A stretch of 40,973 nt of DNA from NCBI GenBank assembly GCA_007134875.1, contig SLJY01000083.1, positions 1-40,973 of the forward strand. Reading direction: 5' to 3'. Shown here in pieces: positions 1 through 40,973 of the stretch. A program made the translations under genes and the position numbers. Position 1 is the stretch's first letter; each line of letters begins with the position of its first letter. The DNA is from Desulfobacterales bacterium. GTDB taxonomy: Bacteria > Desulfobacterota > Desulfobacteria > Desulfobacterales > Desulfosalsimonadaceae. The notes below the pieces were generated by a model. It was given only the letters and a program-made list of their open reading frames with translations. It was not told the DNA's origin and made no database searches.

Positions 1-568
1 AGCCGGCCACGAACGAAGCGCCGTATCCCCTGTATGCGTCCTGCAGATCGTCGGGCAGTGCGTTGATCAGAATGTCAAAGACCTCCAGATCGTATTGTTC
101 GTCTTCCTCCGTATACTCATCATCATACTCATCATCATAGTCGGCATCGCCGGTTTCAGCGGCAGCACCGCCGGAAAAGGATCCGCCGGATACGGGAGCC
201 TTGTCGAAACCGCCCGGCTCCACAGCTGGACCTTCCATTCGCCGCTCGATTTCACGGGCCAGGGCGGTGTCTTTTGCCAAATCCAGAGCCAGCTCATAGA
301 GTTCTCTGGCATCCGCGAGTTCGCCCGCATTCTCCATGGCAATGGCGTTTTCCATATGGCTTGCGGCAAGGCCGTTGGACGCCTGAGCCAGCTTCTCCTC
401 CAGCCGACCCCGGAGATGGCTTTTTTCCGGAAAACGCGTATCGATCCGGTAAATGGCCTTTTGATACTCCATAAGCGCGTCTCCGAAAGCGCCGGCACGA
501 CTGGATTCATCCCCTTTCAGTTCGTGCGCCTCGGGCTCCTTGCCGAATAAAAAATCAAATATCCCCAT
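1..568 (-). CDS. TPR-like acidic protein, C-terminus outside the window
   Basis: The frame opens at ATG 568 behind a good GGGAGG ribosome site and runs off the left edge without a stop, so only the first 189 residues are visible. The N-terminus reads MGIFDFLFGKEPEAHELKGD. Residues of about 30-90 are Ala/Glu/Leu-rich helical pairs (AMENAGELADARELYELALD) that look like tetratricopeptide helices. A very acidic linker rich in Asp, Glu and Tyr follows at about 130-150, then LEVFDILINALPDDL. TPR proteins usually act as protein-binding scaffolds; the partner is unknown. The gene starts 30 bp after the end of the PhaR-type gene on the same strand, so co-transcription is likely. I do not recognise a specific family. 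The overlapping frame at 67-510 is only a shadow. Confidence 0.75.
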   Translation of the reverse strand, partial: MGIFDFLFGKEPEAHELKGDESSRAGAFGDALMEYQKAIYRIDTRFPEKSHLRGRLEEKLAQASNGLAASHMENAIAMENAGELADARELYELALDLAKDTALAREIERRMEGPAVEPGGFDKAPVSGGSFSGGAAAETGDADYDDEYDDEYTEEDEQYDLEVFDILINALPDDLQDAYRGYGASFVAG

Positions 569-598
569 CGATCCTCCCAAAAATCCGTTCAGGAACTA

Positions 599-1201
599 TT
601 ATAGCGGCCGATCTTTATCCGCAAGCTCCTGTTCAAGCTTTTCAATCCGCCTGCTCAGGCGCTCCACACTCCGGCTAAGCTCCCGGACCTGATCCCGGTC
701 CGCCAGGTTCATCTTTCGCAGCGCCTCGTCGATCCGCTTGTCGACACTGCCGGAGATCCACTCATTGAAATTCTTCCGGTACCGCTCGAACTCCTCCTTA
801 AACCCCTCGGTGTCCAATTCCTCGAGTTCGCTCTTTTTCCGGCGCAGCGTTGCAAGAAATCGATCGATTTCCTCTTTGGGTCCGGCGCCGAGACCTTCCC
901 GGATGGATTCAAGGCGTTTGCGGCCCTCATCGAAGACCGTCTCCCCTCTTTTCAGAAGCTGTGCCAGGATGGTCTCCGCGGTTTCCCGGGAAGGCCCGTC
1001 GCCACAGCTCTCCCCGGAGCCGGATGCGCGCTCGGCAAGCTGGGTCAAAACTCTCTCCGTTATATCCTCGCCGGACCGGGTTTCCACAATGGAAATTTTC
1101 TCTCCGGCGTCTATCAACTCGACAATGCGGTCCCGGGTAATGTAATTTTTAGTTACGGTATCATAATACCGCCCGTTTGCGTAGCGCTTGATCAGGTACA
1201 T
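599..1201 (-). CDS. phaR: PhaR-type polyhydroxyalkanoate regulator with phasin-like C-terminus
   Basis: A 200-residue protein starting at ATG 1201 behind GGAGGG. Residues 1-60 (MYLIKRYANGRYYDTVTKNY, then GEKISIVETRSGEDITERVL) match the PHB/PHA accumulation regulator DNA-binding domain, which opens with IKRYxNRxxYDT and ends with TGxDITxxVL. Residues 90-200 are charged and strongly helical with heptad-like spacing, as in phasins and coiled coils. Family members bind PHA granules or oligomers and repress phasin and granule genes when free in the cytoplasm. No PHA synthase or phasin gene is visible nearby, so a PHA role is inferred from the domain alone. It lies directly upstream of the TPR-like gene. 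Confidence 0.8.
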   Translation of the reverse strand: MYLIKRYANGRYYDTVTKNYITRDRIVELIDAGEKISIVETRSGEDITERVLTQLAERASGSGESCGDGPSRETAETILAQLLKRGETVFDEGRKRLESIREGLGAGPKEEIDRFLATLRRKKSELEELDTEGFKEEFERYRKNFNEWISGSVDKRIDEALRKMNLADRDQVRELSRSVERLSRRIEKLEQELADKDRPL

Positions 1202-1477
1202 GAAATGGCCCTCCGGTTTGAATTGTGTTTTTCAGGCGTCCGTTAACTATTTCGAATAAAAATTTCGGATTGCCGTTGCCCTCCATCGCGCCTATATTAT
1301 ATTCATATTGACGATATGGCCGCATTATGCAGACAGATTTGACACGTTCGCAGCCATCAACCCTCAACTGCAAAACTACGACGACCTGTATTTTCTGTCA
1401 AGACGATATACACGGATAGCGACGACCACCGGCACTCACTCCGGCGGCACAGGACCAATGGGCGGGCATACGGATCA

Positions 1478-2407
1478 ATGACAGAGCAGGAACCCCGCAA
1501 ACCGATCATACAGCGGGCGCTGGTTTTATCCGGCGGGGGCGCCCGCGGTGCATACCAGGCCGGGGTGCTCGCATTCCTGGCGGAAGCCGGATGGACACCG
1601 GATCTGGTCTGCGGGACATCCATCGGCGCCATCAACGCGGCGGCGTACGGCGCCGGACTCAGCCCGGAAGCAATGGCCGAACTCTGGTATGCCTATGACC
1701 GAAAAGCACTCAGGCGTTTTTCTCTTCGCTCCCTTTTCGCCCGACTCCGTGATAGTCTTCGTAGCGAGCGCGGATACCGGCCGCTGGCGGATACCGACAA
1801 TACGCGGGCCGTTTTCGAAAAACATATCGACACAGGCAAACTTCGGAACAGCAAAACACGCATCCTGGTTTCAGCCATCAACATGCATACCGGAAGGATC
1901 CGCTATTTTTCCAACAAGGTCATCGGTATCGACCACCTCATGGCCGCCGCCGCCATCCCCCTGTTCTTTCCGTGGCAGACCATCGGTCGGGCCCCCTACT
2001 GGGACGCCGGCCTGATGGTCAACACGCCTATAACCCCCGCCCTTGGCCTCGGTGCGCGGGAAATCATCGCAGTGCTTCACTCCCCGGTCGGCGCGTTTGA
2101 AACGGGTCTTCCGAAAACCGGTGTCCAGGCCTTTGAGTTGGCCGTGGAGCACACGCTCACCGGCTCCTTTATAAACAGCCTGCCAGATGATTCCTGGAAC
2201 GCGGGACCGGATGAAAATGAGTATGAAGGGCCGCCCGTGGGGTCCCCCCGGATGGAGCAGGCCGCAGGCGGGATTAAAATCCGCACGGTGGCGCCGCTGG
2301 AAATGCTTGGGGTCTCTTCAATGTTCAACTATTCGGAAAAACAGGCAAAACACCTGGTGCGGGAGGGATACAGACATGCGAAAATGCAGCTCAGCCCCTT
2401 TCTGTGA
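1478..2407 (+). CDS. Patatin-like phospholipase
   Basis: A 309-residue protein with a complete patatin catalytic set: the oxyanion-hole glycine loop GGGARGAYQAGV (19-30), nucleophile elbow GTSIG with Ser48, and the second dyad residue in DAG at Asp176. The family cleaves acyl esters of phospholipids or lysophospholipids with a Ser-Asp dyad. No signal peptide or transmembrane segment is evident, so a cytoplasmic or peripheral membrane location is likely. The start ATG 1478 has only a weak ribosome site. It begins 276 bp from the divergent phaR start, and a small HTH/zinc-ribbon gene follows 77 bp downstream. Whether the two are functionally linked cannot be judged. Confidence 0.88.
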   Translation: MTEQEPRKPIIQRALVLSGGGARGAYQAGVLAFLAEAGWTPDLVCGTSIGAINAAAYGAGLSPEAMAELWYAYDRKALRRFSLRSLFARLRDSLRSERGYRPLADTDNTRAVFEKHIDTGKLRNSKTRILVSAINMHTGRIRYFSNKVIGIDHLMAAAAIPLFFPWQTIGRAPYWDAGLMVNTPITPALGLGAREIIAVLHSPVGAFETGLPKTGVQAFELAVEHTLTGSFINSLPDDSWNAGPDENEYEGPPVGSPRMEQAAGGIKIRTVAPLEMLGVSSMFNYSEKQAKHLVREGYRHAKMQLSPFL

Positions 2408-2484
2408 AGGGCCGGCAGGGATCGCTCATCGGGGATTCCCAAAGCCGTAAACCCGAACGAAAAACAACCCCCAAGGAGCCTGGC

Positions 2485-2766
2485 ATGACGACCATCCGCA
2501 AGCAGATTATCGACCTGCTGGAACAAGACGATCATGACGTCCGTGAAATTTCGCAGCTTCTGGGCATCAGCGAAAAAAATGTCCATGCCCACTTCCCGCA
2601 TATTGAAAAGACGGTCTCGTCAATGGGGAAAAAACTGGTGGTGACCCCATCGTCTTGCATGGCGTGCGGGTATCGCTTCAAGGACCGAAGCCGTCACGCC
2701 CGGCCGGGGAAATGCCCGAAATGCAAGAGCGAGCGAATCAGCAAACCGCGATTCACCGTGGGGTAG
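2485..2766 (+). CDS. Small HTH plus zinc-ribbon transcriptional regulator
   Basis: The open frame extends back to 2404, but ATG 2485 with AAGGAG just upstream gives a 93-residue protein starting MTTIRKQIIDLLEQ. Residues 1-45 form a helix-turn-helix-like segment (DVREISQLLGISEKNVHAHF). Residues 55-85 carry two Cys pairs, CMAC and CPKC, forming a zinc ribbon. This winged-helix plus C-terminal ribbon layout is seen in small ArsR-like regulators of archaea and sulfate reducers; target genes are unknown. Its last 14 bases overlap the 3' end of convergent aroB. Confidence 0.7.
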   Translation: MTTIRKQIIDLLEQDDHDVREISQLLGISEKNVHAHFPHIEKTVSSMGKKLVVTPSSCMACGYRFKDRSRHARPGKCPKCKSERISKPRFTVG

Positions 2767-3814
2767 AACCATCCAGGGCGGCGACGGTTTCGGGAATAAG
2801 GGTCCGTAGAAGCGCCAGCGGGATCTTTTCAACGGCCGCCTCACCGATTCCCCGCAGCAGCACGAAATGGACCACATCCCCCTGCCGTTTCTTGTCACGG
2901 CCCAAGGCCTCGATAACGGCCGCTGCGTTCGCGTCCGCCCGAACCGGAAGATCAAGCACACCGAGCAGATTTTCGAGCCGCTCCACGGCACTTTGCGAAA
3001 GCAGTCCCTTTTCGGCCGAAAGCCTTGCAGCGAAAGCCATACCCACGGAAACGGCATGGCCGTGCCGCATCCCGGTTGTCTTTTCCAAGGCATGGCCCAG
3101 GGTGTGGCCGAAATTGAGTTTTCTCCGCTCACCCGCTTCCTTTTCATCACGGCCGACCACACGGGCCTTGATCTCCACGGATCGGGACACGATCGCTTCC
3201 ATAACACCCGGATCCAGATCCAGGGCTTTTACGCCAAGTCGCTCCAGTTCTCTGAAGTACGCACCATCGGCAATGGCGGCGTGCTTGACGATCTCCGCAA
3301 AACCGCAGCCAAGCTCGGATGGGGGAAGCGTGGCGATATGCCGGGGATCGCAAAGGACGATCTCCGGCTGGTTGAACGTGCCGATCATATTCTTGTAGCC
3401 CATGAAATTGACGCCGGTCTTTCCCCCGACGGCAGCATCGACCTGCGCAAGAAGCGTGGTGGCCATGTACCCGAAACGCACGCCCCGCAGGTAGGTCGAA
3501 GCAACAAAACCGGTGATGTCGCATACGATCCCGCCGCCGATGCCCATCAGAAACACCGAACGATCCGCCTCGGCTTCCAGGAGACGGGAACAGACATCCC
3601 GGACCGTTTCAAGGGTTTTGATCCCCTCGCCCGTGCCGATGGGTATGACGGTGCGGGCTTCGGGAAACCGGTGCCCCCATGTCCGTTGCACATTGTCATC
3701 GGTCACGATGAAAAGCGGGCAGTCTTCCGGAAGAAAGCGGGCGGCTTCTTCCATCACCTCTCCCACCAGGATCCGTGAGCGACCGGCCTGGCCCGTGATT
3801 TCATGGATTCGCAC
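2753..3814 (-). CDS. aroB: 3-dehydroquinate synthase
   Basis: A 353-residue cytoplasmic enzyme converting DAHP to 3-dehydroquinate, the second shikimate-pathway step, using NAD and a divalent metal. The NAD-binding glycine motif GGGIVCDI (93-100), substrate loop AQVDAAVGGKTGVN (123-136) and KN at 141-142 are present. The metal ligands Glu174, His237 and His253 are intact. Length is normal. The start is GTG 3814, supported by AGGAG eight bases upstream. It follows aroF after 49 bp, so the Trp-codon leader upstream of aroF probably governs both genes. Its 3' end overlaps the convergent HTH/zinc-ribbon gene by 14 bp. Confidence 0.97.
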   Translation of the reverse strand: MRIHEITGQAGRSRILVGEVMEEAARFLPEDCPLFIVTDDNVQRTWGHRFPEARTVIPIGTGEGIKTLETVRDVCSRLLEAEADRSVFLMGIGGGIVCDITGFVASTYLRGVRFGYMATTLLAQVDAAVGGKTGVNFMGYKNMIGTFNQPEIVLCDPRHIATLPPSELGCGFAEIVKHAAIADGAYFRELERLGVKALDLDPGVMEAIVSRSVEIKARVVGRDEKEAGERRKLNFGHTLGHALEKTTGMRHGHAVSVGMAFAARLSAEKGLLSQSAVERLENLLGVLDLPVRADANAAAVIEALGRDKKRQGDVVHFVLLRGIGEAAVEKIPLALLRTLIPETVAALDGSTPR

Positions 3815-3863
3815 AGATTGTTCTCCTGCTTATCGGTATTTCTGATCATACCAAAAGGGTATC

Positions 3864-4868
3864 TTACCTGGACAGATCGAAAATTCCTCTCACCTGGCGG
3901 CAGAGGGTTTCAAACTGCGCGGGGAGCAGGGACTGCCCGCCGTCGCATTTCGCGGTCTCCGGAGCGTGATGGACCTCAATCATCAGGCCGTGGGCGCTGA
4001 CAGCCGCCGACGCACGCGCCAGCGGCATCACCTGGTCCCGGTATCCGGCAGCATGGGAAGGATCGACAATGACGGGCAGGTGGCTCTCCCGCCGGACGAC
4101 CGGGACGGCGGACAGGTCCAGGGTGTTGCGGCTGTGCCGCACAAAGGTTCGAACCCCTCTTTCGCACAAAATGACCTCCGTGTTCCCCTCCATCATGATG
4201 TACTCGGCGGCCATCAGCCATTCATCCACCGTGGCCGACATGCCCCGCTTGAGCAGCACCGGTTTTTTCGACTCTCCAGCGCGACGCAGCAGGCTGAAAT
4301 TCTGCATGTTGCGGGTGCCGATCTGCACGATGTCCGCGTAGGCCTCGACCATGTCGAAGCAATCGAGGTCCATCACCTCGGTTACGATCGGCAGACCATA
4401 GACTTCCCTGGCCTTTGCCAGGATCTTCAGGCCTTCTTCCCCAAGACCGTGAAAAGCGTAAGGAGATGTACGGGGCTTGAAGGCACCGCCTCGAAGAATG
4501 TCACCGCCCGCCGCCTTCACATGACGGGCAATGGCCATTACCTGCTCCTCGCTTTCCACCGCGCACGGTCCACCGATAATCACAAGGCTGTCACCCCCGA
4601 TCACCACATCCCCGATGCGGATTATGGTATCTTCCGGATGAAACTCCCGGCTTACCAGCTTGTAAGGTTTTGTGACGGCAATGGTCTCCTTGACGCCCGG
4701 CAGCGTAAGGAAGAGGGACTCATCAACGGCTCCCTGATTGAACAGGACGCCGATGGATATCCGCTCGCCGCCAGGAATAGGCCGCGCCTTGAAGCCGTGC
4801 GCCTCCACTGTGCGGATCACGTCGTTTACCTGTTCTTCGCTTGCGTCCCGGCTCATGACGATCAACAT
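3864..4868 (-). CDS. aroF: 3-deoxy-7-phosphoheptulonate synthase (DAHP synthase)
   Basis: A 334-residue type I-beta DAHP synthase, condensing phosphoenolpyruvate and erythrose 4-phosphate in the first shikimate step. Residues 1-70 (MLIVMSRDASEEQVNDVI...) form the ferredoxin-like regulatory domain found in the Thermotoga-type enzyme. The catalytic barrel follows, with GGPCAVES (99-106) and GGAFKPRTSPYAFHG (127-141). The N-terminal domain suggests allosteric control by aromatic amino acids. The start ATG 4868 has a strong GGGAGG site. Upstream, a leader peptide with three tandem Trp codons and a terminator point to attenuation by tryptophan availability. aroB follows in the same operon. Confidence 0.97.
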   Translation of the reverse strand: MLIVMSRDASEEQVNDVIRTVEAHGFKARPIPGGERISIGVLFNQGAVDESLFLTLPGVKETIAVTKPYKLVSREFHPEDTIIRIGDVVIGGDSLVIIGGPCAVESEEQVMAIARHVKAAGGDILRGGAFKPRTSPYAFHGLGEEGLKILAKAREVYGLPIVTEVMDLDCFDMVEAYADIVQIGTRNMQNFSLLRRAGESKKPVLLKRGMSATVDEWLMAAEYIMMEGNTEVILCERGVRTFVRHSRNTLDLSAVPVVRRESHLPVIVDPSHAAGYRDQVMPLARASAAVSAHGLMIEVHHAPETAKCDGGQSLLPAQFETLCRQVRGIFDLSR

Positions 4869-4916
4869 GATTGCTTCCTCCCGTTATGAATGTGCTATGA
4901 TCACATTATTCAAACG

Positions 4917-4957
4917 AAAAAAGCCGCGGGGTCCCTGTCGGCCCCCGCGGCTTTTTT
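4917..4957 (-). terminator. Attenuator terminator in the aroF leader
   Basis: A 9-bp perfect GC-rich stem (arms 4923-4931 and 4943-4951) with an 11-base loop is flanked by six A and, on the minus strand, followed by six T. It lies between the stop of the Trp-rich leader peptide and the aroF start 48 bases further on, exactly where an attenuator terminator belongs. The T runs on both strands make it potentially bidirectional, but no plus-strand gene ends here. Confidence 0.85.
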
Positions 4958-4975
4958 GCTTCGATCCCTATCAGA

Positions 4976-5077
4976 TCACGATGATACCGGTCCTGGGGCG
5001 CAACCGTACATATCGGTCATGCGCCACCACCATTTTGCGGCAAACACCACATCCGCGATCTGTTTTTCCGTTCTCAT
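4976..5077 (-). CDS. Tryptophan-rich leader peptide of the aroF-aroB operon
   Basis: A 33-codon frame, ATG 5077 to TGA 4976-4978, with three consecutive Trp codons (residues 16-18, bases 5024-5032) in AAKWWWRMTD. Tandem Trp codons followed by a hairpin and then a terminator are the hallmark of trp-type ribosome-mediated attenuation. The ribosome-binding site is weak (an AGG about 14 bases upstream, or GGGCG closer). The peptide itself is expected to have no function. It is too short for ordinary gene finding. Confidence 0.8.
   Translation of the reverse strand: MRTEKQIADVVFAAKWWWRMTDMYGCAPGPVSS
4997..5025 (-). promoter_or_regulatory. Candidate pause (1:2) hairpin of the aroF attenuator
   Basis: Reading the minus strand, GGCGCA begins inside the last Trp codon and pairs with TGCGCC; an inner stem ACCG/CGGU closes a 7-base loop, with a 2-base bulge between the stems. 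This is the position of the 1:2 pause structure in a trp leader. The distal arm continues into GCCCC, which could pair with GGGGC of the terminator's first arm as a 2:3 antiterminator. That second pairing is only five perfect base pairs and is tentative. Confidence 0.6.
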
Positions 5078-5213
5078 AATCTTTTCGCCCAACCTGCCGT
5101 CCGCTTAACGACATACACCCCTTGCCGGTTCCGGCATGATATTGCCCGGAAACTTACCCAGAAAACGAATCCGGATACTTGCCGTGCCGTTCAGAAGCTA
5201 TTGCCAGACGTAC

Positions 5214-5242
5214 TTCCTACGGGATATTGTCCTTTTCGTCAA
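5214..5242 (-). promoter_or_regulatory. Possible sigma-70 promoter for the aroF leader
   Basis: On the minus strand TTGACG (5242-5237) is followed after 17 bases by TAGGAA (5219-5214). It would start a transcript about 130 bases before the leader peptide. The -35 match is good and the -10 match poor, so this is only a candidate. Confidence 0.35.
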
Positions 5243-5279
5243 GAAAAAAGAACAACGTTTTGCATGGCCGTTTTCCACG

Positions 5280-5417
5280 CTACCAGCGGAGCAGGCCCAA
5301 AACCCCGTAAGCGATCAGAAAGAATCCCACGATATACCGCAAAAACCGGGGGACGGTCAAGGCCAGCACGCCCGCAACAAGAGCGATGATATATTCGACT
5401 TCCAGATGAATTTGCAT
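5280..5417 (-). CDS. DUF3096-like small membrane protein
   Basis: A 45-residue protein: ATG 5417, stop TAG 5280-5282, too short for the usual length cut-off. It has two hydrophobic segments (about 8-20 and 27-43) separated by TVPRFLRY and ends GLLRW. This matches my memory of the DUF3096 family of tiny two-helix inner-membrane proteins: an Ile/Leu-rich helix, a Pro-Arg turn, then YIV...LI..G.LGLL. Function is unknown. It begins 20 bp after the crotonase stop on the same strand and is probably co-transcribed with it. Confidence 0.7.
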   Translation of the reverse strand: MQIHLEVEYIIALVAGVLALTVPRFLRYIVGFFLIAYGVLGLLRW

Positions 5418-5437
5418 TTTCTTTCTCTTATCCGCTT

Positions 5438-6208
5438 TTACTCCCCGATGAACCTCGGGCTTCGTTTTTCCATAAACGCGGTAAATCCTTCGACGCAGTC
5501 CTTTGAGGACGCTACGATACCGCTGCCTTCGAGCTCCTTTGCAAGCCCTTTATCCAGGCCTTCATAGATTCCATCGGCCATGGCTTCCAGAACGCACCGC
5601 ACCGCTATGGGCGGGCGTTCGGCGATCTTTTGCGCAAACGCATTCACTTCGTCCATAAACTGTTCCGGTGGATGCACCGCATCGACCAGGCCGATTTCAA
5701 GCGCTTCCCCGGCGGAAAGGCGTTTGCTGAACAAAATCATGTCCAGGGCTTTCGGCTTGCCAATGATCCGCATAAGACGCTGAGTACCGCCCCATCCCGG
5801 GATTATACCGAGGCTCAACTCGGTGAGGCCGACTTTTGCCTTTGGATTGTCCATCATGATGCGGAAATGGCAGGTCATGGCCAGCTCCAGCCCGCCGCCT
5901 AAAGCATGGCCGTTGATGGCGGCCACGATCGGCTTGGTGAAGCGGTCTACGCGGGTCCACAGCTTTTGGCCCAGGGGGGCCGACGTGGCCGTGTTTGCAG
6001 CGTCCGACACATCGAAGCCGGCCGAAAAGCACTTCTCGCCGGCACCGGTCAGAATGACCGCCCGGATGTTTTTGTCCTTTTCGACCTCGTCGAGGATCTT
6101 TTCGAAATCCTGCAGCGCCGCAAGGTTCCAGGAATTGGCCGGCGGCCGGTTAATTGAGACGGTCGCGATGTGTCCTTCCACATCGAACATCATGTTGTCC
6201 GACTGCAT
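5438..6208 (-). CDS. Enoyl-CoA hydratase/isomerase (crotonase) family protein
   Basis: A 256-residue cytoplasmic crotonase-fold enzyme. The oxyanion-hole and CoA motifs are ILTGAGEKCFSAGFDV (about 52-67) and HALGGGLELA (101-110). Both acid residues of true hydratases are present: Glu108 (GGGLELA) and Glu130 (GLTELSLGIIPGWGG). It could hydrate enoyl-CoA in beta-oxidation or act in a related CoA pathway; substrate cannot be read from sequence. The start ATG 6208 has AAGGAG at proper spacing. No other beta-oxidation gene lies nearby. A small two-helix membrane protein follows after 20 bp. Confidence 0.9.
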   Translation of the reverse strand: MQSDNMMFDVEGHIATVSINRPPANSWNLAALQDFEKILDEVEKDKNIRAVILTGAGEKCFSAGFDVSDAANTATSAPLGQKLWTRVDRFTKPIVAAINGHALGGGLELAMTCHFRIMMDNPKAKVGLTELSLGIIPGWGGTQRLMRIIGKPKALDMILFSKRLSAGEALEIGLVDAVHPPEQFMDEVNAFAQKIAERPPIAVRCVLEAMADGIYEGLDKGLAKELEGSGIVASSKDCVEGFTAFMEKRSPRFIGE

Positions 6209-6372
6209 GGCACTTTCTCCTTCTGCAAGACGTTTATAAAAGACGGACGGCTTCGCAAATGAATTCTGCTGCCGTTTTAAAGCCCGCCGAACCCGTCATC
6301 GTCGATATCGGTAGCCACCCGTGCGCCGTTCATCATGTTGAACATGAACCGCAATTGCTTGTTCCATGAACC

Positions 6373-7338
6373 CTATTGGCTGGAAAACAGGTGCAGGATG
6401 TAAGGCTGATACCAGACACGCAGGCTTAGGCTTTCTATAAATCCGTTGTGCCCACCGTAATTCTGCATGGCAAGCCGGATCCGGTCATTTAAATCAAGAC
6501 CTTCGAAGTCATCGGCCGGGATGATGGGATCATCTTTTGCCGTGATCAGCGTCGTGGGCACCCGGATCGGAGCCAATGCATCGTCGGTAAGCGCATAGGA
6601 GTCGAAATAGGCGTCCGGGGATTCAAAGGATGAATATCGCATCAGAAGCTCTGTGGTCATTCTATAGATGCTGTTCATCCGGCGAATGTCACTGAAATCG
6701 TATTTTTCGGGAAATGCTGCCTGCTTCTTAACGAGGGAGCGGCGCCACTTGCGAAGAAAGTAGAACCGGAAGGCAGGGCGTTCGTCAATGAGGCGGGTCG
6801 CCCGGGCCGGGTCTATGACCGGACTGACTGCAACCGCATGTTTCAAATTATCAATCGGACGCCCGGCTGTCCGTGCGGCGACCCGAAGCACGTAGTTGCC
6901 GCCCATGGAAAAGCCGATCATGAAAAACGGCCGATCCGCCTCGATAGCGGCGATCTCACCCACGGCATCGACGACCTCCTGCAAAAGCGATCCAAAAAAC
7001 AATCCATGATTCAGATGATGGCTTTCGCCATGATCGCGGAGGTTCAGACGGAACACGGAGTGTCCTCGGTTGAAAAAATACCGCCCGGAGCACCGGACAT
7101 ACGTCGACCGGGCACTGCCCTCCCATCCGTGGAGCAAAAGAATGAGCCCGACCGACTGTGGATGTTTGGAATAAAAACCCTGGAGCCTCGTCCCGTCGGG
7201 CGTTTTGAGGATCATCTCCCGTGCGGCGTCGGACATGGGATTTTTCCCGATGGCGCGAAACGGCGTGCTGGCCAGGTACGATTGGGCAAAAGGATTTCTA
7301 AGAAATGCCGGAGGGTTGAACAGGGGATAGCTTGTCAT
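6373..7338 (-). CDS. YheT-type alpha/beta hydrolase
   Basis: The frame is open to TTG 7380, but ATG 7338 with AGGA nine bases upstream is a better start, giving 321 residues beginning MTSYPLFNPP. The oxyanion motif HGWEG is at 70-74, the nucleophile elbow GFSMGG at 142-147 (Ser144), the acid at Asp269 or Asp270 (TAKDDPIIP) and the base at His297 (GGHNGF). The overall layout, including PF.NPPAFLRNPFAQS at the N-terminus, resembles the COG0429/YheT group of predicted esterases. The substrate is unknown. It is preceded by the HAD phosphatase on the same strand, 118 bp away. Confidence 0.85.
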   Translation of the reverse strand: MTSYPLFNPPAFLRNPFAQSYLASTPFRAIGKNPMSDAAREMILKTPDGTRLQGFYSKHPQSVGLILLLHGWEGSARSTYVRCSGRYFFNRGHSVFRLNLRDHGESHHLNHGLFFGSLLQEVVDAVGEIAAIEADRPFFMIGFSMGGNYVLRVAARTAGRPIDNLKHAVAVSPVIDPARATRLIDERPAFRFYFLRKWRRSLVKKQAAFPEKYDFSDIRRMNSIYRMTTELLMRYSSFESPDAYFDSYALTDDALAPIRVPTTLITAKDDPIIPADDFEGLDLNDRIRLAMQNYGGHNGFIESLSLRVWYQPYILHLFSSQ

Positions 7339-7456
7339 GTAATACAGTCCTGATGGCTTCGCAAAAAAATCATATCCCAATTGAGCGAACCGGAGCTTTA
7401 CTGGCGGCCGGCGAACAGGTTATAGGTTACATTCGGTGGTGTACATGGCTCTTCAT

Positions 7457-8110
7457 TCAGCGTTTAATCAGCCATTGTTCCAAATAATGCCTGATATCCG
7501 TAAAGTCCTCCCACATCACGTGGCGGGCCTTTTTCCGTTCAAGATATTTTGCAAGAGAACCCCTGGCAAATACGAGATCCGCGTGGCGTGCCATGTTGAA
7601 ATCGGTAATACCGTCGCCTACAACGATTTTCACATCCGCTCCGTAGGAATCGATTACCGCGGCCTTGTCCACGAGTTCGTTTCCCCCGGAAAACGCTGAA
7701 TGGACGCTCAGGTAAGGACCACCGGCATCCAAATCCACGGCGACCACGTCATGAATTTGTCCGAGCAGCTCCCCGAGTTTGATCTCCACCATCTTCCGGA
7801 CGCCGCCGGAGACGATTACCATGGGAATGCCTGTGTTTTTTAAAAAAGTGAGAAAATCGGAAAATCCCGGACGAATGGGTATTTCCGATACAAACCTTGC
7901 AATTTCATCGCATTTTTCGGATTCGATGGACTCGATCATTGCGGGGACGGCCTGGCGAAGGGTCGTCTCTCCAGCGATCAGTTTTTGTTTGACCGGCTCC
8001 CATTTTCCCGGTAAAAACGCCCTGAACACGGCCTCGAGGCTTTCCATTGCCGTAATGGTCCCGTCAAAGTCGCAAAACACAAAGATTTTTTCATTTTTTA
8101 AATCCGCCAT
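7457..8110 (-). CDS. HAD-superfamily phosphatase (MtnX/PSPase-like)
   Basis: The start is taken at ATG 8110 (MADLKNEKIFVFCDFDGTIT), giving 217 residues; the frame is open further to 8182 but with no supporting ribosome site. HAD motif I DFDGT places catalytic Asp14 and Asp16. Motif II is IVSGG, and motif III/IV is KIVVGDGITDFNMA. The cap region resembles phosphoserine phosphatase and the methylthio-ribulose pathway phosphatase MtnX. The substrate is a phosphorylated small metabolite that cannot be named; no methionine-salvage gene is adjacent. Confidence 0.82.
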   Translation of the reverse strand: MADLKNEKIFVFCDFDGTITAMESLEAVFRAFLPGKWEPVKQKLIAGETTLRQAVPAMIESIESEKCDEIARFVSEIPIRPGFSDFLTFLKNTGIPMVIVSGGVRKMVEIKLGELLGQIHDVVAVDLDAGGPYLSVHSAFSGGNELVDKAAVIDSYGADVKIVVGDGITDFNMARHADLVFARGSLAKYLERKKARHVMWEDFTDIRHYLEQWLIKR

Positions 8111-8243
8111 GAACGATAATCCTTTTGCGGTTCTTTCCCTGCGGGGGCCGGCTACCCCGCAACCCGGATAAAGTAAGAACAAATTGCATATAATATACTA
8201 CTGCGCCGGTGTTGTAAAGTGTCCTGAATCGTGTTTTAAGAAA

Positions 8244-8271
8244 TTGACAACCCGTCAATCCGCATTATTCT
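8244..8271 (+). promoter_or_regulatory. Possible promoter with TTGAC/GTCAA dyad upstream of the split-barrel gene
   Basis: TTGACA at 8244-8249 is followed after 16 bases by TATTCT. The -35 also lies in an inverted repeat ATTGAC-N5-GTCAAT (8243-8259), which could be a repressor or activator site. It lies 75 bp before the downstream start codon. Confidence 0.4.
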
Positions 8272-8345
8272 TTTTCCGTAACAGGGCCCGCGGGGCCCGG
8301 AACCACCAAAAACCCTTCACCATTGAGCCCAAAAAGGATAGATTC

Positions 8346-8729
8346 ATGGACCTGAAAACGTATTTTGAAGGAACAAAGGGAATCGGCGTACTGTCCACGG
8401 CGGATGCCGACGGAAACGTCGACAGCGCACTGTATGCACGGCCCCACATTATGGAGGACGGGTCATTCGTGCTGCTCATGCGCGAACGACTGTCTTACGG
8501 CAACCTGCAGTCCAATCCAAAGGCGGCGTATCTTTTCCTTGAGGACGGTCCCGGCTACAAGGGAGCCCGTTTCTTTCTGAAAAAAGTGCGGGAAGATACG
8601 AACCCGGAACTGATCGGTTCGCTACGGCGACGCGTCTATCACGAAGACATCAGCGGTGAGGACGACACCCACGCCGTGTTTTTTGAAATCACCCGGCAAT
8701 TGCCGCTGGTAGGATCCCGCAAAAAGTGA
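8346..8729 (+). CDS. Pyridoxamine 5'-phosphate oxidase-like flavin split-barrel protein
   Basis: The frame opens earlier, but ATG 8346 with AAGGATAG just upstream gives 127 residues starting MDLKTYFEGTKGIGVLSTAD. The pattern GxLSTAxxDGxxDxAxYARPHIMEDGSFVLLM and later NPKAAYLFLE is typical of FMN-binding split-barrel proteins. Members bind FMN or F420 and reduce or sequester small molecules; a specific reaction cannot be assigned. Its stop codon TGA (8727-8729) overlaps the first bases of a repeat-A element, so the insertion may have reset the C-terminus. Confidence 0.8.
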   Translation: MDLKTYFEGTKGIGVLSTADADGNVDSALYARPHIMEDGSFVLLMRERLSYGNLQSNPKAAYLFLEDGPGYKGARFFLKKVREDTNPELIGSLRRRVYHEDISGEDDTHAVFFEITRQLPLVGSRKK

Positions 8730-8852
8730 TGATTAGTAAAAACGACAATATCTGCGCCTGCGCGCAATCGAGGAAGAATTCACGTACGATAGTACGCTAT
8801 ATCCTTCTTCGATTGCGCAAGCCTTGATTCTGGACTTTTTACGAAGCCCTCA
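8728..8852. repeat. Miniature element A, diverged copy (A1)
   Basis: About 125 bp with both ends of the family-A terminus: GATGATTAGTAAAAACGAC on the left and the inverted CTTTTTACGAAGCCCTC on the right. The interior holds the family's large palindrome around GCGCAATCGA and TCGATTGCGC. No target duplication is visible. A family-B half-element abuts it on the right. Confidence 0.75.
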
Positions 8853-8856
8853 GGGA

Positions 8857-8888
8857 TTGGCGAAAAAGACGGTTTTCGTTCAGGCACC
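8857..8888. repeat. Miniature element B, right end only
   Basis: The sequence TTGGCGAAAAAGACGGTTTT continuing into CGTTCAGGCA is the terminal inverted repeat of family B. Its bases 8880-8882 (TCA) form the TGA stop codon of ptsP on the minus strand. Confidence 0.7.
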
Positions 8889-11183
8889 ACCTAATGTTTT
8901 GGACCGGAGCGCTTTGAGGTAATCGGAAATAACGGAGGCATCCGCCATTTCCAGTACAGCATCCAGCACCCGTCCCGCTTCGCGGCTGTCCACGGTCCTT
9001 ACGAACTGCTTTGCTGCGGGAATCGACGAAGGGGTCATGCTTACGGCGTCCGCCCCCATACCGACGTACAACAGGAGGTTGTCCAGGTTGGCCGCGGCCT
9101 CCCCGCAGACGCTCACTGGTTTTTTCCCTGCGCGGCAGACATCCACGATTTCCCGGATCGTCGCAATGACAGCAGGGTGCAGGGAGTTATAGCGTTCGGA
9201 AACCTTTTTGTTGTTCCTGTCCACCGCCAGAAGATATTGTATGAGATCGTTGGTGCCGATGCTTATGAAATCGACGTATTCAAGAAGACGGCGCAGAATG
9301 TATACGGCCGACGGCACCTCAATCATGATGCCTGAACGGATATTTTTGTCGTATGCGACTTTGGCTGCATCCAGGTGCGCTTTCGCCGTTTCCAGCAGAT
9401 CCACGACCATGCGGATCTCCTTTACACACGAAATCATCGGAAACAGGATCTGTACCGGACCATGGGCCGAAGCCCGCAGTATGGCGCGGATCTGCGTTGA
9501 AAACTCCTCTTCCATCTCCAGGCTGATCCGGATGGAGCGCCATCCCAGAAACGGGTTGTCCTCCCGGGGGTAGTCCAGGTAAGATAGAAACTTGTCTCCG
9601 CCCACGTCGAACGTGCGGATGGTAACGGGCAGTCCTTCCGCGCGCTGCACCATTCTGGCATAAAGCGCCGCCTGTTCCTCTTCCGTCGGGAAAGACCGCC
9701 TGAGCAGAAAAGGAAATTCGGTCCGGTAGAGACCGATATGATCGGCTCCGTATTTCCGGACCAGGCCGATATCTGAGAGCAGCCCGATATTGGCTCCCAT
9801 TCCAACGGTTACGCCGTCGGAGGTCCGGGCAGGCAGCCCCCGGATGGATGCGAGCGCCAGACCGGTTTTTTCATGCTGTTCGCCAAGCCGTTCGTATTCC
9901 TCCCGGATTTCCGCATCCGGGTTGACAAACACCAGGCCCGACGTTCCGTCGAGAATAATGAAATCATTTTGCCGAACCCGCTGCAGAAGGCCGTCAACCC
10001 CCGTTACAATAGGAATTTCCAGGGATTTCGCAAGGATTACGGTGTGTGAGGTTTTTCCGCCGCGCGCCAGGGCCACGCCCTGCAGATTCGGTTGCCGTAT
10101 GGCAAGCAGATCCACCGGGGAGATGTCGGAAGCCACCAGGATGGTCGGTTCCGTAAAAGCCTGATCCGCATCACTGCCGACGCCCATCAGATGCCCGAGA
10201 ATCCGCCGCCCGATATCGGCCACGTCGGCCGAACGTTCGCTCAGGTAAGCATCCTCCATCTGCCGGAACATTTCAACGTACTCCGTGATGGCTTGCTTCA
10301 GGGCGGATTCGGCACTCATACCGGCATGTATCACGGAATCGATCTTCTTTCTGAGCCCGGGATCCTCAAGAAACATCAGGTGCGCCTCGATAATCGACAC
10401 TTCCTGATCGGTCACCCCCTTGGAATGGCGCAGTACATCCTTGATCTGGTCCGAAGCCAGCAGGAACGCCTCTTCAATGCGATGCGTTTCTCTGTCAGGC
10501 CCGTTCCCGCGAGTTATTGAAATCTGCTCGAAGTCAATGTTTTCGCGCATATAATAAGCACGTCCCTCTGCCACCCGGTCCGATACCGGCTCTCCCCGGA
10601 GAAATTTCAAATCGCCTGCCGCGGACAATCCATTACCATCCGGACCGAATACAGCCGGATACGCCGCAGAACGATCACGTCCGGCGTCTTCAAGAAGCCC
10701 ACTGAATGCCACCGTCGCAGAAACCTGGCTGGCGATGTTGGCCAAAACCGGTATATCTTTTTTCCTGATCCGTTTGGCGGATACCGTCTGAAGGACCATC
10801 ACGCCCAGTAATCGTTGGTGATAGATCAGGGGAAGCCCGAGAAATGTTTTGTATCGTTCCTCGCCGCTTTTTGAATAATACTTAAACCGGGGATGACTGG
10901 CCGGATTGACCACAAAGACAGGCTTCATTGTTTCGATCGCCATGCCGGTCAATCCTTCACCGGGATCCATCCCGATCTCTCCGACCGATTCCGGAGCAAG
11001 GCCGTGAGTGGCCTTCAGGATGAGGCGGTTTTCCTGGCGGTTATAGATGTACACGGAACAAACATCGATCCGGAGGCGTTTTGCGATCATTTCCACCAGG
11101 CTATGGACTGTCTTCTCCGGACTATCGGACCGGGTAATTGTCTTAAAGATATCCTCTAAAATATGAATCTGCTCAAATTGCAT
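8880..11183 (-). CDS. ptsP: GAF-domain PEP-protein phosphotransferase (EI-Ntr type)
   Basis: A 767-residue cytoplasmic phosphotransferase from ATG 11183 (MQFEQIHILEDIF). The frame is open to 11276, but that extension is translated repeat B and is rejected. Domains: GAF (about 10-165); enzyme I N-terminal HPr-binding helices (about 200-330); phosphohistidine domain with GGKTSH (phosphorylated His380); PEP-binding barrel (about 430-740) including DFISIGTNDLIQYLLAVDR and the CGEAA motif. It transfers phosphate from PEP to an NPr/HPr-type protein in the regulatory nitrogen PTS. No HPr or EIIA gene is in the window. Family-B fragments flank both ends, and the downstream one supplies the stop codon. 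Confidence 0.93.
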   Translation of the reverse strand: MQFEQIHILEDIFKTITRSDSPEKTVHSLVEMIAKRLRIDVCSVYIYNRQENRLILKATHGLAPESVGEIGMDPGEGLTGMAIETMKPVFVVNPASHPRFKYYSKSGEERYKTFLGLPLIYHQRLLGVMVLQTVSAKRIRKKDIPVLANIASQVSATVAFSGLLEDAGRDRSAAYPAVFGPDGNGLSAAGDLKFLRGEPVSDRVAEGRAYYMRENIDFEQISITRGNGPDRETHRIEEAFLLASDQIKDVLRHSKGVTDQEVSIIEAHLMFLEDPGLRKKIDSVIHAGMSAESALKQAITEYVEMFRQMEDAYLSERSADVADIGRRILGHLMGVGSDADQAFTEPTILVASDISPVDLLAIRQPNLQGVALARGGKTSHTVILAKSLEIPIVTGVDGLLQRVRQNDFIILDGTSGLVFVNPDAEIREEYERLGEQHEKTGLALASIRGLPARTSDGVTVGMGANIGLLSDIGLVRKYGADHIGLYRTEFPFLLRRSFPTEEEQAALYARMVQRAEGLPVTIRTFDVGGDKFLSYLDYPREDNPFLGWRSIRISLEMEEEFSTQIRAILRASAHGPVQILFPMISCVKEIRMVVDLLETAKAHLDAAKVAYDKNIRSGIMIEVPSAVYILRRLLEYVDFISIGTNDLIQYLLAVDRNNKKVSERYNSLHPAVIATIREIVDVCRAGKKPVSVCGEAAANLDNLLLYVGMGADAVSMTPSSIPAAKQFVRTVDSREAGRVLDAVLEMADASVISDYLKALRSKTLGGA

Positions 11184-11849
11184 CACGGCGGCTTTTTCCT
11201 GTAAACTGATCAGTGCCTGGACGAAAACCGTCTTTTTCGCCAATTTCTGCGTCCGGCTCCAATTCGACGGACTCAAAAAAGAGAGCGATCCGACGGCTTT
11301 GTATAAAGTGCAACATCTGCGCCTGCGCGACCTTTCTAAGGAGCATTGGGATGCGCTGACGAAAGAATCGCACCATACACATCATTTTTCCAAGGAATTT
11401 GTTGCGGCGGTGTTTATAACGATGCGCTTCCTTCGCCAGCGCATACTGTGCCGCAAATACATTTTTGAAACATCCGCTTCCTTGTACAAGACAAAATTGT
11501 CAAAAATTTGCCTCAACCTTCGACGGTTGTTACCGGCACGCTCGCACAACCCCTTTGAAATTATGAAAAACAGCGTTGTTTATGCAGTCGGAGATGCATA
11601 TTGGCGCGGTTTTTGCAATATAATTTGAATGCAAGTACGGCCTATTGTGGCGGCCGAACGAAAACCAGGATTTTTCGTCAAGGTCAAGGACGGCGAAAAT
11701 TTTAACCGCAAAAAAATACCTGGCGTATTTTATGAACTAAAATTTGAGCCGAACGCGGAGACTGACGAAAAAGACAATTTTCGTTCAGCCACTATCGTAA
11801 AATAACGACAATTAAAGATGCAGGCAACATACCAACAAGAGGTGTTTCA
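11184..11849. other. Gene-free gap filled with repeat debris
   Basis: A 666-bp gap between divergent ptsP and the gamma-glutamylcyclotransferase gene. 11214-11278 is a family-B end. 11279-11345 is a degenerate family-A start (ACTCAAAAAAGAGAGCGATC, then CGACGGCTTTGTATAAAG). 11648-11795 is a complete B copy. The plus-strand frame 11299-11628 runs across this debris and looks non-coding. No promoter was identified with confidence. Confidence 0.7.
11648..11795. repeat. Miniature element B, full copy
   Basis: About 148 bp, starting TGGCGGCCGAACGAAAACC and ending with the inverted copy GACAATTTTCGTTCAGCCA. The inner segments CGTCAAGGTCAAGGACGGCG and AACTAAAATTTGAGCCGAAC match the copy at 32859-33001. 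It carries no reading frame of note. Confidence 0.85.
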
Positions 11850-12284
11850 ATGAATCTGTTCGCCTACGGCACCCTGATGATTCCGGAAATCTTTTCCGAG
11901 GTGACCGCCAGAAATTGCGAACCCGAAAACGCAGTGTTAAAAGACTATGCACGGTTCCAGCTGGAAGGAGAACCCTTCCCTGCAATCGTCAAGGCAAAAG
12001 GCAGGAGCACCGAAGGGGTGATCTACCGACTGATCGATCCCACGGCTTTCCGGCGGCTCGACGCCTTCGAGGGCGAGCTCTACGCCCGCACGCCGGTGCT
12101 TGTCCGAACCGGCACAGGCGTCGATCTTGCAATGACATACGTATTAAAGGACCTATACCGCCACCGGCTCACGGACCGGCCATGGTCCCCGGAAGCATTC
12201 CGGGAAAACGAAAAGGAGCGCTTCCTGAAAAACTACGAGGGGTTTGCCAGAAAAAACCGGCTCAATCGGCCAAATGGCTGCTGA
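11850..12284 (+). CDS. Gamma-glutamylcyclotransferase/AIG2-like protein
   Basis: A 144-residue protein with the family signature YGTLM (6-10), the substrate loop FPAIVKAKGRSTEGVIYRL (about 43-61) and the acidic catalytic segment DAFEGELYARTPV (71-83), where Glu74 or Glu76 would be the catalytic acid. The family converts gamma-glutamyl-amino compounds to 5-oxoproline, or acts on gamma-glutamylamine links. AAGAGGTG upstream provides the ribosome site. It stands alone; the convergent metal-ATPase gene ends 242 bp downstream. Substrate is not determinable. Confidence 0.85.
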   Translation: MNLFAYGTLMIPEIFSEVTARNCEPENAVLKDYARFQLEGEPFPAIVKAKGRSTEGVIYRLIDPTAFRRLDAFEGELYARTPVLVRTGTGVDLAMTYVLKDLYRHRLTDRPWSPEAFRENEKERFLKNYEGFARKNRLNRPNGC

Positions 12285-12525
12285 TACAGTCCGGATCATC
12301 CTGTCGGCATCATGAAACGCTCCCTGTCGGGACAGGCAAAAGGGGCGATTGTATCCTGCAGCAGGGTGTCGACCCCTTCGGATTTTTTCACCACGGCAGA
12401 TGTCCGCGGCATGGCGGCGAGGCGGCTTTATATTTTTATTGGGTGCAAAACGATACCATCCGCCCCGGCGGACATATCGCACTGAATAAACCGGGTCCAG
12501 TCGGCCCGCCCGGAAACGGAGCGGC

Positions 12526-14733
12526 TCAGGCGGCATGGCGGGGAACAAAGCGCTCCGCCGTGTCGGGCCTGGCAGACGCCTGGTGCTTTCCGGCAAGCAT
12601 TCTCGTCGAATTGGCCACTGCAAGAAGCGCGGTGCCCACATCCGCGAACACGGCCATCCATATGGTGGCCAGGCCGAAAGCCCCGAAGCCGATAACAATC
12701 GCCTTTATTGAAAGCGCCAGGACAATATTCTGCCAGACGATAACCCGCGTTCTCCGGCCGACGAAAACGGCCTCGGCCATACGGTCCGGCGAATCGGTCA
12801 TCAATACCACATCGGCTGTCTCGATGGCTGCGTCGGAACCGAGCGCCCCCATGGCTACGCCGACATCGGCCCGCGCAATGACCGGAGAATCATTGATACC
12901 ATCGCCAACAAAGGCAATTTTATCCGCGCCTTTCGCCTTTTTTCCACCGCCCTGCATCAGATCTTCCAGGATCCTCACTTTGTCTTCGGGTTGAAGGCCG
13001 GCGTGGTAGTCGTCGATGTCCAGTTTTGATGCAACCCGCTGTGCGGCATTCCGGTTGTCACCGGTAAGCATAACAACGCGGCGTACGCCGTTTTCCCTGA
13101 GTCTCGCAATGGCCGTTGCCGCGTCCGGCCGAATCCGGTCGCCCACAAGTATGTAACCTGCGTATACGCCGTCGATTGAAATATGCACGGTGGTATCATC
13201 CAAACTTTCATGAATATCCAGCGCTTTATGGGTGATATTTTCCCGCTGCATCAAGCGCTCGTTTCCTGCTGCAACCACCTTTCCCCCGACAGACGCCTTC
13301 ACTCCCATCCCGGATATTTCCTCCCAGGCGTCTGTGCTTGTACCGGAAAAGGATTGCACGGCAGATGAATCCGAGCGCTCAAAAGCCCCTGCAACGGAGC
13401 GGGCCACGGGATGCGTTGAATTTCCAAGGGCCGCAGCGGCGTATCCCAGGAGATTATCCGGTTCCAGGCCGTTTTGGGGAACCACTTTCCGCAGGGTGAA
13501 AACTCCTTCGGTCAGGGTCCCGGTTTTGTCGAAAACAACCGTATGCACATGGGCCAGTGCGTCCAGGAAGTTCGAACCCTTGACCAGAATGCCGCTTTTC
13601 GATGCCCTGCCGATCCCCCCGAAATACCCTAACGGAATGCTGATAACCAGGGCGCAGGGGCAGGAGATCACCAGCAGTACCAGGGCCCGGTAGATCCACT
13701 GGCCGAACTCGGCTTCAGGGATCAGAAGCGGGGGCAGAAAAGCGACGCATGCGGCCAGCCCCACCATGGCGGGGGTATAGTAGCGGGCAAAGCGTGTGAT
13801 GAAATTTTCCGTTTTCGATTTACGGGCCGATGCGTTTTCCACCAGCTCGAGCATCCTGGCGATGGTGCTCAGCGAAAAGGGGCGCTGGACAGAAACCGTA
13901 AGAACCCCGGACATATTGACCTCTCCGGCATGAACATCGTCTTCCGGGGAAATGCTCCTGGGCATCGATTCGCCCGTCAGCACCGAGGTATCGACCATGG
14001 AGCGGCCGGTTGTCACCGTTCCGTCCAGGGGGATCTTTTCTCCCGGTTTTACGAGGATCGTATCACCGACCTGCACGGACTCCGGGGATGTACGGACAGT
14101 ACCGGAATCCGATACAAGATTTGCGAAATCCGGCTTCTGTGCCAGAAGTGCCCGTATGGAACGGCGGGAACGGTGAACCGCAAGGTTTTGAAGGAAGTCG
14201 CCGGTCTTGTAGAAAACCATGACAGCAACGGCCTCGGAATAGGCGCCAATCGCGATCGCTCCCAGGGTCGCTATGACCATTAAAACGTTTTCGTCGAAAA
14301 AATCACCGCTGATAACGGTTTTCGCCGCCGCGACGATCACGCTGAATCCGGCTGCGATATAAACCGCGACGGTGAATGCGGTGAAAACCGAATCCGGAAA
14401 ATCGACCGGGCCGCCATAATCCAGGGCCAGCACAACGGCGAAAAGCAGCGCGCAGATCAACAAAATCATAAAAGAGCGTCCTGCATGAAAGGCATCTTCA
14501 GTGCTATCTTCCATCGCGGCATCGTCCTGACTGTCTTCTACGACCCGGACCTCCGGATCCACCTTTCGCACAATTTCCGGGACGTCGATATCCGGGGCGG
14601 CGCTTATATGGAGGCAGCCCGTGGCAAAATCGACCGAGGCGCTTTGTACCCCTTCGGTTCGATTCAGAGCGTTTTCTATTTTGGCTGCGCACGCGGCGCA
14701 GTCGAGATTGCCAATCCGGTATTTTTCTATCAT
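12526..14733 (-). CDS. zntA: Zn/Cd/Pb-exporting P1B-type ATPase
   Basis: A 735-residue inner-membrane pump that exports soft divalent metals using ATP. An N-terminal heavy-metal-associated domain has GNLDCAAC (Cys12, Cys15). Eight membrane helices are expected, with the ion-binding CPC at 358-360. Actuator TGES is at 253-256, phosphorylation motif DKTGTLT at 401-407 (Asp402), and the hinge GDGINDSPVIARADVG lies near the C-terminus. CPC plus the single CxxC domain and the adjacent ArsR/SmtB regulator favour Zn2+/Cd2+/Pb2+ over copper. Its start overlaps the regulator stop by four bases, so the two are translationally coupled. The symbol is by family; cadA is an equivalent name. Confidence 0.93.
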   Translation of the reverse strand: MIEKYRIGNLDCAACAAKIENALNRTEGVQSASVDFATGCLHISAAPDIDVPEIVRKVDPEVRVVEDSQDDAAMEDSTEDAFHAGRSFMILLICALLFAVVLALDYGGPVDFPDSVFTAFTVAVYIAAGFSVIVAAAKTVISGDFFDENVLMVIATLGAIAIGAYSEAVAVMVFYKTGDFLQNLAVHRSRRSIRALLAQKPDFANLVSDSGTVRTSPESVQVGDTILVKPGEKIPLDGTVTTGRSMVDTSVLTGESMPRSISPEDDVHAGEVNMSGVLTVSVQRPFSLSTIARMLELVENASARKSKTENFITRFARYYTPAMVGLAACVAFLPPLLIPEAEFGQWIYRALVLLVISCPCALVISIPLGYFGGIGRASKSGILVKGSNFLDALAHVHTVVFDKTGTLTEGVFTLRKVVPQNGLEPDNLLGYAAAALGNSTHPVARSVAGAFERSDSSAVQSFSGTSTDAWEEISGMGVKASVGGKVVAAGNERLMQRENITHKALDIHESLDDTTVHISIDGVYAGYILVGDRIRPDAATAIARLRENGVRRVVMLTGDNRNAAQRVASKLDIDDYHAGLQPEDKVRILEDLMQGGGKKAKGADKIAFVGDGINDSPVIARADVGVAMGALGSDAAIETADVVLMTDSPDRMAEAVFVGRRTRVIVWQNIVLALSIKAIVIGFGAFGLATIWMAVFADVGTALLAVANSTRMLAGKHQASARPDTAERFVPRHAA

Positions 14734-15131
14734 AAAAGCCTGTGTTCCGTGGTTTCTTCGCGAATGTGCTGTATTCCGATATGCAATACGGAATCGATGT
14801 GATCATCGTCCAGGGAGTAATACATCACCTTTCCCGCCCGCCGGCTCCTGACGACCCGCGACTGTTTGAGCGTTTTCAGCTGGTGGGATACGGCAGACTG
14901 CTTCATATCGAGCAGTGCGCACAGATCGCAAACGCACATCTCCTCCTTTGAAAGGGCCATCAAAATGGCAATCCGCGTCGGATCACCAAACACCTTGAAA
15001 AAGGAAGCCAGCCCTTCCAGCAGTGTCTTTTCCGGCATATCTCGGGCGACCAGCTCCACGATATCCTCGTGTATCACCCGGGCGCCGCACGCCAAATCTT
15101 CCGTTTCTTTCACGAGACGATTTTCTTTCAT
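14730..15131 (-). CDS. ArsR/SmtB-family metal-sensing repressor
   Basis: Taking ATG 15131, the protein has 133 residues (MKENRLVKET). The longer frame to TTG 15206 would place the start inside the operator, so it is rejected. The winged helix includes DPTRIAILMAL and the recognition segment MKQSAVSHQLKTLKQ. Two metal sites are readable: the alpha-3 site MCVCDLC (Cys66, Cys68, Cys71) and the alpha-5 site Asp109-x-His111...His122-xx-Glu125. The combination is typical of CadC/ZiaR-like Zn/Cd/Pb sensors. It represses its own operon with the P-type ATPase and is released by metal. Tandem palindromes lie about 70-110 bp upstream. Confidence 0.9.
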   Translation of the reverse strand: MKENRLVKETEDLACGARVIHEDIVELVARDMPEKTLLEGLASFFKVFGDPTRIAILMALSKEEMCVCDLCALLDMKQSAVSHQLKTLKQSRVVRSRRAGKVMYYSLDDDHIDSVLHIGIQHIREETTEHRLL

Positions 15132-15198
15132 AACTTGTCTTTCAATCAGTAATGGGCATTTTACACTTGCACCAAATATCATTTGAAAGACCGATAAA

Positions 15199-15242
15199 AT
15201 GAACAAATGATCATTTAAATTAACAAATGATCATTTGTTCAT
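15199..15242. promoter_or_regulatory. Tandem ArsR/SmtB operators
   Basis: Two copies of AACAAATGATCATTT occur 21 bp apart, two turns on the same DNA face. The second copy extends to a perfect 18-bp palindrome AACAAATGATCATTTGTT (15222-15239); the first (15202-15219) has an imperfect right half. SmtB-type repressors bind AT-rich imperfect 12-2-12 palindromes of this sort. Location just upstream of the repressor start supports autoregulation. Confidence 0.85.
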
Positions 15243-15660
15243 ATGTATAGAAATGAATTTTGCCGCTGTCAACCATTTTTTCCATAGACATACGCCATTC
15301 CATTTTAAAATCTTGTTTTTTAACAATATTAAGGACAAAAAATATCTGATGCCGCATCGAAGTTGGTTGTGGTGCCATTTAGATGATGACTCGTAAAAAG
15401 CCGCGACAAACATAGCCTTGCCGGCCTTGTCATACACCGACGGGCGGATGGCTTGCCGATGCCGTTTACGGTGTTGCCGACAAGCGATTTTTATAAACCG
15501 GGGTTCTGGTGGCTGATAAGGCGTTTTCCATTGCGGTATCGCCTTTCAAGAAAATTTCTTGAAAATGCAGGCAGGATCAACTATCTTTATACTTGTCTCA
15601 CCCAACCCGCATTCGCGGTGAACACGGCACAATCACAAAAAATCCCAAGGAGCACTGTCC
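15243..15660. other. Gap between the metal operon and the barrel gene
   Basis: A 418-bp gap with no convincing gene. A family-A terminus fragment (GACTCGTAAAAAGCCGCGAC) lies near 15387-15406. A perfect palindrome with 10-bp arms TTTCAAGAAA/TTTCTTGAAA around one A lies at 15544-15564, about 100 bp before the downstream start; it may be a regulator site. No strong promoter was recognised. Confidence 0.6.
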
Positions 15661-16122
15661 ATGAAAAAAATCCTGGCCGCATTATTCATCAGCCTGGCTT
15701 TACCCGTTTGGGCGCATGCGTTTCCAATGGTCTATACCGGATCCCAGCAGGTGCAATTCGGATTCGAGTACAGGGACGACGACTGGCTTCTGGAGTTTGG
15801 CTACGGCCGTTTCATAACGGATGAGCTTCTCTTGGGCGCCCTGTTTTCCTACGAGGACAATGCGCGCACCACCTGGTCCGGCGGCGGCACCATGGAATTC
15901 CACTTCAACCTGGGGACCATGACCTATCCCTACTTCTCTATCATAGCCGTCTACCAGGATTACGACACGGACGACCATTTCCTGTTCGGTCCGGCGGCCG
16001 GCATCAACCACTTTATTACCGACTACCTTTCCGTGGACGTCAAAGCACGCTATCTTTTTAGCAGCGAAAGCCGGTATGACGAAAATCTGGAAATCATCGG
16101 CGGCCTGAGAGTGCTGTTCTGA
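15661..16122 (+). CDS. Small outer-membrane beta-barrel protein
   Basis: A 153-residue protein with a clear Sec signal peptide (MKKILAALFISLALPVWAHA, cleavage after about 20). The mature part alternates polar and aromatic residues in short strands, for example LEFGYGRFITDELLLGALFSYED and YPYFSIIAVYQDY, and ends in Phe (GGLRVLF), the usual outer-membrane barrel signature. Size suggests an eight-stranded barrel like OmpW or OmpX. No closer family is recognised. AAGGAG lies at good spacing before the start. The gene appears monocistronic; a repeat-A element follows 114 bp downstream. Confidence 0.75.
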   Translation: MKKILAALFISLALPVWAHAFPMVYTGSQQVQFGFEYRDDDWLLEFGYGRFITDELLLGALFSYEDNARTTWSGGGTMEFHFNLGTMTYPYFSIIAVYQDYDTDDHFLFGPAAGINHFITDYLSVDVKARYLFSSESRYDENLEIIGGLRVLF

Positions 16123-16236
16123 TCTTGCCGCCTTTAGTGCCGAATTGCCCCGCTGATGCCCTCACAATGCGGAATGCTTGATTTGACAGGCCTGCAACTT
16201 GTTATTATTCTATAAAATAGACACTTTGTTAAAGTT

Positions 16237-16409
16237 GACGGCTTCGTAAAAAGTCCAATATCTGCGTTACGCGCAATTTCTCAGAATTTGCGGCTTACGC
16301 CTTGTAAACATGCACGTAAGCCAAGTACCCTGCATTCTTCGAAATTGCGCAAGCCTTGATCTTGAACTTTTTACAAAGCCGTCAGATCGCGACTTTTTAC
16401 AAGTGCATC
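16237..16409. mobile_element. Miniature element A (MITE-like), copy with perfect 6-bp target duplication
   Basis: A 173-bp element running GACGGCTTCGTAAAAAGTCC ... ACAAGTGCATC, flanked directly by AAAGTT on both sides (16231-16236 and 16410-16415). Its ends are imperfect inverted repeats sharing the CGTAAAAAGTC-type core. The interior is one large palindrome with GCGCAATTTC/GAAATTGCGC arms. It contains no protein gene, so any transposition would need an enzyme acting in trans. Confidence 0.88.
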
Positions 16410-16444
16410 AAAGTTTGATCAGCTCATTACGAGTATATCAAACC

Positions 16445-16471
16445 CGGAAACCCGGAGGGTTTCAGGTTTTT
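16445..16471 (+). terminator. Hairpin with T-run upstream of the fructokinase gene
   Basis: The 7-bp stem GAAACCC/GGGTTTC with a GGA loop is extended by outer CC/GG pairs and followed by five T. It lies 98 bp before the fructokinase start, so it could end transcription entering from upstream or act as a leader terminator. Confidence 0.55.
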
Positions 16472-16568
16472 AAAACGGAAATGGATTGAAGTTCTTCAAA
16501 ATATTCCGGAATTAAAAATTTAATACCCTCTGTTTAGATAACAGGAACCAGCCCATGGAGGTCAATCG

Positions 16569-17471
16569 TTGATCATTGCGATTGGAGAAATACTGTTCGA
16601 CATTTTTCCACGCTATCGCCGAATCGGCGGTGCCCCTTTCAACTTTGCATACCACGTGAAAAATCTCGGAATGGAGACCTGCATCATCACCCGCATCGGC
16701 GATGATGCAGACGGCGCGGAAATATTTTCGATTCTTGAAAACAGGGGGTTCGATACCCGCTGGGTGCAGGTAGACAAGGCCCATGAAACCGGTCGGGTGA
16801 TTATAACGCCCGATGACAGCGGCGGGCATGAATTTGAAATCCTTCCCGATGTCGCCTATGACCATATCGAATTGCCCGAAGATCCCAGCCAACTGCCGGA
16901 CAGTCCTGATCAGATGATCTATTTCGGCACCCTCGCACAGCGCACCGCGCCCGGCTTTAACACGATCCAGTCTTTTTTGAGCAAGATAGGGAGCCGGACG
17001 ATACGTTTCTGCGATATCAACCTGCGAGCCGGCAACTTCACCGACAAAGTCATTTTGAAAACCCTTGAAAAAACGGACGTTCTCAAGCTCAATACCGATG
17101 AGCTCGACTACCTGGCATCCCTGTTTCAGGTGTCCCGCAAAGGACCGAATATGGCCAGGTGGCTGATCGGGCAGTTCGGCCACGAGATGGTTTCGGTCAC
17201 CGCAGGCGCCGAGGGGAGTTATATCGTTTCCGACGGCAGCCAATTCGGAAGCGCTGTTGTCGAAACCGAAATCGTCGATACCGTCGGTGCGGGAGACGCC
17301 TATGCCGCCATTCTGGCAATCGGTTATATGAAGGGGCTTTCATGGGAAACCGTTGTCTCCGTGGCAAGCGGGTTTTCCGCGGCAATATGCACCATCAAAG
17401 GCGCAATCCCCGATGACCCCGGATTTTACGAACCGTTCCGGAAGGCGCTTTCAGGAGCAGGCGATGAGTGA
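16569..17471 (+). CDS. PfkB-family fructokinase
   Basis: A 300-residue sugar kinase. The start is TTG 16569, supported by GGAGG seven bases upstream and by MIIAIGEILFDIFP as the conserved first strand. The substrate-binding glycines GGAPFNFAYHV are at 20-30, and the PfkB signature DTVGAGDAY holds the catalytic base Asp243. The close GEILFDxFP...GGAPxNxAxH pattern fits fructokinases. It overlaps the sucrose-phosphate synthase gene by eight bases. It would phosphorylate fructose to fructose 6-phosphate, the acceptor for sucrose-phosphate synthase, or recycle fructose released from sucrose. Confidence 0.88.
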   Translation: MIIAIGEILFDIFPRYRRIGGAPFNFAYHVKNLGMETCIITRIGDDADGAEIFSILENRGFDTRWVQVDKAHETGRVIITPDDSGGHEFEILPDVAYDHIELPEDPSQLPDSPDQMIYFGTLAQRTAPGFNTIQSFLSKIGSRTIRFCDINLRAGNFTDKVILKTLEKTDVLKLNTDELDYLASLFQVSRKGPNMARWLIGQFGHEMVSVTAGAEGSYIVSDGSQFGSAVVETEIVDTVGAGDAYAAILAIGYMKGLSWETVVSVASGFSAAICTIKGAIPDDPGFYEPFRKALSGAGDE

Positions 17472-19662
17472 AAAGGGACTCTACATACAAATGTTTTCCA
17501 TACACGGCCTCGTGCGCTTGAACAACCCGGAACTCGGCCGGGACGCCGATACCGGCGGACAGGTGCTCTATGTGGTGGAACTCGCCAAGCACCTTGCGCA
17601 AAGAGATGACGTACGAAAAGTGGACCTGTTCACACGCCTTATCTCCGATCCCAAGGTATCCGAGGACTACGCCCGACCCGTGGAGAACTATGGCGATAGA
17701 TGCCGGATCGTCCGGATCCAGTGCGGGGGGAAAAAATACATCCGCAAAGAGCTTTTATGGCCGCACCTTGACGAATACATCGACAAAACCATCAAATTCA
17801 TTATCCGCGAGGACGACTACCCGGACGTAGTTCACGGCCACTATGCGGATGCGGGCTACGTCGCCATGAACCTGGCCAACATCTTCGGACTTCCCTTCGT
17901 TTTCACCGGGCACTCCCTGGGGATCAGCAAAAAGCAGAAGCTGCTGGCCGACAAAATGAAAGAGGCGGAAATTGAAAAAATCTACAAAATGAGCACCCGG
18001 ATCGCCGCCGAGGAGAACATCCTGAAATCCGCCGACCTGGTGGTTGCTTCCACCAACCAGGAACGGACCGACCAGTACGGCAGCTACATGAACGCCAAAT
18101 TTCCGGAATACCGGGTTATCCCGCCGGGCATCGACGTGGATCGCTTCTACCCGTTCTATCACGACCGGCTCCCGGAGGAGGAGCGCTCGGAGATGGAAAA
18201 ATACGCCCAGGCGAACCTTTTGAAGCAGCTCGACCGGTTTCTGGTATCGCCAGACAAACCAATCATTCTCGCCCTTTCGCGCCCGGACAAGAGAAAAAAC
18301 ATCACCGGGCTCATTCAGGCATACGGCGAGGACAAGGAGCTCCAGGCCCTGGCAAACCTGGCCATATTCGCTGGCATCCGAAAAGACATCGACGAAATGG
18401 AGGAAAACGAAAAGGATGTTTTAACCCGGATGCTCCTTGAAATGGACCGCTACGACCTGTACGGGAAGCTGGCCATTCCGAAAAAACACGACGTGGAATT
18501 TGAAGTACCTGCCCTCTACCGGATTACGGCTGAAAAGCACGGGGTTTTCGTGAACCCGGCCATGACCGAACCCTTCGGGCTCACCCTGCTGGAAGCCGCC
18601 GCTACAGGGCTTCCGCTTGTGGCCACCAACGACGGCGGCCCCCGGGATATCATCGGCTACTGCGAAAACGGCCTGCTGGTGGATGCCACCAACACGGAAG
18701 AAATCGCCGAGGCCATCCGGAAGCTGCTGACAGACCCCGATTACTGGGAAACCTGCTCCCGAAACGGCATCATGAACGTCCGGAAATATTATACATGGGA
18801 GAGCCACGCCGATACCTACACCAGTGAAATCCGGCCGCTGTCCGAAGAACTCAACATGGACAAGCGGGAGAGATCCCGGCCCTATACACCCATCGGCAAA
18901 CGACTGACCCGCCTGAAACGATTTCTGATTGCCGATATCGACGATGTCATGCTGTGCGAAAATGATCAGGAACTTAAAAATTTCTCCGCGTGGATCCGGG
19001 AAAATCGCGAGACGGTGGCTTTCGGCATAACAAGCGGTGCGGCCGTCGACGAGGTGTCCGGGTTTCTGGAAAAAAACGACGTGCCGCGACCGGATATCAT
19101 TATCTCATCGGCCGGAACGGAGATTTATTACGGAAAGGACCACCATTACGATAACGGCTGGGAAACCCACATCGCAAACCGCTGGGAGCCGGACAAGATC
19201 CGCCGACTGCTGCGGCGCTTCGATTTTCTTGAGCTTCGGGAGAAACAGGCCCAGCGAAAATTCAAGATCAGCTACCGGATGCCCCCTGAAAAAGACCGGG
19301 TTTCCAAAGTCCACGATTTGCTTTCCAAAAACCGATGCCGCTACACGCTGGTTTACTCCGACGAGGCATACCTGGACATCATTCCCTATAGGGCCTCCAG
19401 GGGAAAAGCCATACGGTACATTGGCTACAAATGGGAAACCCCTCTAGCGAATTTCCTGATATGTGCCAATATCGGTGAGATGCTGGCGGGTGACCCAATG
19501 GGTGTGGTGGTTGGAGCCGAGGCCGGCAAAAAAGATCGCACCGGCAAGGTAATCAAAAAAGGAAAACGGGTATATTTCGCCAAAAAACGGTGTGCTGGTG
19601 GTATCCTGGAGGGAATCGCCCGGTACCGGTTCGCGGAGAATGCAAAAAAACAGGCGGGCTAA
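17464..19662 (+). CDS. Bifunctional sucrose-phosphate synthase/sucrose-phosphatase-type protein
   Basis: A 732-residue protein from ATG 17464 (MSEKGLYIQMFSIHGLVRLN), with AGGAG upstream. Residues 1-475 form a GT-B glycosyltransferase: the sugar-donor loop DADTGGQ (27-33), VVHGHYADAG, and the EX7E motif NPAMTEPFGLTLLEAAA (Glu369, Glu377). Residues 485-732 form a HAD phosphatase domain with motif I DIDDV (491-495), ITSG, and a late GDPMGVVVGAEAG. Predicted activity: UDP-glucose (or ADP-glucose) plus fructose 6-phosphate to sucrose 6-phosphate, then sucrose. The motif I variant keeps both acidic residues. Sucrose probably serves as an osmolyte. Its TAA stop overlaps the target duplication of a repeat-A insertion. 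Confidence 0.88.
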   Translation: MSEKGLYIQMFSIHGLVRLNNPELGRDADTGGQVLYVVELAKHLAQRDDVRKVDLFTRLISDPKVSEDYARPVENYGDRCRIVRIQCGGKKYIRKELLWPHLDEYIDKTIKFIIREDDYPDVVHGHYADAGYVAMNLANIFGLPFVFTGHSLGISKKQKLLADKMKEAEIEKIYKMSTRIAAEENILKSADLVVASTNQERTDQYGSYMNAKFPEYRVIPPGIDVDRFYPFYHDRLPEEERSEMEKYAQANLLKQLDRFLVSPDKPIILALSRPDKRKNITGLIQAYGEDKELQALANLAIFAGIRKDIDEMEENEKDVLTRMLLEMDRYDLYGKLAIPKKHDVEFEVPALYRITAEKHGVFVNPAMTEPFGLTLLEAAATGLPLVATNDGGPRDIIGYCENGLLVDATNTEEIAEAIRKLLTDPDYWETCSRNGIMNVRKYYTWESHADTYTSEIRPLSEELNMDKRERSRPYTPIGKRLTRLKRFLIADIDDVMLCENDQELKNFSAWIRENRETVAFGITSGAAVDEVSGFLEKNDVPRPDIIISSAGTEIYYGKDHHYDNGWETHIANRWEPDKIRRLLRRFDFLELREKQAQRKFKISYRMPPEKDRVSKVHDLLSKNRCRYTLVYSDEAYLDIIPYRASRGKAIRYIGYKWETPLANFLICANIGEMLAGDPMGVVVGAEAGKKDRTGKVIKKGKRVYFAKKRCAGGILEGIARYRFAENAKKQAG

Positions 19663-19666
19663 CCTT

Positions 19667-19817
19667 GATGCACTCGTAAAAGGTCGCGATCTGACGGCTT
19701 TGTAAAAAGTTCAAGATCAAGTCTTGCGCGATTTCGAAGAATGCAGAGTACTTGGCGTATGTGAGATTCTACGACATCGCGCACAGGCGCAGATAGCGGA
19801 CGTTTTACTAAGTCGTC
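19667..19817. mobile_element. Miniature element A with perfect 6-bp target duplication
   Basis: A 151-bp element, GATGCACTCGTAAAAGGTCG ... ACTAAGTCGTC, flanked by AACCTT at 19661-19666 and 19818-19823. The left duplication shares its first bases with the sucrose synthase stop codon. The right end reads into the 3' end of the convergent flavoprotein-ArsC fusion and supplies its stop codon (CTA at 19808-19810). Confidence 0.88.
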
Positions 19818-20782
19818 AACCTTTCCGACAGACGGACAACCCGGTCCCGGATCTCATCCCTTACGTTTCTCATGAATTCGAAATCTTTTCCGGCCGGATC
19901 CGGCAAGTCCCAATCTTCGTATGTAACACCCGGGATGAAGGGACATTGATCGCCGCATCCCATGGTGATAATGACATCGGGGGTGGTTTCCTTTAAAACC
20001 GACTCGATGGTACGAGGCGTACGGTGCGCCATGTCGATACCGATCTCGGCCATCACGGCCGCCATGTCCGGGTTGATTGTATCGGCTGGCTGGCTTCCGG
20101 CATTCAGCGCGTCAATCCGGTCACCGGCAAGCATGGCGGCAAAGGCGGATGACATCTGGCTTCTGCAGGCATTTTCCCGGCAGGCGAACAGGATCTTCTT
20201 TCGGTTGAAATCGGGCGCGATCCGGTCGAGCAGACCGCCTACTTCTTCTTTAACCCCGGAATGCTTTTCCATCTCTCCGATCTCTTCTATACGACGATAC
20301 CCCACCATGTCGACATAGCCGGCGCCGATGGCGTCAAAAAAATACTTTGCGGTCAACACCATGCCGTCGAAAAGGTTTTTCCCTTTTGTCGCCCCCACCG
20401 ACAGCATGAAGCCCTTTCGCCGGGTGCGCGCTGGATCATCGAGGCCTACCCGGTATTTCCGGGACCATAGCGCCTGGGTTCTGTCCACAAGCGCCTTCAT
20501 GACCGCCGGAACATTGTAAAAATACACGGGGGACGCCAGCACAACCACATCCGCCCTGCGCAGCAGGGCGTACATGGAAGCGGCCATGTCATCGTCGCGG
20601 ATGACGCAAAACCCCTTTTTCTCGCAATGGCCGCATCCGATGCAGGGCGCTATGTTCATTCGGGCGACATGAAGCTTTTCCGTGTACGCCCCCCTGTTTG
20701 CCGCCTCATCGAGAAAGGTGTCGAGCAGGTAGTTGGTATTCCCCTTCAGTCGGGGACTTCCCTGCAGGCCAATCACGAACAT
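19808..20782 (-). CDS. Fusion of iron-sulfur flavoprotein and ArsC-type (LMW phosphatase-fold) domain
   Basis: A 324-residue protein with two domains. Residues 1-190: an NAD(P)H-dependent FMN-reductase/flavodoxin fold (GLQGSPRLKGNTNYLLDTFL) with a cluster motif Cys47-x2-Cys50-x2-Cys53-x5-Cys59, as in iron-sulfur flavoproteins. Residues 195-324: an arsenate-reductase/low-molecular-weight phosphatase fold with the C-x5-R loop Cys201-RENA-Cys206-Arg207, the distal MGCGDQC (Cys276, Cys280) and acid loop DWDLPDP. Such ArsC proteins reduce arsenate using a cysteine relay. The fused flavin domain could be the electron donor, but that is inference. ATG 20782 has AAAGGAT upstream. The last residues and stop lie in a repeat-A insertion. 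Confidence 0.85.
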   Translation of the reverse strand: MFVIGLQGSPRLKGNTNYLLDTFLDEAANRGAYTEKLHVARMNIAPCIGCGHCEKKGFCVIRDDDMAASMYALLRRADVVVLASPVYFYNVPAVMKALVDRTQALWSRKYRVGLDDPARTRRKGFMLSVGATKGKNLFDGMVLTAKYFFDAIGAGYVDMVGYRRIEEIGEMEKHSGVKEEVGGLLDRIAPDFNRKKILFACRENACRSQMSSAFAAMLAGDRIDALNAGSQPADTINPDMAAVMAEIGIDMAHRTPRTIESVLKETTPDVIITMGCGDQCPFIPGVTYEDWDLPDPAGKDFEFMRNVRDEIRDRVVRLSERLTT

Positions 20783-20819
20783 GGGTGTATCCTTTCAAAT
20801 TGTCGTATCAGATAATGTA

Positions 20820-20992
20820 GACGACATTGTAAAAAGTCCACTATCTGCGTTACGCGCAATTTCTCAGAATTTGCGGCTTACGCCTTGTAAACATGCATGT
20901 ACGCCAGGTACGCTGCATTCTTCGAAATTGCGCAAGACTTGATCTTGAACTTTTTACAAAGCCGTCAGATCGCGACTTTTTACGAGTGCATC
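20820..20992. mobile_element. Miniature element A, full-length copy
   Basis: A 173-bp copy nearly identical along its length to the one at 16237-16409 and in the same orientation (GACGACATTGTAAAAAGTCC ... TACGAGTGCATC). Flanking bases AATGTA and AGTTTT do not match, so the target duplication is lost or was never formed. It separates the promoter side of the flavoprotein fusion from the HEAT-like gene. Confidence 0.85.
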
Positions 20993-21020
20993 AGTTTTGG
21001 GGCTTTCGCAAAAAAGCACT

Positions 21021-21683
21021 TCAGGGTGTTTGGAGCAACCCGCCGTTCCGGCTGATTTCTCCCACGGTCGTTTCCATAAAATTCCCGTGTTCGTATATCG
21101 CCACAACGGCTTTATCGAAGCGAAGCATACCGGTTTGCTCTTGTGTATCCGGGCCTCCCGCATATCCGAATACCAGCAGGGCATACGCCCGGTGATAAGG
21201 ATCTTCCGAGGCGAGAAACGGCGCGATATCGGGCAAAATCATCCGGACCGGCTCCGGCCGGCTCATGGCCATGCGGCCGACCCCCCACAGCAGCCCGCGC
21301 TGAAGCACCGGGTGCTCCAGGTAATTGCACTCGGGCTGGACGTAGGAAAGAAGAATACGATGGTATTCCGCAAACAACAGAGCGCTTAAGCGCAGGGTTT
21401 CCCCCATGGCCTCGGGCACGCCCCACCCGATACCCCCTGACTCGTCGTTGAGCATCCACATGAAACGGCGCATGATGACCCGCGCGGATTCCGGATCGCT
21501 TTCGGCATGACCGGCAACCAGGTACCCGGCCGCCTCAATCGCCCGCCAACGCATCAGGGCTTCCCGGTGGCAGAAAAACGATATCAGGTAATTGATCACC
21601 CGCCGGGCAGGATAAGCGGCAATGGCGGTCTTCGCCTTTTGGAAGTCGCCTTCTGCCAGTTTTTCTGTAATTTCGGCTTTCAT
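21021..21683 (-). CDS. HEAT-like helical protein, DVU0298-type
   Basis: A 220-residue, mostly helical cytoplasmic protein. Segments such as ALMRWRAIEAAGYLVAG, WMLNDESGGIGWGVPEAMGE and VLQRGLLWGVGRMAM repeat a helix pair pattern like HEAT or PBS-lyase repeats. I recall this pattern, including NDESGGIGW, from the DVU0298 family of sulfate reducers. Function is unknown. It begins 48 bp downstream of the ferredoxin gene on the same strand and so closes the oxygen-defence gene run. The ribosome site is weak. Confidence 0.7.
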   Translation of the reverse strand: MKAEITEKLAEGDFQKAKTAIAAYPARRVINYLISFFCHREALMRWRAIEAAGYLVAGHAESDPESARVIMRRFMWMLNDESGGIGWGVPEAMGETLRLSALLFAEYHRILLSYVQPECNYLEHPVLQRGLLWGVGRMAMSRPEPVRMILPDIAPFLASEDPYHRAYALLVFGYAGGPDTQEQTGMLRFDKAVVAIYEHGNFMETTVGEISRNGGLLQTP

Positions 21684-21730
21684 TGACTTTGCCGGAAGAT
21701 CAGCCGGCCTTTAAAAAACCGGCTGGAAGT

Positions 21731-21958
21731 TCATTCATTTTCCCAGAAAATGCAATCCTTCGGGCAGTTTTTAACCGCTTCATCCACGCACGGCCCGGGA
21801 TAGTCATCCAGGTCCGCGACTTCGACGTATCCGGCCGTATTTTCTACAAACACGGCCGGACACACTTCCACGCAGACCCCGCAAACAATGCACTCAGCCA
21901 ACTCGACCACGGGGTATCTGCGGGGAGGCAGCCCGGTCCGGCTGCTACATGGCGCCAT
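21731..21958 (-). CDS. Small [4Fe-4S] ferredoxin
   Basis: A 75-residue electron carrier. The frame is open to 22135, but that extension is a shadow of fprA. ATG 21958, overlapping the fprA stop by 14 bp with AAGG eight bases upstream, is the best start. The core is VVELAECIVCGVCVEVCPAVF with the Cx2Cx2Cx3CP cluster motif, then the distal CPKDCI segment, typical of monocluster ferredoxins. Coupling to fprA suggests it can feed or take electrons in the same pathway. A shorter GTG start just before VELAEC is possible. Confidence 0.85.
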   Translation of the reverse strand: MAPCSSRTGLPPRRYPVVELAECIVCGVCVEVCPAVFVENTAGYVEVADLDDYPGPCVDEAVKNCPKDCIFWENE

Positions 21959-23135
21959 TGACCGCCTTGCCGATTGTCTGCCCGAAAGCGTAGGCCTCCT
22001 GGCGGCCGGAAGCATCGGGCACATACTGGATGCGAAGTCCGGGATCGATAATTTCCATTCCCATGTTCTCGAGATGCCCCCGGATTTCCGCAACCGCCTC
22101 CCCGCTCCAGCCGTAGGACCCGAAGGCCGCGGCAAGCTTGTTTTTAGGCTTGAGCCCCTTCATGTAGGTCAGAACATCGGCGACCGTTGGAAATATGGTG
22201 TTGTTGAGGGTGGGGGATCCGAAGACGATCGCTTTGGCATTCAAGGCTTCGGTCATGATATCGCTCCGATCGGAGCGACGGATGTGAATGGGGCGAGCCT
22301 CCACTCCCTGTGATGCAATCCCCTCGGCAATGGCCTCGGCCATCAACTCCGTGGAGTGCCACATGGTGTCGTATACGACGATCGCCTTTTTTTTGGCCTC
22401 CTGCTTGCTCCACTCCACGTAGGAATTAATGATACGGGCTGGATCCTTGCGCCAGATGATTCCGTGGTCCGGGCATATGGTCTTGATTTCCAGGCCCATC
22501 TCCGTGACTTTTTCGACCAGCTTCAGAATAAGCGGTGCATAAAGCAAAAGGATATTGGCGAAATACTTCTTTGCATGGTACATGATCTCGTCGCCGACCT
22601 GGTCGTCGAACATTTCAAAGCCGGCGTAATGCTGGCCGAACGCATCGCTTGAAAACAAGATCTTGTCCGTCTTGTCGTAGGTGAACATGGAATCGGGCCA
22701 GTGGAGCATCCGGGTCTCCAGGAAGGCAAGCGTCCGCTTCCCGATATTGAGCTCCTCGCCGTTTGCGACCTCCCTCAGGTTAAGGTTCGCGGGAAAATGC
22801 CGCGAGAGATTCTGCATCCCCATTTTGGAGCAGTAAACTGGTTTATCCTCGCCGATATAATGCATAACCCGCGGCAATCCGCCGCTATGATCCATTTCTG
22901 TATGGTTGCTGATAACGATGTCGATGCGTTTGGGGTCGATAACGCTTGCGATGTTTTCAAGCATCCGGTCGGTGAACCCCGCTTTGACCGTGTCGATCAG
23001 GACGACTTTTTCATCGACGATCAGATAAGCATTGTAGCTGCTTCCCTTTCCCGTGGAGTATCCGTGAAAATCACGGATACTCCAGTCGATCACCCCGACA
23101 CTGTAGATATCTTTTGCAATCTCGACAGCTTTCAT
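21945..23135 (-). CDS. FprA-family A-type flavoprotein (rubredoxin:oxygen oxidoreductase)
   Basis: A 396-residue protein from ATG 23135 (MKAVEIAKDIYSVG). Residues 1-245 form a metallo-beta-lactamase-like diiron domain with the ligand motif His78-x-Glu80-x-Asp82-His83 (HTEMDH). Residues 255-396 form a flavodoxin domain beginning KAIVVYDTMWHSTE. Members reduce O2 to water, or NO to N2O, taking electrons from rubredoxin through FMN to the diiron site. The rubredoxin gene lies immediately upstream on the same strand, and a ferredoxin overlaps its 3' end, which fits the ROO system of sulfate reducers. The choice between O2 and NO as substrate cannot be made from sequence. Confidence 0.93.
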   Translation of the reverse strand: MKAVEIAKDIYSVGVIDWSIRDFHGYSTGKGSSYNAYLIVDEKVVLIDTVKAGFTDRMLENIASVIDPKRIDIVISNHTEMDHSGGLPRVMHYIGEDKPVYCSKMGMQNLSRHFPANLNLREVANGEELNIGKRTLAFLETRMLHWPDSMFTYDKTDKILFSSDAFGQHYAGFEMFDDQVGDEIMYHAKKYFANILLLYAPLILKLVEKVTEMGLEIKTICPDHGIIWRKDPARIINSYVEWSKQEAKKKAIVVYDTMWHSTELMAEAIAEGIASQGVEARPIHIRRSDRSDIMTEALNAKAIVFGSPTLNNTIFPTVADVLTYMKGLKPKNKLAAAFGSYGWSGEAVAEIRGHLENMGMEIIDPGLRIQYVPDASGRQEAYAFGQTIGKAVNGAM

Positions 23136-23160
23136 TGTTAATACCAATCCCTTCCCTGAA

Positions 23161-23213
23161 AAACCGGCCAGGCCGGATGCCCCGTCCGGCGCAGCCGCCT
23201 GGAACCGGTTTAT
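23161..23213 (-). other. Compound stem-loop between rubredoxin and fprA genes
   Basis: Outer arms AAACCGG and CCGGTTT, then CCAGGC/GCCTGG, then an inner hairpin CGGA/TCCG form a nested structure of about 53 bases. There is no T-run, so it is more likely an mRNA processing or stability element setting the rubredoxin:fprA ratio than a full terminator. Function is inferred. Confidence 0.55.
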
Positions 23214-23225
23214 ATCGGATACCGT

Positions 23226-23387
23226 TTATGCCTGCTTTTCAAAATCGTCCTTTGAAGCGCCGCACACCGGACACTCCCAGTCATCCGGCAGATCTTTAAA
23301 AGGCGTTCCCGCCGCGACGCCGTTATCCGGATCGCCTTGTTCCGGATCATACACATAGCCGCATACGCTGCATACATACTTGTCCAT
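23226..23387 (-). CDS. rub: Rubredoxin
   Basis: A 53-residue redox protein: [20 protein letters not shown] at the N-terminus, then [20 protein letters not shown]. The two CxxCG knuckles (Cys6, Cys9 and the distal pair) bind one Fe. Length and sequence are canonical. The frame continues upstream to 23474, but that part is translated repeat B; ATG 23387 with GGAGGAAC upstream is the start. It is expected to hand electrons to the adjacent FprA and to rubrerythrin. Confidence 0.96.
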
Positions 23388-23427
23388 ACGTTGTTCCTCC
23401 TTTGCCTGCTTTATTTGGAAAGTTGAT

Positions 23428-23517
23428 GCCTGAACGAAAATCGTCTTTTCCGCCAATTTCCGTGTCAGGTACATAGGATGTGCTGACGAAAAATCCTGGT
23501 TTTCGTCCGGGCACTAG
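23428..23517. repeat. Miniature element B, shortened copy
   Basis: About 90 bp with both ends: GCCTGAACGAAAATCGTCTT on the left and the inverted ATCCTGGTTTTCGTCCGGGC on the right. The central segment present in full copies is missing. It lies between the flavodoxin stop and the rubredoxin gene. Confidence 0.75.
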
Positions 23518-23538
23518 TTAGTGGTTATACGCCGGGTG

Positions 23539-23970
23539 TCAGATCTTTTTCGCTACTTCGCGCCCATAATCCTGCGCCATTTTGATGCCGCCGCCAAGCG
23601 AAGAGCTCTTCAGCATCAGCGGGGATCCGGCCATGTTCATCCTGAAAATATTCTGCATGGTACCATAAATGCGCTCCGGCGACTCACCGCTCCATCCGAA
23701 TGCTCCGAATGCCCCGCCCGCCTTGTTTTCAAGACCGGCTTTTTCGGCAAGAAAAAGCATCGATTTCATGGGTTGAAGCATATCGCCATGATAGGTGGGC
23801 GAGCCGAACACATACGCATCGTATCCGGCGAGATCCTTTTCAGAATGGATCTCCTTGACATCGACCACTGTTGCCTCCACGCCGGAAAACCGCATCCCTT
23901 CGGCGATCAACTCACCGATCTGCCGGGTTTCCCCGGCTCTCGTGGAAAACACGATAAGGGCTTTTGCCAT
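23539..23970 (-). CDS. Flavodoxin
   Basis: A 143-residue FMN-binding electron carrier. The phosphate-binding loop FSTRAGETRQIG (8-19) follows the first strand, and the isoalloxazine loops are FGSPTYHGDM (about 55-64) and FGAFGWSGESP (about 88-98). The sequence resembles the flavodoxin domain of FprA, so it may be a stand-alone partner or a diverged paralogue. It sits between the rubredoxin-like miniprotein and rubredoxin on the same strand. Confidence 0.9.
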   Translation of the reverse strand: MAKALIVFSTRAGETRQIGELIAEGMRFSGVEATVVDVKEIHSEKDLAGYDAYVFGSPTYHGDMLQPMKSMLFLAEKAGLENKAGGAFGAFGWSGESPERIYGTMQNIFRMNMAGSPLMLKSSSLGGGIKMAQDYGREVAKKI

Positions 23971-23998
23971 GGAACGCTCTCCTGTTTTCGGTTACGGC

Positions 23999-24166
23999 CT
24001 ATTTCTTTTCACGGCCGACGCGCTCATCGACACCCTTTTCCTCGCAATCCGGCGTGTAGCAGGAGTTGTCCACGAACTCGCATCGCGCCTTGCAGGACGG
24101 GCATTGCTCGGGCGGCGCCTGCGCTTCAAACGTATATCCGCAGTTTGTGCACTTCCAACTGGCCAT
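23999..24166 (-). CDS. Rubredoxin-like 55-residue Cys-rich protein
   Basis: A short gene, ATG 24166 to TAG 23999-24001, with a strong GGGAGG site. Residues 1-30 (MASWKCTNCGYTFEAQAPPE, then CPSCKARCEF) carry a rubredoxin/rubrerythrin-type CxxC...CxxC iron or zinc site. A second Cys group, CYTPDC, follows at 36-41, then a charged tail. The first part resembles the C-terminal rubredoxin domain of rubrerythrin. It probably carries electrons in the oxygen-defence block or is a zinc protein. It lies between desulfoferrodoxin and flavodoxin. Length-limited gene finding misses it. Confidence 0.8.
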   Translation of the reverse strand: MASWKCTNCGYTFEAQAPPEQCPSCKARCEFVDNSCYTPDCEEKGVDERVGREKK

Positions 24167-24223
24167 GCCTGCCTCCCTTGTTGATTTCGTGAATGAACGA
24201 AAACCATCTTTTGCGTTCGGCTG

Positions 24224-24601
24224 CTATTTCTTTACCCAGTGCCCGTGAATATTGCAGTATTCGCGGGCCGTGATGTCGGCTGCACCAATACCGAAAAATG
24301 CCTCTGGAGCGTCCCCGGGCTTCAGGAACTTCGTGTAGCAGCGACCGTCGGCGACGACTTCGACCCACTGGATGTAATGTTTTTCCTCCATGGGATGGGC
24401 CACTTCGCCCACCTTGACGAGTACGCCGCCCTCGGCCTTCTCGATGACCGGGACGTGTTTTTCCTTGGCCGCGTCCACGGTGTTTTCAACCTGGAGATTC
24501 ATGGGCTGCCCGCAGCAGACCAACTCGCCCATGCCTCCTTGAAAAACCTCGACGATATTGCCGCATACATCGCATTTGTAAATCTCGAGCTGTATTGCCA
24601 T
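24224..24601 (-). CDS. dfx: Desulfoferrodoxin (superoxide reductase, class I)
   Basis: A 125-residue two-iron superoxide reductase. The N-terminal desulforedoxin-like Fe(Cys)4 site uses Cys10, Cys13, Cys29 and Cys30 (CDVC...VCCG). The C-terminal catalytic Fe(His)4Cys site is recognisable from [22 protein letters not shown] and the final EYCNIHGHW. The enzyme reduces superoxide to hydrogen peroxide without making O2, using rubredoxin as donor; the peroxide can then be removed by rubrerythrin encoded upstream. Ribosome site and length are standard. It is followed by the rubredoxin-like miniprotein gene 57 bp downstream. Confidence 0.97.
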
Positions 24602-24680
24602 GGCGCTTTCCTTTCATTTGATATTTAACAGTCTACAGTTGCCGGGCGGCCCGTAAACGGCCGATCCCGAACCTGAATGA

Positions 24681-24707
24681 TGCCCGCGGCCTCACGGGCC
24701 GCGGGCA
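24681..24707. terminator. GC-rich hairpin after the ferritin-like gene
   Basis: A perfect 11-bp stem TGCCCGCGGCC/GGCCGCGGGCA with a 5-base loop lies just past the stop codon of the ferritin-like gene. It has no T-run, so it may be a partial terminator or an mRNA stabiliser separating rbr/ferritin from dfx transcription. Confidence 0.6.
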
Positions 24708-24713
24708 TAACGG

Positions 24714-25193
24714 CTATTTTTTCAATTTTTTGAGCTCAGCACTCAAAAGGCGGATATGTCCCATTTCTTCCTTGATAATATTATCGATCCGATTTCTGCC
24801 GTATTTTTCAGGCACCATTTCCTTCATGCCCGTGTACAAAACGATCGAGTCTTTCTCCGCAGTCAGGGCTGCCTTGAGGATTTCCTCCATGGAGGACGTG
24901 TCGATTTCCTTTTTGAAAAACACTCGGATATCGGCAAGCGCCTTGATATAGGCCGCCGCGTCGCCTTCGGGATCGAAAACGGTTTCGGTTTTTTCCTTGC
25001 CCGCCAGTTCCTTTCGCATTTCGGCAAATATTTTCCGGTGGGTTTCCTCCATGTCCGCAAGTGAAAGAAGGAGCTTCTTCTGGTCCTCGTCTCCGACGTT
25101 TTCTGCGGCATTCCGGTAAAAATCCTTGCCGTTTATTTCGAGATCCTCGGCAAGCTCAAAAATGTCGTCCGCACTGAAATCGTATGCTGCCAT
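24714..25193 (-). CDS. Rubrerythrin-like ferritin-family diiron protein (no rubredoxin domain)
   Basis: A 159-residue four-helix-bundle protein from ATG 25193, chosen because GGAGG lies at proper spacing; an ATG two codons upstream is too close. The helices carry diiron ligand patterns ELAEDLEINGKDFY, MEETHRKIFAEM, ALTAEKDSIVLY and KEEMGHIRLL (Glu-x6-Tyr and Glu-x2-His spacing). It lacks the C-terminal Cys-rich domain of classical rubrerythrin. Members act in peroxide removal or iron handling. It lies 72 bp downstream of rubrerythrin in the same orientation. Confidence 0.85.
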   Translation of the reverse strand: MAAYDFSADDIFELAEDLEINGKDFYRNAAENVGDEDQKKLLLSLADMEETHRKIFAEMRKELAGKEKTETVFDPEGDAAAYIKALADIRVFFKKEIDTSSMEEILKAALTAEKDSIVLYTGMKEMVPEKYGRNRIDNIIKEEMGHIRLLSAELKKLKK

Positions 25194-25265
25194 ATTCATA
25201 CCTCCGTATAATGTAACGGTGAACAACGCACCCGGTATTCCGTTATATAAACAATATAATCCCGA

Positions 25266-25844
25266 CTACCAGTTTTCGCCAAGAAGTTCGAAATGCGCAC
25301 GGGGATGGGCGCATGCAGGGCATAGCTCCGGGGCCGCCTCGGCATCGTGCTCGAGGTAACCGCAGTTGAGACAGCGCCAGGTGACCTTCTCGTCGCGCCG
25401 AAACACGCTGTTGTTTTCGATATTGGCGGCAAGATCGCGGTAGCGTTTTTCGTGCTGTTTTTCTGCAACGCTTACCATATCGAAAACCTTGGCTATGGCA
25501 TCAAAGCCTTCTTCGCGTGCGACTTTGGCAAATCCCGGATACATATCCGAGTGCTCGTATTGCTCACCATCCGCCGCAGCCTTCAGATTCTCAAAGGTAG
25601 AACCGATAACGCCGGCCGGGAATTCAGCCGAAACCATGGTTTCGCCTCCCTCGAGAAACTTGAAGAAGCGCTTGGCATGTTCCTTTTCCTGGTTTGCCGT
25701 TTCGGTAAAAATCTGGGCGATCTGCTCGTACCCTTCCTTCTTGGCGGCGCTTGCAAAATACGTGTACCGGTTGCGGGCCTGGGACTCGCCGGCAAACGCC
25801 GTAAGCAGGTTTTTTTCCGTTTGGGTACCTTTTACACTTTTCAT
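25266..25844 (-). CDS. rbr: Rubrerythrin
   Basis: A 192-residue peroxidase. Residues 1-150 are the ferritin-like diiron domain ([43 protein letters not shown]). Residues 155-192 are the rubredoxin domain with CLNCG and [14 protein letters not shown]. It reduces hydrogen peroxide to water in anaerobes using electrons from rubredoxin. The length and domain order are canonical. It is the first gene of the minus-strand oxygen-defence run; the region upstream is occupied by repeats, so its promoter lies between 25845 and about 25945. Confidence 0.97.
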
Positions 25845-25945
25845 TTCATTCCTCCGACTCGTCTGCTGTTACAGGTTTCAATCTGTTAAAAAAACGTCCG
25901 AAAACAATCGAACGACCATGTCACGCACCCTGAAGTATACACAGA

Positions 25946-26271
25946 GGCTGAACGAAAACCGTCTTTTTCACCAATTTCTGTGTCATGCTCAAATTTTGAT
26001 GCACTCGTAAAAAGTCGCGACCTGACGGCTTTGTAAAAAGTTCAAGATCAAGGCTTGCGCAATTTCGAAGAATGCAGAGTAGTCGGCGTACGTGCATGTT
26101 TACAAGGCGTAAGCCGCAATTTCTGAGAAATCGCGCGTAACGCAGATATTGGACTTTTTACGAAGCCGTCAGATTTTAATCCTCAAAATGCGCCCGGTAT
26201 TCCTACGGTTAAAATTTTCGCCCTCCCTGAACTTGACGAAAAATGCTGGATTTCGTTCGGCCACTGCATAT
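25946..26271. repeat. Miniature element B interrupted by an element A
   Basis: The left B part 25946-25997 (GGCTGAACGAAAACCGTCTT ... GCTCAAATTTT) and right B part 26171-26271 (ATTTTAATCCTCAAAATGCG ... GGATTTCGTTCGGCCACT) are the two halves of one B element in minus orientation. A family-A element lies between them. Joined, they restore the B sequence seen at 32859-33001. Confidence 0.85.
25998..26170. mobile_element. Miniature element A nested in element B
   Basis: A 173-bp element, GATGCACTCGTAAAAAGTCG ... TTTTACGAAGCCGTC. Left flank AAATTTT and right flank AGATTTT are a 7-bp near-match consistent with an aged target duplication. It is opposite in orientation to the copies at 16237 and 20820. 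It shows that A moved after this B copy was in place. Confidence 0.85.
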
Positions 26272-26274
26272 AGA

Positions 26275-26475
26275 TCAGTACCACTTCCCTGATTTTTCGT
26301 GCAACGACTTTTCGGTTTCAGCGGCCTTGCGGATCCTGTAGGCCGAATCCCGTATGATGCCGTATAGAATACCGCATCCCACGTCCTCCCTTTCAAGATC
26401 GCCTTTTTCCGCAAGGGCAAGCAGGTCGTCCGCCAGTTGCAATGTAGTTTCAATATTTTCGTTCGACGCTTTCAA
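26275..26475 (-). CDS. Conserved small helical protein
   Basis: A 66-residue protein (MKASNENIETTLQLADDLLA, then EDVGCGILYGIIRDSAYRIR). The start is TTG 26475; no ATG fits, because ATG 26480 runs into a stop. The pattern 'LALAEKGDLEREDVGCGILYG..RD.AY.IRK.AE.EK' resembles a small protein common in sulfate reducers, recalled from memory without a known function. It is cytoplasmic and helical with a single Cys. Its stop lies next to a family-B end. Confidence 0.6.
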   Translation of the reverse strand: MKASNENIETTLQLADDLLALAEKGDLEREDVGCGILYGIIRDSAYRIRKAAETEKSLHEKSGKWY

Positions 26476-26806
26476 TCCATTCGTCCCGAATCAATTAAAT
26501 ATAATCAGCTATCTTTGATTTTCCACTCTGTTTCGATCGAAAAGCTGAAAAAACCATCAAGCATATTGTTTCAGTGGCCGGTATTGATATTACAAGTTCC
26601 GTGCCACAGGAACAGGCTTATATTTTCTGCTCAAAAATCAACCACATCGCGGAAACGCGCGGTGATATCGAAACAATAAAACAAGCTGATAAAAGGAAAA
26701 AAAGTTGCATGTACCGGAGCATATGATACAGATATGTTTCAACCGCCGGCCGGGAGGCCGGTGCCGATACCTGTCGGAGAGCATCCAATGAAACGGAGAG
26801 CACCCA
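26476..26806. other. Gap upstream of sfsA with an orphan open frame
   Basis: This AT-richer gap holds no certain gene. A GTG-started 50-codon frame at 26574-26726 (VAGIDITSSVPQEQAYIF...) is open and fairly protein-like but has no ribosome site and no recognised family; it could be a gene remnant. The last 40 bases contain the duplicated translation start of sfsA. Confidence 0.4.
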
Positions 26807-26812
26807 ATGAAA
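26775..26812 (+). repeat. 19-bp tandem duplication of the sfsA translation start
   Basis: The unit CGGAGAGCAYCCAATGAAA occurs twice head to tail with one mismatch. Each unit contains a GGAGAG ribosome site and an ATG. The first ATG (26788) opens an 11-codon frame ending at TGA 26821-26823, out of frame with and overlapping the sfsA start at 26807. Confidence 0.85.
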
Positions 26813-27553
26813 CGGTCGGTTGACCGGGAACCATCCGAAAACATATCGCTGCCCTGGCCGGAGTTGAAATCCGGCGTGCTGGAACGTCGCTACAAGCGCT
26901 TTCTTGCCGATGTAACGCTCAAAACCGGCGAAACCGTCACTGCGCACTGCCCCAACTCCGGCCGGATGACAGGTTGCAGTCTTCCCGGCAGGCCGGTGTA
27001 TATCTCTTCCCAGAATTCGCCGAAACGCAAACTTCGCTACACCTGGGAGATCATCGACATGCCTACCTCATTGGTGGGAATCAACACCCAGGTGCCCAAC
27101 CAACTTGTATTTCATGCCGCACAGGCGGGTATCATCGGTGAACTTTCCGGGTATGAGGCGGTTAGGCGTGAAGTGCGGGCAGGCGATCACACCCGCTTCG
27201 ATCTGGCACTCTACGGGGGCGGGAAAAAAACGTGCTTCGTGGAAATCAAAAATTCAACACTGGTGGAAAACAACGCCGCATGCTTTCCCGACGCCGTAAC
27301 CACCCGGGGAAAAAACCACCTGGTGGCGTTGCAAAAACTGGTAAGGGCCGGCAACCGGGCCGTGATGTTTTTTTTAGTCCAACGCATGGATGCAACATGT
27401 TTCATGCCGGCTGATCACATCGATCCCGCTTACGGAAAAGAACTCCGCCGGGCGGCGGAAGCAGGCGTGGAGATGGTGGCTTATGACGTTCACATCGATC
27501 TGGCGGCCATCCGGCTGCGCAACCGACTGCCCTTGATTCTTCCTAAAAATTAG
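26807..27553 (+). CDS. sfsA: SfsA (sugar fermentation stimulation protein homologue)
   Basis: A 248-residue protein. Family motifs: LERRYKRFLADV (about 25-36), AHCPNSGRMTGC (46-57), PTSLVGINTQVPN (about 86-98), the nuclease-like segment FDLALYGGGKKTCFVEIKNSTLV, and FPDAVTTRGKNHLVAL. The order ..D...E.K fits the PD-(D/E)xK-like fold proposed for SfsA, a suspected nucleic-acid-binding protein whose biological role is unsettled. Length is normal. A 19-bp duplication provides two start regions. The convergent sigma-54 activator gene ends 17 bp after its stop. Confidence 0.95.
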   Translation: MKRSVDREPSENISLPWPELKSGVLERRYKRFLADVTLKTGETVTAHCPNSGRMTGCSLPGRPVYISSQNSPKRKLRYTWEIIDMPTSLVGINTQVPNQLVFHAAQAGIIGELSGYEAVRREVRAGDHTRFDLALYGGGKKTCFVEIKNSTLVENNAACFPDAVTTRGKNHLVALQKLVRAGNRAVMFFLVQRMDATCFMPADHIDPAYGKELRRAAEAGVEMVAYDVHIDLAAIRLRNRLPLILPKN

Positions 27554-27570
27554 GTTCTCCGAACACTGGC

Positions 27571-28944
27571 TCAGTCACCGATTTCCGGGGTAACATCCGG
27601 ATGGTCCACAAGAAACCGGTACAGGGTAGCCCGGCCCACCCCCAAAAGCCTGGCTGCCCGGACCTTGTTGCCGCCGGTTTTTTCCAGCGCCCGGCGTACG
27701 GCGCGTTCGTCCAGCTTCCGGGACGGTCCTTTTTTCGGCCTTTTCTCCTCCTCGCTCCGAAGCTCCGGCGGCAGGTGAGGCGGCCGGATTATCTTGCCAA
27801 CGCTTTTAACGATGGCATATTGCAGCACATTCTGGAGCTGGCGAACGTTGCCCGGCCAATGATAATCCATGAGCAGCGACATCGCGTCCCTGGAAACAGA
27901 GCGCGGGGTAATCCCGCTATTTTCCCGGGTGAAACGATCCAGGAAATAATCTGTGAGCAGGGGGATGTCGTTTTTCCGCTCCCGAAGCGGCGGCAGGTTG
28001 ATGGGAATCACGTTTAAGCGGTAATACAGGTCCTCCCGGAAATCCCCGCTTTGCACCGCATCCTTCAGTTCCTGATTCGTAGCGCTGACAACCCGGACAT
28101 TGACCGAGATGGTGGCCTCTCCGCCGACCCGCTCAAACTTGCCCGTCTGAAGGAACCTCAGGATCTTGACTTGCAAGTCCTTGGAAAGTTCAGCAATCTC
28201 GTCGAGAAAAAGGGTTCCGCTGTCGGCCAGCTCGAAGCGGCCCTTCTTGTCCCGAACGGCTCCGGTAAAAGCGCCTTTCACATGCCCGAAAATCTCGCTT
28301 TCAATGAGTCCTGCCGGAAGCGCCCCGCAGTTGATGGGAACGAAAGGGGCCCCGCTTCGCCGGCTCTCGTTGTGAATCGCCTCGGCGACCAGCTCCTTTC
28401 CGGTACCGGTTTCACCGTATATATGGACGGGATAGTCATATCCCGATAAGTCCCTTATCTGCTGAAACACCTGCAGCATCTTGTGATCCTGGCCGATGAT
28501 GTTGCCGAATCCGCTCATCTCGCCAACCTTGAACCGGTAGCGGAGAATCTCGGTGACGTCGTTCATGAGAGCAAGCACGCCGATGACATGGTCATCCTCG
28601 TCCCGCAAGGGGGTGACCGACATCTCGATATTCCGGGTTTCACCGTCTTTGGTGACGATATTGACCGGGTACTCCACTCCCTCGGCAATCAGGTTTCTGC
28701 GGTAGGCATCCGGGCGTGTCACGAACAGGCAGCGTTCGCCGCAAAATGGTGAACCAAAGGCATCGCGGCAGTCCTTGTATAAAACATCATTGCGGTCGTA
28801 TCCGGTGATCCGCTCGGCCGCGTGGTTGAAAAAAAAGATCCGCCTGTCCATGTCATGGGCGATGATCCCCTCTGTCAGGTTATCCAGGATCCGGACGAGA
28901 TTGTACGGATCCGAAAGCACTTTTTCCGATACCGCTTCCGCCAT
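27571..28944 (-). CDS. PAS-domain sigma-54-dependent transcriptional activator
   Basis: A 457-residue enhancer-binding protein. Residues 10-130 are a PAS sensor (ILDNLTEGIIAHDMDRRIFF) with a Cys group at Cys59, Cys68 and Cys72 (CRDAFGSPFCGERC) that may bind a metal or sense redox state. Residues 145-385 are the AAA+ domain: Walker A GETGTGKE (177-184), sigma-54 contact loop GAFTGA (224-229), Walker B LFLDEI. The C-terminal Fis-type HTH is NKVRAARLLGVGRATLYRFL. It lacks a receiver domain, so the PAS is the input. Targets are unknown. A 10-bp inverted repeat lies about 65-90 bp upstream. Confidence 0.93.
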   Translation of the reverse strand: MAEAVSEKVLSDPYNLVRILDNLTEGIIAHDMDRRIFFFNHAAERITGYDRNDVLYKDCRDAFGSPFCGERCLFVTRPDAYRRNLIAEGVEYPVNIVTKDGETRNIEMSVTPLRDEDDHVIGVLALMNDVTEILRYRFKVGEMSGFGNIIGQDHKMLQVFQQIRDLSGYDYPVHIYGETGTGKELVAEAIHNESRRSGAPFVPINCGALPAGLIESEIFGHVKGAFTGAVRDKKGRFELADSGTLFLDEIAELSKDLQVKILRFLQTGKFERVGGEATISVNVRVVSATNQELKDAVQSGDFREDLYYRLNVIPINLPPLRERKNDIPLLTDYFLDRFTRENSGITPRSVSRDAMSLLMDYHWPGNVRQLQNVLQYAIVKSVGKIIRPPHLPPELRSEEEKRPKKGPSRKLDERAVRRALEKTGGNKVRAARLLGVGRATLYRFLVDHPDVTPEIGD

Positions 28945-29007
28945 ATTATCACCGAAATCAGATTCACAGGTTCCTGTTGCATGGTTTTCGTTCAGTCGCT
29001 AACCTAC

Positions 29008-29035
29008 TTTTCTTGACGCAGCATTGTCAAGAAAA
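29008..29035. promoter_or_regulatory. Inverted repeat upstream of the sigma-54 activator
   Basis: Perfect 10-bp arms TTTTCTTGAC and GTCAAGAAAA are separated by 8 bases. It lies 64 bp upstream of the activator start and could be an autoregulatory or enhancer-binding site. There is no T-run that would make it a clear terminator. Confidence 0.5.
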
Positions 29036-29344
29036 TGTCTCATGTTTTTTTGATACAAAACTGTTTATAAGGCGGATTCCTCATGCAGGTGCGAACCCGT
29101 TCAGTGACGCTATACCGATGCCGATTGAGCGGCCGGACGGAGACCAACGGCGCGCTGCATTACCCGGGAGTCGCGCAAGCCGCACTGACCTTGGACCTTT
29201 TACAAACCCGTCGGGTCGAGACTTTTTACGAGTCCATCAAATTTGAGCCTGACGCAGAAATCATTAAAAAAGGGGGAAAGTCGGATTGGGCTTCGGGAAA
29301 AATCGATGCGCGGGAAAGGTCATGTACTTTACCCGTTTATCCAA

Positions 29345-29408
29345 ATCCGGGCCGGGCGGTGAGGGGGTTCTATACAACCGGTCCCCGCCGTCACCGCCCG
29401 GCCCGGAT
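29345..29408 (-). terminator. Long hairpin downstream of the 84-residue protein gene
   Basis: Perfect 18-bp arms ATCCGGGCCGGGCGGTGA and its complement flank a 28-base loop with further GGGG/CCCC pairing. It begins 31 bases past the stop of the minus-strand gene at 29440. The strength of the stem suggests a terminator or 3'-end stabiliser, though the T-run is poor. Confidence 0.7.
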
Positions 29409-29439
29409 CTCAACTTTTTGCGAAAACGTTTGTTTTAAA

Positions 29440-29694
29440 TCAGGAAACGCCCCGGTTGATATTGTCTTTCAACTGGGCGATCTGAAGGCCAAGTCCGATG
29501 CACTGCTTTCCGTGCATGCAGGTTTCCGCATCCTCCGGTTCGAGGTATGTCTTAAGTTCATGGTGATCTTTTTTCAAATCGACGATCCACGCCTTTTTTT
29601 CCTCGTCGTATTCCACGTCCACGTTGATTCCGCACTCCCCGATATCGGGGTAGATCTGCCTGATTTTGTCGCAAAGTTCTTTCTTGTCGTACAT
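29440..29694 (-). CDS. Small conserved hypothetical protein
   Basis: An 84-residue acidic cytoplasmic protein (MYDKKELCDKIRQIYPDIGE, then CGINVDVEYDEEKKAWIVDL). Strong GGAGG five bases before ATG 29694. It has four Cys, including ETCMHGKQCIGLG near the C-terminus, which could bind metal. The pattern of a beta-hairpin (VDVEYDEEKKAWIVDLKK) flanked by helices is readable, but no family is recognised. It stands alone and is followed by a strong hairpin, consistent with an independently transcribed gene. Confidence 0.75.
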   Translation of the reverse strand: MYDKKELCDKIRQIYPDIGECGINVDVEYDEEKKAWIVDLKKDHHELKTYLEPEDAETCMHGKQCIGLGLQIAQLKDNINRGVS

Positions 29695-29884
29695 ACATCC
29701 TCCTTGTTGTCTCTGGGATAGCCGGTTTGATCAACCCTGTTCCTGTTCAAAATAGACGCAGCGGTGCGCCCTGTCAACAAGGCTTGCGGCCTCTATAAAG
29801 TACGCGGCATCAGAATGACCGGCCAACGTTTGCCTTGCTTTGCCTCCCAACTCCCGCGGCATCACTATTGCAGGACCTGTATTC

Positions 29885-30003
29885 AGTGGCTGAACGAAAA
29901 CCGTCTTTTTCGACGCTCTCTGCGTCCGGCTCAAATTGTGATGTTCAAAATTTCCACTGTCCTTGATCCTGACAAAAAAAATCCTGATTTTCGTTCGGAC
30001 ACA
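29885..30003. repeat. Miniature element B copy
   Basis: About 119 bp, AGTGGCTGAACGAAAACCGT ... ATCCTGATTTTCGTTCGGAC, minus orientation, with a diverged centre. It lies between the 84-residue protein gene and the HD-protein promoter region. Confidence 0.8.
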
Positions 30004-30033
30004 ATTTAAAACTTTTATTATTTATTATGTTTT

Positions 30034-30055
30034 ATTGACATAAGTCAATGTCAAT
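30034..30055. promoter_or_regulatory. FNR/CRP-type palindrome upstream of the HD protein gene
   Basis: TTGAC-N4-GTCAA (30035-30048) matches the layout of FNR/DNR/HcpR-type sites (TTGAY-N4-RTCAA). A second overlapping dyad, ATTGACAT/ATGTCAAT, spans 30034-30055. It lies about 145 bp before the HD gene. Control by an anaerobic or nitrosative-stress CRP/FNR regulator is an inference. Confidence 0.5.
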
Positions 30056-30144
30056 ACACCAGAACAATCGTAAAAAGAAGATAAAAACGGTTACAATGAA
30101 AACAGGACGAACGCCTTTTGATATATAACCGGAAGATTAAATTG

Positions 30145-30178
30145 TGCCTGAACGAATAGACGGTTTTCGTTCAGCCAT
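30145..30178. repeat. Minimal palindromic B-type element
   Basis: Two facing B termini (GCCTGAACGAATAGACGGTT and the inverted GGTTTTCGTTCAGCCA) with no centre. It sits directly in front of the ribosome site AAGGAGG of the HD gene, so it lies in the 5' untranslated region. Confidence 0.7.
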
Positions 30179-30196
30179 TAAATAAGGAGGCAACCT

Positions 30197-30928
30197 ATGA
30201 AATGCCCGGGACAGGACAGTAGGTATTGGAAGCCAGGCGCCATTTTCGAGGCAAGATGCCCGAAATGCGGCAAGCCGGTCGAATTTTTCAAGGACGATCC
30301 AACCCGGCGGTGCAGCAGCTGCGGCCACAAGTTCGTCAACCCGAACATGGACTTCGGCTGCGCGGCATACTGCAGGTTTGCCGAGCAGTGCATCGGGGAA
30401 CTGCCGCCGGAGCTGCTTGCCGAGCGCCAGGAACTGATGAAAGACCGGATTGCGGTCGAGATGAAAAAACACTACCAATCCGATTTTAAGACAATCGGGC
30501 ATGCCGCGCGGGTGGCGCGTCACGCGGAAAAAATCGCGGCGGAGGCCGGCGGCGACCTTCCCATCATCCTGGGGGCGGCATATCTTCATCAAACGATCAC
30601 AAACGGCGCATGTGATGCGCCCGATGCCCGGAATATCATGGAAAAAGCCGGCGCAAACGAAAAAATGGCCGACGAGGTCGTGGAGATCATCTCCCGCCTC
30701 CGGGAGGTTTCTCCAGATGTACCGGCGGATGCCGGGGACGATATTCGGGAGGACCGCAACTACCGGATCGTCCATGACGGGAAGCGCATTGCGGAAATCG
30801 AAGAATCCGTGAGCGGCAAATTCGAAGCCGGGAAAATCGAACCGGAACGGATTCACGACATGATCGAAAACCGGATTTTCACGGATATAGCCAAGCAGCG
30901 GGCCCGCCAAATACTGACGGAAGAATAA
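30197..30928 (+). CDS. Zinc-ribbon protein with degenerate HD domain
   Basis: A 243-residue protein behind a strong AAGGAGG. Residues 15-45 are a zinc ribbon (CPKCGKPVEFF...CSSCG; Cys21, Cys24, Cys39, Cys42), followed by three more Cys at 55-65. Residues 90-190 resemble an HD phosphohydrolase helix bundle (IGHAARVARHAEKIAAEAGG, LGAAYLHQ), but the signature His-Asp reads His-Gln, so normal two-metal phosphohydrolysis is doubtful. A regulatory or binding role is more likely. It is followed after 14 bp by a ferredoxin-type gene, forming a two-gene operon. The upstream FNR-like site suggests redox or nitrosative control. Confidence 0.75.
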   Translation: MKCPGQDSRYWKPGAIFEARCPKCGKPVEFFKDDPTRRCSSCGHKFVNPNMDFGCAAYCRFAEQCIGELPPELLAERQELMKDRIAVEMKKHYQSDFKTIGHAARVARHAEKIAAEAGGDLPIILGAAYLHQTITNGACDAPDARNIMEKAGANEKMADEVVEIISRLREVSPDVPADAGDDIREDRNYRIVHDGKRIAEIEESVSGKFEAGKIEPERIHDMIENRIFTDIAKQRARQILTEE

Positions 30929-30942
30929 AAAGGAGAACGGAT

Positions 30943-31740
30943 ATGAAAACCACACGAAAAATAATAGAAATCGATGAAAAACTGTGCGACGGATGCGGCC
31001 AGTGCGTCGTGGCATGCGCCGAAGGCGCGATCCGGATCGAGGACGGAAAGGCCCGCATCATATCCGAAAACCTCTGCGATGGTCTCGGTGCCTGCATCGG
31101 GGATTGCCCCACCGGAGCCCTTACAATCGTGGAACGGGAAGCGGAAGCGTTCGACGAGGAAGCTGTTGAAGAGCACCTTAAGAATATGGAACAGCAAAAA
31201 GCAGAGTCTTCAGCAGCCGGGTCCCCGGCATGCGCATGCCCGTCGATGCAGATGAAGACGTTTGCAGCCGACCCGGCGCCTGCGGACAAGCCGGCTGCGG
31301 GCGGCGCCTCCGCCCTCACCCACTGGCCGATCAAGATCCGCCTGGTGCCGCCGAAAGCTCCGTTTCTGAAGGGCGCCGACCTGCTGGTGCTGGCAGACTG
31401 CGTGGCTGTGGCCTACACCGGGCTGCACCGGGAGCTGCTAAACGGCAAGGTGGTGATGATGGGATGCCCGAAGTTCGACAATGCCGAGGGCTATATCCGG
31501 AAATTCGTGGAAGTGTTTGCCGAAGCGGACATCAACAGCGTCACCGTTGCCACGATAGAAGTCCCGTGCTGCAGCGGCTTGCCGTGGATCGTAAAAAAGG
31601 GATTGGAGAAATCCGGCCGGTCGGTCCCCTTTCATGAAATCGTCATCAGCGCAAAAGGTGAAATTCTTTCGGAAACAAAACAGACCACGTCCGAAGCCGA
31701 ATTCGACGCAGCATCCGGGGCCATTCGAAAAAGCGGATAG
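30943..31740 (+). CDS. Iron-sulfur protein with two ferredoxin motifs, one incomplete
   Basis: A 265-residue protein. The first cluster motif is complete (Cys15, Cys18, Cys21, Cys25: CDGCGQCVVACAEGAI). The second (CDGLGACIGDCPTGAL) has Leu48 where the second Cys should be, leaving Cys45, Cys51 and Cys55. A Pro/Ala-rich linker with CACP follows (about 85-125). Residues 125-250 form a domain with VLADCVAVAYTGLHRELLNG, MMGCPKFDN and EVPCCSGLP, whose Cys may bind another cluster. I recall this architecture in anaerobes near nitrosative-stress genes, without a defined reaction. It is co-transcribed with the HD protein gene upstream (AAAGGAG ribosome site). Confidence 0.8.
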   Translation: MKTTRKIIEIDEKLCDGCGQCVVACAEGAIRIEDGKARIISENLCDGLGACIGDCPTGALTIVEREAEAFDEEAVEEHLKNMEQQKAESSAAGSPACACPSMQMKTFAADPAPADKPAAGGASALTHWPIKIRLVPPKAPFLKGADLLVLADCVAVAYTGLHRELLNGKVVMMGCPKFDNAEGYIRKFVEVFAEADINSVTVATIEVPCCSGLPWIVKKGLEKSGRSVPFHEIVISAKGEILSETKQTTSEAEFDAASGAIRKSG

Positions 31741-31759
31741 AAGGCCGCAAACCGTCAGA

Positions 31760-31808
31760 AAACCGGGCGCAGGCAGCAGGTTGCCGGATTTCCGCCCGCG
31801 CCCGGTTT
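31760..31808. terminator. Shared terminator hairpin between convergent genes
   Basis: Perfect 11-bp arms AAACCGGGCGC and GCGCCCGGTTT enclose a 27-base loop between the iron-sulfur gene (ends 31740) and the convergent universal stress gene (ends 31812). Position suggests a bidirectional terminator; T content after the stem is modest. Confidence 0.7.
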
Positions 31809-31811
31809 CGC

Positions 31812-32747
31812 TCAGGCTTCTTTTTTGGCCTCTTCATCCACACCGGGTGGCAATACGGAAAGGACCGGGCAGCGTGAACGCCGGATCACGCGGTCGGTGG
31901 TAGACCCCACCAGCAGTTCCTCAACTTTGCCGTGCCCGCGCACGCCCAGCGCGATCAGATCGATATCCTTCTCCTGCGCATAGCGGATGAGTTCGGCATA
32001 CGGCTTGCCGACGAGTATCCCGGCATTGACATCGCACCAGTTGAACGCCTCGGTGGGGACCAGTTCCAGGAGCCGCTCCCGGAGAGGGTCGTGGATGTTT
32101 TCGGGGAGCGGATCGCCCGAAGAACCCGGAAACGTGAGAAATTCCCGGTAGGCCGTGGGTTCCACAACATGGACGATATGGAGATTCGACTCGAATTCCT
32201 GTGCGATGCTCAGGCTGGTCCGGAACGCTTCCTCCGAATCCCTGGAAAAATCATGTGCCACGAGAATATTGCGGAAGGGAAAACGCGGCAAAGGACGGTC
32301 CTCGTCTCCGGGAACCTCTCCGCGCAGAACCAGCAAGGGGCACGGCAGGATCCGCATAAGGCGTTCCGTGACGGAACCCAGGAAAAACCGCTTGAACCCT
32401 GAACGGCCATGCGTTGCTGCCACGACCAGATCGATCGCCTTTTCAGCGACGATGCGCGAGAGTTCTTCCGTGGTATGGCCGATGGCGATCACCGGTTCCC
32501 ACTCGACATCCGCGGTTTTCATCTGGTTTTCCATCTCGTTTCTGGCGAAATCGACAAAGTACTGCTGGTGGGATATAGGGTCGAACACGGCCTCGCCATA
32601 GACGGATATGGCGGGAAGATCGACGACATGACAGACGGATAGCTTTGCGTTTAGTTTACCGGCCATTTCGATCCCGTAGGGCACCACAGCCCTCGAAACA
32701 TCCGAAAAATCGGTAGCGCACAAAATGCGTTCAAGGGGTTTTCTCAT
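31812..32747 (-). CDS. Tandem-domain universal stress protein (UspA family)
   Basis: A 311-residue cytoplasmic protein with two Usp domains. Domain 1 (about 1-145): ILCATDFSDVSRAVVPYGIE, then VVAATHGRSGFKRFFLGSVTERL ending in PCPLLVLRGE. Domain 2 (about 160-305): ILVAHDFSRDSEEAFRTSL, then LIALGVRGHGKVEELLVGSTTDRV ending in RCPVLSVLPP. The ATP-binding Gly pattern G-2x-G-9x-G-(S/T) is readable in both (THGRSG...GSVT and VRGHG...GSTT), so it may bind nucleotide. Such proteins support survival under stress, by an unspecified mechanism. AGGAGG lies near the start. Confidence 0.93.
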   Translation of the reverse strand: MRKPLERILCATDFSDVSRAVVPYGIEMAGKLNAKLSVCHVVDLPAISVYGEAVFDPISHQQYFVDFARNEMENQMKTADVEWEPVIAIGHTTEELSRIVAEKAIDLVVAATHGRSGFKRFFLGSVTERLMRILPCPLLVLRGEVPGDEDRPLPRFPFRNILVAHDFSRDSEEAFRTSLSIAQEFESNLHIVHVVEPTAYREFLTFPGSSGDPLPENIHDPLRERLLELVPTEAFNWCDVNAGILVGKPYAELIRYAQEKDIDLIALGVRGHGKVEELLVGSTTDRVIRRSRCPVLSVLPPGVDEEAKKEA

Positions 32748-33127
32748 GATACAGGCCTCCTTGGCTTGAGGTGGGCGGTTTCGGATCTTTATCTGACACT
32801 ATCGTAAAAAATCGTGAACGGACGCAAATACTGGGCTTTTACGAAGCCGTCCTATTCGGTGGCCGAACGAAAACCAGGATATTTCATCAAGTTCAAGGAA
32901 GGCGAAAATTTTAGCCACAGGAATATCGGTCATATTTTGAGGGTTAAAATTTGAGCCTGACACAAAAACTGGCGAAAAAGACGGTTTTCGTTCAGCCACT
33001 ATCTGAATAGTAATTCCGCCCACCCGGTTGTTCAAGACGGCAAACGACGGGAGACCGCTCCTGCTGGAATGAATCCGTATAAAAAAAGGAAATGCCGACA
33101 CCAGCGCCCCTGTCCACGCAGTATCTG
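32748..33127. other. Gap made of element A fragment and full element B
   Basis: A 380-bp gap. 32799-32851 is a degenerate A end (ACTATCGTAAAAAATCGTGA ... TTTTACGAAGCCGTC), and 32859-33001 is a full B element. The remaining bases to 33127 show no gene; the minus-strand frame at 32799-33101 is translated repeat. Confidence 0.7.
32859..33001. repeat. Miniature element B, full reference copy
   Basis: About 143 bp: GTGGCCGAACGAAAACCAGG at the left, then GTTCAAGGAAGGCGAAAATT, a centre with GGTTAAAATTTGAGCCTGAC, and the inverted right end GACGGTTTTCGTTCAGCCAC. The two ends are imperfect inverted repeats of about 30 bp. No coding capacity. Confidence 0.85.
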
Positions 33128-33517
33128 TTACGCGGCGATATACGGCTTGATGTCGAGAATCGGCGTTCCGTCAATCATGTCGATGTGGTTGACATCGATC
33201 CTGTTGACCCGCACGCCAGTGACCTCCAGAACGGATAGTCCCACCGGGTTCGGGCGTCTGGGAGAGCAGATCGAAAAAACACCCATTTTCCTTCCCTTGT
33301 GGGGCGGCGTCTGAACCAGGAGATCTTTTGTGAAGGCGTCGCTCCGGTGGAAGTAAAAAATGACGACGATCTGCTGCCCGGCCCGAATATGCTTCATCCC
33401 CTCTATGTACTGCGGATCGATTTCGATCCACCCTCTTTCGTCCGAAATGCTCCAATGGCGTGGGATTTCCGTTTCATCGGTGTGAAAATATCCGATGGGG
33501 TTCATGGTGATCTTCAT
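33128..33517 (-). CDS. trmO: tRNA (N6-threonylcarbamoyladenosine-37-N6)-methyltransferase TrmO
   Basis: A 129-residue member of the TrmO/TsaA (formerly YaeB) family, which methylates t6A37 in some tRNAs using S-adenosylmethionine. Readable motifs: MNPIGYFHT at the N-terminus; GMKHIRAGQQIVVIFYFHRS (about 40-60); the signature FSICSPRRPNPVGLSVLEVT; and DMIDGTPILDIKPYI at the C-terminus. The protein is short but comparable to compact family members. Its start overlaps the rlmD stop by four bases, so the two RNA-modification genes are translationally coupled. Confidence 0.9.
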   Translation of the reverse strand: MKITMNPIGYFHTDETEIPRHWSISDERGWIEIDPQYIEGMKHIRAGQQIVVIFYFHRSDAFTKDLLVQTPPHKGRKMGVFSICSPRRPNPVGLSVLEVTGVRVNRIDVNHIDMIDGTPILDIKPYIAA

Positions 33518-34920
33518 GCCCGCTCCTTCGGTTTCCTTTTAGTGAGCCTCGCCACGGCCTCGATATGGTATGTATGGGGAAACATATCAACAGGCTGTAC
33601 CTTTTCAATCCTGTAATCCGCTGCAAGAAGCGAAATATCCCGGGCCAGTGTTGCGGGATTGCAGGACACGTAAACGATTTTCTCCGGCGCCATCAATGCG
33701 ACTTTTTCAACCACGTCCTTGTGCATGCCGGCGCGGGGCGGATCGATGACCAACAGGTCGGGGCGCCGCTCTACTGCGGATATGGAGCGCCTGACGTCCC
33801 CGGCGACAAATAAACAGTTATCCACGTGGTTGATCCGGCAGTTTTTCCTTGCATCCATGACGGCGCCTTCTGCGATTTCAAGCCCCAGAACCTGTCCGGC
33901 CGCCTCCGACAGCCAGATGCCTATGGTTCCGGTACCGCAGTAGAGATCGACGACGAATTCCCCGCCGGCAAGCCCAGCGAACCGGCTTACGGTCTCATAG
34001 AGCGTCTCCGCGCCCCGCGTATTGGTCTGGAAAAAAGAATTGGCAGATATCTCGAAGGAAAAGGGCCCGAGACGCTCATGCAGCACGCGCTCGCCGGCAA
34101 GCGGCTTTTCGAAATCCCCCACGGCGATGGCTGCTTTTTTGGAAGATACGTTGTTGACCACGCCAGCCACGCTGCCGTGAGCCGCCATGAGTTGTTCGGC
34201 CAACGGCAAAACAGCCTCCGGCCGGTCTTCGGAGGTAATCAGATTGACCAGCCACCGGTCATGGCAAGCGGCGTGCCGAAGCATCACAAAGCGCCAGAAC
34301 CCCTCATGGGAGCGGATGCCGTAGGCTGGCAGACCGGAAGTCTTCATGTAATTTCTGGCGCACCCGAGTATCCGGTTGCCCGCTTCAGGATGCAAGAAGC
34401 ACCGGTCGATATCGATGATCTTGTCAAATGTGCCCGGCACATGCAGGCCCAGCGCGAAAGACTTTTCCACGTCCGGGTCGCCCAGTTCTTCCGGCAGCAG
34501 CCAGCGGCGATCCGAGCAGGAGAACTCCATCTTGTTCCGGTATCCGAACAGTTTTTCCGATGCTATGGTATCGAAGACGTCGACGCCATGGAGGCCGCCG
34601 ATATGCGCCAGGGCTTCGGACACATGTTCACGCTTGTATTCCAGCTGTTTTTCGTATTTGAGAAACTGCCATTTACATCCGCCGCACATGCCGCTGTAGC
34701 GGCAGGATGCATCCGTCCGGTCAGGTGACGGTTCAGCAAGTTCCAGCACCCGGGCCTCGGCATACGACTTCTTCTTTTTCACGATTCTTGCAATAACCCG
34801 GTCACCCGGTACCGCACCGTCGACAAAGATCGTATACCCGTTTACCCTGGCGATGCCGCGGCCGCCGAAAGCCATGCCTGCCACATCAAGAGAAATTTCC
34901 TGTTTCTTTTTAATCGTCAT
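33514..34920 (-). CDS. rlmD: 23S rRNA (uracil-1939-C5)-methyltransferase RlmD/RumA type
   Basis: A 468-residue RNA methyltransferase. Residues 1-65 form a TRAM domain (MTIKKKQEISLDVAGMAFGG, GDRVIARIVKKKKSYAEARV). An iron-sulfur cluster motif follows with CRYSGMCGGCKW and a more distal Cys. The SAM-binding region is FVVDLYCGTGTIGIWLSEAA. The catalytic nucleophile is in VSCNPATLARD, preceded by the DPPRAGM motif. The family methylates a specific uridine in 23S rRNA (or tRNA U54 in RlmCD-type members); the exact position cannot be told from sequence. It is upstream of and overlapping trmO. Confidence 0.93.
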   Translation of the reverse strand: MTIKKKQEISLDVAGMAFGGRGIARVNGYTIFVDGAVPGDRVIARIVKKKKSYAEARVLELAEPSPDRTDASCRYSGMCGGCKWQFLKYEKQLEYKREHVSEALAHIGGLHGVDVFDTIASEKLFGYRNKMEFSCSDRRWLLPEELGDPDVEKSFALGLHVPGTFDKIIDIDRCFLHPEAGNRILGCARNYMKTSGLPAYGIRSHEGFWRFVMLRHAACHDRWLVNLITSEDRPEAVLPLAEQLMAAHGSVAGVVNNVSSKKAAIAVGDFEKPLAGERVLHERLGPFSFEISANSFFQTNTRGAETLYETVSRFAGLAGGEFVVDLYCGTGTIGIWLSEAAGQVLGLEIAEGAVMDARKNCRINHVDNCLFVAGDVRRSISAVERRPDLLVIDPPRAGMHKDVVEKVALMAPEKIVYVSCNPATLARDISLLAADYRIEKVQPVDMFPHTYHIEAVARLTKRKPKERA

Positions 34921-35364
34921 AAATCCCGATTCCTGTTATACTCATCTTTCTGCAGGAGTCCGTTTTCGCTTTCAGACTTCCTACCTATACAGTCGTTCCC
35001 TGCATTTTCATGGCGGTGAAGGCCTGAGAAAATTGTTGCCGAAAAGCACTGTTATGCCTTACAATTATAGCAGATCGGTACTGCCGCACCCGCCAAAGGG
35101 TTTGACTGTAATACACCGCTCATTGTATTGCAATGAAACTTGATGCACTCGTAAAAAGTCACGATACGACGGCTTTGTAAAAAGTTCAAGGTCAAGGCTT
35201 GCGCGATTTTGAAGAATACAGCGTACTTGGCGTACGTGTATGTTTACAAGGCGTAAGCCGCAAACTCTAAGAAATCGCGCGTAACGCAGATATTGGAGAT
35301 ATTGGACTTTATATAAAGCCGTCAAACTTGACGGCTTTATATAAAGCAACCCACGAAAAGATCC
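34921..35364. other. Gap upstream of rlmD containing an element A
   Basis: 34921-35135 shows no gene; a TTGACT with a later GTATTG (35102-35130) is a weak plus-strand promoter candidate. 35142-35323 is a full element A and 35330-35346 an extra A end. The minus-strand frame 35065-35349 is translated repeat. Confidence 0.6.
35142..35323. mobile_element. Miniature element A with perfect 6-bp target duplication
   Basis: A 182-bp element, GATGCACTCGTAAAAAGTCA ... TATATAAAGCCGTC, flanked by AAACTT on both sides (35136-35141 and 35324-35329). Near its right end an extra ATATTGGAG unit is duplicated. A second, isolated A end (GACGGCTTTATATAAAG) directly follows the right duplication. Confidence 0.88.
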
Positions 35365-36090
35365 ATGAATACAATAAATGTCCTTTTTACAGCCGATGGA
35401 TTCCGTTTAAACGGAACCCTGCACATGCCGAAGCGAGAAATTGATAACGGGGCCATGCCGATCGTCGTCGGATCCCACGGACTGCTTAGCAACGGGGGGT
35501 CTCCCAAGCAGATCGCCCTGGCCGAAAAGCTGAACCGCGCGGGCATCGCCTATTTCCGGTTCGACCATCGCGGACGGGGAGAAAGCGATGGTCTTTTTTC
35601 GGAGGTGTCGACCTTCGCCGGGCGTATCAACGACATGAGTGCCGCCATCGAGGCGGCCCGGACCCACTCCGGCGCTGACGGCCCCCTGGGGCTGTTCGGG
35701 AGTTCCATGGGCGGGGCCGTGTGCCTGGGCGTTGCAGACCGGTTCAATATCCGGGCCATGGTCACGCTTGCCGCGCCGGTCCGTCTGGAAGCCATCCGGA
35801 TACCGCAGGATATTGCCAATGACCCCCTGTTCGGGGACATGAAACAGGAGCAGCTCGCCTTTGATGTCGCTCCCCTGCTCGAACATGCATGCGGCATCCT
35901 GGTTTTCCACGGCGATGCCGACGAGGTGGTTTCATTTTCCAACGCCATGGAAATTCATGAAAAAACAAGTCCGCCAAAACAGCTTATTCGCTTTTCCGGC
36001 GGCGACCATGCCATAAGCGCCCCACGGTATCAGCAGCAGTTCATCGAACAAGCCGCCGACTGGTTCATATCCCGTCTGCTTTCATCCTAA
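35365..36090 (+). CDS. Alpha/beta hydrolase
   Basis: A 241-residue serine hydrolase. The oxyanion segment is VGSHGLLSNGGS (35-46), the strand-turn motif is FRFDHRGRGESDG (about 69-81), the nucleophile elbow is LFGSSMGGAV, the acid is in VFHGDADEVV and the base His in GGDHAI near the C-terminus, so the triad is complete. The fold resembles small cytoplasmic acyl esterases. The substrate is unknown. The start follows an element A by 41 bp, so its promoter or leader has probably been reshaped by that insertion; no good ribosome site is visible. Confidence 0.85.
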   Translation: MNTINVLFTADGFRLNGTLHMPKREIDNGAMPIVVGSHGLLSNGGSPKQIALAEKLNRAGIAYFRFDHRGRGESDGLFSEVSTFAGRINDMSAAIEAARTHSGADGPLGLFGSSMGGAVCLGVADRFNIRAMVTLAAPVRLEAIRIPQDIANDPLFGDMKQEQLAFDVAPLLEHACGILVFHGDADEVVSFSNAMEIHEKTSPPKQLIRFSGGDHAISAPRYQQQFIEQAADWFISRLLSS

Positions 36091-36124
36091 ACTGAACGTT
36101 CTGAATTTTAAATACTTAAATGCT

Positions 36125-36146
36125 GATACACTTATAAAACGCCGTC
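36125..36146. repeat. Collapsed element A scar
   Basis: GATACACTTATAAAACGCCGTC is the two family-A termini fused with the interior deleted. Flanks AAATGCT and AAATACT are a 7-bp near-match, consistent with an old target duplication. Confidence 0.55.
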
Positions 36147-36567
36147 AAATACTCAGCTCAGGTTCATAAATCATAACGCTGTAAAAGCGCCAAATGCCGA
36201 TGCACTCGTAAATGGCTGTGGCCCGACAGTTGTTGCCCGACAGCTTGATACATGTAAAATGCTTTTTTATCATAACACTTTTTCCTTTCTTTCTTGCCGG
36301 ATAAAATGTTCCTTTCTCCTAATCTGTTCTGTACGGTTTTTACTATCACCAACATTATTCCATACCGTTTTTATTTTCGATTTTCCGGATGCCTTCGCTG
36401 CGATACGTAACACGGTTCTTGAGCATCCCTTTGCTTCATGAAAAAGCCCGACATTAGTGTTTTTCTGCTGTCTTGCCACGTCTTTCCCAACCGAAAAACA
36501 ATACTTTATAATTGAAGACCTCATAATCGGACGACTTTTTCCAGTCAGCCAGCTTTCCAGGCGGATT

Positions 36568-36765
36568 CACATGGGCGCAGAGCTAAGAACGCCCGTCGTA
36601 TCAGTTCGTACCGGCGTAAACGATGGTTATCTGTCAGCGGACGGAACCATCGACCTGAGGGTTTTCAAGCTGGATCTTGCCACCTACGCCATCGAGCAGG
36701 GGGCGTATGCCGGCCAGAAACATGATAGGCGATACGTTGCCCAGGTTTCTTTCGGCTGGTAGACC
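36568..36765 (+). pseudogene. C-terminal remnant of an outer-membrane beta-barrel gene
   Basis: The last 65 residues of the plus-strand frame ending TAG 36763-36765 read HMGAELRTPVVSVRTGVNDG, later FKLDLATYAIEQGAYAGQ and finally YVAQVSFGW. Alternating strands and a terminal aromatic residue are typical of the last barrel strands of TraF-like or related outer-membrane proteins. Upstream sequence in the same frame (36457-36560) is AT-rich and unlike a barrel, with no signal peptide or ribosome site. Most of the gene appears lost. An intact short protein is unlikely. Confidence 0.55.
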
Positions 36766-36890
36766 ATTAATCCGTGCATGCCGGTGAGCCGGGCAAAAAC
36801 GGTTTATCCCTATCCCGCCGGGGCTATTTTTTCGCGGAAAGCGCGGAAAGAAATGATCAACGACTTCATAAAAATATTTATAACAAACTC

Positions 36891-36918
36891 TTGACAAAGC
36901 CTGCTTTTTGCTGATAGT
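36891..36918 (+). promoter_or_regulatory. Candidate promoter of the ilv operon
   Basis: TTGACA (36891-36896) is followed after 16 bases by GATAGT. The -35 is perfect. It is 214 bp upstream of the ilv leader peptide; a B palindrome lies between. No better candidate was found nearer. Confidence 0.4.
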
Positions 36919-37056
36919 GATCTGAAACCTTATCAGCGGGGGCCAAAATTACCGGTACGCGTCAATGATCGCATTATCCGGATTTGAATCGGTCAGCATA
37001 CTGCAATAACGGACCGAAAACATCCGGGCGGATTGATTTCCGGGGCAGACACCAAG

Positions 37057-37097
37057 TAGTGACCGAACGAAAAAGACGGTTTTCGTTCAGCCACCAT
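37057..37097. repeat. Minimal palindromic element B
   Basis: TAGTGACCGAACGAAAAAGA with the inverted end GGTTTTCGTTCAGCCACC forms a near-perfect 41-bp palindrome. It lies 35 bp upstream of the ilv leader peptide, within the presumed 5' untranslated region. Confidence 0.75.
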
Positions 37098-37131
37098 GTA
37101 AATGTTACAGAACTTAACAAAGCATAAACAA

Positions 37132-37224
37132 ATGATATCCAGGCTCGCCATTGTCAACCTTATTATTGTACTTATTGTACCCGTACCGGGCGTAGGCTAC
37201 GTCCTTTCGGAGCCGCGGGGCTGA
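37132..37224 (+). CDS. Branched-chain-rich leader peptide of the ilv operon
   Basis: A 30-codon frame, ATG 37132 to TGA 37222-37224. The middle reads IVNLIIVLIVPV; in total it holds five Ile, six Val and four Leu codons. Composition and the following mutually exclusive hairpins mirror the ilvGMEDA leader of enteric bacteria, where stalling at Ile/Val/Leu codons relieves termination. The ribosome site is weak. The peptide is expected to be regulatory only. Confidence 0.82.
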   Translation: MISRLAIVNLIIVLIVPVPGVGYVLSEPRG

Positions 37225-37303
37225 TGATGACGCAGCGCAGATCATAAGATTTTATATTTCTTTATAAAAACCGTTATCAGCCCCGCAAGCTGATAGCGGT
37301 TTT
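37195..37303 (+). promoter_or_regulatory. ilv attenuator: pause, antiterminator and terminator hairpins
   Basis: Three alternative pairings are visible. Pause: GGCT (37195-37198) with AGCC (37211-37214), plus inner CC/GG. Antiterminator: GCGGGGCTGAT (37215-37225) with ATCAGCCCCGC (37276-37286), 11 perfect pairs. Terminator: ACCGTTATCAGC (37270-37281) with GCTGATAGCGGT (37289-37300), 12 pairs with one G-U, followed by a T-run. The antiterminator uses the terminator's first arm, so the two exclude each other. The leader stop codon lies inside the antiterminator's first arm. Confidence 0.87.
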
Positions 37304-37306
37304 TTT
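37266..37306 (+). terminator. Intrinsic terminator in the ilv leader
   Basis: A 12-bp stem with a 7-base loop (CCCGCAA) flanked by five A and followed by seven T. It ends 55 bases before the ilvD start codon. Confidence 0.9.
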
Positions 37307-37361
37307 GTTTGAACCGCAATACCAGCCATCAATCAGACAGACGGACAGACGGAGGGATTCG

Positions 37362-39029
37362 ATGAAAAGTGATATCACAAAAGACGGCATCGGCAGGGCA
37401 CCGCACAGGGCGCTGCTGAAAGCCGCCGGCTACACCGACGACGAAATCCGCCGGCCGCTCATCGGTGTGGCCAACTCGTACAACAGCATCGTGCCCGGCC
37501 ACACGGAGCTGAACAAGATCACGGAGGCGGTCAAGGCAGGCATTTACATGGCGGGCGGAACCCCGGTCGAATTTGGCGTTATCGGCGTATGCGACGGCAT
37601 CGCCATGGGCCATGAGGGAATGAAATATTCTCTTGGCAGCCGCGAAATCATCGCCGATTCCATCGAAATCATGGCAACCGCCCATGCCCTGGATGCCATG
37701 GTCATGATCCCCAACTGCGACAAGATCGTACCCGGCATGCTCATGGCCGCGGCCCGCATGGACCTGCCGGCCATCTTCATCAGCGGCGGCCCCATGCTGG
37801 CCGGCCGGAATCCGCAGGATCCTTCCTCGAAAGTCGACCTGATATCGGTTTTCGAATCCGTGGGCAAGGTTCGCTCCGGCAAGATGAGCGAGGAGGAACT
37901 GTGCGAGATGGAAAACGCCGCATGCCCCACATGCGGATCGTGCGCCGGCATGTTCACGGCCAACTCCATGAACTGCCTTACGGAGGCCATCGGGCTGGGA
38001 CTCCCCGGAAACGGCACCATTCCGGCCGTCATGTCCGCCCGTGTACGACTGGCCAAGGAGGCCGGCATGCGGATCTTGGATCTCCATAAAAAGGGGATCA
38101 CGCCTTCGAAAATCCTCTCAAAAGAAGCCTTTGAAAATGCGCTGTGCGTGGATATGGCCATGGGATGCTCCACCAATACGGTACTGCACCTGGCAGCCCT
38201 TGCCCATGAAGCCGGGATGCCTTTGGAACTGGACATGATCAATACCGTCAGCGACCGGATTCCGCACCTGTGCTCCCTTTCTCCAGGTGGGACGCACCAC
38301 ATCGAAGACCTCAACCATGCCGGCGGCATTTACGCCGTGATGAAAACGCTGCTTGCAGCCGGCTTCATCAACGGGGACTGCCTCACGGTAACCGGGAAAA
38401 CGGTTGCGGAAAACACCCGTTCGGTAAAGGCATACGATATCGGGGTGATCCGCCCCGTAAGCGATCCATACCATAAAACCGGCGGGCTTGCGGTCCTTTT
38501 CGGAAACCTTGCCCCTTCAGGCTGCGTGGTGAAGCAATCGGCCGTTGTCGACGAGATGCTCGTCCATGAGGGACCGGCCCGGGTCTTCGAATCCGAGGAG
38601 GAAGCCTCCGAGGCGATCCTTTCCGGCCGGATCGATAAGGGGGATGTGGTGGTCATCCGCTGTGAGGGCCCCATGGGCGGCCCCGGCATGCGCGAAATGC
38701 TTGCACCCACCTCCGCCATTGCCGGAATGGGGCTTGATGGTCATGTCGCACTGATCACCGACGGCCGCTTTTCCGGGGGCACCCGGGGGGCCGCAATCGG
38801 CCATGTATCGCCGGAGGCCATGCAGAAAGGCCCCATCGCCGTGGTCCGCGAGAAGGACAGGATCGCCATCGATATTCCCGGTAAAACAATAACGCTTCAG
38901 GTTCCGGCGGAAGAAATCCAAAAACGGCTTGCCGATTGGAAGCAGCCTGCACCCAAAATCACCAAGGGCTACATGGCCCGGTATGCCAGGCATGTAACGT
39001 CCGCGGACAAGGGTGCGGTACTGGAGTAG
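37362..39029 (+). CDS. ilvD: Dihydroxy-acid dehydratase
   Basis: A 555-residue iron-sulfur dehydratase from ATG 37362, supported by GGAGGG; the longer frame to 37305 starts in the terminator T-run and is rejected. Converts 2,3-dihydroxy-isovalerate or -methylvalerate to the 2-oxo acids of valine and isoleucine synthesis. Cluster Cys are in NCDKIVPG and [18 protein letters not shown], with substrate/Mg motifs [13 protein letters not shown] and GRFSGGTRG near the C-terminus. Length is standard. First structural gene of ilvD-ilvB-ilvN under the leader attenuator. Confidence 0.97.
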
Positions 39030-39096
39030 CGCCGGGAAAATCATTTGTCTACATAAATTCCAACATGTTACAGCAGAGTGCAAAGGATGACCGATC

Positions 39097-40782
39097 ATGA
39101 AGCTCAAAGGTGCACAGATTCTGATGGAAATGCTCAAGGAAGAAGGCGTGGAAGCCATCTTCGGATACCCCGGAGGAGCCGTCCTGGATATCTATGACGC
39201 CCTGATGGATGCGGATCTAAACCATATCCTGGTCCGGCACGAACAAGGGGCCATCCACGCGGCGGACGGCTATGCACGGGCATCAGGCAAGGTCGGGGTG
39301 TGCCTGGTGACATCCGGGCCGGGAGCGACCAATACGGTGACCGGCATCGCCTCCGCATACACGGACTCCATCCCGGTCGTAATCTTAACCGGTCAGGTGC
39401 CGACCCATCTCATCGGAAACGATGCATTTCAGGAAGTCGATATCGTCGGGATCACCCGGCCGTGCACCAAGCACAACTACCTGGTCAAGGATGTCCGGGA
39501 CCTGGCGAAAACCGTCAAAGAAGCCTTTCACCTGGCCCGCTCGGGCCGGCCCGGTCCCGTGCTGGTCGATCTGCCCAAAGACGTCATCAACGCCACGACC
39601 AACTTCAAGGTGCCCGGCGAAGTCCGGATGCGGACATACAATCCGACCTACAAGCCGAATGTCCGGCAGCTTCAGAAAATCATCGACCTGATCGGAAAGG
39701 CCCAAAAACCGGTCCTGTTCACCGGCGGCGGCGTAAGTTTGTCCAAGGGGCACGAGGAGTTGACCCGGTTTGCGCGAAATGCCAGGATCCCGGTGACCAG
39801 CACGCTGATGGGACTGGGCGGCTTTCCGGGTACAGATGAACTGTGGCTTGGCATGCTGGGGATGCACGGCACGTTTCGGGCCAACATGGCCATCACCGAA
39901 TCCGACCTGCTCATTGCCGTGGGCGTCCGCTTCGACGACCGGGTGACGGGAAAGACCGATGAATTCGCCCCCAATGCGAAGATCGTGCAGATCGATATCG
40001 ATCCCACCTCTATCCAGAAAAACGTGCCGGTATCCGTTCCGGTGGTAGGCGACTGCCGGGTTTCCCTTTCCATGCTCAATGAACTGCTGGACAAGGTGGA
40101 TCTCGACGGGGTGAAGGAAAGAAGAAAGCCCTGGCTCGATCAGATCGCAGACTGGAAAAGCACCACGCCCCTGGCATACAAGCAGGAAGACAGGATCAAA
40201 CCCCAGTATGTCGTGGATACGCTCTACGAACTGACCAACGGCAAGGCCATCATCACCACCGAGGTAGGCCAGAACCAGATGTGGGCCGCCCAATACTATC
40301 ATTTCGACAAACCGGGACAATTTATCACCTCCGGCGGACTGGGCGTCATGGGATTCGGGCTGCCGGCGGCCATCGGGGCCCAGGTGGGCGCTCCGGACAG
40401 GATCGTGGTTGATATTGCGGGAGACGGGAGTATCCAGATGAATATCCAGGAGATGGCAACAGCCGTCCAGTACGGGCTCCCGATCAAGATTGCGATTCTC
40501 AACAACGGATTTCTGGGCATGGTACGGCAATGGCAGGAATTGTTTTATAAAAAACGTTATTCCTCAACCCGCTTCGAGCACCAGCCGGATTTTGTGAAGC
40601 TGGCCGAAGCATACGGTGCCAGGGGATTTCGGGCGACTACCCCGAAAGAGGTCAAAAGCGTTCTTGAGCAGGGGCTCGCAACGGACGGACCCGTAATAAT
40701 GGATTTCGTGGTGGAGCCCGAGGAAGGTGTCTACCCCATGGTTCCTGCAGGCGCTCCGATCAAGAAGATGCTTCTGGTTTGA
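39097..40782 (+). CDS. ilvB: Acetolactate synthase large subunit
   Basis: A 561-residue thiamine-diphosphate enzyme that condenses two pyruvates to 2-acetolactate, or pyruvate with 2-oxobutyrate. Domains: TPP pyrimidine-binding (about 1-165) with the conserved IFGYPGGAVLDIYDAL and RHEQGAIHAADGYARASGKVG segments; central FAD-binding (about 190-325); TPP pyrophosphate-binding (about 370-540) with GDGSIQMNIQEMATA and NNGFLGMVRQWQELFY. The GFLGMVRQWQ pattern is specific to biosynthetic acetohydroxyacid synthases. It follows ilvD by 67 bp and the regulatory subunit gene begins 34 bp downstream. Confidence 0.97.
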   Translation: MKLKGAQILMEMLKEEGVEAIFGYPGGAVLDIYDALMDADLNHILVRHEQGAIHAADGYARASGKVGVCLVTSGPGATNTVTGIASAYTDSIPVVILTGQVPTHLIGNDAFQEVDIVGITRPCTKHNYLVKDVRDLAKTVKEAFHLARSGRPGPVLVDLPKDVINATTNFKVPGEVRMRTYNPTYKPNVRQLQKIIDLIGKAQKPVLFTGGGVSLSKGHEELTRFARNARIPVTSTLMGLGGFPGTDELWLGMLGMHGTFRANMAITESDLLIAVGVRFDDRVTGKTDEFAPNAKIVQIDIDPTSIQKNVPVSVPVVGDCRVSLSMLNELLDKVDLDGVKERRKPWLDQIADWKSTTPLAYKQEDRIKPQYVVDTLYELTNGKAIITTEVGQNQMWAAQYYHFDKPGQFITSGGLGVMGFGLPAAIGAQVGAPDRIVVDIAGDGSIQMNIQEMATAVQYGLPIKIAILNNGFLGMVRQWQELFYKKRYSSTRFEHQPDFVKLAEAYGARGFRATTPKEVKSVLEQGLATDGPVIMDFVVEPEEGVYPMVPAGAPIKKMLLV

Positions 40783-40816
40783 TAAACCCGAAATGCGGCA
40801 AAAAAAGGATGTGGAA

Positions 40817-40973
40817 ATGGAAGAACAACGACACCTGCTTTCCATTCTCGTTGACAATGAACCCGGGGTTCTCTCCCGGATCACCGGGCTTTTTTCCGGC
40901 CGGGGCTACAACATCGACTCGCTTTCCGTGGCGGAAACCGTGGAGCCCAACGTGTCCCGGATCACCATGGTAA
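40817..40973 (+). CDS. ilvN: Acetolactate synthase small (regulatory) subunit, 5' part
   Basis: The first 52 residues, beginning MEEQRHLLSILVDNEPGVLS, are visible before the window ends. This is the N-terminal ACT domain of the valine-sensing regulatory subunit (LVDNEPGVLSRITGLFSGRG, then YNIDSLSVAETVEP). ATG 40817 has AAGGA at good spacing; an in-frame GTG at 40811 is possible. It pairs with IlvB and gives feedback inhibition by branched-chain amino acids. The overlapping frame starting 40779 is a shadow. Confidence 0.93.
   Translation, partial: MEEQRHLLSILVDNEPGVLSRITGLFSGRGYNIDSLSVAETVEPNVSRITMV

Follow-up and report, generated by a model that had tools for sequence, protein, structure and literature searches.

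The stretch of DNA analysed here, hereafter the window, is 40,973 nucleotides long (contig SLJY01000083.1, assembly GCA_007134875.1) and comes from a bacterium of the sulfate-reducer type, a member of the Desulfobacterales placed in the Desulfosalsimonadaceae. On its minus strand a short leader ORF lies between a DUF3096 gene and aroF; the DUF3096 gene (5417-5280) and an enoyl-CoA hydratase gene are found upstream of the leader on the same strand, and aroB follows aroF in the same direction. The features on which the analysis relies are the following:

5215..5243, minus strand: candidate promoter block (TTGACG, 17 nt, TAGGAA), weak, also conserved in G002, a relative at 95% identity
4976..5077, minus strand: leader peptide ORF, encoding MRTEKQIADVVFAAKWWWRMTDMYGCAPGPVSS followed by a stop; Trp-cluster leaders occupy the same place in most relatives
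5024..5032, minus strand: control codons, a run of three for Trp (TGG TGG TGG), read from the sequence
4982..5035, minus strand: 1:2 hairpin (pause or anti-antiterminator hairpin), formed between the Trp codons and the 3' portion of the leader ORF (RNAalifold consensus)
4991..5002, minus strand: region 2, potential partner of region 3 in the antiterminator (duplex tests)
4939..4951, minus strand: region 3 (GCCGCGGGGGCCG), which forms the 5' arm of the terminator or, alternatively, can pair with region 2 in the antiterminator
about 4917..4955, minus strand: 3:4 intrinsic terminator hairpin with a U6 tract (-28.7 kcal/mol)
3864..4868, minus strand: aroF, type I-beta DAHP synthase with an N-terminal ferredoxin-like domain (NCBIfam NF006421/TIGR01361; Pfam PF00793 and PF18152)
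2753..3814, minus strand: aroB, 3-dehydroquinate synthase (TIGR01357), co-directional, 49 nt after aroF

The NCBIfam matches of the two products (484 bits for the DAHP synthase, 327 bits for the 3-dehydroquinate synthase) uphold the aroF-aroB assignment made in an earlier sequence-only reading of this DNA, and aroB adjoins aroF in most loci of the family. The window aroF is 85-86% identical to the aroF of metagenome-assembled genomes labelled Desulfobacterales or Desulfobacteraceae, and its product matches the T. maritima DAHP synthase (1RZM/3PG9) over the full length; together with the PF18152 match, this renders plausible the suggestion of the same reading that the putative N-terminal sensor domain responds to other aromatics. 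The leader ORF extends over 33 codons from an ATG at 5077 to a TGA at 4976, with three tandem Trp codons, as had been described, at 5032-5024, whereas the upstream limit originally proposed, 5092, differs from this ATG and matches an alternative TTG start that would give a 38-codon ORF. Rich in the regulatory codon and predicted to be translated, the leader ORF has the character of that of a classical Trp attenuator. Both the hairpin overlapping the Trp codons and the intrinsic terminator ahead of aroF, likewise part of the first description, are present. The GC-rich stem of the latter (GCCGCGGGGGCC / GGACCCCGCGGC) is followed by the U6 tract and separated from the aroF start by a 48-nt spacer; it was missed by a simple terminator scan, probably because the stem is interrupted, and no Rfam family, including Trp_leader RF00513, reached its gathering score in a scan of the whole window. 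The 170-nt leader RNA folds at -74.8 kcal/mol as compared with -54.5 ± 4.2 kcal/mol in shuffled sequences (z -4.85). A sigma-70 consensus scan returned no minus-strand site. Upstream of the leader we also noted an inverted repeat on the minus strand (TTCCGGGCA-N5-TGCCGGAA, 5131-5153), partly kept in G002, which is possibly either a protein-binding site or a product of chance.

The upstream regions of aroF in related genomes were scanned mechanically for two features in succession, a short ORF containing a cluster of Trp codons and a terminator behind it. Such a combination was retrieved before 20 of the 28 aroF genes of the same family and before 32 of 48 genes sampled at the order level, which represent more than 20 families, while ten rounds of the same scan on dinucleotide shuffles yielded only 0-3 hits per 48; reverse complements of the order-level regions scored 9/48, probably by virtue of palindromic hairpins. 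A covariance model built on the family also detects the element upstream of aroF in further families, with weaker matches before trpE, and a search at the level of the class yielded no genomes from outside the order. The DUF3096 and enoyl-CoA hydratase transcripts arriving from upstream on the same strand need a terminator, and the arrangement could in principle be such a terminator next to a random small ORF; this chance juxtaposition is refuted by the order-wide conservation with covariation and by the near-zero shuffle control. No recognisable leader was found before aroF in 8/28 family genes and in one third of the order-level genes. Two loci (L047 and L064) have no leader ORF and keep a terminator-like hairpin upstream of aroF. 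At another locus (L196, genome G148, 973-2313) the Trp leader and aroF are separated by a gene that, by the appearance of its sequence, resembles an IS110-type transposase, and whose presence there is expected to cut aroF-aroB off from the attenuator. About 50 aroF leaders thereby become available as material for work on the evolution and loss of attenuators.

Within these leaders it is the Trp cluster and the RNA arms that stay constant. The W cluster is kept in the 21 aligned relatives, with the rest of the peptide varying around it, so that the comparison of upstream regions set in advance as a test of the proposal came out in its favour: homologous leaders retain the Trp codons in a variable peptide. 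The cluster takes the forms WWW, WRWW, WYWW, WCWWW and WLWWW, and the N-terminal part of the peptide is variable. An Arg codon often stands after or inside the cluster (WRWW, WWWR) and in the window one Tyr follows it, which could be taken to mean that the leader responds to Arg, to Tyr or to translation in general instead of specifically to Trp. We regard this as highly improbable, given that all that the leaders have in common is the Trp cluster, with Arg and Tyr varying among them (WYWW, WLWWW, WCWWW), and that the Arg codons sit in the 1:2 stem, whose pairing accounts for their presence. A similar RNA constraint explains the conservation within the family of the C-terminal residues C-A-P-x-P-V-P, since region 2 and the 3' arm of the 1:2 hairpin are made of the very codons that specify them.

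Besides its anatomy and its conservation, the attenuator displays covariation. The RNAalifold consensus of the 21 aligned family leaders consists of the 1:2 hairpin and the 3:4 terminator; the former shows compensatory changes in 4 of its 10 outer pairs with 90% of cells paired, and the latter in 4 of 12 pairs with 95% of cells paired. Taken together, both helices contain 26 double-change cells; shuffles gave 9.0 ± 2.7 of them and slid controls 2-13. The 2:3 antiterminator would pair the leader segment GYGCCC...CGG with CCGCGGGGC of the terminator 5' arm, and its arms overlap those of 1:2 and 3:4, i.e. the structures are mutually exclusive. This duplex is possible in 21/21 family leaders (-14 to -30 kcal/mol), with a mean of -20.1 kcal/mol for each genome's own pair of regions and of -16.7 kcal/mol once region 3 is exchanged for that of a different genus. 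Counting pairs over the 21 family leaders (77% of cells paired, double changes no more frequent than in shuffles) was uninformative for this helix because of little variation and clade-specific extensions, and duplex tests were therefore used. Across 29 divergent order-level leaders the complementarity between regions 2 and 3 exceeds that obtained with a shuffled region 2 (Fisher p 1.8e-11, a value that treats genomes as independent and is in truth less extreme), 16 of the 29 leaders individually reaching p<0.1, whereas the window's own duplex is unexceptional with respect to shuffles (fraction 0.34). An antiterminator exclusive of both 1:2 and 3:4 is thus supported by the wider duplex test on the order-level leaders, which points to the competition between antiterminator and terminator that the sequence-only reading had called for. 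As a whole, its proposal of a Trp-codon attenuator on aroF-aroB gains strong comparative support.

The most probable reading of the locus, to which we assign a probability of about 0.92, is that of a classical ribosome-mediated Trp attenuator preceding aroF-aroB, with AroF as the Trp-responsive isozyme of a pair existing in the wider family. Transcription would begin upstream of 5077 and a ribosome would translate the 33-codon leader. Under shortage of charged tRNA-Trp the ribosome is predicted to stall on TGG TGG TGG, thereby blocking the 1:2 hairpin, and regions 2 and 3 would then pair as an antiterminator that lets RNA polymerase read into aroF-aroB. With plentiful charged tRNA-Trp the ribosome would instead run on to the stop codon, where region 2 ends, and prevent 2:3 pairing; the 3:4 terminator would form and transcription would stop before aroF. 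Ribosome stalling, termination, dynamic switching and the dependence on Trp in vivo are all predictions from this architecture, by which transcription of aroF would probably be confined to times of low tryptophan.

How far such a switch governs the entrance of the aromatic pathway depends on the remaining DAHP synthases. The sequence-only reading held that the supply of Trp alone, and not that of Phe or Tyr, sets transcription at this step, and the window's own genome (G000, a 2.88-Mb draft) seems at first sight to agree: a single DAHP synthase was found, the other PF00793 match being about 30% identical, devoid of the N-terminal domain and similar to KDO8P synthase, and no prephenate dehydratase (PF00800) was detected in the assembly. 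However, the 95%-identical G002 and two further genomes of the same genus (G004 and G005) encode, behind a Phe-rich leader, a further DAHP synthase that is fused to prephenate dehydratase, and the draft is 89% complete and also devoid of trpE, trpD and a canonical trpB, PabBC and a distant TrpB-like protein being all that it offers, an indication that sequence is missing. The absence of the trp genes and of the fused gene from the assembly is most likely due to incompleteness, although the species may truly have lost them. We consequently hold it unlikely that Trp is the only transcriptional signal at the pathway entrance with Phe and Tyr acting just through enzyme feedback.

The same absences could suggest that the attenuator is a relic, persisting without a regulatory role after the loss of Trp (and Phe) synthesis, all the more as several genomes of the family have lost the leader and the two loci mentioned above, L047 and L064, keep a terminator-like hairpin in its place. 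Nevertheless, the control codons and all the arms are intact in the window and match through the leader those of G002, which has trpE, and a single gap in the assembly could hide an entire trp operon; such a decayed state of the element is accordingly even less probable than control by Trp alone.

The second enzyme, 53-57% identical and carrying prephenate dehydratase and ACT domains as fusion partners, is found in most genomes of the family. A Phe-rich leader (FGRFFFSFRSVHP) precedes this AroF-PDT-ACT gene in 16/16 family loci and 15/20 order loci examined, one example ending in FFFSFGRFFFFFGSVHPVV before the stop codon, and two tandem intrinsic terminators usually follow. We observed that the C-terminus of this peptide (FGRFFFSFRSVHPVV) is strongly conserved upstream of the fused aroF-pheA gene (L099-L114). 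In nearly all genomes of the same family, trpE has a WWW leader of its own. A search for TrpR (PF01371) was negative in 36/36 family genomes and positive in the E. coli control. Furthermore, aroF neighbours trpE in some relatives, trpE lying directly after aroF at one locus (L009) and divergently in another family (f22). Because of the fused gene with its Phe leader, the trpE leader, the negative search for TrpR and the adjacency of aroF and trpE in relatives, the window AroF is best read as the isozyme of the Trp branch. Control of the pathway entrance by Trp alone does not hold up against the fused DAHP synthase that relatives keep under a Phe-rich attenuator; the better reading is an isozyme-specific attenuation in which Trp gates aroF-aroB and Phe gates aroF-pheA, and pathway entry is probably partitioned in this manner in the wider family. 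For the order as a whole we find it likely, though with less confidence than the reading of the locus itself, that the entrance is partitioned by attenuation alone, with Trp acting on aroF (usually together with aroB), Phe on the fused DAHP synthase (usually through tandem terminators) and a third attenuator, again for Trp, on trpE, an arrangement that would replace the TrpR/TyrR logic of E. coli.

Trp attenuators on trp operons are textbook knowledge, and in E. coli the DAHP synthase isozymes encoded by aroH, aroG and aroF are controlled by TrpR and TyrR. What sets the element described here apart is its unusual target, a DAHP synthase, and its wide conservation, Trp attenuation as such being known. 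The E. coli isozymes resemble the pair discussed above in that separate DAHP synthases are tuned to separate end products; there, however, control is mainly exerted by DNA-binding repressors, and here apparently by leader-peptide attenuators, no TrpR having been found. With E. coli trpL (RF00513) and the Trp attenuators of the Corynebacterium and Streptomyces trpE leaders (PMC1262725, PMC8079986), the element shares a short leader ORF, tandem UGG codons, 1:2, 2:3 and 3:4 hairpins and an intrinsic terminator, but its target is aroF-aroB, in the common pathway, instead of trpE or other Trp-branch genes. Closer in target is the C. glutamicum aroF gene (cg1129), also one of two DAHP synthase genes, which is preceded by a leader-peptide attenuator with Phe-Tyr-Phe control residues (PMC4046766; Neshat et al. 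2014, as cited in PMC8079986), whereas the control residues in the window are Trp and the phylum is a different one. The uORFC-13-1 motif similarly combines a uORF and a terminator upstream of aroF, although it is reported only from Acholeplasma and unassigned environmental sequences (PMC8632094), and its U-run codes for Phe, without a Trp run. In Simkania a type I-beta DAHP synthase is likewise assigned to the Trp branch, there inside a trp operon with trpR (PMC3937554), while the window aroF lies outside trp genes, notwithstanding the trpE that directly follows aroF at L009. Our literature search retrieved neither a Trp attenuator on a DAHP synthase nor any case of delta-proteobacterial attenuation, an earlier prediction in Vitreschak 2004 or Merino 2008 being possible; the pairing of Trp and Phe isozymes by attenuators was likewise not found in the literature searched, which did not extend to key reviews.

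These findings carry Trp attenuation beyond the Trp branch, to the first step that all of aromatic synthesis shares. The pair of Trp and Phe leaders would represent a natural case in which RNA switches coupled to translation control the isozymes of a branched pathway separately, without TrpR. For a large bacterial group, most of whose members are uncultured, the findings also predict which end product controls each DAHP synthase.

Apart from the attenuator, the window contains an interspersed repeat of about 150 bp, in pieces of 84-92% identity at 11652-11794, 32861-33001, 26169-26262, 29880-29936, 11212-11263, 25943-25994 and 8851-8887. The same repeat is inserted between the attenuator and aroF in G002 and occurs upstream of aroF-pheA in G020.
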